DNA of 64,000 nt from an uncultured Phycisphaerae bacterium (lineage in GTDB: Bacteria > Planctomycetota > Phycisphaerae > UBA1845 > Fen-1342), in contig CALGJV010000040.1 in the NCBI GenBank assembly GCA_937928595.1, positions 1-64,000 of the forward strand, in the 5' to 3' direction. Every line of letters starts with the position of its first letter. Positions within the stretch are counted from its first letter, which is position 1. The notes below the pieces were generated by a model. That model saw only the letters and a list, made by a program, of their open reading frames with translations. It ran no database searches and was not told where the DNA came from. A program made the position numbers and the translations under genes. This document shows positions 1 through 64,000 of this stretch, in pieces.

Positions 1-315
1 CCGATTCACCCCGCGCCAGTGATCCCAAGAAGGCGGACGACGGCACTTGCTCAGAGACCGCCAAGTGAGGTATACAGGCATCCACACTGGCTGGGTTTGA
101 GGCGCCTACACCTGCCTGGTTTTGGGGCGCCCCGTGACAGCCTTCCGCAAATCCCGCGCTGCAACCTTCGCCATGCGCCACGCCTCCTCTCGGGGGGCAT
201 GCTGCCTCAACGTGCCCCCGAATTGAAGACGGGATTCGCCGTACGGTTACAGTGAGTCGCGCCGCGTCTTGCGCTCCGCCCCCTGCCTTTGTATGCCCAA
301 CCGCCGACATGGCAG
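1..315. other. Intergenic, no gene seen
   Basis: This stretch lies downstream of the leftward RND pump gene. The short open frames in it have no recognisable motif and look like chance reading frames in GC-rich DNA. No outer-membrane TolC-type factor is visible here, although such a gene often accompanies RND pumps. No clear hairpin followed by a T tract was seen. Confidence 0.5.
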
Positions 316-3300
316 TCAAGATGCGCCGGACAATGAGCGGCGCAGGGGGAGTCCGCGCGTCAGCAGAACAACCCCGGGATCGAGCAGCGAATACACGACT
401 GGCACGACGACCATGGTCAGGAACGTCCCCGCCAGCAAGCCGCTGGCCGCGACGATTCCCAACGGACTCATGCGCTCGAGACCGACAGCTCTTTCCAGCA
501 CAAGCGGCGTGAGGCCGACGATCGTAGAGACTGTCGTCATCAGAATGGGGCGGATTCGCAACCGAACCGACCGAAGGATCGCGTCGTCTTTGGCCGCCCC
601 ATCCTGACGAGCCGTGAGAATGAAGTCGAGCAGCAGAATGCTATTGTTAACGATCGTACCGCCCAGAAGTATCATCCCCATGGTCGCCGGCTTGCACATG
701 GGCTTGTCGAACAGTAGAAGACCCCACAGAGCGCCGGCGATCGCGAGAGGAATGGCCGCCATGATCGTCACGGGGTGCACAAATGACTTGAACATGGCGA
801 CCAGCAGAATGTAAAGCAGTACAAAGCCAATAATCAAAGCCTTGCCCATCTCGCTGCCACCGGCCTTCATATCAGCGACGGTGCCGGCGACCCTTATCTT
901 ATACCCCGGGGGCACGTCGATGCCTGCGAGCCGCTTCGCGACCATACCGGCCACCTGCCCGATCGTATAGGTGCGATTCACGCCGGTGATGTCGATCGTA
1001 TTCTGCAGATTTTCGCGTGTAATGAACGGCTGGTTGCGCCGGATGTCGATGAGAGCCATGGCGCGCAGCGGCAGCGGGCCGAAACGGGTCGTGACGTACG
1101 CCTCAGCCAGCGCATCGGGGGTGTTCATGTTTTCGGCAGAATACTGCACTGTGATGGGGATATCGAGGTATCCCTTCAGCCGCATGGGTGAAGCGGAGAT
1201 GCCTTTTACGATGGCCTTGAGCTCGGCTGCCACGTTCGCTGAGGTCGTCTGATAGAGCTGCGCCAGGGCCGGATCAATCTTCACATGGTATTCGGTCTTG
1301 TCGAAATACCAACCGCGGCGAACGTCGACCAATCCGAGGACGCCCTTTAGCGCACCCAGGCACTGATCCGCCAGTCGGCTGACAATCTGCGAATCGGGTC
1401 CGCTGATAATCACATCCAGCGGTGCGCGGGTTGTAGAAAGGGGCGTGGCACCATATTCGGTAACTCTCAGGCTGCGCAGCCCGGGCACCTGTCGCAACTG
1501 CTCGCGCCAGCGGTCCTGAATCTGCCAGATCGTCTGGTCCCGGTGTTTGCGATCCACCAGGTGGATCGTGAGTTTCCCAGACTGGACGGTTGCGCCGCCG
1601 CTGCCGAAGCTGATCTCGCCCGCCTCCGATCCCACCACGGACGAGACCGTTTCGACGCCGGGTTGCCCATAGATGACCTTCTCGACCTCGCTCAGCGTCC
1701 GTTCAACCTCGGCAGGTGAGCTGTCCGACGGGGCATCGAACTCCAGCGTAACAATTCCCGTGTCCATCGGCGGCATGAGCTCGCCGCCGATCAGGGGCTT
1801 AACGATCCTCAGTGTCACGATGAAGAATGCCGCGGCAATCAACACGGTGACCATTCGCCAGCGAAGAGCCGCCCGCAGGATGCGCAGATAGATACCAGCC
1901 AGCAGGTCCACGCCTCGATCAGTCTGGCTGAAGAGACGCTCCACCGCCCTGCGGTGCTCATGCGGCCGCGCAAGCAGGCGCGCCGCCATGAGCGGCACGA
2001 CCGTGAGCGAGACCAGCAGTGAGGCAACCAGCGTGGAGGAGATCATCAGGTTCAGGGGGCGCATTGTCTGCTGCGTGTAGCCGCCGGTGAACATGACGGG
2101 AATCAGCACGATGACGGTTGTGAGCATCCCCGCCGTGACGGCTAGAGAAACCTGCTGGGTTCCCTGCTGAGCGGCCAGGACGGCATCAGGACGGTCCATT
2201 TCGCGGTAGTGCCGGTAGACGTTTTCCAGCACGACAATCGACGCATCCACCACCATTCCGACCGAAATGATCAGCCCCGACAGAGTCACCATGTTCAGGG
2301 TGTACGGGCTGAACCACAGCACGACCAGGCTGGCCAGGAACGCGAGCGGGATGCTCACGGAAACCACCACGGCGGCCCGCAGGTCGGCCAGAAAAACCAG
2401 GATCACCAGAACTGTCAGAATGACCGCCTGCCACAGTGAGCTTCGCATACCATTGACGTTCAGGTCAATGATTGGTTGCTGGTCATCCGTGATCTCGAAG
2501 GCGATGTCGGGGTACTGCGCCTGCAATTGCGGAAGGAACCGTTTTACGGCCTGGATGGCGCTGACCGTCGGACCACTGTCCGGACGCAACACGTTGATGG
2601 CGATGGCGGGCCGGCCGTTGCCGTGGTAAATGCTGCGTTGCTCCGCTTCGCTCAGCAGCACATCGGCGACGTCTGCCAGACGCAACCAGCCCTGCCCCGA
2701 CCGTCGTATGGGAAGCTGTCGTATCTGGTCCAGATCGGCGAACTCGCCCAGGACCTTGACGAGGTACTCGCTGCGTTGAGTGTAGACGGTCCCGGCAGGG
2801 GCCGAGACGTTTTGCCCCGCCAGGGCCGCAATCACCTCGCCCATCGCCAGGTGATTGGCGGCCAGATGGTCCCGCTTGACCAGAACCTTGATCTCCGGCT
2901 GATGTCCACCGAACACGTCTACATCCGCGATCCCCGGCAGCGTCAGAAGCTGGTCTTTGATCTGGTTGTCGGCCAGCAGCCGGATCTCCGAAAGCGTCCG
3001 GGTGGTGCCGGGCCCGGGAGACAAGGCCAGCGTCAGCAGAGGCCGGGTCGCATCTGTGATTCGATAGATGCGCGGCTCCTGGATGTCCGCCGGCAACTGT
3101 GCCCGGATCCGATTGAGCGCGTTCTGCACATCCAGTACGGCCTCGCCGATCGGCTTGCTGTAATCGAATTCGGCATTGACGGAGGACACCTCGTCACGGC
3201 TGACGCTGGTCACCTTGGTCAGTCCGCTGAGCGTATTCAGCTCCTTCTCCACCACTTCGGTAACCTTGTCCGCCATGTCGGCCGCGTCGGACCCCGGACG

Positions 3301-3450
3301 CACCGTAACGACGACCACCTGCGGGGGCACCGTGTTGGGAAAGAGGTCCGTTGGCGTCCTGAAAAAGGCGAAACCGCCCAGCGCCGCGACCACCAGCACC
3401 ATCGCGATGATCGCATAGGGGTTCTTCATTGAGAAGGCCGTCACGTTCAC
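316..3450 (-). CDS. RND family efflux transporter, inner-membrane subunit (AcrB/MexB-like)
   Basis: This is the proton-driven inner-membrane pump of a tripartite efflux system. At 1044 residues it has the usual family length. It shows the RND layout of an N-terminal membrane segment after MKNPYAI, a first periplasmic porter domain with the LFPNTVPPQV motif, a membrane block, a second porter domain and a second membrane block. The TM4 motif GMVVDASIVVLEN carries one of the acidic residues of the proton relay, where AcrB has two adjacent aspartates. The start is a GTG that overlaps the stop of the upstream adaptor gene as GTGA, so the two are translationally coupled; an ATG seven codons downstream is the alternative. 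The substrate cannot be read from sequence. No TolC-like partner is in the window. Confidence 0.93.
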   Translation of the reverse strand: MNVTAFSMKNPYAIIAMVLVVAALGGFAFFRTPTDLFPNTVPPQVVVVTVRPGSDAADMADKVTEVVEKELNTLSGLTKVTSVSRDEVSSVNAEFDYSKPIGEAVLDVQNALNRIRAQLPADIQEPRIYRITDATRPLLTLALSPGPGTTRTLSEIRLLADNQIKDQLLTLPGIADVDVFGGHQPEIKVLVKRDHLAANHLAMGEVIAALAGQNVSAPAGTVYTQRSEYLVKVLGEFADLDQIRQLPIRRSGQGWLRLADVADVLLSEAEQRSIYHGNGRPAIAINVLRPDSGPTVSAIQAVKRFLPQLQAQYPDIAFEITDDQQPIIDLNVNGMRSSLWQAVILTVLVILVFLADLRAAVVVSVSIPLAFLASLVVLWFSPYTLNMVTLSGLIISVGMVVDASIVVLENVYRHYREMDRPDAVLAAQQGTQQVSLAVTAGMLTTVIVLIPVMFTGGYTQQTMRPLNLMISSTLVASLLVSLTVVPLMAARLLARPHEHRRAVERLFSQTDRGVDLLAGIYLRILRAALRWRMVTVLIAAAFFIVTLRIVKPLIGGELMPPMDTGIVTLEFDAPSDSSPAEVERTLSEVEKVIYGQPGVETVSSVVGSEAGEISFGSGGATVQSGKLTIHLVDRKHRDQTIWQIQDRWREQLRQVPGLRSLRVTEYGATPLSTTRAPLDVIISGPDSQIVSRLADQCLGALKGVLGLVDVRRGWYFDKTEYHVKIDPALAQLYQTTSANVAAELKAIVKGISASPMRLKGYLDIPITVQYSAENMNTPDALAEAYVTTRFGPLPLRAMALIDIRRNQPFITRENLQNTIDITGVNRTYTIGQVAGMVAKRLAGIDVPPGYKIRVAGTVADMKAGGSEMGKALIIGFVLLYILLVAMFKSFVHPVTIMAAIPLAIAGALWGLLLFDKPMCKPATMGMILLGGTIVNNSILLLDFILTARQDGAAKDDAILRSVRLRIRPILMTTVSTIVGLTPLVLERAVGLERMSPLGIVAASGLLAGTFLTMVVVPVVYSLLDPGVVLLTRGLPLRRSLSGAS

Positions 3451-4643
3451 TCAACCGCCTCCACCTTGATACCGGAGGAGAGCTGGGCCCAACCCAGGAA
3501 CGTGCTGACAACGACCTGCTGGTCCGGGGGCAGCCCCTCAACCGCGACCTCGTCGCCACGCGTCGCAAGCAGGCGCACCGGCGTGGTCACGAGGTGTCCG
3601 CTCTCTACGACGAACACATGCGTCTTGCCCGTTGGCGACTCGACAATCGCCGCCTTAGGCAACGTGGTCACGTCGCGCAATCGTTCCAGTTCCACACTCA
3701 CCTGAAGGTACGCACCGGTGGCCAGACCCTCCGCTTGCTCGCCGCTCAAGATGGCCTCGGCCCGCACCATGCGGGCGTCGTTCAGAGAAGGGTAGAGCTT
3801 GGTCAGCACGGCGTCGCGCCAGCCGCGTCCGGTGCGATATCGAAGCTTCAAGCCGGCATGGACCTCCGACAGGTCCTGTTGCGGCACATCGAAAACCAGC
3901 TTCATCTGGCCGCGGTCCTCGATCACCAGCAGCGGCTGGCCGGGGGCGGCCTGATCCCCCGGGTCAACGTGCCGGGCCGATACGATGCCGTCGTACGGAC
4001 TGGTGATCGTGCAGTATCCCAGTTGGGTTTGCAGCTCGGCCCGACGTGACTCCAGTGCTTCCATTTGGAGTTCAATGGCCCGCGACTTGTGCTGTGCCGC
4101 TTCCAGGTTGCTGCGGGCTTCGTTCAAGCGATCCTCAGTAGTGTCCGCCTCCACCGCATTGGCCGCCCCCTCGGCGAAGAGCCGCCGGACGCGCTCCGCT
4201 TCGCGTGTCCAGTAGGCCAGATTACTGCGCAGGGCCTCGACGGTGGCCTCGTTTGCGGCCCGTTCCGCCGACGCCTGTTTCACTTGTGCCGCGACTGCTC
4301 CAATCGACTGCCGCAATTCCTCCCCATCCAGGATGATTAGGATCTCCCCCGCTCGGACCAGGTCCCCTTCCCACACGCGAACCTCCTGAACCGTGCTTGT
4401 GATCCGTGCGGCCAGCTTGGCGACGTACCGGGGCTCGACGACCGCCCAATAGTCGTGTGTCCGCTCCAGATCGCCGCGGCGCGCGGTTGCCACGCGGACG
4501 GGTATGGGGCCCAGACCGTAGCGCGGCGCCGCGTTCAGCGCCGCCTTCTTGCGCTGCACGAGGCTCGCCCCTGCGACTGCCAGCGCCACGACCACCCCGC
4601 CCGCCACCAGAAAACGCCATCGGCTGCGCCACGTTGCCCGCAC
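3447..4643 (-). CDS. RND efflux periplasmic adaptor (HlyD/MFP family)
   Basis: This is the membrane-fusion protein that links the RND pump to an outer-membrane channel. It has 398 residues with one N-terminal membrane anchor at about residues 8-29. A lipoyl/biotin-like half motif follows (VEPRYVAKLAARITSTVQ, then VWEGDLVRAGEILI), then a long coiled-coil hairpin rich in Ala, Glu and Arg at about 110-210, then the second half motif (GIVSARHVDPGDQAAPGQPL) and beta-barrel domains. The start is GTG at 4643, preceded by GGAGA about eight bases upstream. It is the first gene of a two-gene leftward operon and overlaps the pump gene by four bases. Confidence 0.92.
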   Translation of the reverse strand: MRATWRSRWRFLVAGGVVVALAVAGASLVQRKKAALNAAPRYGLGPIPVRVATARRGDLERTHDYWAVVEPRYVAKLAARITSTVQEVRVWEGDLVRAGEILIILDGEELRQSIGAVAAQVKQASAERAANEATVEALRSNLAYWTREAERVRRLFAEGAANAVEADTTEDRLNEARSNLEAAQHKSRAIELQMEALESRRAELQTQLGYCTITSPYDGIVSARHVDPGDQAAPGQPLLVIEDRGQMKLVFDVPQQDLSEVHAGLKLRYRTGRGWRDAVLTKLYPSLNDARMVRAEAILSGEQAEGLATGAYLQVSVELERLRDVTTLPKAAIVESPTGKTHVFVVESGHLVTTPVRLLATRGDEVAVEGLPPDQQVVVSTFLGWAQLSSGIKVEAVE

Positions 4644-4889
4644 GCCCGTCTCTCCTGTTTGTCTCGTTCAGATAGTGGTTACCCGTCCGGCCAGGACTCA
4701 CTCGCGCGGCTCCTTCTTGGTGGACGAGCGCCGGCCGCTCGGGGCTACCCTTGCGGTGCGGCGGACATCGCGGTTAGTCGCGCCCGCCGGCCGGCCGCGT
4801 TTCCGGGATTGGTCTCGAACAGAGGCCTGAACCGCGCGCCCAACCAGGGGCCACTCCCGCCGCGGGACCGCGGCTATCGAGGCGCGAGT

Positions 4890-5594
4890 TGGACTCTGAA
4901 GCTGCTGACGGGTTGCCGGAAGGAGCTCACCCGCGTCGAGATCAGCACGACGACCACGGGGCGGCTGCCGGACTCGCGGGGGATTCGTCGCGAACGGCCG
5001 CGGCGTGTCGTGCAATGGCCGGCGCCGCAGGCCCGTCGCGCGCGTCGCATCGGGCAGATTCGGCGACCGATCGAGACGCTGCCGCCGGACGGGGCGGCGG
5101 CGTGGGCGGATGAGATGGACGTCGACCTGCATTTGCAGATCAGTCCGGACGACAGGCTGCCGGGTCAGCAGATGCTGGCTCTGACAGCCCGCAGGAACGT
5201 GAAACGATCCGTGGCCGGCGCTCTGAACGCGACAACGAACCGGACCAGCGACGTAACGGGCGAGAAAAAACCCCGCGAACCGTTCCTCGCGCTGCTGAAG
5301 AATCTGTCGAGAACCTCCGCCCCGGCACGGCGGATTCATGTGAGCCGCGACCGTTACCTGATCCACAGCAGTCAGCCCCCGCGGGCGTGCGTGGCGAGTC
5401 GGAACGGACGGATCATGCTGCCCTTCCTGACGCCGTGGAGCCCGAACGAACAGCGCATCGCACGCAGCGTGTGGCGCGAGGTTCATCCGAACATGTCCTG
5501 CAATCACGGCAGCGAGACGACCGAGGACCTGGTTTGCCGGGTCCGCCATGAGCTGGGCGCCCGAAACCGCCGCAACGCTCGGACACGGCCCAAT
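4890..5594 (+). pseudogene. Degenerate IS630-family transposase remnant
   Basis: The forward frame here reads like an IS630-type DDE transposase that has drifted. It begins with WTLKLLTG and a helix-turn-helix-like ISTTTTGRL. It continues with RPRRVVQWPAPQARR, then ADEMDVDL around the first catalytic aspartate, LPGQQ, RDRYLIHSS around the second aspartate, and FLTPWSPNEQRIARSVW where the family has an NRIE-type motif. The third catalytic acidic residue appears to be replaced by alanine (QRIAR), and the asparagine normally following the second aspartate is arginine. The first 100 or so residues of the family are not recognisable and there is no convincing start codon. The frame stays open to a stop at 5748-5750, past the end of the similarity. 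It is most probably a dead insertion sequence. The homology is recalled from family consensus, not searched. Confidence 0.72.
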
Positions 5595-5692
5595 GTCGCC
5601 GGCGCGCTGTCAGGCTCCTGCGAAGCTGCGGATGCTATCGCGATCCTGCCACCCAAGCAAGTCTCGCGGCCGCTGCTTCCGGTCTTCACCGA

Positions 5693-5720
5693 CTTCTGCC
5701 TTCTGCATTCTGCCTTCCGC
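5693..5720. repeat. Four tandem heptads of the CTTCTGC type
   Basis: Four adjacent seven-base units read CTTCTGC, CTTCTGC, ATTCTGC and CTTCCGC. The run lies just behind the transposase remnant and 27 bases before a strong promoter. The composition differs from the GC-rich surroundings. Its function is unknown; it may be a scar of a dispersed repeat. Confidence 0.6.
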
Positions 5721-5746
5721 CCTACCAGTCCGCCGCGGAAGTCGCC

Positions 5747-5775
5747 TTGACAGCGGCCCCTAGAGATGCTAGAAT
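5747..5775 (+). promoter_or_regulatory. Strong sigma70-type promoter with no obvious gene behind it
   Basis: A perfect -35 hexamer TTGACA (5747-5752) and a near-perfect -10 TAGAAT (5770-5775) are separated by the ideal 17 bases. The -10 is preceded by TGC, an extended -10. Predicted transcription starts near 5782 and runs rightward. No convincing open frame follows before the convergent gene ending at 6215. Confidence 0.72.
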
Positions 5776-5781
5776 ATGGGT

Positions 5782-5902
5782 CGTGGTGGGGGTAGCAGGT
5801 CCGGGAGGACGCGGCCATAGCGTTGGGTCGGCGGGCAAGCGACGCGGCGCCGCGGTGCGTCCCGTAGGGACGCGGTGAAGACCGCATCCGTCCCCCACCC
5901 CC
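5782..5902 (+). ncRNA. Candidate structured small RNA of unknown family
   Basis: This is the segment that the 5747-5775 promoter would transcribe. Near its 5' end GGTGGGGG could pair with CCCCCACC near 5893-5900, closing an RNA of about 115 bases. Inside are a GTCC/GGAC hairpin with a GGGA tetraloop (5799-5810) and the 7-bp hairpin at 5857-5873. No conserved core of RNase P RNA, tmRNA or 6S RNA was found, and the resemblance to SRP RNA does not hold up. This is inference from promoter plus pairing only. The stretch 5903-6132 beyond it holds nothing recognisable. Confidence 0.3.
5857..5873. repeat. REP-like perfect hairpin GCGTCCC-GTA-GGGACGC
   Basis: This is a perfect 7-bp inverted repeat with a three-base loop. 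It is enclosed by a second possible pairing of GCGGT (5852-5856) with ACCGC (5881-5885). Hairpins of this GTCCC/GGGAC kind resemble REP elements that are mobilised by RAYT transposases, but no RAYT gene is in the window. The assignment is tentative. Confidence 0.4.
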
Positions 5903-6132
5903 GAGCGTGCCGCCACGCGGTAAGCACCCTCTGGTGGGGGGCACCCCGTTGCACCTGCACCGGCCGTCTCCGCCGGCATCCGCAACAGGTAGCAGTGGTC
6001 CGCCGGCCGCATCCACGTTGCCGGCATCGCCACCCGCCACCACGACATCCGCTTCGCCACCCGCCGCCCACCCGGGGAGTTCGGCCGGCCCGCCCCACCC
6101 GCGCGTCCGCTGCGGGTCGGGCGCGAAAACAC

Positions 6133-6172
6133 GGCCGCCGCACCGGGCCCGATCGGACCCCGTGCGGCGGCC
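6133..6172 (-). terminator. Intrinsic terminator-like hairpin after the modular secreted protein gene
   Basis: GGCCGCCGCAC (6133-6143) and GTGCGGCGGCC (6162-6172) form a perfect 11-bp stem, which can continue inward with three more GC pairs after one mismatch. On the leftward strand the stem is followed within two bases by GTTTTCGCGC, a short T tract. It lies 43 bases past the stop of the 6215-9850 gene. Confidence 0.6.
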
Positions 6173-6214
6173 TGCGCCGGCCTTCAAGACCGGAGCCGCA
6201 CTATTGCCCGCGGC

Positions 6215-9200
6215 TCACGGCCCCGCCAGCTTCGGCTCGAACCACTTGTAGTCCTTGAAGTTCACGAACCCGTCCTTGTTGAAGTCGAACGCGTCCGCGC
6301 AGGCCGAGCCCGCGGGCAGCGTCGGGTTGTAGCAGCGCTGGAAGTTGGCGAAATCCGCCAGGCTGTAGTAGGTCGTGATCACCTGGGCGTAGTAGCAGGC
6401 GCCGGTCCGCGGACCGCCGCTGTAGGGCCCGCCTCCCGCCACCAGCACGTAGAGCTTGCCGCCCGCGGTGTACGTGACGGCCGCGTTGCGGCTGACGGTC
6501 AGCGGGTACGCGGGGCCGGTGCGCCATTCGCCGATGGAGCCCGTGACCGGGTCCACCCGGGCGTAGTAAACGGTGTTCCGGGGCGACGAGCCGCTCAAGC
6601 CGCAGATCACGAAGATGTACTGGTTGTCCGCGACCGTGCAGGCGTGTTCGTAACGCCCGACGCTGAGCGAGGATGGATCCTGCGTCCAAGCACCGAGGCT
6701 GCCGTCCGGATTGATCACGGCCCGGTAAATGTCGCGCTCGGTGGTGCCGCGGTAGTTGCCCGCCACGCGATACAGCCAGTTCTGCGCGCCCTCGATCAGC
6801 GCAACGCCGTGGAACCACGACGCGTTCGGGGTCGTTGCGGTCGGCGTCCACGGGCCGTAGTCGCCCGTGGGCGTCAGCCGGCTGTAGTAGCAGATGTTCT
6901 GATTGACGCCGCCGTTGTCCTCACCGTTGATGATGTACAGCGTGTCTTCGAAATTGAGGATGCCGCGGCCGAACGCATCCATCTGCGAGTTGCCGGCCGG
7001 GCTGTTGGGAATCGTCTGGGCCGACACGACCCAAGCGCCCAGCGTCCCATCCGGATTCTGCGGCGCGTACCAGCTCGTGTTCTGCGTTGTGTAGCCGTTG
7101 TTGTCCCAGCCACCCCAGACGTAGATGCGGTTGTTGTACGCCGCCGCGCCGGCCACCGCGCGCGGTGCGGGCAGCGGCGTCGTCGCGGTCCACGCGCCGA
7201 GGCTGCCGTCGTTGTTGACGCGCGCCACGTACACGTTGCTCACGGCCTGCGGCGAGGCGTCGCTGCGCCCGCCGATCGAGTAGATGTAGCCGTTCAGGTA
7301 CACGAGCTCGAGACCGGTCAGGCCCAGGGGCAGCGTGCTCGTCGGGATCCACTCGGCGATGGCCGGCGGATCATCCACGCGCACCGCGGCGGAAGGCGCG
7401 CTCTCGACCCCGCCGATGGTCTGCGTCGCCACGATCGTCTGGCCCATGGTCAGGGCCGGCACCGGTACGAGCACCGGGTCGGTGGTCGGGTTATCGAACG
7501 TGCCGAGTAGCACGTAGTTCGCCTCGCCGTTGTCCTGGTAGACCGCCACGCGGCTGGCGACGCCCTCTTCCACGTCGCGCACGCTCACCTGCGTCTGGCC
7601 GGGCACCAGGAACGGCTGCAACCGCGGACGCGGCACGGACACGACCACCGCCGGCGAGTAGCAGCTCTCAACTCCGCCCACCGTTTGCGTCACGGTGACT
7701 TTCGCGCCGTTCGCCAGCGGCGGCACCGTCACGGTCGCAGTGCCGGCCGGGAACGGCCCGCCCTGCGTCGCCGCCAACACGTCGTTCACGTAAACACTCA
7801 CGACGGTCGCCGTCACATCGACCGAGCCCACCGCGATGCTCGTACCGGTCGGGTACAACACGTTCGTGATCGCGGGCGACACGACCGGGTTCGGCGGGCC
7901 GAAGGGGTACGGCGTGTTGCCGATCGTGACCGCAATGTCGTCGTACATCATCGCCGGGCCGTTCGTGGAGTAGCCGTTGCCGATGACGATGTACCGGAAC
8001 GGGTCGTTGTTCACCCGCGGCACGCCGCCCGGCCACAGCGGCACGCCCGTGTCGGGATCGATCGGGTTGGCCAGCACGCCGTCGATGTAGAAGTTCACCA
8101 CATCCGACAGCACCTCGATCTGCATCGTGTGCCACACGCCCGGAACCCGCGTGATGCCCGTCAGGGCGTAATCGTAGTTGAAATAGTCGGACCGGTATCC
8201 GTCGATGATCGGCAGAGGGGAGTTGGTTAGTGACGTGTACTGCGTCGCGAACGCCCCACCCACCCCGTTCGTGAACGCGAAGCCGACCGCGCCGTACGCG
8301 CGGCTCAGCGACGAGGTCAGCTCGAAGCGATCCCGCGCATCGGTGCTGTTAATGTCGTGCTTGTAACGATACGTCACCCGCAGCGGGGCGGCGTCCGTCC
8401 CGTTGACGGACCCGAGGTTGAAGTACAGCCGCGACACCGTCGTCCCCGGCGCGTAGCGCGACATCACGTAGTTGTCGCAGCTCGACGCGCTGCCGGTGGA
8501 CAGCAGGATGCGACGCGGATTGGCCGGCTCCGTCTGCGTCCAGATCGCCTCCAGGGCCGACTGACTTGCGTAGCTGTCGAAATTCTCCGCCAGCGCGGTG
8601 CCGGGAGCGTAAACCACCACCGGGGCCGACAGTGGGCTCTCCACCCCGTTCGCCGTCTGCGTCGCACGCAGCACGTCGCCGATGTTCAGCGTGAGGCCGG
8701 TGAACGTCGCCACGCCCGCCACCGGCGTTACCGTGCCGGCCGGGTTCCCGTTGCGGAATAGCTGCGCCACGGTCGCAATCGGCAAGCAGTCCGCGATCAC
8801 CTGCGTATCCGAGGACACGACCGGCGCCCGGATCGTCGGGGCGGGCGTCGGGTCCGGCACCGGGGCCTCGAACTGCAGCTCATCGATGCTCAGGTCGATC
8901 AGAATCGCCGAGTCCGCCGCCACCTTGGTGATCGCGATGTGCTCCAGCGTGCCCCGCATCGGGCTGGCCGACAGCACGCCGTCGCCCGTGAAGCCCGCGA
9001 CGCCCGCCGCCACCGGGGTACCATCGACGGTCACCTGCCCCGTCGCCAGATTGAACTCGAGCTCATAGGCGGACGGCGAGGGCGGCAGCGTAATCGCCGG
9101 GATCGGCAGCCGCGACCCCGTGGCGCTGAGCCGATACCCGCGGCGGAACTGATCGTCGCCCGCCGGCGTCGTGTCGAGCACGCCGTTGGCGCCGGGCGCG

Positions 9201-9850
9201 ATCACGGCCGTGCCCGCCGGCAGGCCCAACGTCCCGATGTTTGTCCCCACCGGGTAGACTTGCACGTCGTCGCCGACCGCAGTCGTGTTGACGATGTTGT
9301 CAGGGCCGGCCGTGATCGCGTTGGGTGTCAAGCTCGTGCCGACCCACTCGATCGGGCCCGTCGTGCCGCCGTTGGCGAGCTGCGCGACGTCGGCCGCCGT
9401 CTCGCGGATGCCGATGCACAACCCGACCTCGCCCGCGAAGAACTCGCTGACGTTGGTCACCTTGAAACGCACCTTGCCGCCCAGGTGCAGCGCGGGGTTG
9501 GGCCGCACCGGGCCGTCAAAGGTCGTCAGTCGCACCCAAGAGTCCGGGTTGCTCGGCGTGGCCCAGTTAAAGATCACGCGTAGTGCAGCCACGCCCTCGG
9601 TCTGCGAACCGGACGCGCGAAATGCCGCGTTGAAGTCATACGAGCCGGGGGTGTTCGGCACGACGTACGCGGCCGTCGAGGAACTGAACTGCGGTATCCG
9701 GAAGGTATCCTGTGCGGTCGCCGGATTGTCGATCGGCTGGTCGTTAAACCCGACCAGCGCCGAGGGATACTGCGCCGCTGCCGGCATCGCCGCCAGCAAC
9801 AGCATCAACGCGCCGGCCCCGATGCCGGCCCACGCTCTGCCGATCCTCAT
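6215..9850 (-). CDS. Large secreted modular protein with Ig-like repeats, kelch-like region and dockerin-like tail
   Basis: This exported protein of 1211 residues has unknown function. A signal peptide ends near AMPAAAQ at about residue 25. The N-terminal third may be a lectin/LamG-like fold. Three modules each end in a TQTxxGVES motif near residues 400, 725 and 813. Roughly residues 830-1150 look kelch-like, with repeats such as RIYVWGGWDNNG and LYVLVAGGGPYSGG. The C-terminus has ADFANFQRCYN and then DFNKDGFVNFKDY, a calcium-binding dockerin-like EF-hand typical of planctomycete exported proteins. The chosen ATG at 9850 has AGGAG seven bases upstream and opens directly into the signal peptide; the open frame extends 49 codons further with no such features. 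A terminator-like hairpin follows at 6133-6172. Confidence 0.8.
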   Translation of the reverse strand: MRIGRAWAGIGAGALMLLLAAMPAAAQYPSALVGFNDQPIDNPATAQDTFRIPQFSSSTAAYVVPNTPGSYDFNAAFRASGSQTEGVAALRVIFNWATPSNPDSWVRLTTFDGPVRPNPALHLGGKVRFKVTNVSEFFAGEVGLCIGIRETAADVAQLANGGTTGPIEWVGTSLTPNAITAGPDNIVNTTAVGDDVQVYPVGTNIGTLGLPAGTAVIAPGANGVLDTTPAGDDQFRRGYRLSATGSRLPIPAITLPPSPSAYELEFNLATGQVTVDGTPVAAGVAGFTGDGVLSASPMRGTLEHIAITKVAADSAILIDLSIDELQFEAPVPDPTPAPTIRAPVVSSDTQVIADCLPIATVAQLFRNGNPAGTVTPVAGVATFTGLTLNIGDVLRATQTANGVESPLSAPVVVYAPGTALAENFDSYASQSALEAIWTQTEPANPRRILLSTGSASSCDNYVMSRYAPGTTVSRLYFNLGSVNGTDAAPLRVTYRYKHDINSTDARDRFELTSSLSRAYGAVGFAFTNGVGGAFATQYTSLTNSPLPIIDGYRSDYFNYDYALTGITRVPGVWHTMQIEVLSDVVNFYIDGVLANPIDPDTGVPLWPGGVPRVNNDPFRYIVIGNGYSTNGPAMMYDDIAVTIGNTPYPFGPPNPVVSPAITNVLYPTGTSIAVGSVDVTATVVSVYVNDVLAATQGGPFPAGTATVTVPPLANGAKVTVTQTVGGVESCYSPAVVVSVPRPRLQPFLVPGQTQVSVRDVEEGVASRVAVYQDNGEANYVLLGTFDNPTTDPVLVPVPALTMGQTIVATQTIGGVESAPSAAVRVDDPPAIAEWIPTSTLPLGLTGLELVYLNGYIYSIGGRSDASPQAVSNVYVARVNNDGSLGAWTATTPLPAPRAVAGAAAYNNRIYVWGGWDNNGYTTQNTSWYAPQNPDGTLGAWVVSAQTIPNSPAGNSQMDAFGRGILNFEDTLYIINGEDNGGVNQNICYYSRLTPTGDYGPWTPTATTPNASWFHGVALIEGAQNWLYRVAGNYRGTTERDIYRAVINPDGSLGAWTQDPSSLSVGRYEHACTVADNQYIFVICGLSGSSPRNTVYYARVDPVTGSIGEWRTGPAYPLTVSRNAAVTYTAGGKLYVLVAGGGPYSGGPRTGACYYAQVITTYYSLADFANFQRCYNPTLPAGSACADAFDFNKDGFVNFKDYKWFEPKLAGP

Positions 9851-10014
9851 GGTGCTTCTCCTGGCTGGCGGCACAAGGCGCCCGCGGTCCTCCGCGACAA
9901 CCACGCCTGCCGCTCTCCTCACGATGTGACCCATCAGCGATCTGCCCCGCGCGGGGTGGCTGTCCGTCACCCAACGTGGCGACCGCTCAACGTCCACGCC
10001 GACATCCTACCGAA

Positions 10015-10043
10015 CGGTATCACTCCGCGCGGACAGCATACCG
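10015..10043. promoter_or_regulatory. Nested inverted repeat, operator-like
   Basis: CGGTAT (10015-10020) is mirrored by ATACCG (10038-10043), and inside lies a perfect 10-bp palindrome TCCGCGCGGA (10024-10033). The site is in the 479-bp divergent gap between the secreted-protein gene and the dehydrogenase gene. It may bind a dimeric regulator. No direct evidence. Confidence 0.35.
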
Positions 10044-10112
10044 CGCCACGCTCGCGACCAAAAGACGAGAAACGGTTAAACCTGTGTGAGCGCCGCCCCC
10101 AGCGCGGCCGCT

Positions 10113-10140
10113 AAGTGTTTCCGCGCAAGTGCTTACGCGC
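10113..10140. repeat. Tandem 14-bp direct repeat
   Basis: AAGTGTTTCCGCGC is followed immediately by AAGTGCTTACGCGC, with 12 of 14 positions identical. It lies in the same divergent gap, 190 bases before the dehydrogenase start. It could be a pair of regulator half-sites or a chance duplication. Confidence 0.4.
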
Positions 10141-10269
10141 GGCGTCCCGCCGTGTTGCATCCCTGAAGCGCGGCCCCAACCCGCCGCCACCTCGGCCGGA
10201 CAATCTTCGGCGGCACCGGTCCCACGCCGTGGAAGACGGTCCCCGGATACTCCGCCCCGCGGACGCGCC

Positions 10270-10275
10270 TACGAT
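10270..10275 (+). promoter_or_regulatory. Possible -10 element (TACGAT) for the dehydrogenase gene
   Basis: TACGAT lies 54 bases before the ATG at 10330. No good -35 hexamer is visible at the usual distance. Apart from the repeats noted above, nothing else was recognised in the gap 9851-10329. Confidence 0.25.
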
Positions 10276-10329
10276 GAAGCCGGGCCGCCACCCCGGTGAC
10301 GCCGCCGTTTCATCGCTTGGAGCCCTGCC

Positions 10330-11325
10330 ATGCGAACCGCGGTCTTCAGCACCCGCGCCTACGACCGGCTGTACCTCGAAGCCGCCAACAAGGCCGCAGG
10401 ACACGAGCTTGCGTTCTACAAGGAGTCGCTGGGGGCCGCGACGGCCGCCCTGGCGGCCGGGTTCCCGGCGGTGTGTGTGTTCGTAAACGACCGGTTGGAC
10501 GCCGCCGCGCTCGCACTGCTCGCGCGCGGCGGGACGCGGCTCCTGGCCCTGCGGTGCGCGGGGTACAACAACGTCGACCGTCACGCGGCCGCCGCGCACA
10601 ACCTGACCGTGGTCCGCGTCCCGGCCTACTCCCCGCACGCGGTCGCCGAGCACACCGTGGCGCTGATCCTCGCGCTGAATCGGCACCTCCACCGCGCGTA
10701 CAACCGCGTGCGCGAGGGCAACTTCGCGCTCGAGGGGTTGATCGGGTTCGACCTGCACGGCAAGACGGCCGGCACCGTCGGCACCGGGCAGATCGGCCGG
10801 CTGGTCGGCCGGATTCTGCGCGGGTTCGGCTGCCGTTGGCTGGCGGCCGATCCGCAGCCGCACCCCGAGGTCACCGCGGCGGGTGGAGAGTACGTGCCAT
10901 TGCCGCAGCTCCTCGCGGAGAGCGACGTCATCAGCCTCCATTGCCCGTTGCTGCCGGAGACGCACCACCTGATCAACGCGGACGCGATCGCGCGCATGAA
11001 GCCGGGCGCCATGCTGATCAACACGAGCCGAGGCGCGCTCGTCGACACGCGCGCCGTGATCGCCGGGCTCAAGTCGCGCCGGATCGGCTCTCTCGGGCTT
11101 GACGTTTACGAGGAAGAGGAGGGCGTGTTCTTTCGCGATCACTCCAACGAGGTCATGGAGGACGACACGCTGGCGCGCCTGCTGACGTTCCCCAACGTCA
11201 TCATCACCGGCCACCAGGGCTTCTTCACCCACGAGGCCCTCACGGCCATCGCGACGACGACGCTCGCGAACATCACCGCGTTCGAGCAGGGTCGCGTCAG
11301 CGGCAACGAACTCCCCCCGCCGTAG
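10330..11325 (+). CDS. ldhA: D-2-hydroxyacid dehydrogenase, D-lactate dehydrogenase (LdhA) type
   Basis: This NAD-dependent enzyme probably interconverts pyruvate and D-lactate in the cytoplasm. It has 331 residues, normal for the LdhA subgroup. The NAD-binding motif is [11 protein letters not shown] at about residues 155-165. The catalytic arginine lies in [11 protein letters not shown], the glutamate in YEEEEGVFF and the histidine in [18 protein letters not shown] and [16 protein letters not shown] match the substrate-side motifs of the LdhA/fermentative D-LDH clade. The ATG has GGAG seven bases upstream. It is monocistronic and converges on the next gene with only six bases between stops. 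Another 2-hydroxyacid substrate is possible. Confidence 0.88.
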
Positions 11326-11338
11326 CCCGCCCTACGGC
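11319..11338. terminator. Bidirectional hairpin spanning both stop codons of a convergent pair
   Basis: GCCGTAG (11319-11325) and CTACGGC (11332-11338) form a perfect 7-bp stem around a 6-base loop. The left arm contains the TAG of the rightward dehydrogenase gene and the right arm contains the TAG of the leftward DUF4175-like gene. No T tract is present, so it may work as a transcript-end stabiliser or a weak two-way terminator. Confidence 0.45.
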
Positions 11339-14076
11339 TCACGTTCCGTCCCCGACGCCGCCGCGCGGCGCTCCGCCACGGCCCGGTAGTACGCCGCCAG
11401 CAGCGCCCGCAAGTTCTCCGGCACCTGCTGTTCCGGCGGCGGCGCGATGCGGCCCAGACGCTCCCGCGAACCGCCGTCCGCGGCCGCCTCCGTCCGCGCG
11501 TCCGGGGCCAACCCCACGCCGCGTTGAACCCCGGCCGCGCCCAAGCGCGCCTCGAACACGATGCGTCGGACCGCGCCCGGCGGAAGATCGGCGAGGACCG
11601 CCCGAGTCCGTTCCAAGGCCTTCAGAAAAGCGGCGGCCTTCTCGGCCGGCCAGCCGAGCTCGATCAACTCCTCCTCCGACACGGTCGCGCCGCGCTCCAG
11701 CATCTCGAGCAAGTCGAGGACATCCTGAGCGCCGTCGCTCTCAAGTGCCGTACGTGGCTCGGCGGCCGGTCGGTCCAGCGCGCCGCCACGGGCCGGCTGA
11801 GACTCCGGTGGTGCGCCGGGCGTCGAACCGGCGCTCTCGCCGGGCGGCGTATCGCCCGCGGGCGGAGCGTTGCCCTCGGCACCCTCCGCGCCGCGCGGGT
11901 CGTTTGCGCTTTCCTTCGCGCCAGACTCCTCCGGTGGCTGGGCGTTCGCGCCGTCCCCAACCGAGTGGGTCCCGGAGTCCGGCGCCGGCTCTCCCGGTGA
12001 CGCTGGGCCGACGGGCTGCCCTTCGCCGTTCTTCTCCCGCAGTCGCCGCACGACTTCGCCCGCCTCGCGTCCGTGCTCACGGACGAAGCCGCCCACCGGG
12101 TCGTCTCGGGCCGTCTCGTCGCCCGCTTGCGCCTCACCCGTGTCGGAGGGCTCGGCTGCCTCCGCGGTCGGGGCGGGCTCGCCCGAGGAAGGTTCACCCG
12201 AACGCTCGGCGCCGGCGCTCTCGCCCGTGCCGTCGTCGCCCGGATTGGCAAATTCGTCGCCGGCGCCGTCCGATCCGGCCGCGGGCTCCCCAGGATCGTC
12301 GCCGCGCGGGTCGGCGCTCGACTCGCCATCTCCCGTCCCCGCCTGCGGCTCCGCGCTGTCTCCCGCAGCGGGTTCCACCGGCCGCGTCGTCGGGCGGTCG
12401 CCGTCCGCCCCGCCGCCGGCGTCGTCTTGACCCGGCTGCGGCCCCGGCGTCGCCTCCGGGCCGGGGTTCGCGCGCCCACCCTCGCGCTCCGGACGCGGCT
12501 GATCGACGCGCGGCGCACGTTCCGCCAGAACGGTCAGCGTCCGGCTGCGCGCGGCCTGCGGTGCCGGGCGTCCGTCGAGGGTCACGCGCGCGTCGCGGGC
12601 TTCAAACCACACCCGGGCATCCGGACCGCCCGGCGGGGCGATCTCCCGCGTAGGAACGCGCGCCTGCACGCGCGGCGCGTCGGCCGGCAGCGGCCGCCGC
12701 TCCAGCGCCGTGCCCCGTTCTACGCACATCGCGAACTCGGCCACCCCTAAGTCATCCTCCGCCAGCGCGATGATCTCCGGCACACCGGCCGCCGCCACGA
12801 CGCCATCCGGCGCTGCGGCCTCGTCGGGCGCGACAATTTGCACCCTCGGCGCGCCGTCGGTCCGCACGGTCACGCGGTAACTGGGCGGATCGCGGTACGG
12901 GTAGCCCCACGGGTCCGCAAACTCGAACCGGTACGTGCCGGACTCGGTGAGCAGCAGCGCGGCGGTCGCGCTGCGGGGCGCTGCGGGCTCGACCTGCATG
13001 CGAGTCCGGGTCTCCCGATCCGTCACGAACACGACCATCGGGTCACGAAGGGTCGCGTTCGCGGTCAGCATCAGCCGCGCAACGGTCCCGCTCCAGACTG
13101 TCAGGTCGGGCGATTCCGCCGGTCCCGGCGGCAGGCCGCTGTACGCCGGCGGTTCCAGCCATACGTCCAGTTGCGCGACGGCGGGCAGCGGCTGCACCGG
13201 TATGACGCCCTCCAGCAACCCATCGCCCGCCGTGCAGCGGAAACGGATCGCGTCTCCCACTTCGTGCGGCGCCAGCACAAAGCGCGCGCGCCGCACATCC
13301 GCCTCGGGATCGAGCTCCACGGCCGCCGCGTACGAGCGCCCGGCCTCCAACCCCGCGGCGGTTCGAAGCGTCAGCTCGGCCTGTCGCACGGGCCGGCCCC
13401 GCACCGCGAACTCCAGCACCGCCGGCTCGCCCGCATGGATGGCCTCATCCGCTGCCGGTCGCACCAGCAGCAGTTGTGTGGCGGTGGCGGGCGCTTGCTC
13501 CCAGCCCAGCACCCGCAGCAACGCCGGTGCGATCGGCTTTGCAGCGAGCACCGCGTACAGGATCCACGCCGCCAACGCGACGCCGCAGAGCAGCAGCGGT
13601 CCGCGCCCCACACCGACGACAAGCGCCTCCACCGGCGGGACACGCGCGAGCTCGCGTGCCGCCTGCCGGAACGCCGCCGCTTCCGCGTAGGCCGCGGCTG
13701 CCGTCTCCCGTACGGCGAGCGCGTTGATCAAGGAGTTGTGCCGAATCGCGGCGGTCCGCTCGAGCCGCTGCGCGACGAACACGCGACTGAGCGCGCGTCG
13801 CCTTCTCTGCCATTCGCCGGCGACGACCCCCGCCGCGGCGGCACAGCCGAGAACGCCGAGCGCGAGCAGACGCGCCGGCCGCGGCAGGCCCCCCGGCCAA
13901 GCGTGGTCCAGCGCGACCAGCAGCAGCAGCGCCACGGTCGCGCCGGCGGCCAGAACCAACAGGCGTGCCCGGAGCTCGCCCCACGCGGCCCGGCGGCGGA
14001 AGCGATCCAGCGCCGCCAAGACCCACCGTGCGGAGAGCTGCACCGCCGCGCGCGCCTGCGACCCGGAGGGTTCCAT
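11332..14076 (-). CDS. Large membrane protein with long acidic/proline-rich disordered region (DUF4175-like)
   Basis: This is a membrane-anchored protein of 914 residues with unknown function. Two N-terminal membrane segments (about 36-60 and 69-87) and a third near 160-178 precede an Ig-like extracytoplasmic part with TESGTYRFEFADPWGYPY. About residues 530-780 are low-complexity Gly, Glu, Pro, Asp and Ser, followed by a helical stretch with LDLLEMLERG. The arrangement resembles DUF4175-type planctomycete proteins usually found near MoxR/VWA genes, but none are here. The ATG has no Shine-Dalgarno sequence, and a TACAAT box lies exactly six bases upstream, so the message may be leaderless. Confidence 0.7.
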   Translation of the reverse strand: MEPSGSQARAAVQLSARWVLAALDRFRRRAAWGELRARLLVLAAGATVALLLLVALDHAWPGGLPRPARLLALGVLGCAAAAGVVAGEWQRRRRALSRVFVAQRLERTAAIRHNSLINALAVRETAAAAYAEAAAFRQAARELARVPPVEALVVGVGRGPLLLCGVALAAWILYAVLAAKPIAPALLRVLGWEQAPATATQLLLVRPAADEAIHAGEPAVLEFAVRGRPVRQAELTLRTAAGLEAGRSYAAAVELDPEADVRRARFVLAPHEVGDAIRFRCTAGDGLLEGVIPVQPLPAVAQLDVWLEPPAYSGLPPGPAESPDLTVWSGTVARLMLTANATLRDPMVVFVTDRETRTRMQVEPAAPRSATAALLLTESGTYRFEFADPWGYPYRDPPSYRVTVRTDGAPRVQIVAPDEAAAPDGVVAAAGVPEIIALAEDDLGVAEFAMCVERGTALERRPLPADAPRVQARVPTREIAPPGGPDARVWFEARDARVTLDGRPAPQAARSRTLTVLAERAPRVDQPRPEREGGRANPGPEATPGPQPGQDDAGGGADGDRPTTRPVEPAAGDSAEPQAGTGDGESSADPRGDDPGEPAAGSDGAGDEFANPGDDGTGESAGAERSGEPSSGEPAPTAEAAEPSDTGEAQAGDETARDDPVGGFVREHGREAGEVVRRLREKNGEGQPVGPASPGEPAPDSGTHSVGDGANAQPPEESGAKESANDPRGAEGAEGNAPPAGDTPPGESAGSTPGAPPESQPARGGALDRPAAEPRTALESDGAQDVLDLLEMLERGATVSEEELIELGWPAEKAAAFLKALERTRAVLADLPPGAVRRIVFEARLGAAGVQRGVGLAPDARTEAAADGGSRERLGRIAPPPEQQVPENLRALLAAYYRAVAERRAAASGTEREP

Positions 14077-14082
14077 GTCCGT

Positions 14083-14088
14083 ATTGTA
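14083..14088 (-). promoter_or_regulatory. -10 element (TACAAT) giving a probable leaderless transcript
   Basis: On the leftward strand TACAAT is separated by six bases (ACGGAC) from the ATG at 14076, so transcription would start at or next to the start codon. No ribosome binding site is present. A -35 match is poor. Confidence 0.45.
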
Positions 14089-14119
14089 CCGTCGCTGCGG
14101 GGGTTACAGGTCGCGGCGT

Positions 14120-14148
14120 TTGACGTACACGCCGTCGACGGGCAGAAT
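14120..14148 (+). promoter_or_regulatory. Promoter for the lipoprotein-TPR unit
   Basis: TTGACG (14120-14125), a 17-base spacer and CAGAAT (14143-14148) form a reasonable sigma70-type promoter. The predicted start near 14155 gives a leader of about 27 bases with GGAGGA before the ATG at 14182. Confidence 0.5.
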
Positions 14149-14181
14149 GTCCGCCGTAACGCCCGGACTGGAGGACGCGCA

Positions 14182-14676
14182 ATGCTGCCGGCCAGACGAG
14201 ATTACGTTGGCTCCGCCCGCCCGTGGGCCTGCGCGTCGGTGCTGCTGCTGATCGCCGCGTGGGGCTGCAACTCCGGCGGGAGCAGCGTCAGTGTGTCCGA
14301 CGCGCCCCCGGGTCCGCCGGCGCAGCATCCCATGCTGGAAGGCGTGCCGGTGCCGAGCGGCTTCCGCGTCCACGATAATCGCAGCCGGATCCAGCACAGC
14401 GCCGGCAGCCGCTGGGCGGAGATCGAACTCCGGGGAGACCTGCCGCCGGAGCGCGTCATCGGTTTTTATCAGCACTACATGCCCGCGGCCCACTTTACCC
14501 TGCGATCGCGGTCCCTCGACCGCGGCGAGACCGTGCTTTACTTCGAAAGCGAGCGGGAAGAATGTAAGATACGGACGAAACGCGGGACCTGGAGCACGAT
14601 CCTGATCGTCGAGGTCAACCCGCTCCCGAGGGGGGCCGCGGAGCGCAGCCAGCAGTCCCCGCCGGTGACTCCGTGA
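14182..14676 (+). CDS. Small lipoprotein of unknown function
   Basis: This protein of 164 residues is probably lipid-anchored. The N-terminus has a basic stretch, a hydrophobic core (ASVLLLIAAWG) and a cysteine at about residue 33 followed by NSGG, as in lipoproteins. The mature part has VPVPSGFRVHDNRS, then RWAEIELRGDLPPERVIGFY and a C-terminal beta-rich segment, and may be a small alpha/beta domain. GGAGGA seven bases upstream fixes the ATG at 14182, although the frame is open far upstream as an antisense shadow of the DUF4175-like gene. It probably forms a unit with the following TPR gene, 26 bases downstream. Confidence 0.7.
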   Translation: MLPARRDYVGSARPWACASVLLLIAAWGCNSGGSSVSVSDAPPGPPAQHPMLEGVPVPSGFRVHDNRSRIQHSAGSRWAEIELRGDLPPERVIGFYQHYMPAAHFTLRSRSLDRGETVLYFESEREECKIRTKRGTWSTILIVEVNPLPRGAAERSQQSPPVTP

Positions 14677-14702
14677 GTCCGCGCGGCGACGGAGACGAGT
14701 AA

Positions 14703-15476
14703 ATGGATGCCGACACACGACACGCTCTGAAACAGAACGAGTTGGCCGAGGCCCTCAGCAAGCTGCGGAACCTCGACAACCCGACGACGCGGTACATCCT
14801 GATCGGTCTGGCCGTGCTGATCGTGCTGGTCGGCGCCTGGAAACTGTACGGCTACGCCCAGGGCCACGCGCTCGAGACCGGTTGGCAGCAGCTCGCCACC
14901 CTCGAGGAGCAGCTTGGCGATCCGGACGCCGCGAAGGCGGCCGCGGCGCGCGGCGAACTGCGCAAGTTGGCGGCGAGCACCTCGAACAGCGAGCTGGCCG
15001 GGCACGCTTGGGTGCGCTATGCCGGAGCCTGCCTCGAGGCGGCGCTGAAGACACCCGAGGAAGCCGACGCGCTGCTCCGCGAAGCGACGCAGGCGCTCGA
15101 GCAGGTCACCAGCAGCCGCGCCGCGCCGCTGGTGCGGGCAGCGGCTTGGTTCGCGCTCGGCACGGCGTACGAAGGGCAGCAGGACTGGGACAAGGCGCGG
15201 CACGCCTACGAAATGCTGACCGCGAAGGACGGGGCGTTTGCTGCCTCGCCCTTTGTTTTCGCGGCCCAACAGCGCTTGAGCGGTCTCGATGAACTCGCCC
15301 GGCCGATCGTCTTCGCTCCGGGCGGTCCGCCGGCCCCGGAGGCCACGGCCGGCCCCCAACCGCCGCCCGGCTGGGAGCGACTCGATCCGGCCCTCGTGTC
15401 GGATCGGCCGTTGCCGCCGCCTCCGGCCGCGTCGGCGCCCGCGCCGCCCGAGCTCGCCGCGCCGCAACCCGAGTGA
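14703..15476 (+). CDS. Membrane-anchored tetratricopeptide protein (YfgM-like)
   Basis: The protein has 257 residues: an N-terminal cytoplasmic segment, one membrane helix at about residues 31-48 (ILIGLAVLIVLVGAWKLY) and an alpha-helical TPR domain to about residue 200 with AAWFALGTAYEGQQDWDKA as the clearest repeat. A proline/alanine-rich tail follows. This matches the layout of YfgM-type periplasmic TPR proteins that associate with the Sec machinery or with envelope chaperones, but the function here is not established. The ATG has GGAG about nine bases upstream. Confidence 0.72.
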   Translation: MDADTRHALKQNELAEALSKLRNLDNPTTRYILIGLAVLIVLVGAWKLYGYAQGHALETGWQQLATLEEQLGDPDAAKAAAARGELRKLAASTSNSELAGHAWVRYAGACLEAALKTPEEADALLREATQALEQVTSSRAAPLVRAAAWFALGTAYEGQQDWDKARHAYEMLTAKDGAFAASPFVFAAQQRLSGLDELARPIVFAPGGPPAPEATAGPQPPPGWERLDPALVSDRPLPPPPAASAPAPPELAAPQPE

Positions 15477-15548
15477 CCCGCGCTCCGGTCGGGGGCTGCG
15501 CCACGGACGGCGCCGCGTGACAGGCGGATTTCGCAGGATGCCCGCAGT

Positions 15549-16589
15549 GTGGTGAACCCGAACGAAGACGACATCCTCGAACGCCCGATTCCCATCGATG
15601 AGGACGCCGCGGAGCGTGTGCAACTGCGCATCCGCCGGACGCTGCCCGGACGCCGCATCGACAAGTACCTGCACGGACGCTTTCCGCGCCTGTCGCGGAC
15701 GGCGCTCCAGCGCCTGATCAAGCAGGGCGCGATCACCGTCAACGGCCAGCCCAGCAAGCCCAGCTACGAGCTGCTGGGCGGGGATGTCGTGGACGTGATC
15801 CTCCCGCCGCCCGAGCCGCGCGAAGTCATCCCCGAGAACATCCCGATCGAAATCGTTTACGAAGACGATTACCTGCTCGCGCTGAACAAGGCCGCCGGCA
15901 TCATCTGCCACCCCGCCCGCGGCGACCAGACCGGTACGCTGGCCAATGCGCTCGTGTACTACGCGAACTCGCTCAGCCACGGGGAGGACCCGTTCCGCCC
16001 CGGCATCGTCCACCGCCTCGACAAGAACACGACCGGCATCATGCTCGTGGCCAAGACCGACGAGGCCCATTGGCGGCTGTCGCTCCAGTTCGAGCGCCGC
16101 ACCGTCCAGAAGACCTATCTGGCCGTCGTGCACGGCAACCCGCACCTCGACGCCGACACGATCGACGCCCCCATCGGCGTCCACCCGGTGGTTCGCGAGA
16201 AGTTCGCCGTCATGGTCCGCGAGAACAAGATCGATCTCGCCCGCAGCGCGGTCACGCGCTACGTCGTGGGCGAGCGCTACGGCGACTACGCGCTCGTCCA
16301 GCTCTTCCCCAAAACCGGCCGCACGCACCAGCTGCGCGTGCACATGTCGCACATCGGCCACCCGATCGTCGGGGACACGATGTACGGCGGGCGGCCGATC
16401 AGCGAGTTCGACATCACGGGGAGCGGCTCCGTCACGCCTTTGTTCGTGCACCAGGCCCTGCACGCCTGGCGAATCGAATTCCGCCATCCCATCCTGGAGC
16501 GCCCGATGGAGCTTGAAGCGCCGTTTCCGCCGCCGTTCCGCACGCTGGTGACGTTGCTGCGCAACACGAGGACGACGCGTGCCCGCTAG
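15549..16589 (+). CDS. rluD: RluA/RluD-family 23S rRNA pseudouridine synthase
   Basis: This enzyme isomerises uridine to pseudouridine in RNA, in this family usually large-subunit rRNA. It has 346 residues. An N-terminal S4 RNA-binding domain lies at about residues 35-95 (RIDKYLHGRFPRLSRTALQRL). The catalytic core contains GIVHRLDKNTTGIMLVAKT with the essential aspartate, and KTGRTHQLRVHMSHIGHPI near the end. The start is GTG at 15549, and an adjacent GTG at 15552 is equally possible. It overlaps the following dacB gene by 11 bases. The exact target uridines cannot be told; rluD is the best family match because of the S4 domain. Confidence 0.88.
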   Translation: MVNPNEDDILERPIPIDEDAAERVQLRIRRTLPGRRIDKYLHGRFPRLSRTALQRLIKQGAITVNGQPSKPSYELLGGDVVDVILPPPEPREVIPENIPIEIVYEDDYLLALNKAAGIICHPARGDQTGTLANALVYYANSLSHGEDPFRPGIVHRLDKNTTGIMLVAKTDEAHWRLSLQFERRTVQKTYLAVVHGNPHLDADTIDAPIGVHPVVREKFAVMVRENKIDLARSAVTRYVVGERYGDYALVQLFPKTGRTHQLRVHMSHIGHPIVGDTMYGGRPISEFDITGSGSVTPLFVHQALHAWRIEFRHPILERPMELEAPFPPPFRTLVTLLRNTRTTRAR

Positions 16590-18120
16590 GCCGCGCCGCG
16601 CGGCGGCCCCGCGCCGGGCCCGCAGTCCGTTGCGCGCACTGTTCCTGGCGGTGCTGCTCGGCATCCTGGGCATTGGACCTGTGGAGGCCGCGGCCCAAGG
16701 AGCGAAACGCCCTCCGGCTCGGAACGACCGTTCTCCGGCCGCGCGGCCGCGCGGCGAGGTCCGCCTCGACACACGGCTCGCCGAGCTCGTGACGGCGCAG
16801 CCGAAGGGCCTCGACATCGGGCTCTACGTCGCCGACGCGCGGAGCGGAGCCGTGTGGTTCGAACACAACGCCGCAACCGCGCTGAAGCCGGCCAGCGTGC
16901 TCAAGCTCTTCACGTCCGCGGCCGCACTCGAACGCCTCGGGCCGGACTTCCGCTTCGAGACGCGCGTGTACCTGGCCGGCCCGCCCGAGGCCCCCGAGCT
17001 GTGGGTGGTCGGCGCCGGCGACCCCGCCCTCGGCGATGAGCGGATCGCCGCCCGCCTGCGACGCGAGCGGGACTTCGCGCTGGACGAGTGGGCTGCCGCG
17101 CTGCGGGCCCGCGGTGTCACGCAGCTCCGCCGCATCGTGCTCGACACGTCGGTCTTCGACGATCAGTACACGCACCCCGATTGGCCTCTCACCCAGCAGG
17201 ACCGCTGGTACCAAGCCCCCGTCGGCGGCCTGAATATCAACGACAACTGCCTGGACGTGACGCTCACGCTGCGCGACGGCGCCCTTGCGGTGCAGCTCCA
17301 GCCCGACGTCGGGGCGGACCTGCTTCGTCAGAACCTGACGGTGGGCAGGCCCCACCGCGTCGTGCTCAAGCGGGCCCCCGGCAGCGACGTCTTCGAGCTG
17401 ACCGGCACGGTGGCGCGCGGCGGCGCACTCGAGTCGATCGCCGCCGGCCGCCCGCCCGTCTTCTTCGGCCACGCCCTGTACCACGCCCTCGAACAACGCG
17501 GGGTCCGCGTCGTGGGCGAGGTGCTCAGCCGCCCGCTCGGCCCGGACGACCTGCGCGGCGCCGCCCTGCTCGCGACCCACACCACGCCGCTGCGCGACGT
17601 GCTCTGGCGGTGCAACACGTTCAGCCAGAACCTCTTCGCCGAGTGTCTCTGCAAGGCGCTCGCCGCCTACGCCCCGGACGGCCGCCGCGCCGGCCCCCCC
17701 GGTTCCTGGTCCGCGGGCACGGACGCCGTGCGCCGCACCCTCGCACGCCTGGGCCTCGACCTCAGCAACGCCGTCCTGCGCGACGGCAGCGGCCTGAGCC
17801 ACCGGAACCGCGTTTCCGCCTCCCAGATCGGCCGCTTGCTCGTGCAGATGAACCGCCACCGCCACGCCACGGTCTTCATGGACAGCCTCGCGGAGCCCGG
17901 CGAGCCGGGTTCGATGCGTAAACGCTATGACGATCCCGTCCTGCGCGGCCGGATCCGGGGCAAGACCGGCACGCTGGCCCACGTGCAGGCCCTGGCCGGC
18001 TACGCGACCCGGCCGGACGGCACCGTGCTGGCGTTCGCGCTGCTCGTGAACGGCGGCCCGGAGAGCAACTTGCCGCTCGAGCTGTGCCGCACGCTCATCA
18101 CGGCGGCGGCCCCCCGCTGA
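16579..18120 (+). CDS. dacB: D-alanyl-D-alanine carboxypeptidase/endopeptidase, PBP4 type
   Basis: This is a class C penicillin-binding protein that trims or cleaves peptidoglycan cross-bridges in the periplasm. It has 513 residues with a signal sequence at about 19-40. The active-site motifs are present: SVLK at residues 106-109, SQN in TFSQNLFAECL, and KTG in RGKTGTLAHVQ near the end. The large insertion between the first two motifs is typical of PBP4. The start is GTG, overlapping the end of the pseudouridine synthase gene, with GAGGA upstream. It shows that this organism makes peptidoglycan. Confidence 0.9.
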   Translation: MPARPRRAAAPRRARSPLRALFLAVLLGILGIGPVEAAAQGAKRPPARNDRSPAARPRGEVRLDTRLAELVTAQPKGLDIGLYVADARSGAVWFEHNAATALKPASVLKLFTSAAALERLGPDFRFETRVYLAGPPEAPELWVVGAGDPALGDERIAARLRRERDFALDEWAAALRARGVTQLRRIVLDTSVFDDQYTHPDWPLTQQDRWYQAPVGGLNINDNCLDVTLTLRDGALAVQLQPDVGADLLRQNLTVGRPHRVVLKRAPGSDVFELTGTVARGGALESIAAGRPPVFFGHALYHALEQRGVRVVGEVLSRPLGPDDLRGAALLATHTTPLRDVLWRCNTFSQNLFAECLCKALAAYAPDGRRAGPPGSWSAGTDAVRRTLARLGLDLSNAVLRDGSGLSHRNRVSASQIGRLLVQMNRHRHATVFMDSLAEPGEPGSMRKRYDDPVLRGRIRGKTGTLAHVQALAGYATRPDGTVLAFALLVNGGPESNLPLELCRTLITAAAPR

Positions 18121-18135
18121 GCCCCGCAAGTCGGT

Positions 18136-18164
18136 TTGACAGGCGCCGCCGGGCCGCCGACCAT
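18136..18164 (+). promoter_or_regulatory. Possible promoter of the glycogen phosphorylase gene
   Basis: A perfect -35 TTGACA (18136-18141) is followed after 17 bases by GACCAT (18159-18164), a weak -10. The predicted leader to the ATG at 18213 is about 42 bases. Confidence 0.4.
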
Positions 18165-18212
18165 TGGGCGCGGGCGCGGCCGACGGCCGATAATCAGGAC
18201 GAGGAGTTCGCC

Positions 18213-20792
18213 ATGTCGCGCAAACAGACGGGTTCCGCCACGCCGGCGGCCCCGCATTCGCAGATCCTTGAGGCGCTCTGCCGGGCCCCGCTGCTCGACC
18301 ACGCGCTGAGCCACATGTACTTCACGCTCGGTAAGCCGTGGGGCATGGCCACGGAGCACGACAAGTTCGTCGCCCTGGGCCTGGCGGTCCGCGACCTGGC
18401 CGTCGGCCGGATGATCGAGACGCAAAGCGCCTACGAGGAGCGGGACTGCAAGCGGGCCTACTACCTGTCGCTCGAGTTCCTGCTCGGCCGGCTGCTGCGC
18501 AACAACCTCGTTAACCTGGGCTTGGACGACGAGTGCGCCGCGTTGTGCGCCCGCTACGGCGAGAACCTGGAGGCGCTGCTCGAAATCGAGCCCGACGCCG
18601 GGCTGGGCAACGGCGGGCTCGGCCGACTGGCCGCCTGCTACCTCGATTCCGCCGCGACGCTCGGCTACCCGGTTCAGGGCTACGGCATCCGCTACGAGCA
18701 CGGCATCTTCGAGCAGCGCATCGTCAACGGCTGGCAGGTCGAGGCGCCCGAGTACTGGCTCCAATTCGGCTCCCCGTGGGAGATCGTCCGCCCCGAATCG
18801 GCCACGATCGTGCGCCTGCGCGGCCGGGTGGAGCACCGCTCCGACGCCCACGGCCGTTTTCAGCCGCGCTGGGTCGACTGCGCCACCGTCATCGGCGTGC
18901 CGTACGACATCCCCATCGTGGGCTACGGCGGCCGGACGGTGAACATGCTGCGGCTGTGGTCGTCGCGCGCGTCGGCCGCATTCGACCTCGAGTCCTTCAA
19001 CCGCGGGGGCTTCGAGCAGGCCGTCCACGACAAGGTGCTGAGCGAGACCATCTCGAAGGTGCTGTACCCGGCCGACGAGACCGAGCGCGGCCGTGAACTG
19101 CGGCTGATCCAGCAATACTTCTTCGTGGCGTGCACGCTGGCCGACATTCTGCGCCGCTACGACCGCACACACGACACGCTCGACGCGCTGCCGGACAAGG
19201 TCGCCATTCAGCTCAACGACACGCACCCCGCGCTGGCGATCGCGGAGCTGATGCGCATCCTGGTGGACGAGCGCGGGCTCGACTGGGACCCGGCTTGGGA
19301 CTTGACGCGGGCGGTGTTCGCCTACACCAACCACACGCTGTTGCCCGAAGCGCTCGAGACGTGGCCGGTGGCGATGCTCGGGGCGCTGCTCCCGCGGCAC
19401 CTCGACATCATTTACGAGATCAACGCGCGCTTCCTGCGGCAGGTCGCGGCCCGCTGGCCCGGCGACGGCGAACGGCAGCGGCGCATGTCGCTGATCCGCG
19501 AGGAAGAGCCGCGCGCCGTGCGCATGGCGCACCTGGCGATCGTCGGCAGTCGCCGCGTGAACGGTGTGGCCGACCTGCACAGCCGGCTGATCCGCAGCCA
19601 TCTCGTGCCGGATTTCGCCGAGTTCGCCCCGGACCAGTTCACCAACGTGACGAACGGCGTCACCCCGCGCCGCTGGCTGCGGGCGTGCAACCCGGCCCTC
19701 GCCGCGGCCATCACGCGCCGCATCGGCGACGGCTGGATCACCGATCTGGACCAGCTCCGGCGGCTGGAGCGGTTTGCCGACGATGCGGAATTCCAGGAGG
19801 AATTCCGGGCCATCAAGCACGCCAACAAGGAGGCCGTCGCCGCGCGCCTGCGCCGCACGATGGGCCTCGCCCTGCCCACCGACGCGCTCTGGGACGCGCA
19901 GATGAAGCGGCTGCACGAGTACAAGCGCCAGCTCCTCAACGTGCTCCACGTGGTCATGCTGTACCACGAGCTGCTCGAGGACCCCCAGGCCCGCGTGCCG
20001 CGCGTCGTGCTGTTCGCCGCGAAGGCCGCCCCGGCCTACCATCGGGCCAAGCTCATCATCAAGCTCATCCACGAAGTCGCGCGGACGATCAACGGCGACC
20101 GACGCCTGGGCGCCCGCCTGCGCGTCGCGTTCGTGCCCAACTACCGCGTCTCGCTGGCCGAGCTGATGATCCCGGCCGCCGACCTGTCCGAGCAGATTTC
20201 GACCGCCGGGCTCGAGGCCTCCGGCACCGGCAACATGAAGTTCGCCCTCAACGGCGCGCTGACGATCGGCACGCTCGACGGGGCCAACATCGAGATCCGC
20301 GACGCGGTCGGACCCGAGAATTTCTTCCTGTTCGGCCTCACCGCCGACGAGGTGCAGGCCCGCCGGCCGGGCTACCGCCCCGCGGACGTCTACCACAGCC
20401 ACGACGGCGTGCGCCGCGCCCTGGATGCGATTGCCGGGGGCGAGTTCTGCCCCGAGACGCCCGGCCTGTTCGCGCACATCCGGGACTGGCTGCTCGGCGG
20501 CGATCCTTACATGCTCCTGGCGGACATCGAGTCGTACGCCGCCGCCCAGCGCAAGGTCGAAGCGCTCTGGCAGGACCCCCGCGCCTGGACGCGCGCCGCC
20601 ATCCTGAATGTCGCCCGCATGGGGCATTTTTCCAGCGACCGGGCGGTGCACGAGTACGCCCAGCGGATCTGGCGCATCGAGCCCGTGCGCGTCGACGGCG
20701 GCCCCGCGCCGCGCCGCGCCGCCGCCCGCCCCGCGCGGCAGACGACCCTGCGGGCGACACGCGCCACGCCGACCCGCCGCAAACGCACGTAG
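18213..20792 (+). CDS. glgP: Glycogen/starch alpha-glucan phosphorylase
   Basis: This PLP-dependent enzyme releases glucose-1-phosphate from glycogen by phosphorolysis in the cytoplasm. It has 859 residues, slightly longer than the usual 815-830. The N-terminal YYLSLEFLLGR and GLGNGGLGRLAACYLDS motifs and the PLP lysine motif EASGTGNMKFALNG near residue 680 are intact, as is DGANIEI. The extra length is a C-terminal tail of about 30 residues rich in Arg, Ala and Pro that is absent from typical family members. The ATG was chosen because GAGGAG lies seven bases upstream; the frame is open further upstream without support. It stands alone and no other glycogen genes are in the window. Confidence 0.95.
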   Translation: MSRKQTGSATPAAPHSQILEALCRAPLLDHALSHMYFTLGKPWGMATEHDKFVALGLAVRDLAVGRMIETQSAYEERDCKRAYYLSLEFLLGRLLRNNLVNLGLDDECAALCARYGENLEALLEIEPDAGLGNGGLGRLAACYLDSAATLGYPVQGYGIRYEHGIFEQRIVNGWQVEAPEYWLQFGSPWEIVRPESATIVRLRGRVEHRSDAHGRFQPRWVDCATVIGVPYDIPIVGYGGRTVNMLRLWSSRASAAFDLESFNRGGFEQAVHDKVLSETISKVLYPADETERGRELRLIQQYFFVACTLADILRRYDRTHDTLDALPDKVAIQLNDTHPALAIAELMRILVDERGLDWDPAWDLTRAVFAYTNHTLLPEALETWPVAMLGALLPRHLDIIYEINARFLRQVAARWPGDGERQRRMSLIREEEPRAVRMAHLAIVGSRRVNGVADLHSRLIRSHLVPDFAEFAPDQFTNVTNGVTPRRWLRACNPALAAAITRRIGDGWITDLDQLRRLERFADDAEFQEEFRAIKHANKEAVAARLRRTMGLALPTDALWDAQMKRLHEYKRQLLNVLHVVMLYHELLEDPQARVPRVVLFAAKAAPAYHRAKLIIKLIHEVARTINGDRRLGARLRVAFVPNYRVSLAELMIPAADLSEQISTAGLEASGTGNMKFALNGALTIGTLDGANIEIRDAVGPENFFLFGLTADEVQARRPGYRPADVYHSHDGVRRALDAIAGGEFCPETPGLFAHIRDWLLGGDPYMLLADIESYAAAQRKVEALWQDPRAWTRAAILNVARMGHFSSDRAVHEYAQRIWRIEPVRVDGGPAPRRAAARPARQTTLRATRATPTRRKRT

Positions 20793-20822
20793 GCGTGACG
20801 CAGCGCCCCGCCCGTCCCCCGT

Positions 20823-21611
20823 TTATCCGGGCGCGGCTTCCTCGGTCAGCCGCAGGAAGACGTCCTCCAGTCGGCCGTCCGTGGCCGCCTGCCGCCGCAG
20901 CTCGGCCAGCGTCCCCAGCGCGACCAGGCGGCCGCGGTGAATGATGCCGATGCGGTCGGCCAGCAGCTCCGCGATGTCGAGCGTGTGCGTGCTCATGAAC
21001 ACCGTCCCGCCCGCCTCGGCCAGCTCGCGGAAGATGTCGCGCGTGATGCGGGCCGTCCGCGGATCCAGCCCCACCATCGGCTCGTCCACGACCAGCACGC
21101 GGGGCGCATGAACCAGGGCGGCCGCGAGCGCCACCTTCTGCTTCATGCCGTGGCTGTACGTCTCGCACAGCCGGTCCAGGAAGTCCTCCATGTCGAGCCG
21201 CCGCGAGAGCTCGGCGAGGCGTGCCGCCGCCACCTCGCGCGGCACGCCGTACATCGTGCGTGTGAACTCGATGAACTCCTGGCCCGTCAGCTTCTCGTAG
21301 ACGAACGGCTGGTCCGGCACGTACGCGATCGGCTGTTTGGCCCCCGGGTCGCCGGCGTCCAGGCGCGCGCCGCACACTTCCACGGTCCCGCGGTCCGGCC
21401 GCAGCAGCCCGGTGGTCATCTTCAGCGTCGTCGTCTTGCCCGCGCCGTTCGGCCCGAGAAACGCGAAGACCTCGCCGGCGTGCAGCGTTAGCGAAAGCTC
21501 CGCGACCGCCGGCTTCGACCCGAACGACTTGCTCACGCCGCTCAAGCGAACCGCGATGGGCGCCGCCGCCGCCGCGGGCGTTCCAGGGTCAGGTTGGGGC
21601 GTGGTGTGCAT
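20823..21611 (-). CDS. ABC transporter ATP-binding protein
   Basis: This 262-residue ATPase energises an unknown export or import process. Walker A is GPNGAGKTTTLKM, the signature is YSHGMKQKVALAAAL, Walker B is VLVVDEPMVGLDP and the H-loop is STHTLD. The sequence belongs to the ABC-2 (drug, sodium or Gld-like) exporter branch. The expected multi-spanning permease is absent: upstream is a one-helix hypothetical protein and downstream is the convergent glgP. The spacing of 15 bases suggests co-transcription with the hypothetical gene. Confidence 0.88.
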   Translation of the reverse strand: MHTTPQPDPGTPAAAAAPIAVRLSGVSKSFGSKPAVAELSLTLHAGEVFAFLGPNGAGKTTTLKMTTGLLRPDRGTVEVCGARLDAGDPGAKQPIAYVPDQPFVYEKLTGQEFIEFTRTMYGVPREVAAARLAELSRRLDMEDFLDRLCETYSHGMKQKVALAAALVHAPRVLVVDEPMVGLDPRTARITRDIFRELAEAGGTVFMSTHTLDIAELLADRIGIIHRGRLVALGTLAELRRQAATDGRLEDVFLRLTEEAAPG

Positions 21612-21626
21612 CGGCCGGGCGTTCCG

Positions 21627-22487
21627 TCACCGCCCACCACGGCGCGGGCGCGGCGGACCAACCGTCGGCGCGGCGCGCGCCGCCTCGTCGTAGGGCTCAT
21701 CGAGCAGTTCCAGCTCCCCGAGCAGCGGCAGATCGACGACCTGGCGAAGCACACGGCCGTCCGCCGTTACCCACGCCGTGGCCTTGCCCCCTTCGACGAC
21801 AAACGTGTCCACGAGACTGCCGCGGTGCTCGATGCGGGCGGTGCCCGTCACCCGGATCACGACGGGCTCCAGACCCAGTCCCTCTGCCGAGAAATTGGGC
21901 AGGATCTGCTGCAACGGATCGACCAGATCCAGCCGCCAGGATCGGCCCACGTACAAGCCCGGCAGGCGATGGAAGGGCCGGATCACGTCGCCCAGCGCCG
22001 CCGGCGCTCGCATGTCGAGCGCGAAGCCCCCCCGTTGCGGGCCGACCTCCCACTGGCAGGGAAACTCGCCGGACGGCATCGCCTCGCCCTTGAGCACCAC
22101 CGGCATTCCCAGGCCCTCGATCCGGAACTCCAGGCTGTCCACCGTCAGGCGATTGCCGTGTCGGAACGTCAACTCCGTCTCGATGCGGACCGGGGGCGTG
22201 GACAAGCCGCCGGGGAGCGACAAGGGGTCGAGCACCGTGACGGTCGCGACCGTCACCAGGCCCCCCGGCAGCGGGCGGCGGGCCTCCGTCCAGCTCCGTC
22301 CCAGCAGCACGCCGTCCCGGTAGATGCCCACCTGGGTACGTTCCTCCTCCCCCGGGGCGAGCGTGTGCGTCGCACTCGGCGGGGCGTCGCCGGCCAGCCA
22401 TAGCGGCACGACGTCGCGCAGGACGATCGCTCCGTTGGCGACCAGCATGCCGGCCGCCGCGAGTATTCCGATCCAGCGGTTGAGCAT
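21627..22487 (-). CDS. Hypothetical exported/membrane-anchored protein beside an ABC ATPase
   Basis: I do not recognise this 286-residue protein. It has one N-terminal hydrophobic helix (residues 3-23, RWIGILAAAGMLVANGAIVL) and an otherwise soluble beta-rich body without cysteines in known motifs. It precedes the ABC ATPase by 15 bases, so it may be an accessory or substrate-contacting part of that system. The ATG at 22487 was preferred over one 19 codons upstream because it opens into the hydrophobic helix and because a TACAAT box at 22515-22520 would start the message between them. The Shine-Dalgarno sequence is weak. Confidence 0.6.
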   Translation of the reverse strand: MLNRWIGILAAAGMLVANGAIVLRDVVPLWLAGDAPPSATHTLAPGEEERTQVGIYRDGVLLGRSWTEARRPLPGGLVTVATVTVLDPLSLPGGLSTPPVRIETELTFRHGNRLTVDSLEFRIEGLGMPVVLKGEAMPSGEFPCQWEVGPQRGGFALDMRAPAALGDVIRPFHRLPGLYVGRSWRLDLVDPLQQILPNFSAEGLGLEPVVIRVTGTARIEHRGSLVDTFVVEGGKATAWVTADGRVLRQVVDLPLLGELELLDEPYDEAARAAPTVGPPRPRRGGR

Positions 22488-22514
22488 CGCCAGGTTCCCG
22501 AGGAGAACCGGTGC

Positions 22515-22520
22515 ATTGTA
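22515..22520 (-). promoter_or_regulatory. -10 element (TACAAT) for the hypothetical-ABC unit
   Basis: On the leftward strand TACAAT lies 27 bases before the ATG at 22487. TTGGGG stands about 18 bases further upstream as a partial -35. Confidence 0.4.
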
Positions 22521-22688
22521 GGCGACCCCGCCGTGCGACCCCAAACGACTGGCAGTGGGGGCCCCGGAGGCGCCCGGCGGTTGCGAAAGCGCCCCGCGCG
22601 TTGGTATCGTCCATGGCGGCCTGCGGCCCCACGGCGCGGTTCGGCGCTTTCATATTTTGCGAAAGCCGCGGGCGCGCGGTGCGCTCCC

Positions 22689-22718
22689 TTGACGGTCCCG
22701 CGCCCGATTCCTTATACG
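22689..22718 (+). promoter_or_regulatory. Promoter of the alternative complex III / caa3 oxidase operon
   Basis: TTGACG (22689-22694), an 18-base spacer and TATACG (22713-22718) give a good sigma70-type promoter facing the respiratory operon. The predicted start near 22725 leaves a leader of about 29 bases with GGAG (22743-22746) seven bases before codon 22754. Because the promoter lies inside the upstream extension of the open frame, it argues against any start codon before 22725. Confidence 0.6.
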
Positions 22719-22753
22719 ACCGCAGCAGCCGAGCCAGTTCACGGAGACGGACC

Positions 22754-23446
22754 ATCGACACCTTCGTCTTCCCACGGTGGACGAACAAGCTGCGGGTTGC
22801 CGTGGCCGTCGCGGCGCTCGGCGTCCCCGGCTACGGCGTGCTCGTGCTCGGATACGGCGGGGCCCCCGAAACCACTGACGTCGGCTATGCGCCCGTGCAA
22901 CCGATCCCCTACAGCCACGCGCTGCACGCCGGCGAGCTCGGCATGGACTGCCGCTACTGCCACGCCTCGGTCGAGCTCTCGGCTCACGCGGCCATCCCCC
23001 CGACGGCAACGTGCATCAACTGCCACGGGACCAAGTTCGGCATCCGCCGCACCAGCCCGAAGCTCCAGCCCTTGCACCAGGCGTTCTACGGGACCGACCG
23101 CTCACCGCCGGGTCAGCCGATCCCCTGGGTCCGCGTGCACGATCTACCCGACTACGTGTACTTCAATCACAGCGCGCACGTGAACCGCGGCGTGGGGTGC
23201 GTCTCCTGCCACGGCCGCGTGGACCGCATGGAGGTCGTGTACCAGGCCGAGCCGCTCAGCATGAGCTGGTGCCTGCACTGCCACCGCAACCCCGGCCCCA
23301 ACCTCCGCCCGCGCGACCAGATCACGAACATGACCTGGCAGCCGCCTCCCGGCCGCGAGGGGCAGGAGCTGGCGCAGAAACTCCTGGTTGAGTACAACAT
23401 TCGCCCGCTGGATTACATGCAGATGTGCTCGCTCTGCCACCGCTGA
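22754..23446 (+). CDS. actA: Alternative complex III, pentaheme cytochrome c subunit ActA
   Basis: This membrane-anchored multiheme cytochrome c is the first subunit of the quinol:electron-acceptor oxidoreductase ACIII. Five CxxCH heme motifs are present: CRYCH, CINCH, CVSCH, CLHCH and CSLCH. An N-terminal helix (KLRVAVAVAALGVPGYGVLV) follows the conserved FPRWTNK motif. The family start fits an ATC codon at 22754, seven bases after GGAG and 29 bases after the predicted transcription start. Conventional starts exist only at ATG 22511 or 22613 and GTG 22679, all upstream of the promoter and giving unlikely N-termini. A miscalled base (ATG read as ATC) is the other explanation. It is the first gene of the respiratory operon. 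Confidence 0.85.
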   Translation: MDTFVFPRWTNKLRVAVAVAALGVPGYGVLVLGYGGAPETTDVGYAPVQPIPYSHALHAGELGMDCRYCHASVELSAHAAIPPTATCINCHGTKFGIRRTSPKLQPLHQAFYGTDRSPPGQPIPWVRVHDLPDYVYFNHSAHVNRGVGCVSCHGRVDRMEVVYQAEPLSMSWCLHCHRNPGPNLRPRDQITNMTWQPPPGREGQELAQKLLVEYNIRPLDYMQMCSLCHR

Positions 23447-23488
23447 TGCGTTGGCCGGCGGTTGCGCCCGGACGACAAGAGGACAAAC

Positions 23489-26400
23489 GTGAGAGACGGT
23501 CACACGCCTGACAGCCCCGACGCGATCCCCAGCACCGGGTCGCTGCCGCTACCGCTGCTCACGCGCGGGCCCGCCGCCGGGGGCTATTGGCGCAGCCTGG
23601 ACGAACTGGCCGGCACCCCCGAGTTCCGGCGCCTCATCGAGAACGAGTTCCCGTCGCTCCTGCCCGAGCTGCGGTCGCCCACGTCCCGCCGAACGTTCCT
23701 GAAAGTCATGGGCGCTTCACTCGCCCTCGCCGGCCTCGCCGCCTGCCGCTGGCCGCGGGAGACCATTGTGCCGGCCACGCGGCAGCCGGTGAATCGCATC
23801 CCCGGCGAGACCGTCCAGTTCGCGACCGCGCTGGAGCTCGGCGGCGGCGGCGCGCTCGGCCTGCTGGTCACCAGCTACGAGGGGCGGCCGCTCAAGATCG
23901 AAGGCAACCCGCTGCACCCCTTCAGCCGGGGCAAGACCGATCTGCTGGCGCAGGCGACCGTGCTCGACCTGTACGACCCGGACCGGCTGGCGCTCCCGGG
24001 GCGGCGCACGGCGGGCGCGCCCCGCGGCACGGCCGAGACCGTTCCCTGGCTCGATTTCGACGCGTTCACCGGCGCTTACTTCGCCGCGCTGCGGAAAAGC
24101 GGTGGCGCGGGTCTCGTCGTCCTCAGTGAGCACTCGTCCTCGCCGACGCTGGCCGACCTGCGGACGCGCTTCGCGCGGGTGCTGCCGCAGGCGACCTGGA
24201 TCGAGTTCGAAACCGTGCCCCGCGACAACGCGCGCGCCGGCCTCGCGGCCGCCTTCGGCCGCCCCACGCGGACGCAGCTCGACCTCACCGCCGCGGATAT
24301 CATCGTCAGCCTCGATGACGACTTCCTCATGCAGCCCGGCACGGGCGTCCGCCGCGCGGGCGACTTCGCCGCCCGGCGCCGCGCCGCCGACGGCACGATG
24401 AACCGCCTCTACGTGGTGGAGAGCAATCTGACCGTCACCGGGGCCGCGGCCGATCACCGCCTGCCGCTTCGCAGCGCGGACGTCGGCGTCTTCGCCGGCC
24501 TGCTCGCCCGCGCCCTGCTCGAACGGGGCGTCGAATGGCCGCCGGCCGCCGCCGACCTGCGGCCCGCGCTCGACGACTTCAACGCCGCCGACATCGATCC
24601 GCAGTTCGTCCGGGCCGTCGCCGCCGATCTGGCTCGTCACCGCGGCCGTAGCGTGATCACCGTGGGGCTGCGCCAGCCGCCGGCCGTCCACGCCCTCGCG
24701 GCCGTGCTGAACGAGGCGCTGGGCAACGTGGGCGCGACCGTGTCCTACACGGACGACCCGGTCCCCGCCGGACGGCTGGACGACCTGGCCGCCGCGGCTC
24801 AAGGCGGGCTGGACACGCTGCTGATCCTCGGCGGCAACCCCGTCGCGCACCTGCCGGCCGAGGTCGATCTGCCCGGGGTGATCGCCCGGACGAAGACCAG
24901 CCTGTATTTCGGAACGCACGCCGACGAGACGGCCGCGCTCTGCGGCTGGTGGGCGCCGCTGGCCCACTATCTGGAGAGTTGGGGCGACGTCCGCGCGGCG
25001 GACGGTACCGTCTCGATCGTGCAGCCGCTCATCGAGCCGCTGTTCGGCGGCCGCACCGCGAGCGAGGTCGTCGCTCGCCTGACGGCCGACGAGGTCACGT
25101 CCGCGTACGACCTGGTGCGGCGCACGTTCCGGGCTGCGGTCGGGTCCGACGGCGATTGGGAAGCGGCGTGGCGGCAGAGCCTGCACGACGGCGTCGTCGC
25201 CGGCTCGGCCTGGCCGCGCGACCGGCGTCCCGTGGCGCTCGCCGCCGACAGTCGGCGCGCGGACGCCCTCCGGGCCGTCGCCGCGCAGCGCCCCCCGCGC
25301 GACGGCGCGTTCGAGCTCGTCTTCGTGCCGGACTACAAGCTCTACGACGGCCGCTTCGCGAACAACGGCTGGCTCCAGGAACTGCCCGATCCGATCACCA
25401 AGCTGACGTGGGACAACGCGGCGCTCGTATCCCCTGCCGACGCCGGGAAGCTCGGCCTCCGCAAGTACGGCGACATGCTCCGGATCGAGCTCGCCGGCCG
25501 CCGCGTCGACATCCCCGCGTACATCCTGCCCGGGCACGCCGACGGTTCCATCACGCTGCCGCTGGGTTACGGCCGCGGGCCGCTCGCCGGCACCGTGGCC
25601 GCGGAGGCGGGGGTGGACGTCCGGCCGCTGCGGACCCCGGCGGCCGCGCACATCGCGGCCGGGGCCCGGGTCGCCGCCACGGGCGAACACCGGCTGCTGG
25701 CCACGACGCAGGACCACTACGCGATCGCCTCGGTCGTCGGCGATGCCGAAACACAGCAGCGGGCGGCCCACCTCATCCGCGAAGGCACGCTGGCGGAGTT
25801 CCGCGACAGGCCGGACTTCGCCGCGCATGCCGTCCACCTGCCGCCGGCCGCGCCGCTGTGGAAGGACAAGGAGTGGCAGGGGCACCGCTGGGGCATGGCC
25901 ATCGACCTGACCGCGTGCATCGGGTGCGGCGCCTGCGTCGTCGCGTGCCAGGCCGAGAACAACATCCCCGTCGTCGGCAAGGACGAAGTCGCGCGGGGCC
26001 GCGAGATGCACTGGATCCGCATCGACCGCTACTTCAAGAACGTCCGCGCGACGACGGTCCATCACGGCCCCGGCCACGACGCGGCGCCGGCCCCTGCGCC
26101 GCTCGAGCCCGTGATCCGCGTGGTCCATCAGCCCATGACGTGCCAGCACTGCGAGACCGCCCCGTGCGAGAGCGTCTGCCCGGTCGCGGCCACGGTCCAT
26201 GACGAGGAGGGCCTCAACGTCATGGTCTACAACCGCTGCGTGGGCACGCGCTACTGCTCGAACAACTGCCCTTACAAAGTCCGGCGGTTCAACTGGTTCT
26301 GGAATCACCACGGCCCGGCGCACCCGCGCTCCCGCCGCGGGCCGAGCCGGCCGCCCCCGGGCAAACTCAAGCAGGAGCTGCTGACCGACATGGAGAAGCT

Positions 26401-26716
26401 CCAGCACAACCCGCAGGTCAGCGTCCGCAGCCGCGGCGTGATGGAGAAGTGCACCTTCTGCACGCAGCGGATCAACGCCGTGAAGATTCGCGCCCGCAAC
26501 GAGGGCCGGGCGCCGGCCGACGGCGAGATCGTACCGGCCTGCGCGCAGGCCTGCCCGACCGACGCGATCGTATTCGGCGACCTCGCCGACCCGCAGAGCC
26601 GCGTCAGCCGCCTGCAGGCCGACCCCCGCGCGTACGTCATCCTGGGCGAGCTGAACACGCAGCCGCGTACGCAGTATTTGGCAAAGTTGCGCAATCCAGT
26701 GGAGTCCGAAGCCTGA
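23489..26716 (+). CDS. actB: Alternative complex III, molybdopterin-like/iron-sulfur subunit ActB
   Basis: This is the periplasmic electron-transfer subunit of ACIII, with 1075 residues. A twin-arginine motif SRRTFLKVMGASLALAG lies at about residues 70-86, so it is exported folded. The middle is a molybdopterin-oxidoreductase-like domain; in known ACIII this domain binds no cofactor. The C-terminal third is a four-cluster ferredoxin domain with CIGCGACVVAC, CQHCETAPCESVCP, CVGTRYCSNNCPYK and CTFCTQ plus CAQACP. Family structures have three 4Fe-4S clusters and one 3Fe-4S. The start is GTG at 23489 with AAGAGGA just upstream; a TTG nine codons earlier is less likely. It follows actA by 42 bases. 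Confidence 0.93.
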   Translation: MRDGHTPDSPDAIPSTGSLPLPLLTRGPAAGGYWRSLDELAGTPEFRRLIENEFPSLLPELRSPTSRRTFLKVMGASLALAGLAACRWPRETIVPATRQPVNRIPGETVQFATALELGGGGALGLLVTSYEGRPLKIEGNPLHPFSRGKTDLLAQATVLDLYDPDRLALPGRRTAGAPRGTAETVPWLDFDAFTGAYFAALRKSGGAGLVVLSEHSSSPTLADLRTRFARVLPQATWIEFETVPRDNARAGLAAAFGRPTRTQLDLTAADIIVSLDDDFLMQPGTGVRRAGDFAARRRAADGTMNRLYVVESNLTVTGAAADHRLPLRSADVGVFAGLLARALLERGVEWPPAAADLRPALDDFNAADIDPQFVRAVAADLARHRGRSVITVGLRQPPAVHALAAVLNEALGNVGATVSYTDDPVPAGRLDDLAAAAQGGLDTLLILGGNPVAHLPAEVDLPGVIARTKTSLYFGTHADETAALCGWWAPLAHYLESWGDVRAADGTVSIVQPLIEPLFGGRTASEVVARLTADEVTSAYDLVRRTFRAAVGSDGDWEAAWRQSLHDGVVAGSAWPRDRRPVALAADSRRADALRAVAAQRPPRDGAFELVFVPDYKLYDGRFANNGWLQELPDPITKLTWDNAALVSPADAGKLGLRKYGDMLRIELAGRRVDIPAYILPGHADGSITLPLGYGRGPLAGTVAAEAGVDVRPLRTPAAAHIAAGARVAATGEHRLLATTQDHYAIASVVGDAETQQRAAHLIREGTLAEFRDRPDFAAHAVHLPPAAPLWKDKEWQGHRWGMAIDLTACIGCGACVVACQAENNIPVVGKDEVARGREMHWIRIDRYFKNVRATTVHHGPGHDAAPAPAPLEPVIRVVHQPMTCQHCETAPCESVCPVAATVHDEEGLNVMVYNRCVGTRYCSNNCPYKVRRFNWFWNHHGPAHPRSRRGPSRPPPGKLKQELLTDMEKLQHNPQVSVRSRGVMEKCTFCTQRINAVKIRARNEGRAPADGEIVPACAQACPTDAIVFGDLADPQSRVSRLQADPRAYVILGELNTQPRTQYLAKLRNPVESEA

Positions 26717-26752
26717 TCCCCGCGGGGCCTCCGGTCCCGCACGTGAGCTGTT

Positions 26753-28212
<1,460 letters not shown>

Positions 28213-28216
<4 letters not shown>

Positions 28217-28245
28217 CCGCGTTCTCCCGCGAGGAAGCCCCGTGA
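28213..28245 (+). other. Ten-codon mini-frame bridging actC and actDE
   Basis: ATG at 28213 overlaps the actC stop as ATGA, and its own TGA (28243-28245) overlaps the GTG start of actDE as GTGA. The peptide would be [10 protein letters not shown]. It contains GAGGA, which also serves as the ribosome binding site for actDE. It may be a coupling device or a chance frame. Confidence 0.3.
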
Positions 28246-29525
28246 GCCACGCCGCCCACACCGCCGCCGCGCCGCACGCCGCCACCGCGCCGCCCCGCCC
28301 GGCCGCGCTGCTGGTCGAGTTCGACTCGCCCGGCGCGCTGCTGACGGCCGCCGAGCAGGTGCGCGACGCCGGCTTCCGCCGCTGGGACACCCACTCACCC
28401 TTCCCCGTCCACGGCATCGACCAGGCCATGGGCATCCGCCGCACGCGCCTCCCGTGGATCGTGTTCGTCGCCGGTGTCGTCGGCTGCACCGCCGGCCTGG
28501 CGCTGCAATGGCTCACGAACGCCACCAGCGCCGCCGACGCCCCCCCGGGCCTATGGACCATCTTCCAGGGCTACAACTACGTCATCAGCGAGAAGCCCGC
28601 CCTCAGCCTGCCGGCCTTCATCCCGGTCATCTTCGAGCTGACCATCCTGTTCTCCGCGCTGGCCACGGTCATCGGCATGCTCGCGATGAACAACCTGCCG
28701 CGCCACGCGCACCCGCTGCTGGCCCACCCGCGTTTCCGCCGGGTGACGTCCGATCGCTTCTTCCTGGTGATCGACGCCGACGACCCGCAGTTTGACCCCG
28801 CCCGGACCCGCGACTTTCTCGGCCAGCTCCCGGCCGCGGTCGCGGTCGAGACCGTGCCCGAGGACCGCTCGCCCACCGCGCTGCCGCGGGGCGTGGTCAT
28901 CGCCATCCTGATTCTCGTCGCGCTGGCACTGCTGCCGCCCCTGCTGGTGGCCCGCGCCCGGCTGTCCAAGAGCACCGAGCCGCGCATCCAGATCATTCAG
29001 GACATGGACAACCAGGAACGCTTCAAGGCTCAGCAGGCCGGCCCCTTCGCCGATCGCCGCGCGTCGCGTCCGACGATCGCCGGAACCGTCGCCCGGGGCG
29101 ACCTCGCCGGCGACGCCCACCTGCTGACCGGCCGCGTCGGTGACGACTGGGCCGCCGCATTCCCCCCCACTCTCGAAATCGACCTGCGGCTGCTCCATCG
29201 CGGCCGCGAGCGGTTCGGCGTGTATTGCGCCCCATGCCACGGCTACGGCGGCGCGGGCGACGGCATTGTTGCCCAGCGGGCGCTCCGCCTGAACACCGAG
29301 GGCTGGGTGCAGCCGACGTCCATGCTCGACGCGACCGTCCGCGACCGGCCGGTCGGGCACATCTTCAACACGATCACGAACGGCATACGCAGCATGCCGC
29401 CCTACGGCGACCAGATCCGCCCCGAGGATCGGTGGGCGATCGTCGCCTACATCCGGGCCCTCCAGCGCAGCCAGAACGCGCGCCTGGACGACGTGCCCCC
29501 GGAGGTGCGGGCCGACTTGCGCTAA
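28242..29525 (+). CDS. Alternative complex III, ActD-ActE fusion (DUF3341 plus monoheme cytochrome c)
   Basis: Two ACIII subunits are joined in this 427-residue protein. The first part, to about residue 180, is ActD (DUF3341). It has the ALLVEFDSPGALLTAAEQVR start, the WDTHSPFPVHGID motif and two membrane helices around 65-85 and 125-150. A linker helix at about 205-228 leads into an ActE-type cytochrome c with one CAPCH heme motif (in YCAPCHGYGGAGDG) and an axial methionine candidate in GIRSMPPYGDQI. In the best-studied ACIII the two are separate genes. The start is GTG with GAGGA upstream. Confidence 0.9.
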   Translation: MSHAAHTAAAPHAATAPPRPAALLVEFDSPGALLTAAEQVRDAGFRRWDTHSPFPVHGIDQAMGIRRTRLPWIVFVAGVVGCTAGLALQWLTNATSAADAPPGLWTIFQGYNYVISEKPALSLPAFIPVIFELTILFSALATVIGMLAMNNLPRHAHPLLAHPRFRRVTSDRFFLVIDADDPQFDPARTRDFLGQLPAAVAVETVPEDRSPTALPRGVVIAILILVALALLPPLLVARARLSKSTEPRIQIIQDMDNQERFKAQQAGPFADRRASRPTIAGTVARGDLAGDAHLLTGRVGDDWAAAFPPTLEIDLRLLHRGRERFGVYCAPCHGYGGAGDGIVAQRALRLNTEGWVQPTSMLDATVRDRPVGHIFNTITNGIRSMPPYGDQIRPEDRWAIVAYIRALQRSQNARLDDVPPEVRADLR

Positions 29526-29543
29526 CCCCGCGGAGAACGGGCG

Positions 29544-30773
29544 ATGGCCGGGACAGCACAGCACGCCACCGAACGCCGGCGCTTCGAGCGCGGCCCGGAC
29601 CGCCTGGCCGCCGGCGCTGCCGTGGTCGGCCTCGCCGGACTGGCGGCCGGCGTGGCGGTCGGGCCGAACGTCGGCTGGGATGTGTTCTTCCGCTCGTACC
29701 TGCTGAACTACTGTTTTGTGCTGAGTCTGGCGCTGGGGGCGCTGTTTTTCGTCATGCTTCAGCACTTGACGCGGGCCGGCTGGAGCGTCGCCCTGCGGCG
29801 CGTGGCGGAGTTCGTGGCGGGGGCGCTGCCTTGGCTGGCCCTGCTGTTCCTGCCCCTGCTGATCCCCGTGCTCCAGGGCCGCCCCGGCGTCTACAAGTGG
29901 TCCAGCCCAGACGTCGTCGCCGGCGACCCGCTGCTTCAAGCCAAGGCGGCGTGGCTCAACCCGGCGTTCTTCACGGTTCGCTGCGTCGTGTACTTCGTCG
30001 TGTGGTCGCTGCTGGCCGTCGTCTTCGTGCGGGATTCAGTGCGCCAGGACGCCACCGGCGACGTCGGGCACACGCGGCGTCTGGAGTGGTGGAGCGCGCC
30101 GGGCATGCTGCTCTTCGCGCTGACGGTCACGTTCTTCTCGTTCGACGCGCTGATGTCGTTGAACCCGCACTGGTACAGCACGATCTTCGGCGTCTACTTC
30201 TTCTCGGGCGCCGTGGTGGGGTTCTTCGCGCTGCTGGCTCTGCTGGTCACGGGCGTACAGCGGGCCGGCGCCTTGACCGCCTCCGTGACCGTCGAGCACT
30301 ACCACGACCTCGGCAAGCTCATGTTCGGCTTCGTCGTGTTCTGGGCCTACATCGCGTTCTCCCAGTACATGCTCCAGTGGTATGCGAACCTGCCCGAGGA
30401 AACCGCCTGGTACTTCGCCCGGCAGAACGACCCGTGGTGGCGCGGCGTCAGCCTCCTGCTCCTGCTGGGGCATTTCGTCGCGCCGTTCCTCGCGCTGATT
30501 TCGCGTTTTCCCAAGCGTCGCCCCGGCCTGCTCGTGCCCGCGGCGCTTTGGCTGCTGGCCATGCACTGGCTGGACCTCTACTACCTCGTGACGCCCCGCC
30601 CGCTCGGCGCTTCGTATGTGCCCGCCGCTCCCCTGCACTGGACCGACCTCGCGCTGTTCGTCGGGCTGGGCGGCCTCTTCCTGGCCGCCGTGGTACGGCC
30701 GATGGGACGCCACGCGCTCCTGCCGGAGCGCGACCCGCGACTGGGCGAGGCCCTGACATTCGAGAACATCTGA
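29544..30773 (+). CDS. actF: Alternative complex III, membrane subunit ActF
   Basis: This is the second NrfD-type membrane subunit of ACIII, with 409 residues and about ten helices. Recognisable features are FFSFDALMSLNPHWYSTIFGVYFFSG, HYHDLGKLMFGFVVFWAYIAFSQ and FARQNDPWWRGVS. These match the ActF clade, not ActC. It follows actDE by 18 bases and is the last ACIII structural gene before the oxidase genes. Confidence 0.92.
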   Translation: MAGTAQHATERRRFERGPDRLAAGAAVVGLAGLAAGVAVGPNVGWDVFFRSYLLNYCFVLSLALGALFFVMLQHLTRAGWSVALRRVAEFVAGALPWLALLFLPLLIPVLQGRPGVYKWSSPDVVAGDPLLQAKAAWLNPAFFTVRCVVYFVVWSLLAVVFVRDSVRQDATGDVGHTRRLEWWSAPGMLLFALTVTFFSFDALMSLNPHWYSTIFGVYFFSGAVVGFFALLALLVTGVQRAGALTASVTVEHYHDLGKLMFGFVVFWAYIAFSQYMLQWYANLPEETAWYFARQNDPWWRGVSLLLLLGHFVAPFLALISRFPKRRPGLLVPAALWLLAMHWLDLYYLVTPRPLGASYVPAAPLHWTDLALFVGLGGLFLAAVVRPMGRHALLPERDPRLGEALTFENI

Positions 30774-30807
30774 CGCCCGCCCCGGACGGGGCGGCCAGGA
30801 CCTGACC

Positions 30808-31164
30808 ATGAGTGCCCAGGACGATCCGAAAGCATCCACGACCGTCGTCGTCAGCATCGTGGGCGGCATCCTCCTCCTGGCGATCATCGTCTTCGCGCAG
30901 GTGCTGTTCTACAGCGGCCAGCGCTTCGAAGACGCCCGCAAACGCTACGCCCCGCCGCCGGCCGAGCTGACCCAGCTGCAATCCGAGCAGCTCGCCCAGA
31001 TCACCACCTACCGCCGCCCCGCCGCGCCCGACGGCCCCTACGCGATCCCGATCGACCGCGCCATGGAGCTCGTCGTCAGCGAACTGAAATCCGCGCCGCC
31101 GCCGACTACCATCCCACAGCCGGCGGCGACGCCGCCCGCGGTGCCACCGGCACAGACACCATGA
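30808..31164 (+). CDS. Small single-span membrane protein of the respiratory operon
   Basis: I do not recognise this 118-residue protein. One membrane helix at about residues 12-33 (VVVSIVGGILLLAIIVFAQV) is followed by a charged segment, the motif YAIPIDRAMELVV near residues 78-90 and a Pro/Ala tail. Its stop overlaps the SCO start as ATGA. The position between actF and SCO suggests an accessory or assembly factor of the ACIII-oxidase unit. Confidence 0.6.
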   Translation: MSAQDDPKASTTVVVSIVGGILLLAIIVFAQVLFYSGQRFEDARKRYAPPPAELTQLQSEQLAQITTYRRPAAPDGPYAIPIDRAMELVVSELKSAPPPTTIPQPAATPPAVPPAQTP

Positions 31165-32063
31165 GGATGGGCTGCCTTCACGCGTGCTCGATGCTGCTTG
31201 GGCTCGGTCTCGGGTCCGCCATCCTGACGCGCGCTCAGCAGCCCCCGCTCGACCCCGCCCCCGCCGCGGCGACCGCGCCGGCGGACCAACCGTTCGTGGA
31301 CGAGGGCGATTCGGGCGCGCCGCTACCCCCCGAGCTCGAGGGCGTCGGCATCGACGAGCGTCTCGGAAATTCGCTCCCGCTCGACGTCGAGTTCACGGAC
31401 CACACCGGCGCCGTCGTGCCGCTCCGCAAGTACTTCGACGGCCGCCGCCCGGTCATCCTGACGCTCAACTATTACCGCTGCCCGATGTTGTGCGGCCTCC
31501 AGCTCAACGGTCTGCTCGACGCCCTGCGGGAGCTGGACTGGACCGCCGGCGAGAACTTCCAGCTGCTCACCGTCAGCTTCGATCCGCTCGAAACCGCCAG
31601 CCTCGCGCAGATCAAGCGGACGAACTACCTGAAGGAGTACGGCCGCCCCCAGGCCGCCGGCGGCTGGCACTTTCTGACCGGCCGCCAGCGCAGCATCGAC
31701 GCGCTGCTGGACGCGACCGGCTTCAGGGTCAAGTTCAATCCCAAGACCAACGAGTGGATGCACGCAGCAGCGCTGATCCTCTGCACTCCCGACGGCCGGG
31801 TGTCGCGCTATCTGAAGGACGTGCGTTACGAGCCGCGGACGTTGCGGCTGTCGCTGGTGGAAGCGTCGGAGGGGAAGATCGGCAGCACGGTGGACCGTTT
31901 CCTGCTGTTCTGTTTTCACTACGACGGCGCGGGGGGTTATCAGCTCGCCGCGTTCAACGTCGCGCGGCTGATGGGGGGCCTGACGCTCATCGTGGTCGTG
32001 GGATTGCTGCTTTACTTCTGGCGCGGCGAGCGCCGCAGGAAGGCTCAGACCGGACGGACATGA
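31161..32063 (+). CDS. SCO1/SenC-family copper chaperone for cytochrome oxidase
   Basis: This protein delivers copper to, or reduces, the CuA site of oxidase subunit II at the outer membrane face. It has 300 residues. A signal or anchor lies at 1-25 and a thioredoxin fold carries the copper ligands CPMLC (Cys107 and Cys111) and a histidine at 201 in NEWMHAAAL. Unlike the shortest SCO proteins it also has a C-terminal membrane helix (about 273-291, LTLIVVVGLLLYFW). It overlaps both neighbours by four bases, so it is tightly coupled with the small membrane protein and with subunit II. Confidence 0.9.
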   Translation: MRMGCLHACSMLLGLGLGSAILTRAQQPPLDPAPAAATAPADQPFVDEGDSGAPLPPELEGVGIDERLGNSLPLDVEFTDHTGAVVPLRKYFDGRRPVILTLNYYRCPMLCGLQLNGLLDALRELDWTAGENFQLLTVSFDPLETASLAQIKRTNYLKEYGRPQAAGGWHFLTGRQRSIDALLDATGFRVKFNPKTNEWMHAAALILCTPDGRVSRYLKDVRYEPRTLRLSLVEASEGKIGSTVDRFLLFCFHYDGAGGYQLAAFNVARLMGGLTLIVVVGLLLYFWRGERRRKAQTGRT

Positions 32064-33067
32064 ACCCGATCGCCCCGCTCCCGCTCCTGGCCCAGGCGGC
32101 GTCGCCGACGACGTGGCCCACGGTATCGCCCGGCGGCGGCACCGCCTGGATGCCGCCCGCCGCATCCACCGCCGCGCACCACGCGGACTTCGTCTTCTAC
32201 TTCATCTACTGGGTCGCGGTGTTCTTTTTCGTGCTCATCGTGGCCCTGATGGCGTACTTCGCCATCCGCTACCGCCGCCGGGCGGCCCACGAGCGCGCCC
32301 CGGGCGCGGCCACGCACAACACCGCGCTCGAAATCACCTGGAGCGCGATCCCGCTTGCGCTGGTGATCGTGATGTTCTACCTGGGCTACCGCGGGTTTCT
32401 GGACATGGTCAACCCGCCCGCCGACGCCCTGCCGATCCTGGTGACCGGGCAGAAGTGGGTCTGGAGCTTCACCTACCCCAACGGCCACTCGGACACCGAG
32501 CTGCACGTACCGGTCGACCGGCCGGTCCAGCTCACGTTGTGGTCCTCCGACGTGATTCACAGCTTCTACGTCCCGGCGTTCCGGATCAAACGGGACGCCG
32601 TGCCCGGGCGCTACAACAAGATCTGGTTCGAGGCGACCAAGCCGGGGGAGTACCTCGCGCTCTGCGCCGAGTACTGCGGCACGCAGCACTCGGACATGCT
32701 GGCGCGGGTCGTCGTGCACGAGCCGGGCGGCTACGAATCGTGGCTGTCGGAGGCGTCCGACCCGTTCCGCACGCGCTCCTACGCCGAAGTCGGCCGGCTG
32801 ATCCACCAGAAGCGCTGCGCCGGGTGCCACTCCGTGGATGGCTCGGCCAACATCGGCCCGACGTTCAAGGGCATCTGGAACCACCAGGTCGCGCTGCGCG
32901 ACGGCACGTCGGTGCTCGTGGACGAGAACTACATCCGGGAGTCGATCCTGTACCCCCAAAAGCAGATCGTGAAGGGGTACGACCCCGTGATGCCGACGTT
33001 CCAGGGCCAGCTCAAGGATCGCGAAATCCTCGCGCTGATCGAGTACATCAAGGAACTGGAGAAGTAA
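32060..33067 (+). CDS. coxB: Cytochrome c oxidase subunit II, caa3 type with fused cytochrome c
   Basis: This subunit accepts electrons and passes them via CuA to subunit I. It has 335 residues. Two membrane helices span about 40-62 and 88-110. The CuA ligands lie in [11 protein letters not shown] and [12 protein letters not shown]. The C-terminal 100 residues form a fused cytochrome c with CAGCHS, which defines the caa3 subtype. The ATG at 32060 overlaps the SCO stop as ATGA. Confidence 0.95.
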
Positions 33068-33086
33068 CGCTTCCGAGGATGTTCCC

Positions 33087-34781
<1,695 letters not shown>

Positions 34782-34803
34782 CCCCCGGAGCGAGCCGATC
34801 CCG

Positions 34804-35694
34804 ATGGCCTCTTCATCCACCACCGCCGCCGAGCCGCACGCCGGACACCCGCCGCGCCTGGCCCACCAGTTCGACACGCCCGCGCAGCAGTTCGAGTCGG
34901 TCGTCCAGGGTATGTGGCTCTTCCTCGCGACCGAAATCCTGCTGTTCGGCGGCCTGTTCTGCGCTTACGCCGTGTATCGGGCCAACCATCCCGAGATCTT
35001 CGAGTACGCCCACAAGTACCTCGATACGTTCTGGGGCGCCGTCAACACCGTCATCCTCCTGTGCAGCAGCTTTACGATGGCCGCCGGCGTCTGGGCCGCG
35101 CAGCGCGGCCGCCGCGTCATGCTTTCGGTGATGCTCGCTCTCACGCTGCTCGGCGGCCTCGGCTTCCTCGGCATCAAGTACGTCGAGTACAAGCACAAGT
35201 GGGAGGCCGGGCTGTTGTGGGGCCGCCACTACCAGCCGCTCTACCCTCCGGGCCATCACGGCGAAGACGCAACGCCGCACACGCCGGCCTCACCCGCGCC
35301 CGCCCCGCCGCCGCCCGCCCCGCCCGCGGTTCCGGCGGAAACACCGCCGCCGGCCGCCGTCTCGGCCGACGCGGCCGATCCGTCCTGGAATCTGCACGCG
35401 TTCGATAGCGGTCCTCGCGGCCTGTTGCTGCCGGGAAGCGCGCCGCCAGTCGCTTCCGAGCCGCAGCCGGTCCGCAACGTCCACATCTTTTTCGGCATCT
35501 ATTTCTGCATGACCGGCCTGCACGGACTGCACGTGATCGCCGGACTGATCGTCATCGGGTGGTTACTGGTCGGCGCTGTGGCGGGACGCTACTCCGGCGG
35601 CTACTTCACCCCGGTCGAGGTCGGCGGCCTGTACTGGCACCTCGTCGACCTGATCTGGATCTACCTGTTCCCCCTGCTGTACCTGATTCACTAG
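34804..35694 (+). CDS. coxC: Cytochrome c oxidase subunit III with a proline/alanine-rich insertion
   Basis: This membrane subunit stabilises the oxidase. It has 296 residues with about five helices and the motifs GMWLFLATEILLFGGLF and GLHGLHVIAGL, ending in YWHLVDLIWIYLFPLLYLIH. Between the third and fourth helices, about residues 147-222, is a low-complexity stretch rich in Pro and Ala followed by SWNLHAFDSGPRGLLLPG. Typical subunit III proteins have only a short loop there. The ATG at 34804 lies 22 bases after subunit I. Confidence 0.92.
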   Translation: MASSSTTAAEPHAGHPPRLAHQFDTPAQQFESVVQGMWLFLATEILLFGGLFCAYAVYRANHPEIFEYAHKYLDTFWGAVNTVILLCSSFTMAAGVWAAQRGRRVMLSVMLALTLLGGLGFLGIKYVEYKHKWEAGLLWGRHYQPLYPPGHHGEDATPHTPASPAPAPPPPAPPAVPAETPPPAAVSADAADPSWNLHAFDSGPRGLLLPGSAPPVASEPQPVRNVHIFFGIYFCMTGLHGLHVIAGLIVIGWLLVGAVAGRYSGGYFTPVEVGGLYWHLVDLIWIYLFPLLYLIH

Positions 35695-35702
35695 GAGCGG
35701 TC

Positions 35703-36155
35703 ATGGCCGAGCACGCTTCTACCCACGCCCACTCCGCCAGTGACGAGCACGTCGGTCATCGCGTGCCGCTGTGGGTGCTGGCCGCCACGCTCGCGGCATT
35801 GCTGGCCCTGACGGTGTTGACCGTTTCGGTTACAGCCTGGAATTTCGGCCGCGCCGTCAATCTGTGGATCGCCATGATCATCGCCACCGTGAAAGCGACC
35901 CTCGTCGCGCTGTATTTCATGCACGTGCGCTACGACAAGCCAATCGTGGGCCTCATCCTGGTCGGCTCCCTCGCCTTCGTCGCGCTCTTCATCGGCCTGA
36001 CGCTCATGGACGCCGTGGAGTACCAGACCTACCTGGCCGATTTCCGCGACAGCCCCCCGCCGGGCTACAGTCCGCCCGAGATGCCCGGCGAGCGCCCCGC
36101 TCCAGCGCCCCCGGCCACGCCGCCGTCGGCGCCCCCAACCGACGGCGGGACTTGA
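35703..36155 (+). CDS. Cytochrome c oxidase subunit IV (CtaF/CoxD type)
   Basis: The protein has 150 residues and three membrane helices (VPLWVLAATLAALLALTVLT, VNLWIAMIIATVKATLVALYF and LILVGSLAFVALFIGLTLMD). KATLVALYFMHVRYDK is the family hallmark. The N-terminus is His-rich and the C-terminus is a Pro-rich tail. It starts eight bases after subunit III. Confidence 0.88.
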   Translation: MAEHASTHAHSASDEHVGHRVPLWVLAATLAALLALTVLTVSVTAWNFGRAVNLWIAMIIATVKATLVALYFMHVRYDKPIVGLILVGSLAFVALFIGLTLMDAVEYQTYLADFRDSPPPGYSPPEMPGERPAPAPPATPPSAPPTDGGT

Positions 36156-36171
36156 TCGCCCCGAGACGCGC

Positions 36172-36780
36172 GTGCTCTTCCAAACCCTCATTTCCGACCC
36201 CGGGCCCGGCCGGCCGCACGCACCCTCCCCGGGAGCGGCAGCCGGGCCGCTACTGATGGCTCTGCTCCTCGCCTCGCTCGCGATGGGGCTCGGCGCCGCG
36301 CTCGTGTTCTACTTCGCCATGCGGGCCCGGTTGCCGCAGTGGCCGCCCCCCGGCACCCCCCCACTCCCCGCGGGCCTGTGGCTCAGCACGGGGCTGCTGC
36401 TGGCCGCCAGCGCCGTCCTGCACGCGGCTCTGCGGGCCGCGCGCCGCGACCGGCTCGTCACCGTACGCCGCCTGACGCGCGCCGCGTTCGCTCTCGCGCT
36501 CGCCTTCCTGTTCAGCCAGGCCGCGGTCTGGTTCACCGCGTACGCGCGGCAGATGCCGCCGCAGCTCAACATGTACGCGATTACGTTCTACCTGCTCACC
36601 GGCCTGCACGCCCTGCACATCGTCGGCGGGCTCATCCCGCTCGGCTGCGTGGCGGCCCGTGCGGCGCGGGGCCGCTACACGGCCGGCAACCACGCCGGAC
36701 TGCGCTACTGTGCGCTCTACTGGCACTTCGTCGACGTCGTCTGGCTCGTGATGTTCGCCGCGCTGCACATGACGCGGTGA
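36172..36780 (+). CDS. Second subunit III-like heme-copper oxidase protein
   Basis: This 202-residue membrane protein has about five helices and the subunit III motifs ITFYLLTGLHALHIVGGLIPL and ALYWHFVDVVWLVMFAAL. It is shorter than coxC and lacks its insertion. The start is GTG at 36172. It closes the respiratory operon. It may be an alternative subunit III for the same oxidase, or a subunit recruited from a related enzyme. Confidence 0.85.
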   Translation: MLFQTLISDPGPGRPHAPSPGAAAGPLLMALLLASLAMGLGAALVFYFAMRARLPQWPPPGTPPLPAGLWLSTGLLLAASAVLHAALRAARRDRLVTVRRLTRAAFALALAFLFSQAAVWFTAYARQMPPQLNMYAITFYLLTGLHALHIVGGLIPLGCVAARAARGRYTAGNHAGLRYCALYWHFVDVVWLVMFAALHMTR

Positions 36781-36826
36781 CTCGCCGCGCAGCCGACCAG
36801 CGCCGCCCCCCGCGCCGCCGCCCTCG

Positions 36827-37969
36827 TCAGTTCGGTGTCTGCCCCAGCGCGTGCCGGGCCGCGTGCCACGCGAAATGAAACGCGTAGACCGCATCCACCG
36901 GCTCGCCGGCCTCGTTCAGCACCCAGACCGACGCCGGCGACGGGCGGCACTCCAGCCGCAACGGAACGCCGTCGACCACGGTCCGCCATGTGCCCGCCTC
37001 GTGCGCTCGCGCGACCGGCTCCGGCGTGGCTGCCGAGAGCGGCACACCAGGCAGCCCGGCCCGCTCCAGCACCTCCGCGAGCGGCCACGCGTGCCAGTCG
37101 CCGGTCGTCCGCACGATCACCAGCGGCATCATCCGCGGCCGGCCGTCCGCGGGTTGCGTGCTCAGTGGGAACCGCGGCGTATCGCTGGCGAAGTACAGGT
37201 CGTACGTACGCTTGTAGAGCTTGAGCCGACCGAGGTCCGGTTTCAGTACCGTCGTGTCCGGGTGCCGCGCCACCCAATCCGACCAGTGCACGACCACCGC
37301 CGGACAGACCGCCAGCGTGGCGCCGCGGGCCGCCGCCGGCCCCGCCACCGCCCGCATCTGGAGCTGGCTCCACAAGCTCGCGCGTCCGTCGGGCCGCCGG
37401 TCGTACATCAGCAGGTTCGACTCGCAGAGCAGCCCGCTCACGCCGAACTCCAGCAGCCCGTCCGCGGTCTCCCGCTCGAAAACCACCGTGCCGTCGCACA
37501 GCGGATCGTACGTCACGGCGATCGCCCGGCCGCCCACCGTGTCGTTGACGATGCCGTGCCACGCGAGGAAACGCAGCGGGTACGCCCGGGCCGCGCCGTT
37601 GAGCGCCACGCCGACCACGCGGTCCGTCGTAACCAGCAGTCTGCCCGCGTGTGCACGGGCCAGCTCGCGCGCCAGCTCCGCCAGCCCGTCCGTGGTCAGC
37701 ACCTCCGGGTCGGTCAGGGCCGGCACCGCGTCGCGCGCCGCCCCCGACGCGACCAGGCGTTCGCGCGGCACAAGGCAGGTCGTGAGATCGAAGCCGTACG
37801 AGCCGACGTGTCGCCCGTCCCCCTGCGCACGCGGGCCGCGAACCCCCGCCGCCAGCCCCCATCCCAGCACAGCCACCGCGAGCGCCCCCGCGAGCACGAG
37901 CACCCACCCGCCGCTGCGCAGCGTCAGCAGCCGCTCCGGCCGGCTCCCCCTTCCCTCAGGCGGCGACAT
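36827..37969 (-). CDS. DUF3179 domain protein, membrane anchored
   Basis: This 380-residue protein has an N-terminal membrane helix (about 21-40). The DUF3179 core carries ARAYPLRFLAWHGIVNDTVG, VTYDPLCDGTVVFER and FGVSGLLCESNLLMYDRR, including the two conserved cysteines. Biochemical function of the family is unknown. Its start overlaps the end of ctaB by 14 bases, so the two are co-transcribed leftward, which links it loosely to oxidase assembly. Confidence 0.85.
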   Translation of the reverse strand: MSPPEGRGSRPERLLTLRSGGWVLVLAGALAVAVLGWGLAAGVRGPRAQGDGRHVGSYGFDLTTCLVPRERLVASGAARDAVPALTDPEVLTTDGLAELARELARAHAGRLLVTTDRVVGVALNGAARAYPLRFLAWHGIVNDTVGGRAIAVTYDPLCDGTVVFERETADGLLEFGVSGLLCESNLLMYDRRPDGRASLWSQLQMRAVAGPAAARGATLAVCPAVVVHWSDWVARHPDTTVLKPDLGRLKLYKRTYDLYFASDTPRFPLSTQPADGRPRMMPLVIVRTTGDWHAWPLAEVLERAGLPGVPLSAATPEPVARAHEAGTWRTVVDGVPLRLECRPSPASVWVLNEAGEPVDAVYAFHFAWHAARHALGQTPN

Positions 37970-38960
37970 CGCCGGGCCTCTCGACCGGCGCCGCCACCGC
38001 CGCCGGGGGCCGCCCTGCGCTCGGGGCCGTCCGATCCAGCACGAGCAGTCCCATGAGCAACGGCAGGTAGATCACGCTCGCCAGGAACACGCCCCGCGCG
38101 GCCGCCGCCGTACGCCGCCGCTCCAGCACCACCGCGGCCGCGACAAAGGCCGCGCCCAGCACGCACGCACCAGCCGCGTACACCCCGCCCGCCGCCCCGA
38201 GAATCGTCAGCGCCAGCGTGACCGGCAGCAGCAGCAGTGCGTAAACGACCACGATGCACGCCGTCAGATGCCCTCCGGGATCGACCGCGGGCAGCATTCG
38301 GAAGCCGCCTCGTCGATAGTCCTCACGATAAAGCCACGCCAAGGCGAGAAAGTGCGGCACCTGCCAGCAGAACAGCGTCGCCGCGAGCGCGAGCCCGGCG
38401 GGTGCGATGCCGCCCGTCGCAGCCGTCCAGCCGACCAGCGGCGGCAGCGCGCCGACGACGGCGCCGACGAGCGTGTTGCCCGTCGTGCGGACCTTCAGCG
38501 GTGTGTAAAGCAGCACGTACGTGAGCAGAGCGGCCAGTGCCAGCGCGGCCGCGAGCGGCGTCGTCCCCAACAGGAGAAGCGTGGGGCCCGCGACCCCGCA
38601 GACGAGGCCGAACAACAGGGCCGCACGCGGCGTCAACCGCCGCGTGGGCAGCGGCCGGCCCGCGGTCCGGTGCATCCGGGCGTCTCGTTCGCGCTCCCAC
38701 CATTCGTTGAGCGCGTTCGCGCCCAAGGCGGCGAGTCCCGTCCCGACCACCGTCAGCGCAAACCGGCCCCAGTCGATCGAATCCCGGTCCGCCAACACGA
38801 ACCCCACCGCCGTGGTCACCAGAACGAGCGCGCTGAGGCGGGCCTTCCCGAGCTCGAGATACCAGCCGACAACGCGCCGCACGTCGCGGGCCCGGTTCGA
38901 CGCGTCAAGCAGCATGGCGTTCGCGGCGGAAACGTCCCTCACACCGGCTCTCCCAGACAT
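37956..38960 (-). CDS. ctaB: Protoheme IX farnesyltransferase (heme O synthase)
   Basis: This integral membrane enzyme attaches a farnesyl chain to heme b to make heme O, the first step to heme A for the caa3 oxidase. It has 334 residues and about eight to nine helices. The prenyltransferase motif NALNEWWERERDARMHRT is intact, with RPLPTRRL behind it, and YTPLKVRTTGNTLVGAVVG is also typical. A TACAAT box lies six bases before the ATG and no Shine-Dalgarno sequence is present, so a leaderless message is likely. It is divergent from ctaA. Confidence 0.93.
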   Translation of the reverse strand: MSGRAGVRDVSAANAMLLDASNRARDVRRVVGWYLELGKARLSALVLVTTAVGFVLADRDSIDWGRFALTVVGTGLAALGANALNEWWERERDARMHRTAGRPLPTRRLTPRAALLFGLVCGVAGPTLLLLGTTPLAAALALAALLTYVLLYTPLKVRTTGNTLVGAVVGALPPLVGWTAATGGIAPAGLALAATLFCWQVPHFLALAWLYREDYRRGGFRMLPAVDPGGHLTACIVVVYALLLLPVTLALTILGAAGGVYAAGACVLGAAFVAAAVVLERRRTAAAARGVFLASVIYLPLLMGLLVLDRTAPSAGRPPAAVAAPVERPGDVAA

Positions 38961-38966
38961 CAGCCG

Positions 38967-38972
38967 ATTGTA
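38967..38972 (-). promoter_or_regulatory. -10 element (TACAAT), probable leaderless ctaB transcript
   Basis: TACAAT on the leftward strand is followed by six bases (CGGCTG) and the ATG at 38960. The spacing is identical to that in front of the 11332-14076 gene. No clear -35. Confidence 0.45.
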
Positions 38973-39030
38973 GCGGCCCGCAGCCCCGCGCCCAGCACGC
39001 CGGGGCGTGGCGGCCGCGATTCGCCGCCGC

Positions 39031-39036
39031 TATGCT
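39031..39036 (+). promoter_or_regulatory. Possible -10 element (TATGCT) for ctaA
   Basis: TATGCT lies 39 bases before the ATG at 39076, in the divergent ctaB-ctaA gap. The -35 region is not convincing. Confidence 0.28.
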
Positions 39037-39075
39037 CCAATCCTGAGGAGGGCGAAGCCGCAACGGATACAAGGC

Positions 39076-40509
39076 ATGAACCACGCGTCCGCCACACCGT
39101 CTGCCGACCGCGGAGCCGTGCTCGCCATCGGCTTCGGAACCACCGTCGCCATGTGGGGCATCGCGTACTTCTCCCGCCTGTTCGAACAGAGCGTCAACAG
39201 CCGCGCGGGGGTGCTCGTGCTGCTGTTTACGGCCGCGATCCTGCTCATCGCCTGCCATGTCGCCGGCGGGTACCTCGCCGGCCGCTGCACGGCCCGCGGG
39301 CTGCGGACCGCCGCCGCCGCCGGCCTCGTGACCGGCCTCGTCAACCTGCTCGCGGTGGCGGGCGCGTTCGGCGGCGAACGGCCCAACGAGATCCGCCCCA
39401 TCGCCATCGCGTTCATTCCCGGCTCCGTGTTGGCCGCCGTCGCCCTGGGCGTGCTCGGCGGACTCCTCGGCCGGCGGCACTACCGTCCCGACCGGCCGAC
39501 ACCGCCCTGGGCCGGCGGGCTGGCCGCCGTCACGGCCGTGGCGACGTTCCTTTTGCTCGGCGTCGGCGGCTTCGTCACCGGCTATGACGAAGGACTCGCG
39601 GTGGTCGACTGGCCGAACACCGAGACCTACAACATGTTCCTCTACCCGCTCGAACGCATGACGGGCGGCGTGTTTCTCGAGCATGCGCACCGCCTCTTCG
39701 GATCACTGGTCGGCCTGGCGACACTGGTCCTCGCGCTGCAAACCCAGTTCACCGAACGGCGCGGCGGCGTCCGCGCGCTGGCGTGGCTCGCACTGCTGGT
39801 GGTCATTGCCCAAGGCATCCTGGGCGGCCTGCGCGTCACCGGCCACTTCACGCTCAGCGCACAGCCGGAAGACACCACGCCCAGCGTGCTGCTGGCCATT
39901 GTGCACGGCGTGTTCGGACAATGCGTGTTCGGTGTCCTCGTGGCGCTGGCCGTACTGCGCTCCCACGCCTGGGCCGCCGCCGGGCCGCCGATCGCCGCGC
40001 CCGGTGCCGGCACCGATCGGGCGTTCAACCGGGCGCTGGTGCTCTTGCTCCTGGTCCAGCTCGTGCTGGGCGCGCTCGTGCGGCACTTCTCCTGGGCCCT
40101 CCAAGTACTGCCCTACGGCTTGGCGGCCCGTCCGGAGCAGTTGCAGGCCGTCGGGCAGTGGGCGCTCACGCTGCACATCACGATCGCCGTGCTCGCTTCG
40201 CTGGTCGCGGTCGCCGTGGGTGTACGCGCGTGGGGTCTTTATCAAAACGTCACGGTCTTGGCGCGGCTCGGCAGCGGCCTGCTCGGCCTCGTCGGCCTCC
40301 AGATCGGGCTGGGCATCGCGGCGCTGGCGGTCACCGGCGACGATTCGCCCGCGAACAAGCCCGGCCTGCTCGATGTCGCGATCACGACCGGCCACCAGGT
40401 CGTGGGCGCAGCGCTGCTGGCGTGGGCCGTCATGTTGCTGCTGTGGAGCCACCGCCGAGTCGCCCCGGCGCCGCCCGCGGCCGCGGCGACCGTGCCGGCG
40501 CACGCATGA
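39076..40509 (+). CDS. ctaA: Heme A synthase (COX15/CtaA) with an extra N-terminal membrane domain
   Basis: This enzyme oxidises heme O to heme A. It has 477 residues, much longer than bacterial CtaA proteins of about 300-350. The CtaA part starts near residue 170 and has conserved histidines in FLEHAHRLFGSLVGL, LRVTGHF, LHITIAVLASL and TTGHQVVGAALL. The first 150 or so residues form an additional four-helix membrane domain (for example FGTTVAMWGIAYFSRLFEQ) that I do not recognise. The ATG at 39076 follows AAGG closely; the frame is open 23 codons upstream to a GTG. Confidence 0.85.
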   Translation: MNHASATPSADRGAVLAIGFGTTVAMWGIAYFSRLFEQSVNSRAGVLVLLFTAAILLIACHVAGGYLAGRCTARGLRTAAAAGLVTGLVNLLAVAGAFGGERPNEIRPIAIAFIPGSVLAAVALGVLGGLLGRRHYRPDRPTPPWAGGLAAVTAVATFLLLGVGGFVTGYDEGLAVVDWPNTETYNMFLYPLERMTGGVFLEHAHRLFGSLVGLATLVLALQTQFTERRGGVRALAWLALLVVIAQGILGGLRVTGHFTLSAQPEDTTPSVLLAIVHGVFGQCVFGVLVALAVLRSHAWAAAGPPIAAPGAGTDRAFNRALVLLLLVQLVLGALVRHFSWALQVLPYGLAARPEQLQAVGQWALTLHITIAVLASLVAVAVGVRAWGLYQNVTVLARLGSGLLGLVGLQIGLGIAALAVTGDDSPANKPGLLDVAITTGHQVVGAALLAWAVMLLLWSHRRVAPAPPAAAATVPAHA

Positions 40510-40585
40510 CAGTTTTTCACAGCGGGCTCGAGACCTGATTCACCGGATGCCAACGGTCGGGGGTAGGCAGCGCCGGCCGGCGCGG

Positions 40586-40591
40586 TATGAT
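40586..40591 (+). promoter_or_regulatory. Possible -10 element (TATGAT) for the acyl-CoA synthetase operon
   Basis: TATGAT lies in the 216-bp gap between ctaA and the synthetase gene, with a leader of about 130 bases. No -35 was recognised. Confidence 0.25.
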
Positions 40592-40725
40592 GCCCGCTTC
40601 TCGCGCGGCCATGCCCGCCGGCGGAGCCTCCGCGTTCCGGCCCGGGCCCCCGCGCCGGTCGGAGCGCCCCCGGGGCGACCGGCGCCGCAGCGCGAGCGAA
40701 CGTCTTCCCGCAGGAGTCGGAGACC

Positions 40726-42891
40726 ATGACGCGAACGCCCGTGGTGGACGAACGACCGCAAACCGAGACCGCCGGCAAGCTCGAACCGCTTTTCGCGCCC
40801 CACGTCATCGCCGTGGTCGGCGCGTCGCGCACGCCCGGCTCGGTCGGCAACGCGATCATCTCGAACCTCGTGCTGGGCGGGTACACCGGCGTCATCTACC
40901 CGGTCAATCCCAAAACCAAGAGCATCCTCGGCAACCGCTGCGTCACGAGCGTCGAGGCCATCGACGACCACGTCGACCTCGCCGTCCTCGTCATCCCGGC
41001 GCCGCATGTCCAGGGCGTCGTGCAGGCCTGCGCCGACCGCGGCACAAAGCACTTCGTCGTCATCTCGGCCGGCTTCAAGGAGATCGGCGGCGAGGGCGTC
41101 CAGCGCGAGGCGAACCTCAAGGCGCTGGCGCAGGAGCGGGGCCTCACCATCGTCGGCCCCAACTGCCTCGGCATCATCAACACCGCGCCGACCGTCCGGA
41201 TGAACGCCACGTTCGCCCGCGACATGCCGGTCGCCGGCCCCTTCGGCCTGATCTCCCAGAGCGGCGCGCTCTGCACCGCCCTGCTCGACTACGCCAAGGG
41301 CGTCGGCATCGGTTTCTCGCGCTTCGTCAGCTTCGGCAACAAGGCCGCCGTCACCGAGACCGACCTGCTCCTGGCCCTGGCCGCCGATCCGCTCACGAAG
41401 GCCATCCTCATGTACGTGGAGGAGCTCTCGCACGGCCAGCAGTTCATCGAAACCTGCCAGCGCATCACCCACGGCCCGAACCCCAAGCCGATCATCGCGA
41501 TCAAGACCGGCCGCACGCAGGAAGGGGCCGCGGCCGCGGCCTCGCACACCGGCTCGCTGGCCGGCAGCGACGAGGTCTACGACGCGGTCCTGGCGCAGGC
41601 GGGCGTGCTGCGGGTCGAGTCGGTGAAGGATCTGTTCGACTGCGCCGAGGTGTTCGTCGACCCGGCCCTGCCGCACGGCCGCCGTACCGCCATCGTGACC
41701 AATGCGGGCGGCCCCGGCATCATGGCCACCGACGCGTGCATCCGGTCCGAGATGACGCTCTCGAAGTTCCAGGAGTACACGCTCAAGTCGCTGCGCTACC
41801 AGCTGCCGCCGACCAGCAGCCTCAAGAACCCCGTGGACGTGATTGGTGACGCGAAGCACGACCGCTATCGGGCCGCGCTGGACGCGGTGTCGGCCGACGA
41901 GGGCGTCGATCAGCTCGTCGTCATCGTCACCCCCCAGACCATGACCGACGTCACCGAGATCGCGGACGTGATTCGCGAGACCAAAGGCTTCTGCGGCAAG
42001 CCCATCGTCGGCTGCCTGATGGGGCTCGTCGACGTCTCCGCCGGTGTGCAGCTCCTGCGCAAGAGCGGCGTGCCCACGTACGCCTTCCCCGAGGACGCGA
42101 TGCGGGCCGTCGCGGCCAAGTGCCGCTTCGCCGAATGGACCCGGCGGCCGCTGCTGGGGTACCGCCAGTTCCCGGTCGACGCGGCCCGCGTCGAAGCGAT
42201 CTTCGACGAGGAACTCAAGGCCGGCCGGACCGCGCTGGTCGAGCTCAAGGCGCTCGAGGTCTTCCGCGCGTACGGCTTCCCGATCGTTCCCTACGCCCTG
42301 GCGACCAGCGCGATCGAAGCCGCCCAGGCCGCCGCGCAGATCGGCTTCCCGGTCGTCATGAAGATCTCGGGCCCGAAGATCGTGCACAAGACGGATGTGG
42401 GCGGCGTGCGGCTCAACCTGACCGACGAGGCCGGCGTCCGGACCGCGTACGACGAGATGATCGCCGGCGTCCGCGGCAAGATGGGCGCCGACACCGAGAT
42501 CTGGGGCGTCCTGGTGCAGAAGATGCTGCCCCGGGGCAAGGAGGTCATCCTCGGCATGTCACGCGACCCGCGCATGGGGCCGCTCCTCATGTTCGGTCTG
42601 GGCGGCATCTACACCGAGGCCCTCAAGGACGTCGCCTTCCGCCTCGCGCCCATCCGCGAGAACGAGGCGCTCGAGATGATCATGGGCATCCGCTCGCACA
42701 AGCTGCTGCGCGGCTTCCGCGGCGAAGCCCCCTCGGACCTCGAAGCCATCGGCGACTGCCTGCTGCGGCTCTCTCAGCTCGTCTCGTCGCACCCCCGCAT
42801 CCGCGAACTGGACATCAACCCGCTGCTCGTCTACGCGGCCGGCCAGGGCTGCATGGTCGCGGACGCGCGCGTCATTCTGGGCGATCGGTGA
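40726..42891 (+). CDS. Acyl/acetyl-CoA synthetase, NDP-forming (ADP-forming type)
   Basis: This enzyme interconverts acyl-CoA plus ADP and phosphate with acid plus ATP, conserving the thioester energy. It has 721 residues with all domains in one chain: a CoA-binding Rossmann domain at 15-150 (VVGASRTPGSVGNAIISNLV), two succinyl-CoA-ligase-like domains to about 460, and an ATP-grasp domain in the last 230 residues (FPVVMKISGPKIVHKTDVGG). SHTGSLAGSDEVYDAVLAQAG contains the histidine region expected to carry the phosphate. GGAG lies upstream of the ATG. A CoA-transferase/GNAT fusion follows after 38 bases. The acid specificity is unknown; acetate is the default for the family. Confidence 0.88.
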   Translation: MTRTPVVDERPQTETAGKLEPLFAPHVIAVVGASRTPGSVGNAIISNLVLGGYTGVIYPVNPKTKSILGNRCVTSVEAIDDHVDLAVLVIPAPHVQGVVQACADRGTKHFVVISAGFKEIGGEGVQREANLKALAQERGLTIVGPNCLGIINTAPTVRMNATFARDMPVAGPFGLISQSGALCTALLDYAKGVGIGFSRFVSFGNKAAVTETDLLLALAADPLTKAILMYVEELSHGQQFIETCQRITHGPNPKPIIAIKTGRTQEGAAAAASHTGSLAGSDEVYDAVLAQAGVLRVESVKDLFDCAEVFVDPALPHGRRTAIVTNAGGPGIMATDACIRSEMTLSKFQEYTLKSLRYQLPPTSSLKNPVDVIGDAKHDRYRAALDAVSADEGVDQLVVIVTPQTMTDVTEIADVIRETKGFCGKPIVGCLMGLVDVSAGVQLLRKSGVPTYAFPEDAMRAVAAKCRFAEWTRRPLLGYRQFPVDAARVEAIFDEELKAGRTALVELKALEVFRAYGFPIVPYALATSAIEAAQAAAQIGFPVVMKISGPKIVHKTDVGGVRLNLTDEAGVRTAYDEMIAGVRGKMGADTEIWGVLVQKMLPRGKEVILGMSRDPRMGPLLMFGLGGIYTEALKDVAFRLAPIRENEALEMIMGIRSHKLLRGFRGEAPSDLEAIGDCLLRLSQLVSSHPRIRELDINPLLVYAAGQGCMVADARVILGDR

Positions 42892-42929
42892 CCGGCCGCG
42901 CCGCGGACCGGCCCGTGGAGAATCGAGCG

Positions 42930-44822
42930 ATGTCGAACAAGTGGCGCAACCTGCACGCGGACAAGATCGTGTCCGCAGCCGAAGCAACGCAGAAGATCCG
43001 CCCCGGCGACCGGGTGTTCATCGGGTCGGCCTGCGGCGAGCCGCAGGAGCTCGTCCGGGCCCTCGTCGAGCACGGCGATCACCTGGCCGACATGGAGCTG
43101 ATCCACGTCCTGACCCTCGGCGTCGCGCCCTACACGCAGGCGAAGTACGCCCACAGCTTCCGGCCCAACGCGTTCTTCATCGGCAACAGCGTCCGTGACG
43201 CGGTCAACAACGCCCGGGCCGACTACACGCCGGTATTCCTGTCGCAGGTGCCGCAGCTCTTCCGCTCCCGTCGCCTGGGCATCGACGTGGCCCTCGTCAT
43301 GGTCAGCCCGCCGGACGACTACGGCAACTGCAGCCTCGGCGTCTCGGTGGACATCACCAAGGCCGCCGTCGAGACCGCCAAGCTCGTCATCGCCCAGGTC
43401 AACCGGCACATGCCGCGCGCCCACGGCAACTGCTTCCTCAACGTCCGCCAGATCCACTTCCTCGTCCCCCACGACGAGCCGCTGCTCGAGTGGCCCGTGG
43501 CGCGCGAGGCCGACGAGGTCACGCGCCGCATCGCCCAGCACCTCAACCGCCTGATCCCCGACGGCTCGACGCTCCAGCTCGGCATCGGCCGCATCCCCGA
43601 CGCCGTCCTCTCGACGCTCACCGACAAGAACGACCTCGGCATCCACACCGAGATGTTCTCCGACGGCGTGCTCAAGCTCGCCCGCCAGGGCGTCATCACC
43701 GGCCGCGCCAAGACCCTCAACCCCGGCAAGATCGTCGGCAGTTTCGCCGCCGGCTCGCGCGAGCTGTTCGAGTTCATGGACGACAACCCGCAGATCGAGA
43801 TGCACCCGTCCGAGTACACGAACAGCCCGTTCGTGATCGCCGGGCACGACAACATGGTCGCGATCAATGCGGCCCTCGAGATCGACCTCACCGGCCAGGT
43901 CGTGGCGGACTCGCTCGGCCAGACGCTGTACAGCGGCATCGGCGGGCACGCCGACTTCATCCGCGGCGCTGCGCTGGCCAAGAACGGCAAGCCCATCATC
44001 GCGATGCCCAGCACGGCCGACACGCCCGACGGCGTCCGCTCCCGGATCGTCGCGACGCTCCAGGAGGGCGCGGGCGTCATTACCACCCGCGGCGACACGC
44101 ATTACGTCGTGACCGAGTACGGCGTGGCGTTCCTGCACGGCAAGACCATGCGTGAGCGGGCCATGTCGCTCATCAGCATCGCCCACCCGGACTTCCGGTC
44201 TGAGCTGCTGCACGCCGCCAAGCGCCGCCGGATCGTCTACCCCAACCAGATCATGCCGCCCGCCCAGGCCCCCTACCCGGCCCAGTACGAGGAGACCATC
44301 ACCCTTCGCACCGGCGAAAAGGTCTTCGTCCGGCCGATCCGCCCGGACGACGAGCCCATGATGCGGGAGATGTTTTACGAGTTCAGCGAGCAGACCAAGT
44401 ACCTCCGCTACCACGCGGCCCTGAAGGCCATGCCGCACAACAAGATGCAGATCTTCTGCACGGTCGACTACGACACCGAGATGGCCCTCATCGGCCTGGT
44501 CGGCCCGCCCGGCGCCGAGCAGATCATCGCCGTGTCCCGCTACATGACCGACGCCGAGAAGCGCTCGGCCGAGGTCGCCTTCACCGTGCAGGACGACTGG
44601 CAGCGCAAGGGGCTCGGTACTTACTTCTTCGAGAAGCTCGTGAAGATCGGCGTCGAGCGCGGCATCAAGGAGTTCCACGCCTACGTCCTGGTCGAGAACG
44701 CGGGCATGCTCAAGATCTTCCACCGGTCCGGCTTCGTGGTCGAAACGGAGACGGAGGGCGACGTGGTGCGCGTCACCATGCGCCTGCCGGAGGTCGAGAA
44801 GGAAGGCAAGCGCCGCAATTAG
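42930..44822 (+). CDS. Acetyl-CoA hydrolase/CoA-transferase fused to a GNAT acetyltransferase
   Basis: The protein has 630 residues. Residues 1-440 or so are a family I CoA-transferase of the acetyl-CoA hydrolase/4-hydroxybutyrate CoA-transferase branch. GIHTEMFSDGVLKLA holds the catalytic glutamate candidate, and YSGIGGHADFIRGA and YVVTEYGVAFLHGKT are conserved. From about residue 480 a GNAT domain follows, starting VFVRPIRPDDEPMM, with the acetyl-CoA loop QRKGLGTYFFEKLVKIG. The frame is continuous, so it is a real fusion. With the acyl-CoA synthetase just upstream it could balance acetyl-CoA and free acid, with the GNAT part acetylating a lysine on one of the enzymes, as Pat does for acetyl-CoA synthetase. 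That role is inference. Confidence 0.88.
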   Translation: MSNKWRNLHADKIVSAAEATQKIRPGDRVFIGSACGEPQELVRALVEHGDHLADMELIHVLTLGVAPYTQAKYAHSFRPNAFFIGNSVRDAVNNARADYTPVFLSQVPQLFRSRRLGIDVALVMVSPPDDYGNCSLGVSVDITKAAVETAKLVIAQVNRHMPRAHGNCFLNVRQIHFLVPHDEPLLEWPVAREADEVTRRIAQHLNRLIPDGSTLQLGIGRIPDAVLSTLTDKNDLGIHTEMFSDGVLKLARQGVITGRAKTLNPGKIVGSFAAGSRELFEFMDDNPQIEMHPSEYTNSPFVIAGHDNMVAINAALEIDLTGQVVADSLGQTLYSGIGGHADFIRGAALAKNGKPIIAMPSTADTPDGVRSRIVATLQEGAGVITTRGDTHYVVTEYGVAFLHGKTMRERAMSLISIAHPDFRSELLHAAKRRRIVYPNQIMPPAQAPYPAQYEETITLRTGEKVFVRPIRPDDEPMMREMFYEFSEQTKYLRYHAALKAMPHNKMQIFCTVDYDTEMALIGLVGPPGAEQIIAVSRYMTDAEKRSAEVAFTVQDDWQRKGLGTYFFEKLVKIGVERGIKEFHAYVLVENAGMLKIFHRSGFVVETETEGDVVRVTMRLPEVEKEGKRRN

Positions 44823-44854
44823 CCGGCGCCCCGACACCGCGACGGAGCTCCACG

Positions 44855-45760
44855 ATGCGCACGACGCGGCTTTCGCGACGCGCCTTCCTGCGGCGGGGCC
44901 TGGCGACTTCCGGCGGGATGGCCCTCGTCGCGGTCGGGCCGTGGCCCGGCACCTCGGCCCAGGAGGCCCCCATGCAGAAGTTCGAAATCTCGCTCGCGGC
45001 GTGGTCGGTCCACAAGCTGTTCTACGCCGGCCGGCTCAAGCAGATCGACATGCCCGAGTTGTGCCGCAAGGAGTTCGACCTCGGCGGCCTCGAGCTCGTC
45101 AACTCGTTTTTTCCAAGCCCGCAGTACACCTATTGCCGGGACCTCGCGCGGCGGGCGCAGGACCACGGCGTGAAGATCCTGCTCATCATGTGCGACGGCG
45201 AGGGCGACCTCGCCGCCGCTGACAAGACCGAGCGGCAGCAGGCCGTGCGCAACCACCGCAAGTGGCTCGACGTGGCCGCGGTCCTGGGCTGCCATGCGAT
45301 CCGCTGCAACAGCGGCGAAGGCCGCGCCGGCGACGCCGACGCGATCGCCCGCTGTGCCGAGAGCTTCGTGGCGCTGTGCGAGTACGCCCGTCCCGACAAG
45401 CTCAGCGTGCTCATCGAAAACCACGGGGGGCTCTCGTCCGACCCGGACTCGCTGCTCGCGGTCATCCGTCGCGTGAACGACCCCCGGCTCGGCACCCTCC
45501 CGGATTTCGGCAACTTTCCCCCCGAAACCGACCGTTACGATGCCGTCCGCCGCATGATGCCCTTCGCGAAGGCCGTCAGCGCCAAATGCTACGACTTCGA
45601 CGAACAAGGCAACGAAACCAGGATCGACTACCCCCGCATGCTGCGCATCGTGCTCGAGGCCGGCTACCAGGGCTTCGTCGGCATCGAGTACGAGGGGTTG
45701 CGCCTGGACGAGAAGGCCGGCGTCCTCGCCTGCAAGCGGCTCCTCGAGCGTCTCCGCTGA
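44855..45760 (+). CDS. Exported TIM-barrel protein, sugar phosphate isomerase/epimerase family
   Basis: This 301-residue protein has a twin-arginine signal (LSRRAFLRRGLATSGG) at the N-terminus, so it is probably exported folded. The body is a xylose-isomerase-like TIM barrel. Metal-site candidates include the glutamate in VLIENHGG, the aspartate in TLPDFGNF, and the histidine and glutamate near GFVGIEYEG. Such proteins are abundant in planctomycetes and act on sugars or inositols, but the substrate is unknown. It starts 32 bases after the CoA-transferase gene and may be read with it. Confidence 0.82.
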   Translation: MRTTRLSRRAFLRRGLATSGGMALVAVGPWPGTSAQEAPMQKFEISLAAWSVHKLFYAGRLKQIDMPELCRKEFDLGGLELVNSFFPSPQYTYCRDLARRAQDHGVKILLIMCDGEGDLAAADKTERQQAVRNHRKWLDVAAVLGCHAIRCNSGEGRAGDADAIARCAESFVALCEYARPDKLSVLIENHGGLSSDPDSLLAVIRRVNDPRLGTLPDFGNFPPETDRYDAVRRMMPFAKAVSAKCYDFDEQGNETRIDYPRMLRIVLEAGYQGFVGIEYEGLRLDEKAGVLACKRLLERLR

Positions 45761-45861
45761 CCCCGGTCGCGTCGCCCCCCAAAGGCGCGGCGCCCCGGCC
45801 GGAGTTGCCTCCCGCCAGGGCGCTGCTGTTTGTCTCCCGAGCGCGCGGTGTCCACCCGGCT

Positions 45862-46506
45862 TTACCACTTCCGCCGCGCGAGCAGCAACCCGCCCAGCGC
45901 CAACGCCGCGCTGGCCGGCTCCGGCACGATCGCGCCCTGCACCAGGGCGTTGCGGCCCTGATAGGCGCTCGTGAACCATGACCCCGTCTGGAGCGTCATG
46001 ATCGCGCCTTCGTACGGCGCCGGTCCGTAAGCGCTGAAATCCATCCCGAAATCGCCGCCCGTCGGACCTTCGAACAGCCCGTTGCCCGAGCCGTTGAACA
46101 GGACGTTGCTCAGCACGCCGTTGAAGAACGCGAACGGCGCGCTCCACGTCCAGGTCCCCGAAACGTCGCCCGTAATCGTGTCGCCGTTGATGTCGCTGAT
46201 CAGGAACGTGCCGCTCGCCAGCGCGCTCAGCGGCGTGATGCTCGTGATGCTCAGAGACAACGTGTAGTCTGCGGCCGTCGACTTGAAGTTGTGCGCGAAC
46301 TGCGCGGTCTCCGTCACCGGCAGCACCCGCGTCACGTCACCATCCGTCCGCGTGCCCGCCTCCGCGAGGAAGTTCCCCATCAGGGGCCCGCTCGGCGAAA
46401 AGCTGGCCTCGAGGTCCGTGAACCCAAACGTCACGATCGGGCCCGCCGTCGCGACGCTCGCGGCCAGCGCCAAACCAACAATGCTCGTCACCCAAAACTT
46501 AGTCAT
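45862..46506 (-). CDS. PEP-CTERM sorting-signal protein of unknown function
   Basis: This exported protein has 214 residues. A signal peptide ends near VATAG at residue 22. The C-terminus is VPEPASAALALGGLLLARRKW, a PEP-CTERM sorting signal of PEP motif, hydrophobic helix and arginines, recognised by exosortase and linked in other bacteria to exopolysaccharide. The mature part is Gly/Ser/Thr-rich beta sequence without a recognised domain. The ATG has AGGAGGAG about six bases upstream. It is monocistronic. Confidence 0.85.
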   Translation of the reverse strand: MTKFWVTSIVGLALAASVATAGPIVTFGFTDLEASFSPSGPLMGNFLAEAGTRTDGDVTRVLPVTETAQFAHNFKSTAADYTLSLSITSITPLSALASGTFLISDINGDTITGDVSGTWTWSAPFAFFNGVLSNVLFNGSGNGLFEGPTGGDFGMDFSAYGPAPYEGAIMTLQTGSWFTSAYQGRNALVQGAIVPEPASAALALGGLLLARRKW

Positions 46507-46892
46507 CTCGCACTCCTCCTAGGACTACAAAGACCAACGCTCCACGCAGTGTAAAGACGCCTCGACGCGCCGCGTCGCGGCTCCGAAGCGTCACCGTCTG
46601 ACCAATCTGAAGCTGTGGCCCGTAACCGGTCCCGTGACCGCTCCCGTATCCTAGGCCAACGGGGTGACAGAATCAAGCTATTCTGCGAATCGCCCACCTC
46701 CCAATCGACCGGGGCCGCTAATCAACCGCGTCACAGGACCCGAATCCCGCGCCCTCAAAGAATCCCGGCCTGCGCTCACGGATTTCTTACATTGGCCGTC
46801 GTCCAGACTGAGGCTATGTTGGCGGCATGACGGTCGCGTCGGCGGCGCGGCCACTCCGCGAATCTCGCGGCCGGTCCCGCAGGAGCCTGTGA
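46507..46892. other. Divergent intergenic region, 386 bp
   Basis: No gene is seen. It holds the upstream regions of the PEP-CTERM gene (leftward) and the solute-binding protein gene (rightward). A short inverted repeat CAGAAT/ATTCTG with a six-base loop lies at 46668-46685. The other notable element is the possible promoter listed at 46792-46820. Confidence 0.5.
46792..46820 (+). promoter_or_regulatory. Possible promoter of the solute-binding lipoprotein gene
   Basis: TTGGCC (46792-46797), 17 bases, and TATGTT (46815-46820) give a moderate sigma70-like promoter. The leader to the ATG at 46893 would be about 66 bases, with GGAG close to the start. Confidence 0.35.
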
Positions 46893-48260
46893 ATGCGGAT
46901 CGCTCTACGGTTTTTCGGACTGCTTCTCGCGGCAGGAGCCCTGTTCGGCCCGCTCGCCTGCCAGCGTGACCCCACAGCCGCGACGACCCAGCCGGTCGGC
47001 CCCCAGAAGCGCCTCGTGATCCTCACGCCGCACAGCGAAGACATACGCACGACGTTCGCCGCCGGCTTCGCCCGCTGGTACCTCAGCAACCGGTCGGCCC
47101 CCGTGTACATCGAGTGGATCTACCGCGGCACACCGCAGTGTGTGCAGTACGTCCGCGAGCTGCCGGCCGCCCGCGCGCAGGGCGCCCCGGCACCAACGCC
47201 CGACCTCATGTTCGGCGGCGGCATCTCCGATCACGCGGCGTTGGCGGCTGGCGGTTGGTCCCGCCCGCTGCCTCTGCCGGACGACGCCCGTATCCCGCCT
47301 GAGATCCACGGCCTGCCCACGCGCGACGAGCAGCATCGCTGGCACGCGACGGGACTCTCGAGTTTCGGCCTGGTGGTCAACGAGCGGGCGGCCGCGGCCC
47401 GGGGGATCGCGCCGCCGACCACCTGGGCCGATCTGGCCGACCCGCGTTTTTACGGCTGGGTCGCGATCGCCGACCCGCGGAGCAGCGGCAGCCACCGCGA
47501 GTGCCTCACGATCATCCTCCAGCGCCACGGCTGGCCGGAGGGCTGGAGCCTCATTGTTCGCACGCTGGCCAACACGCGTGCGCTCAACAACCGCAGCGGT
47601 GAGGCCCTCCGCCAGGTGGACAGCGGCGTTTCGCTCGTCACCTACGCCGTCAACTTTGACGGGCAGGCCCTCGCGGCTGACAGCGGCGGCGCCCTGCGCT
47701 ACATCGATCCACCGAGCGCGACGGCCGTGACGCCCGACGTGATCAGCGTCCTCAAGACCGCGAGCGACCCCGAGCTGGCCGCCGATTTCGTCCGTTACGT
47801 GCTGAGCGACGAGGGCCAGAGCCTGTGGGGCGTGCCGCGCGAGCAACGCACGGCCCTCGGCGCGACCCTGTATCACTACCCGATCGTGCCGGCCCTCTAC
47901 GAGACGCACGCCGGCCGTCTCGCGGTGGCTCGCAACCCGCTCACCGAGGACTTCGGCGTCAAGCTCGACCTGCCCCGCGCGGCCCGCCAGGCCGCGGCGC
48001 TGCGCGTGCTCGTTCCGGCCGCCGCCGCGGGTGACAACGGATTACGCCTCCAGCAGCTCTGGAAGCGACTCATCGACGCCGGCCTGCCCGCGGCGGCCGT
48101 GGCCATGCTCACGGCTCCGCCGCTCGACGAACCCGCCCTTGCCGCGCTGGCTGAGCAGGTCGAGGCCGCGCCGGATGCCGAGGAGGCCGCGCTGGCCGAC
48201 TGGACCGCCCGCTTCGCCAAGCTGTACGCGGACGTGGCCGCGCTACTCGGCTCCGGCTGA
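46893..48260 (+). CDS. Extracellular solute-binding lipoprotein (ABC transporter type), orphan
   Basis: The protein has 455 residues. The N-terminus has a signal with a lipobox GPLACQ at about residue 24. The fold motifs match family 1 solute-binding proteins of the iron(III)/AfuA-like group: LVILTPHSEDIRTTFAAGF, then PDLMFGGGISDHAALAAGG, and NPLTEDFGVKLDLPRAARQ. No permease or ATPase gene is adjacent, so the transporter must be elsewhere or the protein may act as a sensor. The last 100 or so residues form an extra helical domain beyond the usual binding-protein length. GGAG lies upstream of the ATG. Confidence 0.8.
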   Translation: MRIALRFFGLLLAAGALFGPLACQRDPTAATTQPVGPQKRLVILTPHSEDIRTTFAAGFARWYLSNRSAPVYIEWIYRGTPQCVQYVRELPAARAQGAPAPTPDLMFGGGISDHAALAAGGWSRPLPLPDDARIPPEIHGLPTRDEQHRWHATGLSSFGLVVNERAAAARGIAPPTTWADLADPRFYGWVAIADPRSSGSHRECLTIILQRHGWPEGWSLIVRTLANTRALNNRSGEALRQVDSGVSLVTYAVNFDGQALAADSGGALRYIDPPSATAVTPDVISVLKTASDPELAADFVRYVLSDEGQSLWGVPREQRTALGATLYHYPIVPALYETHAGRLAVARNPLTEDFGVKLDLPRAARQAAALRVLVPAAAAGDNGLRLQQLWKRLIDAGLPAAAVAMLTAPPLDEPALAALAEQVEAAPDAEEAALADWTARFAKLYADVAALLGSG

Positions 48261-48269
48261 CGCCGGGGT

Positions 48270-48290
48270 CCGTCGCGATGATCGCGACGG
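48270..48290. terminator. Near-perfect palindromic hairpin between convergent genes
   Basis: CCGTCGCGAT (48270-48279), one central base, and ATCGCGACGG (48281-48290) form a 21-bp palindrome, realistically an 8-bp stem with a 5-base loop. It lies between the solute-binding protein stop and the convergent rRNA methyltransferase stop. There is no T tract. Confidence 0.45.
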
Positions 48291-48301
48291 GCTGCCGCAC
48301 C

Positions 48302-49612
48302 CTACATCACCCGCGCCCACAGCGCCTTCAGGTACGCGGATTCCGGGCATGCCAACGCGACGGGGTGGTCCGGGCCCGGCCCCGTGAAGTCGAACATCTG
48401 GAGCCGGCGGCCGGCCTGTCGGGCCGCGCGGTGCACCGTGTCCGTGAACACCTCGCGCGACACCAGGCCGCTGCAACTGCACGTCAGCAATACGCCGCCC
48501 GGCCGAACCATCTGCACCGCGAGCTGGTTCAGGTCGAAGTATTTACGCAGAGCCTCGTCGTACTCAAGCCGACTGGCCGCGAGCTTCGGCGGATCGAGGA
48601 CCGCGACGTCGAACTGCCGGCGGTTCACCAGCATTTGTCGCATGTAGGTGAACGCATCGGCGAACACGAAATCGATGCGCACCTGGTTGAGGTTGGCGTT
48701 CTCGCGCGCCACGGCCACCGCCGCCTCGTCCAGATCGACGCCGCAGACCTCCCGGGCACCGCCCAGCTTCGCCGCGCACAGGGCGAACCCACCGGTGTAG
48801 CAGCAGAGATCCAGGACCGTCGCATCCCGCGCCAGGCGCGCCAGGCGCAGCCGATTGTCACGCTGGTCGCAGAAGAAGCCCGTCTTGTGCCCCTCGACCA
48901 CGTCCACCCGGTAGCGCACGCCATGCTCGCGGATCGTGATCCGCGACGCCGGCTCGCCCCGCGGCTCTCCGGCCGGAGCGTCCCTCGAGGGCCGCGTGCC
49001 CAACGGCCGCGGGCGGGCCCCCGTCCGGACTCGGAACCCCTCGATGTCCTCGATGCGCGCGTCGGCCCTCAGCACGCAGCGCCAGGTCGGCCCGACCCGC
49101 TCCGGCCGGTCCAGCGCCGTCGGCGGGCCGAGAAGCTCGGCCAGCAGACGCGCCAGCAGCTCGTAGCGCTGGAACATCCCCAGCGAGAAGACCTCGAACA
49201 CGAGGCAGTCCGCGTAGCGCTCGACGATCAACCCGCTGAGCTCGTCGCCCTCGGCGTGCACCAGCCGATACGCATCCGTCACGGCGTCCAGGCCGAGTTG
49301 CCGCCGAAGCACGACCGCCTGCTCCAGCCGCCCGCGCCAGAACGCCTCGTCCACGGGCGTTGCGTCGTGCGTCAGAACCCGGACCACGATCTGCGAGCGC
49401 GGGTTGTAGAGTCCGCGCCCGAAGAACCGCCCGGTCTTGTCATAGAGCTGCACGACGTCGCCCGGGCGCACCGCCGGGTCCACCCCGCGGACCATCTTCC
49501 GGTACACGAACGGATGATTGGATGCCGACCGCAGCTGCACCCAAGGCGACTCCGCCCCCGGCGGAGCATCGGTCGCATCGCCCGGCTGTCGTGACACCGC
49601 CATCGCGTGCAC
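48302..49612 (-). CDS. rlmI: Class I SAM-dependent rRNA methyltransferase (RlmI-like)
   Basis: This enzyme probably makes 5-methylcytosine in 23S rRNA. It has 436 residues. An N-terminal PUA-like RNA-binding domain (about 25-95) is followed by the RlmI core. The SAM motif is ATVLDLCCYTGGFALCAA, the acidic loop CGVDLDEAAV, the catalytic motif VLDPPKLA, and the cysteine motif LLTCSCSG is present. FFCDQRDNR is also typical. A loop of about 25 residues rich in Arg and Pro before the core is longer than usual. Methionine 4 is an alternative start. The exact modified base is not proven. Confidence 0.85.
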   Translation of the reverse strand: MHAMAVSRQPGDATDAPPGAESPWVQLRSASNHPFVYRKMVRGVDPAVRPGDVVQLYDKTGRFFGRGLYNPRSQIVVRVLTHDATPVDEAFWRGRLEQAVVLRRQLGLDAVTDAYRLVHAEGDELSGLIVERYADCLVFEVFSLGMFQRYELLARLLAELLGPPTALDRPERVGPTWRCVLRADARIEDIEGFRVRTGARPRPLGTRPSRDAPAGEPRGEPASRITIREHGVRYRVDVVEGHKTGFFCDQRDNRLRLARLARDATVLDLCCYTGGFALCAAKLGGAREVCGVDLDEAAVAVARENANLNQVRIDFVFADAFTYMRQMLVNRRQFDVAVLDPPKLAASRLEYDEALRKYFDLNQLAVQMVRPGGVLLTCSCSGLVSREVFTDTVHRAARQAGRRLQMFDFTGPGPDHPVALACPESAYLKALWARVM

Positions 49613-49698
49613 TCGTTACCACCGCACCCGGCGGGCGGCCAACCCCGGTCCGTCCCGGCGGAAGCACCGCGCCGCTCCCGCACCCGCGAACCGCGTGT

Positions 49699-49704
49699 AG
49701 TGTA
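49699..49704 (-). promoter_or_regulatory. Possible -10 element (TACACT) for the rRNA methyltransferase gene
   Basis: On the leftward strand TACACT lies 86 bases before the start at 49612. No clear -35. Between this box and the nusA leader nothing else was recognised. Confidence 0.28.
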
Positions 49705-49815
49705 GCGCCGCCCGCCGCCGCCCGCGATGCCGGAGCGCCAGGCCCCGGGCGCTCGGACTGCAAGCGCTTTCAGCAATCCGCCGCCCTGCGACTAGTCGCC
49801 GGACCTGCGCCCCGC

Positions 49816-49821
49816 TACACT
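49816..49821 (+). promoter_or_regulatory. Possible -10 element (TACACT) for nusA
   Basis: TACACT lies 170 bases before the nusA start and would give a transcript beginning near 49828 that includes the whole attenuator-like leader. The -35 region is weak. Confidence 0.35.
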
Positions 49822-49899
49822 CAAACTGCGGTTCGGTCGATTGCCGCTACGCACAGCCGCCGTCGGCGAGCCGCCGTCGACCCCGGGTGTACGGCCGGC

Positions 49900-49966
49900 G
49901 ATGCGACCACAAACGACGGTGCGGGTCCGCAGGGACACGGACGGGTCGCAGATGCGACCTTTTTTT
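49900..49966 (+). promoter_or_regulatory. Attenuator-like leader with intrinsic terminator in front of nusA
   Basis: GGTCGC (49944-49949), loop AGAT and GCGACC (49954-49959), followed at once by seven T residues (49960-49966), form a textbook intrinsic terminator 25 bases before the nusA ATG. The 3' arm belongs to GATGCGACC, and an identical GATGCGACC stands upstream at 49900-49908. That copy could pair with the same GGTCGCA and prevent the terminator. A small GTCCG/CGGAC hairpin (49925-49942) lies between. This is the layout of a terminator/antiterminator switch. Confidence 0.6.
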
Positions 49967-49991
49967 GTTGGCCGAGACGGCAGGTGACGCC

Positions 49992-51446
49992 ATGAATCAG
50001 GAACTGCTCCGCATCATCGACAGTATCTGCCGCGACAAGAACATCGACCGCGACACGTTCATCGCGGACATTGAGCAGGCGATCGCGGGGGCCGTCCGTC
50101 GGCATTACAACGAAGGGGCCGAGGTCGATGTCAAGATGGACCCGGTCCACGGCACGCTGCGGGCGGTCATGGACGGCCAGCTTCTGGACATGCAGATTCT
50201 CGGTCGGATCGCCGCCCAGACCGCCAAGCAGATGATCATCCAGAAGACGCGCGAGCGCGAGCGCGTGAGCATTTTCGACGAGTTCACGCAGAAGCGCGGG
50301 ACGATCGTGACGGGCAGCGTGATCCGCTCAGAGGGCGGCAACCTGCTGGTCAACATCGGCCGGACCGAGGGCTTTCTGCCGCGCAGCGAGCAGATCCCCG
50401 GCGAGACGCACCAGCCGGGCGAGCGCATCCGCGTCCTGATCCTCGAGGTGCGTGAGCAGCCGAACCAGGTGAAAATCATTCTGTCGCGCTCCGCGCCCGA
50501 GTTCATCGAGCGGCTGTTCGAGCTCGAGGTACCCGAGGTCGCCGAGCAGGTCATCGAGATCAAGGCCTTGGCGCGCGAGGCCGGCTATCGCACCAAGGTC
50601 GCGGTCAGCAGCATAGACACCAAGGTCGACGCGGTCGGCGCGTGCGTGGGCGTCCGCGGCAGCCGCATCAAGAACATCGTCGAGGAACTCGGCGGCGAGA
50701 AGATCGACATCGTCCGCTGGAACGAGTCCAGCCAGATCCTGATTCAGAACGCGCTCAAGCCCGCCGAGGTGCAGGAAATCGCCTTGTGCTTCGAACTCGG
50801 CAAGGCCACCGTCGTCGTGGCCGAGGACCAGCTCTCGCTGGCCATCGGCAAACGCGGGCAGAACGTGCGGCTCGCCGCCCGGCTCACGGGCTGGGATATC
50901 GATATCCTCACGCCGACCGAGTACAACCAGCATCTCGAGGCGCTGGAGCGCACGCTGAAGGCCGTCGAGGGCGTCGACGACGTGCTGATCGACAAACTCG
51001 TCGCCATCGGCTGCATCTCGGTCAACGACATCGACGCCATCGGTCCCGAGCCGCTCGTCAAGGAGCTGGAGCTCGACCCCGCGCTGGCCGAGCGCATCTG
51101 CGAAGCCGCCGGCGAGGAAGCCATCCGGCAGGAAGAGGAGCGCGAGGCACAGGAGAAAGCCCAACGCGAGGCCGAGGCCCGCGGTGAAACGCTCACACCG
51201 GAGCCGTCCCCCGTGTCCGAGGGCGCCACCCCCGGCGAGAGTGTCGCAGCCGGTGCCGCCGATGCAACGGCGACCGGCACAAGCTTCATCCCCGCCGACT
51301 GGCAGGTGCCCCCGTCGCACCGCACCGTCGACACGCTGGTCTCCGGCACGACTGAACCGTCGGCCGCAACCGGTTTCGTTGTGGCGGCCGGCGACGCCCC
51401 GCCGCCTCCGTCGGACGAACCGCGATCCTCCGCCGGCAGCGTGTAA
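49992..51446 (+). CDS. nusA: Transcription termination/antitermination factor NusA
   Basis: NusA binds RNA polymerase and modulates pausing, termination and antitermination. The protein has 484 residues. The N-terminal domain runs from ELLRIIDSICRDKNIDRD, the S1 domain is at about 130-200 (GTIVTGSVIRSEGGNLLVNIGRTEG), and two KH domains follow with GVRGSRIKNIVEELGGEKID and LAIGKRGQNVRLAARLTGW. After an alpha-helical segment the last 100 or so residues are an acidic, low-complexity tail. The ATG follows the terminator at 49944-49966 directly. The usual rimP and infB neighbours are absent on both sides. Confidence 0.95.
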   Translation: MNQELLRIIDSICRDKNIDRDTFIADIEQAIAGAVRRHYNEGAEVDVKMDPVHGTLRAVMDGQLLDMQILGRIAAQTAKQMIIQKTRERERVSIFDEFTQKRGTIVTGSVIRSEGGNLLVNIGRTEGFLPRSEQIPGETHQPGERIRVLILEVREQPNQVKIILSRSAPEFIERLFELEVPEVAEQVIEIKALAREAGYRTKVAVSSIDTKVDAVGACVGVRGSRIKNIVEELGGEKIDIVRWNESSQILIQNALKPAEVQEIALCFELGKATVVVAEDQLSLAIGKRGQNVRLAARLTGWDIDILTPTEYNQHLEALERTLKAVEGVDDVLIDKLVAIGCISVNDIDAIGPEPLVKELELDPALAERICEAAGEEAIRQEEEREAQEKAQREAEARGETLTPEPSPVSEGATPGESVAAGAADATATGTSFIPADWQVPPSHRTVDTLVSGTTEPSAATGFVVAAGDAPPPPSDEPRSSAGSV

Positions 51447-51476
51447 GCGCCTGTGGCCGCGGCCCAGCCGCCGCGG

Positions 51477-51482
51477 TATGCT
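51477..51482 (+). promoter_or_regulatory. Possible -10 element (TATGCT) close to the histidine kinase start
   Basis: TATGCT lies nine bases before the ATG at 51492, which has no Shine-Dalgarno sequence, so a nearly leaderless message is possible. No clear -35. Confidence 0.3.
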
Positions 51483-51491
51483 ACGCGGCGC

Positions 51492-52814
51492 ATGTCTCCC
51501 GGCGAGTTGCCGTCGCTGAGATACGTCGAGTTTGATCCCGCCGCACTCGAGGCGTGGCCGTTCACGCCCACCGAGCGGGAGATCCTCGGCACGATCAACC
51601 GCAAAGTCGGCGCGCGCGAGTCGCTCGCGAGCGTGATCGACTTCGTCGCCGACGCCACGGCGCCGATCAGCCCGTGTGACCGGATCAGCGTTGCGTTCAT
51701 CCAGGAGCCGGGCGGCCGGCTCGTCTCGCACTACACGCGCGCCACGTACGCACCGGTACTCCTGGGCCCGGGCTACGCCGACGACCTCGTGGACAGCTCG
51801 CTGAGCGAAGTGCTGAGGGTCGGTGCCGCGCGGATCATCAACGACCTCGAGGCGTACGCGGCCGCGCGCCGCCCCAGCCCGGCGACGCGCCTGCTGCTGC
51901 GCGAAGGCGTGCGGGCCAGCCTCACCTGCGCCCTGCGGGTCGACGACCGGGTGGTGGGCCTGCTGTTTCGCAGCGCACGCCGGCTCGGCGTCTACGACGA
52001 GCACCAGGTGCGGCTGTTGCAGGCCGTCGCCGAGCGGCTCAGTCAGGCGGTCGAGAAGACCCTGCGGATCGGCCAGCTCGCCGAGGCCAACCGCGCCTAC
52101 TTCGAGCTGCTGGCCTTCGTCACCCACGAGCTGAAGAGCCCGCTGGCGTCGATGCTCATCGAGGCGAACCTCCTGCGCGAGGGCTACGCCGGGCCCCTCA
52201 CGCCCGAGCAGCTCACCCGGATTGAGAAGCTCATCGCCAAGGGACAGCACCTGCTCGGCGTGATCAGCGATTATCTCAACCTCGCCCGCGTGGAGGGCGG
52301 CGAACTGCGGCCGGACATCCGCGCCTGCGACTTCGCCGCCGACGTGCGCGACCCCGCCCTCGACCTCGTGCGGTCCGCGCTCGACGCCCGCGGCATGACG
52401 GTTCACGCCGACCCGCCCAGCGGCCCGGCCCCCGTCCTGCTCGACCCCCAGCTCCTGCGCATCGTGCTCGTGAACCTGCTGTCCAACGCCGCGAAGTACG
52501 GCCGCGACGGCGGACGCGTGGACGTGACCGCGGCGCTGGCGGACGGCCGGCTGCGCATCGCCGTCCGCAACGAGGGCCCGGGTTTCCCGCCGCAGGAACG
52601 GGCCCGCCTGTTTCAACGCTTTTCCCAGCTCCGCGCGCCCGAGCTGCGGCACGCCCGCGGCTCCGGCATCGGCCTGTACACCGTGCTCCGCATCGTGCAG
52701 GCGCATGGCGGGCGCGTCGACGCCGCCTCCGAACCCGGCCTGTGGGCCGAGTTCTCCTGCGAGCTGCCGCAGGCCGCCGAGCTGCGGCCGCCGCAGGACG
52801 CCCCGCCGCTGTGA
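51492..52814 (+). CDS. Sensor histidine kinase with GAF domain
   Basis: This is a cytoplasmic signalling kinase with 440 residues. Residues 30-180 form a GAF-type sensor domain (ISVAFIQEPGGRLVSHYTRA). The kinase core has the H-box FVTHELKSPLASM (phospho-acceptor His), the N-box NLLSNAAKYG, G1 NEGPGFPPQE and G2 GSGIGLYTVLRIVQ. No membrane helices are present. No response regulator is adjacent. The ATG at 51492 is preferred to a GTG 13 codons earlier, but support is limited; the gene lies 45 bases after nusA. Confidence 0.9.
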   Translation: MSPGELPSLRYVEFDPAALEAWPFTPTEREILGTINRKVGARESLASVIDFVADATAPISPCDRISVAFIQEPGGRLVSHYTRATYAPVLLGPGYADDLVDSSLSEVLRVGAARIINDLEAYAAARRPSPATRLLLREGVRASLTCALRVDDRVVGLLFRSARRLGVYDEHQVRLLQAVAERLSQAVEKTLRIGQLAEANRAYFELLAFVTHELKSPLASMLIEANLLREGYAGPLTPEQLTRIEKLIAKGQHLLGVISDYLNLARVEGGELRPDIRACDFAADVRDPALDLVRSALDARGMTVHADPPSGPAPVLLDPQLLRIVLVNLLSNAAKYGRDGGRVDVTAALADGRLRIAVRNEGPGFPPQERARLFQRFSQLRAPELRHARGSGIGLYTVLRIVQAHGGRVDAASEPGLWAEFSCELPQAAELRPPQDAPPL

Positions 52815-52840
52815 ACCCGCCGCCCGGGGGCGAATCCCCC

Positions 52841-52846
52841 TATAAT
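52841..52846 (+). promoter_or_regulatory. -10 element (TATAAT) for the VTT-domain gene
   Basis: A perfect TATAAT follows a GGGGG/CCCCC hairpin (52826-52840). A -35 at the normal distance is not seen. The leader to 52923 would be about 70 bases. Confidence 0.4.
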
Positions 52847-52922
52847 CCCGGCAACAGTTTCCGCCCCGCGGCGCCGATGTCGGCGCTTCAAGGGGCGGTC
52901 GGGCCCGCCCCCGCGAGGCCGC

Positions 52923-53681
52923 ATGAACGAGCCGACCCAGCCCGCGGCCGCGCCGGTCGCCCCTGTGCCTGCGACGACCGTGAGCGGCGTCTTCCGCCGC
53001 CTCGGCCCGGCGGGACCGCTCGCGCTGGTCGCGATGTTCTTGCCCGGTATCGGCGGCTTCGTCCTGCTCGGATCCCTGAACGTCGTCGCGCCGTGGCTCC
53101 GCGCACACCAGGAGGCCGGCGTCGCGATCTACGTCGCCGCCTTCTCGCTCCTGGCGGGCTTCGCGCTCCTCCCCACATACGCCCAGTCTGTCCTGGGCGG
53201 TTGGGCCTTCGGCTTCGCCGTCGGCTACCCGGCGGCGCTGGCCGGATTCCTGGGAGCGGCGTCGCTGGGATATGCGGTCGGCCGCTACGCGACCGGCGAC
53301 CGCGTGCTCCGTCTGCTTCGCGAGCACCCCAAGTGGCACGCCGTGTACACCGCCCTCGTGGGCAGCGGCTTCTGGCGGACGCTGCTGATCGTGACGCTCG
53401 TGCGCCTCAACTCGCCGTTCTCGCTGACGAACTACGTCATGGCCGCCACGCGCGTCCATCCGGTCGCATACGTGCTGGGCACGCTGCTGGGGCTCGGGCC
53501 GCGCACCGCCGCGGCCGTGTTCATCGCGGTCGGTCTCCAGGAAGTCACGTCGGAAAGCCCCTACCAGCGCTGGTTGTGGATCGCGACGATGGCCGCGACG
53601 CTTGTGGCCGTGCTCGTGATCGGGCAGATCGCGACACGGGCGGTGCAGCGGGTCACCGGGGCCGAGTCCCCGCCGAAGTAG
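52923..53681 (+). CDS. VTT-domain (DedA/TVP38 family) membrane protein
   Basis: The protein has 252 residues and about six membrane helices. The VTT-type core includes YAQSVLGGWAFGFAVGYPAALAGFLGAA and FWRTLLIVTLVRLNSPFSLTNYVMAATRV, which match the conserved G-x-x-x-G and R-x-x-P-x-N motifs of the family. These proteins are implicated in membrane lipid recycling (flipping of undecaprenyl phosphate or phospholipids). It converges on the methyltransferase gene with 13 bases between them. Confidence 0.82.
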   Translation: MNEPTQPAAAPVAPVPATTVSGVFRRLGPAGPLALVAMFLPGIGGFVLLGSLNVVAPWLRAHQEAGVAIYVAAFSLLAGFALLPTYAQSVLGGWAFGFAVGYPAALAGFLGAASLGYAVGRYATGDRVLRLLREHPKWHAVYTALVGSGFWRTLLIVTLVRLNSPFSLTNYVMAATRVHPVAYVLGTLLGLGPRTAAAVFIAVGLQEVTSESPYQRWLWIATMAATLVAVLVIGQIATRAVQRVTGAESPPK

Positions 53682-53694
53682 CCGCGCCGCCCGC

Positions 53695-54813
53695 CTACTC
53701 GTAGCGACCGAACCGCCGCACCTCGTCCAGCAGCCAGCGGTACGTCTCGAGCGTCACGCCCGGCGGGATCGAGTGGTCTGAGTGGTACATGTACCCGCGG
53801 TACTTCATCGCCGCGGCCATCTTCGAGTGCAGTTCGGCCTGGATCCGGTCGCGGTCGTTGGTCGCCAGCACCATGACGTCGATGTTGCCGCAGAAACCGA
53901 GCCGATCGCCGTACTGCGGCGCCAGCTCGCGCACGTCCATGCCGGCGCGGCTCTCCATCGGGTTGATCATGTCGACGCCGGCGTCGATGAAGTGCGGAAT
54001 CAGCTTGCGGATGTCCCCGTCGGAGTGCAGGATCACCGGCATCCCGCGGGCGTGGAACTCGTCGAACAGCCGCTTGTGGCAGGGGTACACGAACTCGCGG
54101 TAGTGCTTCGGGCTCATAAAGGGGCCGTTCTTGTAGGCGATGTCGCCGTAGATGAACGCCCCGTCGCAGGTCATGCCCTCGGCCTCGCACAGCCGGAACA
54201 TGTCGATCTCGAACTGCGTGTACGTCGCGAATACGTCGCGGATCCAGTCCGGCTGCTTGAGCATCGCCTTGCACAGCTGTTCGTGGCCGAGCACATCCTT
54301 GACTGACTCGATGACCTCTACGCCCGCGAAGCACACGAACATGTCGCGCTCGCGGGCGCGGCGATAGCGCGGCCAAAACTCCACCCAGCGAATGCGGTCG
54401 CGGCTCGCCTGAAGCAGCGGCTTGACGCGCGCCCACTTCTCGGGCGTGTCGATGCCGAAGCGCACATGCTCCGGCGTGCCCATCTTGTGCCTCCACCAGC
54501 GCAGCTCGGCGTCGTTGCCGTCCCGCAGCAGCACCCACTCGTCGGTCTCGTCCAGGACGGTCGGCGCGACCATCCGCAAGCGCTGGTCCGGCCAGGCCAC
54601 CTGCATCAGGTCAAAGTCGAAATACTCCCACAGCGTGCGTTTTTCGTGCGTGCCCGCCTGCGCACCGTGCATCCCGCACCACAGGTCCGGGTCGCCGATC
54701 CGGCGGACATACTCCGCCTCGGTCTCGGCCCAGAACCAGTCGTACATCGCCACGCGGTCCGCCGGCCGGCGGGCCAGGCAGCGGGCGACACGTTCCTTCG
54801 ACGTCAGCGGCAT
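53695..54813 (-). CDS. Uroporphyrinogen decarboxylase (UroD) family methyltransferase-like protein
   Basis: The protein has 372 residues with a UroD-like TIM barrel, the fold shared by MtaA/MtbA methyltransferases. It carries VILHSDGDIRKLIPHFIDAG (residues 260-279) and INPMESRAGMD, seen in the catabolic subgroup adjacent to corrinoid proteins. The H-x-C zinc motif of MtaA is changed to H-x-D (His263, Asp265), so metal use may differ. The start is ATG at 54813; 17 upstream codons in frame look unrelated. It lies 74 bases downstream of the corrinoid protein gene and is probably co-transcribed with it. It is not a heme-biosynthetic HemE by its motifs. Confidence 0.8.
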   Translation of the reverse strand: MPLTSKERVARCLARRPADRVAMYDWFWAETEAEYVRRIGDPDLWCGMHGAQAGTHEKRTLWEYFDFDLMQVAWPDQRLRMVAPTVLDETDEWVLLRDGNDAELRWWRHKMGTPEHVRFGIDTPEKWARVKPLLQASRDRIRWVEFWPRYRRARERDMFVCFAGVEVIESVKDVLGHEQLCKAMLKQPDWIRDVFATYTQFEIDMFRLCEAEGMTCDGAFIYGDIAYKNGPFMSPKHYREFVYPCHKRLFDEFHARGMPVILHSDGDIRKLIPHFIDAGVDMINPMESRAGMDVRELAPQYGDRLGFCGNIDVMVLATNDRDRIQAELHSKMAAAMKYRGYMYHSDHSIPPGVTLETYRWLLDEVRRFGRYE

Positions 54814-54887
54814 CTCACACCTGTACCGGCCGAGCCGCGACGGCCGCCCGCATTCGGCGACCACGGCCCCCGGCGGCGAACGACCGC

Positions 54888-55526
54888 TCAGCGCTTGTTG
54901 ATCACGAGGGACTTCGCCAACTCCGCCCCGGTCGCGGCGTCGCGGCCGTAGCCGTTGGCGCCGATCTTGTCCGCATATTCCTGCGTAACCGGGGCGCCGC
55001 CGACGATGATGGTCGGCGTGGGCTGAACCTCGGCCTTGAGCTTCTTGACGGACTGCTCCATCATCGGCATGGTCGTCGTCAGCAACGCGCTCATCGCGAC
55101 GACGTCCACCTTCCGGCTCAGACAGACCTCGACGAACTTTTCCGGCGGCACGTCCACCCCCAGGTCGATCACCTCGAACCCCGCCCCCTCCAGCATCGTC
55201 GCGACCAGGTTCTTCCCGATGTCGTGCAGGTCGCCGCGCACGGTGCCGATAATCGCCGTGGCCTCCGGCTTCACCCCGGCCTTCGCCAGGTGCGGCTTCA
55301 GCAGATTGGTCCCCGCCTTCATCGCCTCCGCCGCGATCAGCACCTCCGGCACAAAGTACTCGCCTTCCCGAAACCGGCGCCCCACCTCGGTCATCCCCTT
55401 CAGGAGTCCGTCCTGAAGCACGGCCTTCGCGGATGTGCCCGCGACCAGTGCCTGTTCCACCAGCTTGGGAGTGCTTACTTCGTCGCCGTCGATCACCGCC
55501 TGCGCGATCTGCTCTAGCACCGACAT
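54888..55526 (-). CDS. Corrinoid (B12-binding) methyl-carrier protein, MtaC/MtbC-like
   Basis: This protein carries a cobalamin that cycles between the Co(I) and methyl-Co(III) states. It has 212 residues, the normal size. An N-terminal helical cap domain (about 1-85) is followed by the Rossmann-type B12 domain with the base-off motif Asp99-x-His101-x-x-Gly104 in GDLHDIGKN, then SALLTTTMP and VGGAPVTQEYADKIGA. The histidine would coordinate cobalt. It sits between the UroD-like gene downstream and an MtaA-like gene upstream, close to an MtaB homologue. The gene name mtaC is plausible but the methyl donor is not proven. Confidence 0.9.
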   Translation of the reverse strand: MSVLEQIAQAVIDGDEVSTPKLVEQALVAGTSAKAVLQDGLLKGMTEVGRRFREGEYFVPEVLIAAEAMKAGTNLLKPHLAKAGVKPEATAIIGTVRGDLHDIGKNLVATMLEGAGFEVIDLGVDVPPEKFVEVCLSRKVDVVAMSALLTTTMPMMEQSVKKLKAEVQPTPTIIVGGAPVTQEYADKIGANGYGRDAATGAELAKSLVINKR

Positions 55527-55583
55527 GTCCTGCTCCGCTGAACGGCCACGGGGCTATCCGGCCGCGGCCTGACTATTCCGAGC

Positions 55584-55589
55584 ACTATA
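55584..55589 (-). promoter_or_regulatory. Possible -10 element (TATAGT) for the corrinoid protein gene
   Basis: On the leftward strand TATAGT lies 57 bases before the ATG at 55526. No cobalamin-riboswitch box was seen in the 142-bp gap. A CTTTG/CAAAG inverted repeat (55591-55606) flanks it. Confidence 0.35.
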
Positions 55590-55668
55590 CCTTTGGGCTG
55601 ACAAAGCTGCTAGACTCATTGGGATGGAATGTTTCAGCCCGGCCTCCGCCACGAGGGGCCGGTGTGCC

Positions 55669-56730
55669 TCACGGCACCCGCACGTTCATGAACGCCTCGA
55701 CCTTCCGGCGGATGATCTCGTGCGACCCGGATACGCTGAGGACGTCGCACTCGGACCCCAGGATGAACGGGTGCCCGGTCGCCCGCATGCGGGTGATCAG
55801 TTCGCGCGTCTGCGCCTCGACGACCGCGAGGGGACACACTTCGTCCGAGTAGAAGTTCTTGGTCGGCAGGTTGCCGTACAGCACGACGTCGCGCGGGACC
55901 AGCGCCGCGTCTTCCCACAGCTTGCGCGAGCTGCCGAGACTGAGGATCACCGGCTCGAGCGTGGCGAAGGCCCGTACGAACTCGGGCGTCAGCTCGCCGC
56001 AGCAGTGGAAAACCAGCTCGACGTGCGCGTCGCGCAGTCGGGCCCGCAGCCGCCGGTGGTATGCGAGCACGAGGCGCTCCAGCAGATCGGCACCGCCGGC
56101 AATCTGTCGCGGCGAGAGGTACGCCGTGCTCGCCGCCGGTTCGCACACGAAGATGGCACGGGCCCCGGCCGCGATCTGCTTTTCGACCGACCACAGGATC
56201 ACACGCGTCGCCAGTTCCAGCATCCCTTCCACGAGCCGGACCGGCGGGCTTTCCGCCGCGCTCCGGCCGCGGCCGACCATGAAGAGCGCCGTAATCGGGT
56301 CGGCGATGAGCTTCACCAGAAGCGACAGCGGCCCGATGACCATGCCGATCGGCTCGAGTGCCGTGTGGCCCGCGACGTACCGGATCGCCTCGCAGGTGGC
56401 CTCAAGTCGTACGTTGCGGTGCGTCGGCATGCGCGCCGCGACGCGCTCGAAAATGTCGTCGCCCGGCCAGGTCGCGAAATGGTGTGTGGCGACCGCGTCG
56501 TCCGGCACGTCCAGCATTTCCAGCAACGCGGCCTTCTCGATCGTCAGGTCCATGAGCGGCACGGCCAGCGGCGTGCGGTAGCGCTCCGCCGCGGCGGCCA
56601 CCACCTCGCCCAGGCGGCGGCCGTCCCGCTCGATGGCCTCCGGATCGGGTTGCTCATGAAGAACGAGATGCGCGCCGACCGGCATGCGCAGTCCGCGGGC
56701 GGCGAGTTCGAGGTAATCGCTCCGGTTCAC
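55669..56730 (-). CDS. MtaA-like methylcobamide methyltransferase (UroD family)
   Basis: The protein has 353 residues and a UroD/MtaA TIM barrel. The zinc site expected for MtaA-type enzymes is present: His242-x-Cys244 in FHCCGELTP and Cys328 in GSECDVLS. In methanogens MtaA passes the methyl group from the corrinoid protein to coenzyme M; in acetogens the related enzyme serves tetrahydrofolate. The acceptor here is unknown. The start is uncertain: GTG at 56730 opens the family-like sequence NRSDYLELA, while the frame runs 38 codons further upstream into the divergent promoter region. It lies upstream of the corrinoid gene on the same strand but 142 bases away. Confidence 0.82.
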   Translation of the reverse strand: MNRSDYLELAARGLRMPVGAHLVLHEQPDPEAIERDGRRLGEVVAAAAERYRTPLAVPLMDLTIEKAALLEMLDVPDDAVATHHFATWPGDDIFERVAARMPTHRNVRLEATCEAIRYVAGHTALEPIGMVIGPLSLLVKLIADPITALFMVGRGRSAAESPPVRLVEGMLELATRVILWSVEKQIAAGARAIFVCEPAASTAYLSPRQIAGGADLLERLVLAYHRRLRARLRDAHVELVFHCCGELTPEFVRAFATLEPVILSLGSSRKLWEDAALVPRDVVLYGNLPTKNFYSDEVCPLAVVEAQTRELITRMRATGHPFILGSECDVLSVSGSHEIIRRKVEAFMNVRVP

Positions 56731-56745
56731 GGCCTTCGGGGCTCC

Positions 56746-56751
56746 GTCATA
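56746..56751 (-). promoter_or_regulatory. Possible -10 element (TATGAC) for the MtaA-like gene
   Basis: TATGAC on the leftward strand lies 15 bases before the GTG at 56730, implying a very short leader. Evidence is limited to the hexamer. Confidence 0.25.
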
Positions 56752-56780
56752 CGGGGAAACCACCCGGAGGCCGCCGGCGC

Positions 56781-56786
56781 TACGAT
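56781..56786 (+). promoter_or_regulatory. Possible -10 element (TACGAT) for the mtaB-like gene
   Basis: TACGAT would start transcription near 56793, about 90 bases before the ATG at 56883, placing the palindrome at 56804-56819 just inside the transcript. No clear -35. Confidence 0.3.
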
Positions 56787-56803
56787 ACGGGCGGCACTCC
56801 GCA

Positions 56804-56819
56804 GACCGCCTTGGCGGTC
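56804..56819. promoter_or_regulatory. Palindrome GACCGCC-TT-GGCGGTC between the divergent methyltransferase genes
   Basis: This 7-bp perfect inverted repeat with a two-base centre lies in the 152-bp gap between the MtaA-like and MtaB-like genes. It is a good candidate operator for a dimeric regulator that would control both directions. Confidence 0.45.
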
Positions 56820-56882
56820 CACCCCCGACGCGGCATCGTGGCACGTCGGGGTCTGAATGTCAAGAAAACGACGGGAGTCGTC

Positions 56883-58289
56883 ATGGCGACGGAGCCGATC
56901 TCGAGCACCTTGAAAGCCCGCACGTTCGGGCAGCCGGTCGTCACGGACCCGGCCGCCCTGGTTTTCGGACGGGCGCCGCGGCCCGTGCGCTGCGGGCTGG
57001 GCGGGCTGGTCCTGGGCGGCGGGCAGGTCTATCCCGAGCTCAATTTTACTCTGCCGCCGATGCTCATCGAAGCCTCGACCTGGCCTCGGGTCCGCGACAT
57101 CTACGCCGAAGTCATCGACGGCGCGGTACGGCGGGCCCGGGACCTGGCACTGCCGGGGCTGGTGGTCGAGTTCGAGCAGTTGCCGCCGATGACGGCCGAA
57201 CCGGCCCTGGGGGCCGAACTGACGAAGCTGCTGAAGGAGCGGCTGGCGCAGGCGCACGCGGATTTCGGGCTGAAGGCGGCGCTGCGCGTGACCATCGTCG
57301 ACCTGCGCGAGGAGCTCAAGCCGCCGCCCCGGCGCGGCGGCGCGGCCTGGACCGCGATGCAGCAGTCGCTCGAGCGCAGCGCCGCGGCCGGCGCCGACAT
57401 CCTGTCGATCGAGTCGACCGGCGGCAAGGAAGTGCACGACGCCGCCCTGACGCGCGCGGATCTGCCCGGCATCGTGTTCGCGCTCGGCGTGCTGGCGCCC
57501 CGCGACATGGCCTGGCTCTGGGACCGCTTCGTCGAGGTCGCGACGGCCCACGGCATCATCGCCGGTGGCGACTCGGCCTGCGGTTTCGAGAACACCGCCA
57601 TGCAGCTCGCGGGCCAGAAGATGCTGCCCGACGTGCTGGCCGCGCTGGTCCGCGCGATGTCGAGCGTGCGCAGCCTCGTGGCCTTCGAGCGCGGCGCCGT
57701 CGGCCCTTCCAAGGACTGCGCCTACGAAGGCCCGGTGCTGAAGGCCATTGCCGGCGTGCCGATCGCGATGGAAGGTCGCTCGGCCACCTGCGCCCACCTC
57801 TCGCCGATCGGCAACGTGGCCGCGGCCATGGCCGACCTGTGGAGCAACGAGTCGGTGCCGGATGTGCGGCTGCTCTCCGGGCCGGCGCCGATCGCATCGC
57901 TCGAGTCGCTGGCCTACGACTGCCGCCTGATGAACGCCGCCCTGGCCCGCGGCTCGGAGCGCGAGCTGCGCGATCTGCACGTCGCCGGCGACGTGCCGTA
58001 CAGCGCGCAGGCGGTGCTGCTCTCGCCCGCGGCCACCGTCGCCCTCGCGCGCGCCATCACGGAGGTGTCCGACCCCTACACGCGCACGCTGGCGGCCGGC
58101 CGCAGCGCGATGGCGCTGCTGGAGCAGGCCGAGCGCGACGGTGTCTATGCCGTCCCGGCGCGCGAACGCAAGTGGTTCGACAAGCTGCGAGTGGCGCTGG
58201 ACAACCTGCCGGCCGATGCGGCCGCGCTGCACGCGCAGATTCAGCCGCGGTACGGCGAGCTGTTCAATCCGCGCGAGTATGATCTGTAG
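56883..58289 (+). CDS. mtaB: Methanol:corrinoid methyltransferase (MtaB-like)
   Basis: In the family this zinc enzyme cleaves methanol and methylates the corrinoid protein MtaC. The protein has 468 residues, against about 460 in Methanosarcina barkeri. It aligns by eye along its length with archaeal MtaB, for example ILSIESTGGKEV, AGGDSACGFENTAM, AVGPSKDCAYE and AMEGRSATCAH. The three zinc ligands are kept as Glu177, Cys233 and Cys279, with the 56-residue first spacing of the archaeal enzyme. The ATG was chosen because it has GGGAG upstream and fits the family N-terminus; the frame starts 24 codons earlier. It leads a rightward unit with the activation-domain gene 42 bases downstream. A methylated compound other than methanol is possible. 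Confidence 0.9.
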   Translation: MATEPISSTLKARTFGQPVVTDPAALVFGRAPRPVRCGLGGLVLGGGQVYPELNFTLPPMLIEASTWPRVRDIYAEVIDGAVRRARDLALPGLVVEFEQLPPMTAEPALGAELTKLLKERLAQAHADFGLKAALRVTIVDLREELKPPPRRGGAAWTAMQQSLERSAAAGADILSIESTGGKEVHDAALTRADLPGIVFALGVLAPRDMAWLWDRFVEVATAHGIIAGGDSACGFENTAMQLAGQKMLPDVLAALVRAMSSVRSLVAFERGAVGPSKDCAYEGPVLKAIAGVPIAMEGRSATCAHLSPIGNVAAAMADLWSNESVPDVRLLSGPAPIASLESLAYDCRLMNAALARGSERELRDLHVAGDVPYSAQAVLLSPAATVALARAITEVSDPYTRTLAAGRSAMALLEQAERDGVYAVPARERKWFDKLRVALDNLPADAAALHAQIQPRYGELFNPREYDL

Positions 58290-58331
58290 ACCCCGGCATA
58301 CGCCGGGGACGGTTCGCCGGACGGAGTAGCC

Positions 58332-59111
58332 ATGTCGGTTCGACCGAACGCAGCGCAGCCGCATGCAGAGGTCGCCCCCCTGTTCGGCCCGCGCGTGCTG
58401 CGCCTGCCGCGGGTCGACCCGGACCGCGTCGCGATCTACAAGCTGGTCGGCGTGTCGCCGGAGCGGCCGGCCCACCGCCGCTGGATCGAGCTGGTCGAGA
58501 CGTTGCTGGCGGACCTGCGGCGCATCATGCGTCCGCGGGCGGTGTTTCGGATCGACGGCGTCGTGGCCCTGGAGGCGCGGCGCGTCGTGCTGACGTCCGG
58601 AGCCACGTTTGACGGCGCCATCGGGCAGTTCCTGAAGCACTCGACCATGATGGCGACCTACGTCGCCACCATCGGCTCCGCCGTCGAGCGACTCAGTCGC
58701 GCGTGGCTGAAGGCCGGCAAGGTCATGCAGGGAGCCATCACGGACGCCATCGCGTCGGAGTCAGCCGAGGCCGTCGCCCAGGCCGTGCAGGACGAGGTGC
58801 GAGCCTGGGCCCGCGCGCGCGGCTGCGACATCACGCCGCGCTACAGCCCGGGCTACTGCGGCATGACCGTGCGGCAGCAGGTCCCGCTCTTCGCCACCGT
58901 CGCAGCTGATCGGATCAACGTCCGGATTACACCCAGCTGCCTCATGCTGCCGGTCAAATCGACTTCCGGGCTGATTGGAATCGGACCGGCCGACAAGGTC
59001 GCCCCCGGCGGCTACCCCTGCGAGGCGTGCACCCATCCGAACTGCATGCAGCGGCGGGCGCCCGCGAACCCGGAGTTCGCCCGCTGCGCGTGCGAAGCGC
59101 CGGAGGCGTAG
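58332..59111 (+). CDS. Stand-alone methionine synthase activation-domain-like protein
   Basis: The protein has 259 residues and resembles only the C-terminal SAM-binding activation domain of cobalamin-dependent methionine synthase (MetH). The SAM-site motif RYSPGYCGM is at residues 170-178, followed by ITPSCLMLPVKSTSGLIGIG. The C-terminal cysteine cluster Cys230-x2-Cys233-x4-Cys238, plus CAC near the end, could hold a metal or iron-sulfur centre. It follows mtaB by 42 bases. In MetH this domain reductively remethylates inactive cob(II)alamin with SAM, so here it may rescue the MtaC-like protein in place of the usual RamA/RACo activator. That role is inference. Confidence 0.82.
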   Translation: MSVRPNAAQPHAEVAPLFGPRVLRLPRVDPDRVAIYKLVGVSPERPAHRRWIELVETLLADLRRIMRPRAVFRIDGVVALEARRVVLTSGATFDGAIGQFLKHSTMMATYVATIGSAVERLSRAWLKAGKVMQGAITDAIASESAEAVAQAVQDEVRAWARARGCDITPRYSPGYCGMTVRQQVPLFATVAADRINVRITPSCLMLPVKSTSGLIGIGPADKVAPGGYPCEACTHPNCMQRRAPANPEFARCACEAPEA

Positions 59112-59154
59112 TCGGACCGCTCGCTGCGGGCCGCTCCCCGGGAACTTTCGGCGG

Positions 59155-59184
59155 TTGACACCCGCCCGACCGACCCACTAGACT
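59155..59184 (+). promoter_or_regulatory. Promoter for the tRNA-Gln/glmU/prs cluster
   Basis: A perfect TTGACA (59155-59160), 18 bases, and TAGACT (59179-59184). Transcription would start near 59191, about 174 bases before the tRNA. Confidence 0.62.
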
Positions 59185-59190
59185 CCCGTA

Positions 59191-59364
59191 TTCCGGCTGG
59201 GCCGCAGCCGGTGCCTGTGCCCGTTCGCACGGGGCATGTGGCCAATGGCCACAGTGGGCCGCCTGATACACGGCTGGCGGTTCAGGCCTCCGAACGGGTC
59301 CGCGACCGTGCACGCACAAGACCGTAGCGGCCGTGGGCTTCGGGACCGCTCGCGAGCGCCCCGT
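59191..59364 (+). other. Structured leader upstream of tRNA-Gln
   Basis: This stretch has no convincing gene but contains successive hairpins: GGCTG/CAGCC near its start, CCCGT/ACGGG with loop TCGC, the perfect TGTGGCC-AAT-GGCCACA (59237-59253), and CCGCC/GGCGG. There is no T tract and no T-box core. It may be a processed 5' leader of the tRNA or an independent RNA. Confidence 0.35.
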
Positions 59365-59436
59365 TACCCGGTGGTGTAATTGGCAACACACCAGGTTTTG
59401 GTCCTGGCATTCCTGGTTCGAGTCCAGGCCGGGTAG
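59365..59436 (+). tRNA. tRNA-Gln (anticodon UUG)
   Basis: The cloverleaf is complete in 72 bases. The acceptor stem TACCCGG pairs perfectly with CCGGGTA, with discriminator G. The D arm is GTGT/ACAC with loop AATTGGCA. The anticodon stem CCAGG/CCTGG holds loop TTTTGGT with anticodon TTG. The T arm is CCTGG-TTCGAGT-CCAGG. CCA is not encoded. tRNA-Gln next to prs-rplY-pth is also seen in Proteobacteria, an old arrangement. Confidence 0.93.
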
Positions 59437-59539
59437 TTTCCCGGCCCGGTCGACCGCCCGGTACGCGGGCTGCCGGACGGACCGCCTGGGCCTCTGACGG
59501 GGCCGCCGGCTCTTCGGCGGCCGCAGGACGACAACACGG

Positions 59540-60508
59540 ATGAGCCAGCCGCGTATCGCCGCCGTGATCCTCGCCGCGGGAAAGGGCACACGCCTCAAGA
59601 GCGACCGGCCCAAGGTCCTGCACGAAATCTGCGGCCGGCCCATGCTCGCGTACGTGCTCGATGCCTGCCGGGCCGCGGGAGTCGCGGACGCGATCGTCGT
59701 GGTCGGGCACGGCAAGGACGAGGTCATCGCGGCCTTCGCGGACGACCCGGCCATCACGTGGGTCGAGCAGAACCCGCAGCGCGGCACCGGCCACGCGGTC
59801 ATGGTGTGCCGCGAGCATCTGCCGAAATACGAGCACCTGCTGGTGCTGTGCGGCGACGGGCCGCTCATCCGCGAGGAAACGATCCGCGCGCTGCTCGACC
59901 GGCACATCACCGGCGGCCTGGCCGCGACCTTGGCCACCGCCGTGCTGGATGATCCGACCGGCTACGGTCGCATCTGGCGAGATGCCGACGGGCGACTGCG
60001 GGCTATCGTCGAGCACGCCGACGCGACGCCGGAGCAGCGCCAGATCCGCGAGGTCAACCCGAGCTACTACTGCTTCCGCACGGCGGAGTTCCTGCCGCTG
60101 CTGGACCGGCTGCAGCCGAACAACGCCAAGAACGAGTATTACATCACCGACGCGCTGGCGCTGCTGATCGCCGCCGGTCGCCCGGTGGAGGCGATCACGT
60201 CGGTCCGCCCCGAGGACATCTACAGCATCAACTCGCGCCAGGAGCTGGCGCTGGTCAACCGGGTGATGCGGGATCGTGTGCTCGACCGCCACATGACCGC
60301 GGGCGTGACGATCGTCGATCCGGCGTCCACGTGGATCGATGCGCGGGCCACCATCGGGCGCGACACGATCATTCAGCCCTTCGTCACGATCTCCGGCCCG
60401 GTGCGGATCGGCGAGCACTGCCGGATCGGTCCGTTCGTCCACCTCGCGGGCGGGGCCGTCGTCGCGCACCACGCGACAGTGCCGCCGTTCACCGGAGGCC
60501 GCGTATGA
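59540..60508 (+). CDS. glmU: GlmU-type UDP-GlcNAc pyrophosphorylase, short form
   Basis: This enzyme makes UDP-N-acetylglucosamine from GlcNAc-1-phosphate and UTP for peptidoglycan. It has 322 residues, while bifunctional GlmU has about 450. The nucleotidyltransferase domain is complete: LAAGKGTRLKSDRPKVLHEI, QRGTGHAVM and CGDGPLI. After residue 250 only a few hexapeptide turns (IDARATIGRDTIIQPF) remain, so the C-terminal acetyltransferase domain is missing. Another protein must acetylate glucosamine-1-phosphate, or the substrate is different. Its TGA overlaps the prs start as ATGA. Confidence 0.85.
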   Translation: MSQPRIAAVILAAGKGTRLKSDRPKVLHEICGRPMLAYVLDACRAAGVADAIVVVGHGKDEVIAAFADDPAITWVEQNPQRGTGHAVMVCREHLPKYEHLLVLCGDGPLIREETIRALLDRHITGGLAATLATAVLDDPTGYGRIWRDADGRLRAIVEHADATPEQRQIREVNPSYYCFRTAEFLPLLDRLQPNNAKNEYYITDALALLIAAGRPVEAITSVRPEDIYSINSRQELALVNRVMRDRVLDRHMTAGVTIVDPASTWIDARATIGRDTIIQPFVTISGPVRIGEHCRIGPFVHLAGGAVVAHHATVPPFTGGRV

Positions 60509-61452
60509 CGGATCTCCGCATCTATTCCGGTCGCGGCAACCGGGCGCTTTCCCAGGAAATCGCGGAGTACCTGGGCAACCCGCTCGGGCGCGTGCAGATC
60601 GAGAACTTCCCCGACGGCGAGATCTCGGTGAAGCTGCTGGACGACGTCCGCGGGCGCGACGCGTTCTTCATCCAGCCGACCTGCCCCCCGGGCAACGAGA
60701 ACCTGGTCGAACTGCTGATCTGCATCGACTGCATGCGGCGGGCCTCGGCCAAGCGCATCACTGCGGTGATCCCCTACTTCGGCTACGCCCGGCAGGACCG
60801 CAAGGACGAGGGCCGCGTGCCCATCACCGCCAAGCTCGTCGCGAACCTGCTGACGACCGCCGGCACGAACCGCGTGCTGACGCTCGATCTGCACGCCGCG
60901 CAGATCCAGGGCTTCTTCGACATTCCCGTCGACAACCTGTCCGCCGAGCCGGTGTTCTCGGCCTACATCGCTTCGCTCGACATCGGCCCCGTGACGCTGG
61001 TGAGTCCGGACGTCGGCAACGTCAAACGCGCCCGCGTGTATGCCAACCGCCTCGGCGGCGAACTGGCGATCATCGACAAGCGCCGCGTCAGCGGTTCCGA
61101 GATCAAGACCATGGCCATCATCGGCGACGTGAAGGACAAGACCGTGCTGATGGTGGACGACATGATCGCGACGGGCGGGACCGTCGCGCAGGCGTCCGAG
61201 CTGGTGCGCCGCTACGGCGCGAAACGGGTGATCGTGGCCGCCACGCACGGCGTGCTGTGCGGCCCCGCGGTCGAGCGCCTCGCGGCCGCGCCCATCGATC
61301 ACCTGGCGGTCACCGACACGATCCCCGTCTCGGCCGAAGTCCGCCGCCGGCTGCCGAACCTCACGGTCCTGTCGGTCGGCGAGTTGCTCGGCGAGGCCAT
61401 CCGGCGGATTCACCGGCATGAATCGGTCAGCAGTCTGTTCATGAAGGAGTAG
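60505..61452 (+). CDS. prs: Ribose-phosphate pyrophosphokinase (PRPP synthetase)
   Basis: This enzyme makes PRPP from ribose-5-phosphate and ATP for nucleotide, His and Trp synthesis. It has 315 residues, the standard class I length. The N-terminal NFPDGEISVKL and FGYARQDRKDEGR, the LTLDLHAAQIQGFFDIPVDN loop, the flexible KRRVSGSE motif and the PRPP-binding VLMVDDMIATGGT are intact. The ATG overlaps the stop of the glmU-like gene. Confidence 0.97.
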   Translation: MTDLRIYSGRGNRALSQEIAEYLGNPLGRVQIENFPDGEISVKLLDDVRGRDAFFIQPTCPPGNENLVELLICIDCMRRASAKRITAVIPYFGYARQDRKDEGRVPITAKLVANLLTTAGTNRVLTLDLHAAQIQGFFDIPVDNLSAEPVFSAYIASLDIGPVTLVSPDVGNVKRARVYANRLGGELAIIDKRRVSGSEIKTMAIIGDVKDKTVLMVDDMIATGGTVAQASELVRRYGAKRVIVAATHGVLCGPAVERLAAAPIDHLAVTDTIPVSAEVRRRLPNLTVLSVGELLGEAIRRIHRHESVSSLFMKE

Positions 61453-61510
61453 CGGCCGCCCTCCGCCCCTGGGGCGGGTCGGCAGCGCAGCGGTCTGGGA
61501 GCAAACGCGT

Positions 61511-62164
61511 ATGGAAATCACGAGAATCGAGGGTGAGCAGCGGACGCCGGGCAACCGGCACGCGAACGAGCGCCTGCGCGCGCGGGGCCTGGTGCCCGCC
61601 GTGATCTACGGGCACGGCCAGCCGCCGGAGACCGTGGCGCTGTCCCGGCACGACTTGGAGCTGGCCCTGTCTCATACGGCCCACGTCGTGGCCCTGCGGG
61701 CCGGCGGCCGGGAGACACAGTATCTCGTCAAGGACGTGCAGTACGACCATCTGCACAAGACGCCGATCCACGTCGACCTGATGCGGTTCGATGCGAACGA
61801 GCGCGTTCAGGTCAAGGTGCCCATCGAGCTGCGCGGCACGCCCAAGGGCTCCCAGGAAGGCGGCACCCTGGTGCACATCCTCACGGACCTCGAGGTCGAG
61901 TGCCTCGTCACGCAGATTCCCGAGCGGCTGCGCGTCGCCGTGGACCATCTCGGCATGAACGAGTCCGTCCACGTCCGCGACATCGCCCTGCCGGCCGGCG
62001 TCCAGACCTTGCACCGGGCCGACGACATCGTCGCCATCGTGCATCCGCCGCGCGGCACGACCGCGGAGGAGCTGGCGCCCAGCGAGGCCGCCGAAGGCCC
62101 GGCCGAGCCCGAGGTCATCGCCAAGGGCAAGGAAGAGAAAGAAGGTGAGGAAGGTGGAGAGTAA
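61511..62164 (+). CDS. rplY: 50S ribosomal protein L25/general stress protein Ctc
   Basis: This protein binds 5S rRNA. It has 217 residues of the longer Ctc form: an N-terminal L25 domain (about 1-95, with NERLRARGLVPAVIYGHG) and a C-terminal beta domain (VQVKVPIELRGTPKG). An acidic and lysine-rich tail (KGKEEKEGEEGGE) ends it. It sits between prs and pth, the common order in bacteria. Confidence 0.95.
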   Translation: MEITRIEGEQRTPGNRHANERLRARGLVPAVIYGHGQPPETVALSRHDLELALSHTAHVVALRAGGRETQYLVKDVQYDHLHKTPIHVDLMRFDANERVQVKVPIELRGTPKGSQEGGTLVHILTDLEVECLVTQIPERLRVAVDHLGMNESVHVRDIALPAGVQTLHRADDIVAIVHPPRGTTAEELAPSEAAEGPAEPEVIAKGKEEKEGEEGGE

Positions 62165-62166
62165 TC

Positions 62167-62796
62167 GTGAAGCTGATCGCCGGCCTGGGCAACCCGGGCC
62201 CGCGCTACGCCGACTCGCGCCACAACATCGGCTTCTGGGTCGTGGACGAGCTGGCGCGGCGCTGGCGCGCCGACGTGTCCCGCTACGAGGCCCGGTTCGA
62301 GGGCCTGCTGGGACAGGCGCCGCGGAGCGGCACCACGGTGCTGCTGCTCAAGCCGACCACCTTCATGAACCTCAGCGGCCGCAGCGTCGGCGCGCTGGCG
62401 CGCTTCTACAAGCTCGACCGCGCCGACCTGCTGGTGGTCTACGACGACCTCGACCTGCCGGTCGGCCAGTTGCGGCTGCGGGCGCGCGGGTCCTCCGGCG
62501 GCCACAACGGCATGGAGGACGTGTTGCGGAACCTGGGCGGCGACGACGTGGCCCGCATTCGGATCGGCATCGGCAAGGTCCACCGCGACGCGACCGTCGG
62601 GCACGTCCTCGGCCGTTTCGCGCCGGACGAGCAGCCGCTCATCGACACGGCCGTGACCACCGCGGCCGATGCGGCAGAATGCTGGCTGGCCCGCGGGATC
62701 GCGGCTGCCATGAACGAGTTCAACCGTAAGCAGCGCGCCGGCGGCGGCTCCGGTGACGACCCGGCCCCGCCCGCGAAGGAAGGAGACGCCTCTTGA
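62167..62796 (+). CDS. pth: Peptidyl-tRNA hydrolase
   Basis: This enzyme releases tRNA from peptidyl-tRNA that dropped off ribosomes. It has 209 residues. The catalytic His19 lies in DSRHNIGFWVVDE. The LLLKPTTFMNLSGRSV and YDDLDLPVGQLRLRARGSSGGHNGM motifs are intact. The start is GTG at 62167, two bases after the L25 stop. A C-terminal Gly/Lys/Asp tail extends slightly beyond the fold. Its TGA overlaps the TTG start of rpsF. Confidence 0.96.
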   Translation: MKLIAGLGNPGPRYADSRHNIGFWVVDELARRWRADVSRYEARFEGLLGQAPRSGTTVLLLKPTTFMNLSGRSVGALARFYKLDRADLLVVYDDLDLPVGQLRLRARGSSGGHNGMEDVLRNLGGDDVARIRIGIGKVHRDATVGHVLGRFAPDEQPLIDTAVTTAADAAECWLARGIAAAMNEFNRKQRAGGGSGDDPAPPAKEGDAS

Positions 62797-63281
62797 AACG
62801 CTACGAAGGGATGTTCCTGTTCGACACCGCGGTGCTCCGCGACTGGCCCAGCATCGAGCAGGAGTTGCGGCGGCTGCTCGAGCGCATCGGGGCCCAGCTC
62901 CTGGTGGCCGTCAAGTTCGACGAGCGGAAGCTCGCCTACGAGATCCGGCGCCGCAAGCGCGGTACGTACGTGCTGAGCTACTTCGAGGCGGCGCCGGAAA
63001 AGATCGTGGACCTGGAGCGCGACGCCCGGCTCTCGGAGACGGTCCTGCGGCTGCTCGTGCTGCGGGCCGAGAACCTGACCGAGGAGCGCCTCGCCGAGCT
63101 CCGCGCGCACCCGGCCGATGTGCCGCTCGCGCCCCAGGCCGGCGAGGGTCGCCGCCATGACGACGAACACCACGAGGGCGACCGCGGCGGACGCCGCGGC
63201 CGCGACGATTACCGCCGTGACCGCGAGGCCCCGCCCGCGGGTTCGGACGCGGACGCGATGGTGGAAACCGCGGAGCGCTAG
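62793..63281 (+). CDS. rpsF: 30S ribosomal protein S6
   Basis: S6 binds 16S rRNA with S18. The protein has 162 residues. The S6 fold occupies the first 100 or so (KRYEGMFLFDTAVLRDWPSI, RKLAYEIRRRKRGTYVLSYFE). The last 55 residues are a charged tail rich in Arg, Asp, Glu and His that most S6 proteins lack or have shorter. The start is a TTG overlapping the pth stop, with AAGGAAGGAG upstream. Confidence 0.94.
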   Translation: MKRYEGMFLFDTAVLRDWPSIEQELRRLLERIGAQLLVAVKFDERKLAYEIRRRKRGTYVLSYFEAAPEKIVDLERDARLSETVLRLLVLRAENLTEERLAELRAHPADVPLAPQAGEGRRHDDEHHEGDRGGRRGRDDYRRDREAPPAGSDADAMVETAER

Positions 63282-63347
63282 GCTGCTCCGCCGACGACGC
63301 GGCGCCGCTTCGGTCTCCCGAGCCGCGCCCCCGGGAAAGGACGACGC

Positions 63348-63803
63348 ATGGCCAGCTACAACCGCGTGATCCTGATGGGCAACCTGACCCGCGATCCGCA
63401 GCTCCGCTACCTGCCCAGCGGCATGGCCGTCTGCGAGTTCGGCCTCGCGGCCAGCCGACGGTTCCGCGACAAGGACGGCAACCAGAAGGAAGAAGTCTGT
63501 TTCGTCGACATCTCGGCTTGGGGCCGCCAGGCGGAGACCATCAACCAGTACATGACCAAGGGCAAGCCGATCCTGATCGAGGGGCGGCTGAAGTTCGACC
63601 AATGGACCGGACAGGACGGCCAGAAGCGCTCCCGGCTGACCGTCGTGGCCGAGAACTTCCAGTTCGTCGGGCCGCGCGGCGAGGGCCCGGCGGGTCCGGG
63701 CGGCGGCGAGCGTGCGGCCGCGGCCGGGGCGCCGGCCGCAAGTGCACTGCCGCCCGAAACGGACGACGTTCCGCCGCCCTCGGATGAAAGTATTCCGTTT
63801 TGA
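63348..63803 (+). CDS. ssb: Single-stranded DNA-binding protein
   Basis: SSB protects single-stranded DNA in replication and repair. The protein has 151 residues. The OB fold has NRVILMGNLTRDPQLRYLPSG and FVDISAWGRQAETINQYM, then a Gly/Ala/Pro linker and the acidic tip DESIPF that recruits partner proteins. It lies between rpsF and rpsR, the conserved place. Confidence 0.96.
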   Translation: MASYNRVILMGNLTRDPQLRYLPSGMAVCEFGLAASRRFRDKDGNQKEEVCFVDISAWGRQAETINQYMTKGKPILIEGRLKFDQWTGQDGQKRSRLTVVAENFQFVGPRGEGPAGPGGGERAAAAGAPAASALPPETDDVPPPSDESIPF

Positions 63804-63827
63804 CGCACCCGTTCGCGAGGACGATTC

Positions 63828-64000
63828 ATGAGTTCCAAGCTGCTCCAGAAACGACGCAAGAAGGCCCGGCGGGCCGCCGAGCAAAGCCGCGTGCGCGGCC
63901 CGCGGATCAAGGCCGCCGACATCGACTACAAGGACATCCCGCTGCTCCAGCGCATGACCAGCGCCCAGGGCAAGCTGTTCTCGCGCAAGCGCACCGGTAT
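63828..64000 (+). CDS. rpsR: 30S ribosomal protein S18, cut by the window end
   Basis: The first 57 codons are visible. After a basic N-terminus (LLQKRRKKARRAAEQ) the S18 core DIDYKDIPLLQRMTSAQGKL and FSRKRTG is clear. It matches the rpsF-ssb-rpsR order. GAGG lies upstream of the ATG. The C-terminus is outside the window. Confidence 0.92.
   Translation, partial: MSSKLLQKRRKKARRAAEQSRVRGPRIKAADIDYKDIPLLQRMTSAQGKLFSRKRTG

Follow-up and report, generated by a model that had tools for sequence, protein, structure and literature searches.

A five-gene corrinoid methyltransferase locus

The DNA analysed here (the window) is a stretch of 64,000 nucleotides from the MAG of an uncultured Phycisphaerae bacterium. 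Five open reading frames were found across positions 53695-59111, three on the minus strand followed by mtaB and an activator gene on the plus strand:

53695-54813, minus strand: uroD2, URO-D superfamily protein, 372 aa from the ATG at 54813 (PF01208, 2.9e-21)
54888-55526, minus strand: corrinoid protein, 212 aa, cap and B12-binding domain (PF02607, 1.2e-23; PF02310, 1.3e-28)
55669-56730, minus strand: MtaA-like URO-D protein (PF01208, 1.1e-14)
56883-58289, plus strand: MtaB homologue, methanol-corrinoid methyltransferase family, 468 aa (PF12176, 2.6e-141)
58332-59111, plus strand: act, stand-alone MetH-type B12 reactivation protein, 259 aa (PF02965, 1.4e-7)

The four genes named in a preliminary description of this DNA are all present, but the fifth, the PF02965 gene at 58332-59111, had been overlooked. 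Upstream of the locus lie a nusA-like gene, a histidine kinase gene and a gene for a VTT membrane protein; downstream, a tRNA-Gln (TTG) gene (59364-59437) directly adjoins it, with housekeeping genes. Recent horizontal transfer was considered and rejected, as the G+C and tetranucleotide make-up of the locus is like that of the rest of the contig and matches the genome, leaving no sign of such an event. A chance assembly of genes is excluded by the profile scores and by the occurrence of the same gene set in other planctomycetes (L013, L014 and, without mtaB, L115).

The window also encodes a respiratory chain. The COX1 subunit of a heme-copper oxidase is encoded at 33087-34781 with an alternative complex III upstream, and these genes, SCO1 and a UbiA-family gene, probably a heme-O synthase (CtaB), all lie in the 23-39 kb section of the window. 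A caa3 oxidase had been placed 13 kb from the methyltransferase genes; the oxidase genes are indeed there, but COX1 is ~19 kb away and the UbiA-family gene ~15 kb. With alternative complex III and the COX1 oxidase encoded, a respiratory life is likely, and the gene content suggests that the host is probably aerobic. To this extent the earlier reading was borne out: the locus is of the corrinoid methyltransferase kind, its donor enzyme is methanol-type (MtaB), and the genome that carries it also encodes alternative complex III and a heme-copper oxidase.

The MtaB homologue belongs to a deep planctomycete clade

The MtaB homologue matched PF12176 with 472 bits (cut-off 25; E 2.6e-141) over profile positions 13-460 of 460, and its profile matched the Methanosarcina barkeri MtaB structure (2i2x_A) at 2.3e-74 over nearly the full length, with 35% identity over 423 columns. 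The zinc ligands predicted in the preliminary description, Glu177, Cys233 and Cys279 (numbered from a start at 56883), fall on Glu164, Cys220 and Cys269 of the 2i2x A chain in the alignment. All 87 aligned family members have the same three residues. On the methanol-specific equivalog model NF040651, however, the protein scored 374 bits where 720 are required, so it is a family member and not an established methanol isofunctional protein. By family membership, methanol would be the default donor.

The phylogeny called for in the preliminary description placed the window copy with three other planctomycete sequences in one clade (support 100). This purely planctomycete clade is a deep branch and does not fall within the clostridial clade; the archaeal reference forms a long outgroup branch. 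The four planctomycete proteins keep 103 strongly conserved columns; they share a single change specific to the clade, in a column conserved elsewhere.

The corrinoid protein and the two URO-D proteins

The corrinoid protein has the cap and B12-binding domains (PF02607 and PF02310) and the expected DxHxxG motif, here D99-L-H-D-I-G. It is the only one of the three PF02607 proteins of the MAG with this motif. The best NCBIfam model was of the MtgC type (199 bits, 370 required), and curated MtaC models gave 130-138 bits against the 420-450 needed for assignment.

In the MtaA-like protein, the reported H-x-C motif and distal Cys were found as H241-C-C243 and C327, the signature of zinc thiol-methyltransferases, and the site is kept in four homologues (L115, L025 and L039 among them). 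The protein scored far below the thresholds of the MtaA/MtbA models TIGR01463 (25 of 235 bits) and NF041608 (35 of 600 bits). Its predicted structure (pLDDT 87) matched MtaA and HemE in a tie at Z ~27, followed by the MetE core at Z ~20.

The second UroD-like protein, uroD2, was likewise recovered (PF01208, 76 bits, E 2.9e-21). In a profile alignment its His263-Ser-Asp265 lies over the His-Ile-Cys of MtaA (4ay7), which puts a carboxylate in place of a Cys. The top Foldseek match of its predicted model (pLDDT 87) was MtaA (4ay8, E 7e-12), and both URO-D folds match MtaA and HemE about equally. Identity of uroD2 to its counterparts in the planctomycete loci L013, L014 and L115 is 64-84%. The zinc motifs E-x14-E-x20-H and D-x27-C-x39-C of O-demethylases were not found in uroD2. 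Within the URO-D superfamily, His-Cys-Cys marks S-methyltransferases and a carboxylate substitution marks O-methyltransferases (PMC10418091). Judged by its site residues, uroD2 is a candidate methyl donor enzyme of the O-demethylase type.

A stand-alone MetH-type activator

The product of the fifth gene matched PF02965 with 31.7 bits (cut-off 25), the structure of TM0269 (1j6r) at 1e-17 and the MetH activation domain (1msk). It carries an RxxxGY motif (R170YSPGY), known from MetH, where it binds SAM. Four Cys residues do not vary among ten homologues, namely C176 and the three of a C-terminal C-x2-C-x4-C motif (C230, C233, C238). This four-Cys family spans the window gene (58332-59111), L113, L115, L116, L117, L118, L013 and L051-L053. 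Going by this conservation, the motif could hold a metal or an Fe-S cluster, a site not described for MetH.

Folate, methionine and activase genes in the rest of the MAG

The MAG, which is 97.9% complete, was searched by profile. The preliminary description had proposed looking for genes of methyl-THF oxidation or the Wood-Ljungdahl pathway; one MTHFR of the NAD(P)H type was found, with no second copy beside the locus, and neither CdhC (acetyl-CoA synthase) nor MCH (methenyl-H4MPT cyclohydrolase) gave a match, so that methylotrophy by the H4MPT or Wood-Ljungdahl route is not indicated. The same searches found no RACo activase, MetE or MetH, and the only protein with a pterin-binding domain (PF00809) was dihydropteroate synthase, with no folate methyltransferase module of this domain type.

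Two stand-alone homocysteine methyltransferases are encoded, the one on contig C6 being of the MetH/YitJ type. In the window genome guaB and a small lipoprotein gene adjoin a homocysteine methyltransferase gene (L099:4902-8718), and in L013 the same two genes adjoin mtaB and the activator gene (L013:7995-12334). The nearness of the C6 module to guaB is no more than suggestive.

The absence of MetH from the MAG is probably an assembly gap and not a loss from the organism. In relatives metH adjoins tgt, and the only tgt of the MAG lies on contig C24 (L131, G000:C24:24000-34003), in queA-tgt order and with 51% identity to the tgt of relatives from the same family. Contig C24 may be a contaminant. 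As the usual neighbour of metH occurs only on this dubious contig, the assembly probably lacks the stretch in which the organism carries its own tgt and metH. In addition, a full MetH is present in two genomes with the locus (G455/L014 and G480/L013), so in these the locus is not simply the methionine synthase. On both grounds, the idea that the locus replaces MetH was rejected.

Distribution and gene sets in relatives

MtaB was found in 6 of the 392 genomes of a phylum-wide sample, and more than 500 loci with relatives were retrieved among ~85,000 GTDB species genomes; MtaB homologues are not rare in bacteria. The best 80 of these >500 relatives are mostly from bacterial MAGs and belong to Acidobacteriota, Ignavibacteriota, Bacteroidota, Verrucomicrobiota, Planctomycetota and Bacillota. 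A literature search returned nothing on the function of MtaB in Planctomycetes or aerobic Acidobacteria.

The gene set is not fixed. In L013 and L014, uroD2 and the genes for the corrinoid protein, MtaB and the activator are arranged as in the window, and the MtaA-like gene is absent from beside mtaB; L014 is from a genome of the window's GTDB family (G455) and is matched by locus L114. Conversely, L115 (G459, same family) has the activator, MtaA-like, corrinoid protein and uroD2 genes with no mtaB between them, and in L025 and L039 an MtaA-like gene adjoins mtaB.

Other donors are found with the same partners. G432, of the window's order, and G450 encode an MttB-family donor followed by the activator and corrinoid protein. 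The loci L117 (4099-7835) and L113 (4082-6963) each have an MttB-family methyltransferase, a MetH-type activator and a corrinoid protein in a row, and only in L117, from G432, does a homocysteine methyltransferase come next. The L117 row is possibly a methionine synthase with a quaternary-amine donor. A Bacteroidota locus (L058) has a row of corrinoid protein, mtaB, activator and homocysteine methyltransferase. Within 6 kb of mtaB, 85 loci yielded a homocysteine methyltransferase in 6, a MetH-like match in 1, RACo in 12 and the activator in 8; apart from one doubtful case, no folate methyltransferase like the MetH pterin module was seen beside bacterial mtaB in these 85 loci.

In many bacterial loci mtaB has sugar genes for neighbours (ROK, PfkB, glycerate and GHMP kinases, GH2). 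In six loci from Ignavibacteriota and Bacteroidota MAGs (L028, L031, L033, L035, L038 and L065; ~15 kb around mtaB), mtaB, corrinoid protein and URO-D genes lie in conserved sugar-catabolism rows with genes for ROK, PfkB, glycerate and GHMP kinases, M20 peptidase, EamA, GFO/IDH and two large proteins without family assignment. This setting hints at demethylation of O-methyl sugars. Many Acidobacteriota mtaB genes are solitary: within 6 kb of them, neither a corrinoid protein nor a second methyltransferase was recognised (L021, L026, L027, L029, L037, L043, L044, L048, L055 and L059).

Proposed function of the locus

Taken together, the five genes may form a self-contained corrinoid system with methanol or a similar O-methyl compound as methyl donor and a thiol, homocysteine being the likeliest, as acceptor, a reading that we put forward tentatively, at a little under an even chance. 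In the order of transfer that we envisage, MtaB, with its Glu-Cys-Cys zinc site, would remove the methyl group of such a donor, uroD2, with its His-Asp site, may serve a second O-methyl donor, and both would pass their methyl groups to the one corrinoid protein. The MtaA-like protein, with its His-Cys-Cys zinc site, would then unload the methyl group onto the thiol, in the case of homocysteine yielding methionine; alternatively, the free-standing MetH-type homocysteine module on contig C6 could do the unloading. The activator would re-reduce and re-methylate inactivated corrinoid in the manner of MetH, with SAM and an electron, in place of the ATP-driven RACo of anaerobes. Homocysteine is favoured as the acceptor because of the thiol-type site, the MetH-type activator and the related loci that include a homocysteine methyltransferase. 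However, the gene for the homocysteine module lies outside the locus, and MTHFR fits a folate route as well. That MtaB, the corrinoid protein, the thiol methyltransferase and the activator make up a folate-independent methionine synthase, in which an aerobe draws the methyl group of methionine directly from methanol or methoxy compounds, we consider somewhat unlikely.

The acceptor could also be tetrahydrofolate. The preliminary description had suggested an unusual methylotrophy in which methyl groups feed a folate C1 pathway. On such a route the methyl group of methanol would pass over the corrinoid to folate, and its oxidation by way of MTHFR and the C1 pathway would serve energy or assimilation. 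Since an MTHFR is present, methyl-folate could indeed be oxidised, and alternative complex III and the heme-copper oxidase would suit such a route. The MtaA of Moorella is believed to methylate folate, and folate is a conceivable substrate for a URO-D protein. In Ruegeria, moreover, methyl-folate derived from a corrinoid demethylase is oxidised with MetF2 (PMC12478193). The suggestion nevertheless fared poorly in the window MAG, where dihydropteroate synthase is the only pterin-type module recovered with PF00809, the zinc site of the MtaA-like protein is of the thiol type, no second MTHFR adjoins the locus, and the H4MPT and Wood-Ljungdahl markers are missing. With neither RACo, acetyl-CoA synthase, H4MPT genes nor a known folate methyltransferase, the methionine cycle is a more fitting sink than classical methylotrophy would be, and we regard the folate route as unlikely. 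A methanogen-like transfer to coenzyme M or another thiol appears highly improbable: MtaA is among the best structural matches for either URO-D protein and a His-Cys-Cys site suits any thiol, but the MtaA-like protein scores far below the MtaA/MtbA models, and coenzyme M biosynthesis is rare in bacteria.

A separate question, compatible with either acceptor, is whether the donor is methanol at all. MtaB and uroD2 might instead demethylate methoxylated compounds such as O-methyl sugars or aromatics, with methanol at most a side substrate. The deep, separate MtaB clade, the score far under the methanol-specific cut-off, the carboxylate in the uroD2 site, as in O-demethylases, and the many bacterial mtaB genes among sugar genes all point this way. 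The window MtaB nevertheless keeps the three zinc ligands and the 103 conserved columns with a single clade-specific change, and no sugar genes adjoin the window locus. We find this option rather doubtful.

MtaB is taken to mark methanogens and acetogens that use methanol, but its homologues occur across Acidobacteriota, Bacteroidota, Ignavibacteriota, Planctomycetota and others. Should these proteins channel methyl groups from methanol or methoxy compounds into the methionine cycle, many "methylotrophy" annotations in metagenomes would be wrong, and a folate-independent origin of the methyl group of methionine could be put to the test. The locus further suggests that, in a demethylase, a domain of the MetH type can do the work of the ATP-driven RACo activase.

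Comparison with known systems

The locus resembles the MtaABC system of Methanosarcina and its acetogen equivalents in the MtaB zinc ligands, the corrinoid protein and the His-Cys-Cys URO-D protein as second methyltransferase. It differs in that its MtaB is only 35% identical to that of M. barkeri, its corrinoid protein scores nearer to MtgC than to MtaC, its MtaA-like protein falls far below the MtaA models and a MetH-type activator takes the place of RamA/RACo, in a MAG with neither methanogenesis nor the Wood-Ljungdahl pathway. Type 1 mlp clusters (PMC10418091) likewise combine several URO-D methyltransferases with a corrinoid protein and no folate methyltransferase; unlike the window locus, they come with a Ram/RACE activase, lack MtaB, have His-Cys-Cys at nearly all sites, and occur in obligate anaerobes.

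MtgBCDE of Ruegeria pomeroyi and the split MetH of Phaeobacter (PMC12478193, PMC5764234) come from aerobic bacteria, as the window host presumably is. In Ruegeria, one corrinoid protein is common to glycine-betaine demethylation and methionine synthesis (PMC12478193), which sets a precedent, though from another donor, for the methionine-cycle sink proposed here. Shared features are a corrinoid protein encoded on its own, connecting demethylase and methionine cycle as we propose for the window, and a MetH-type homocysteine module encoded apart (on contig C6 in the window MAG, G000:C6). In the window, however, MtaB would be the donor enzyme where those systems have an MttB-family protein, a PF02965 protein would act as activator instead of RamA and DUF1638, and the MAG has no counterpart of the pterin module MtgD or of the RACo-type activase. 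The split MetH of Thermotoga maritima (TM0268 and TM0269, 1j6r) offers the likeness of a stand-alone MetH activation-domain protein, which in the window is paired with MtaB and URO-D methyltransferases and carries an extra C-terminal Cys motif.
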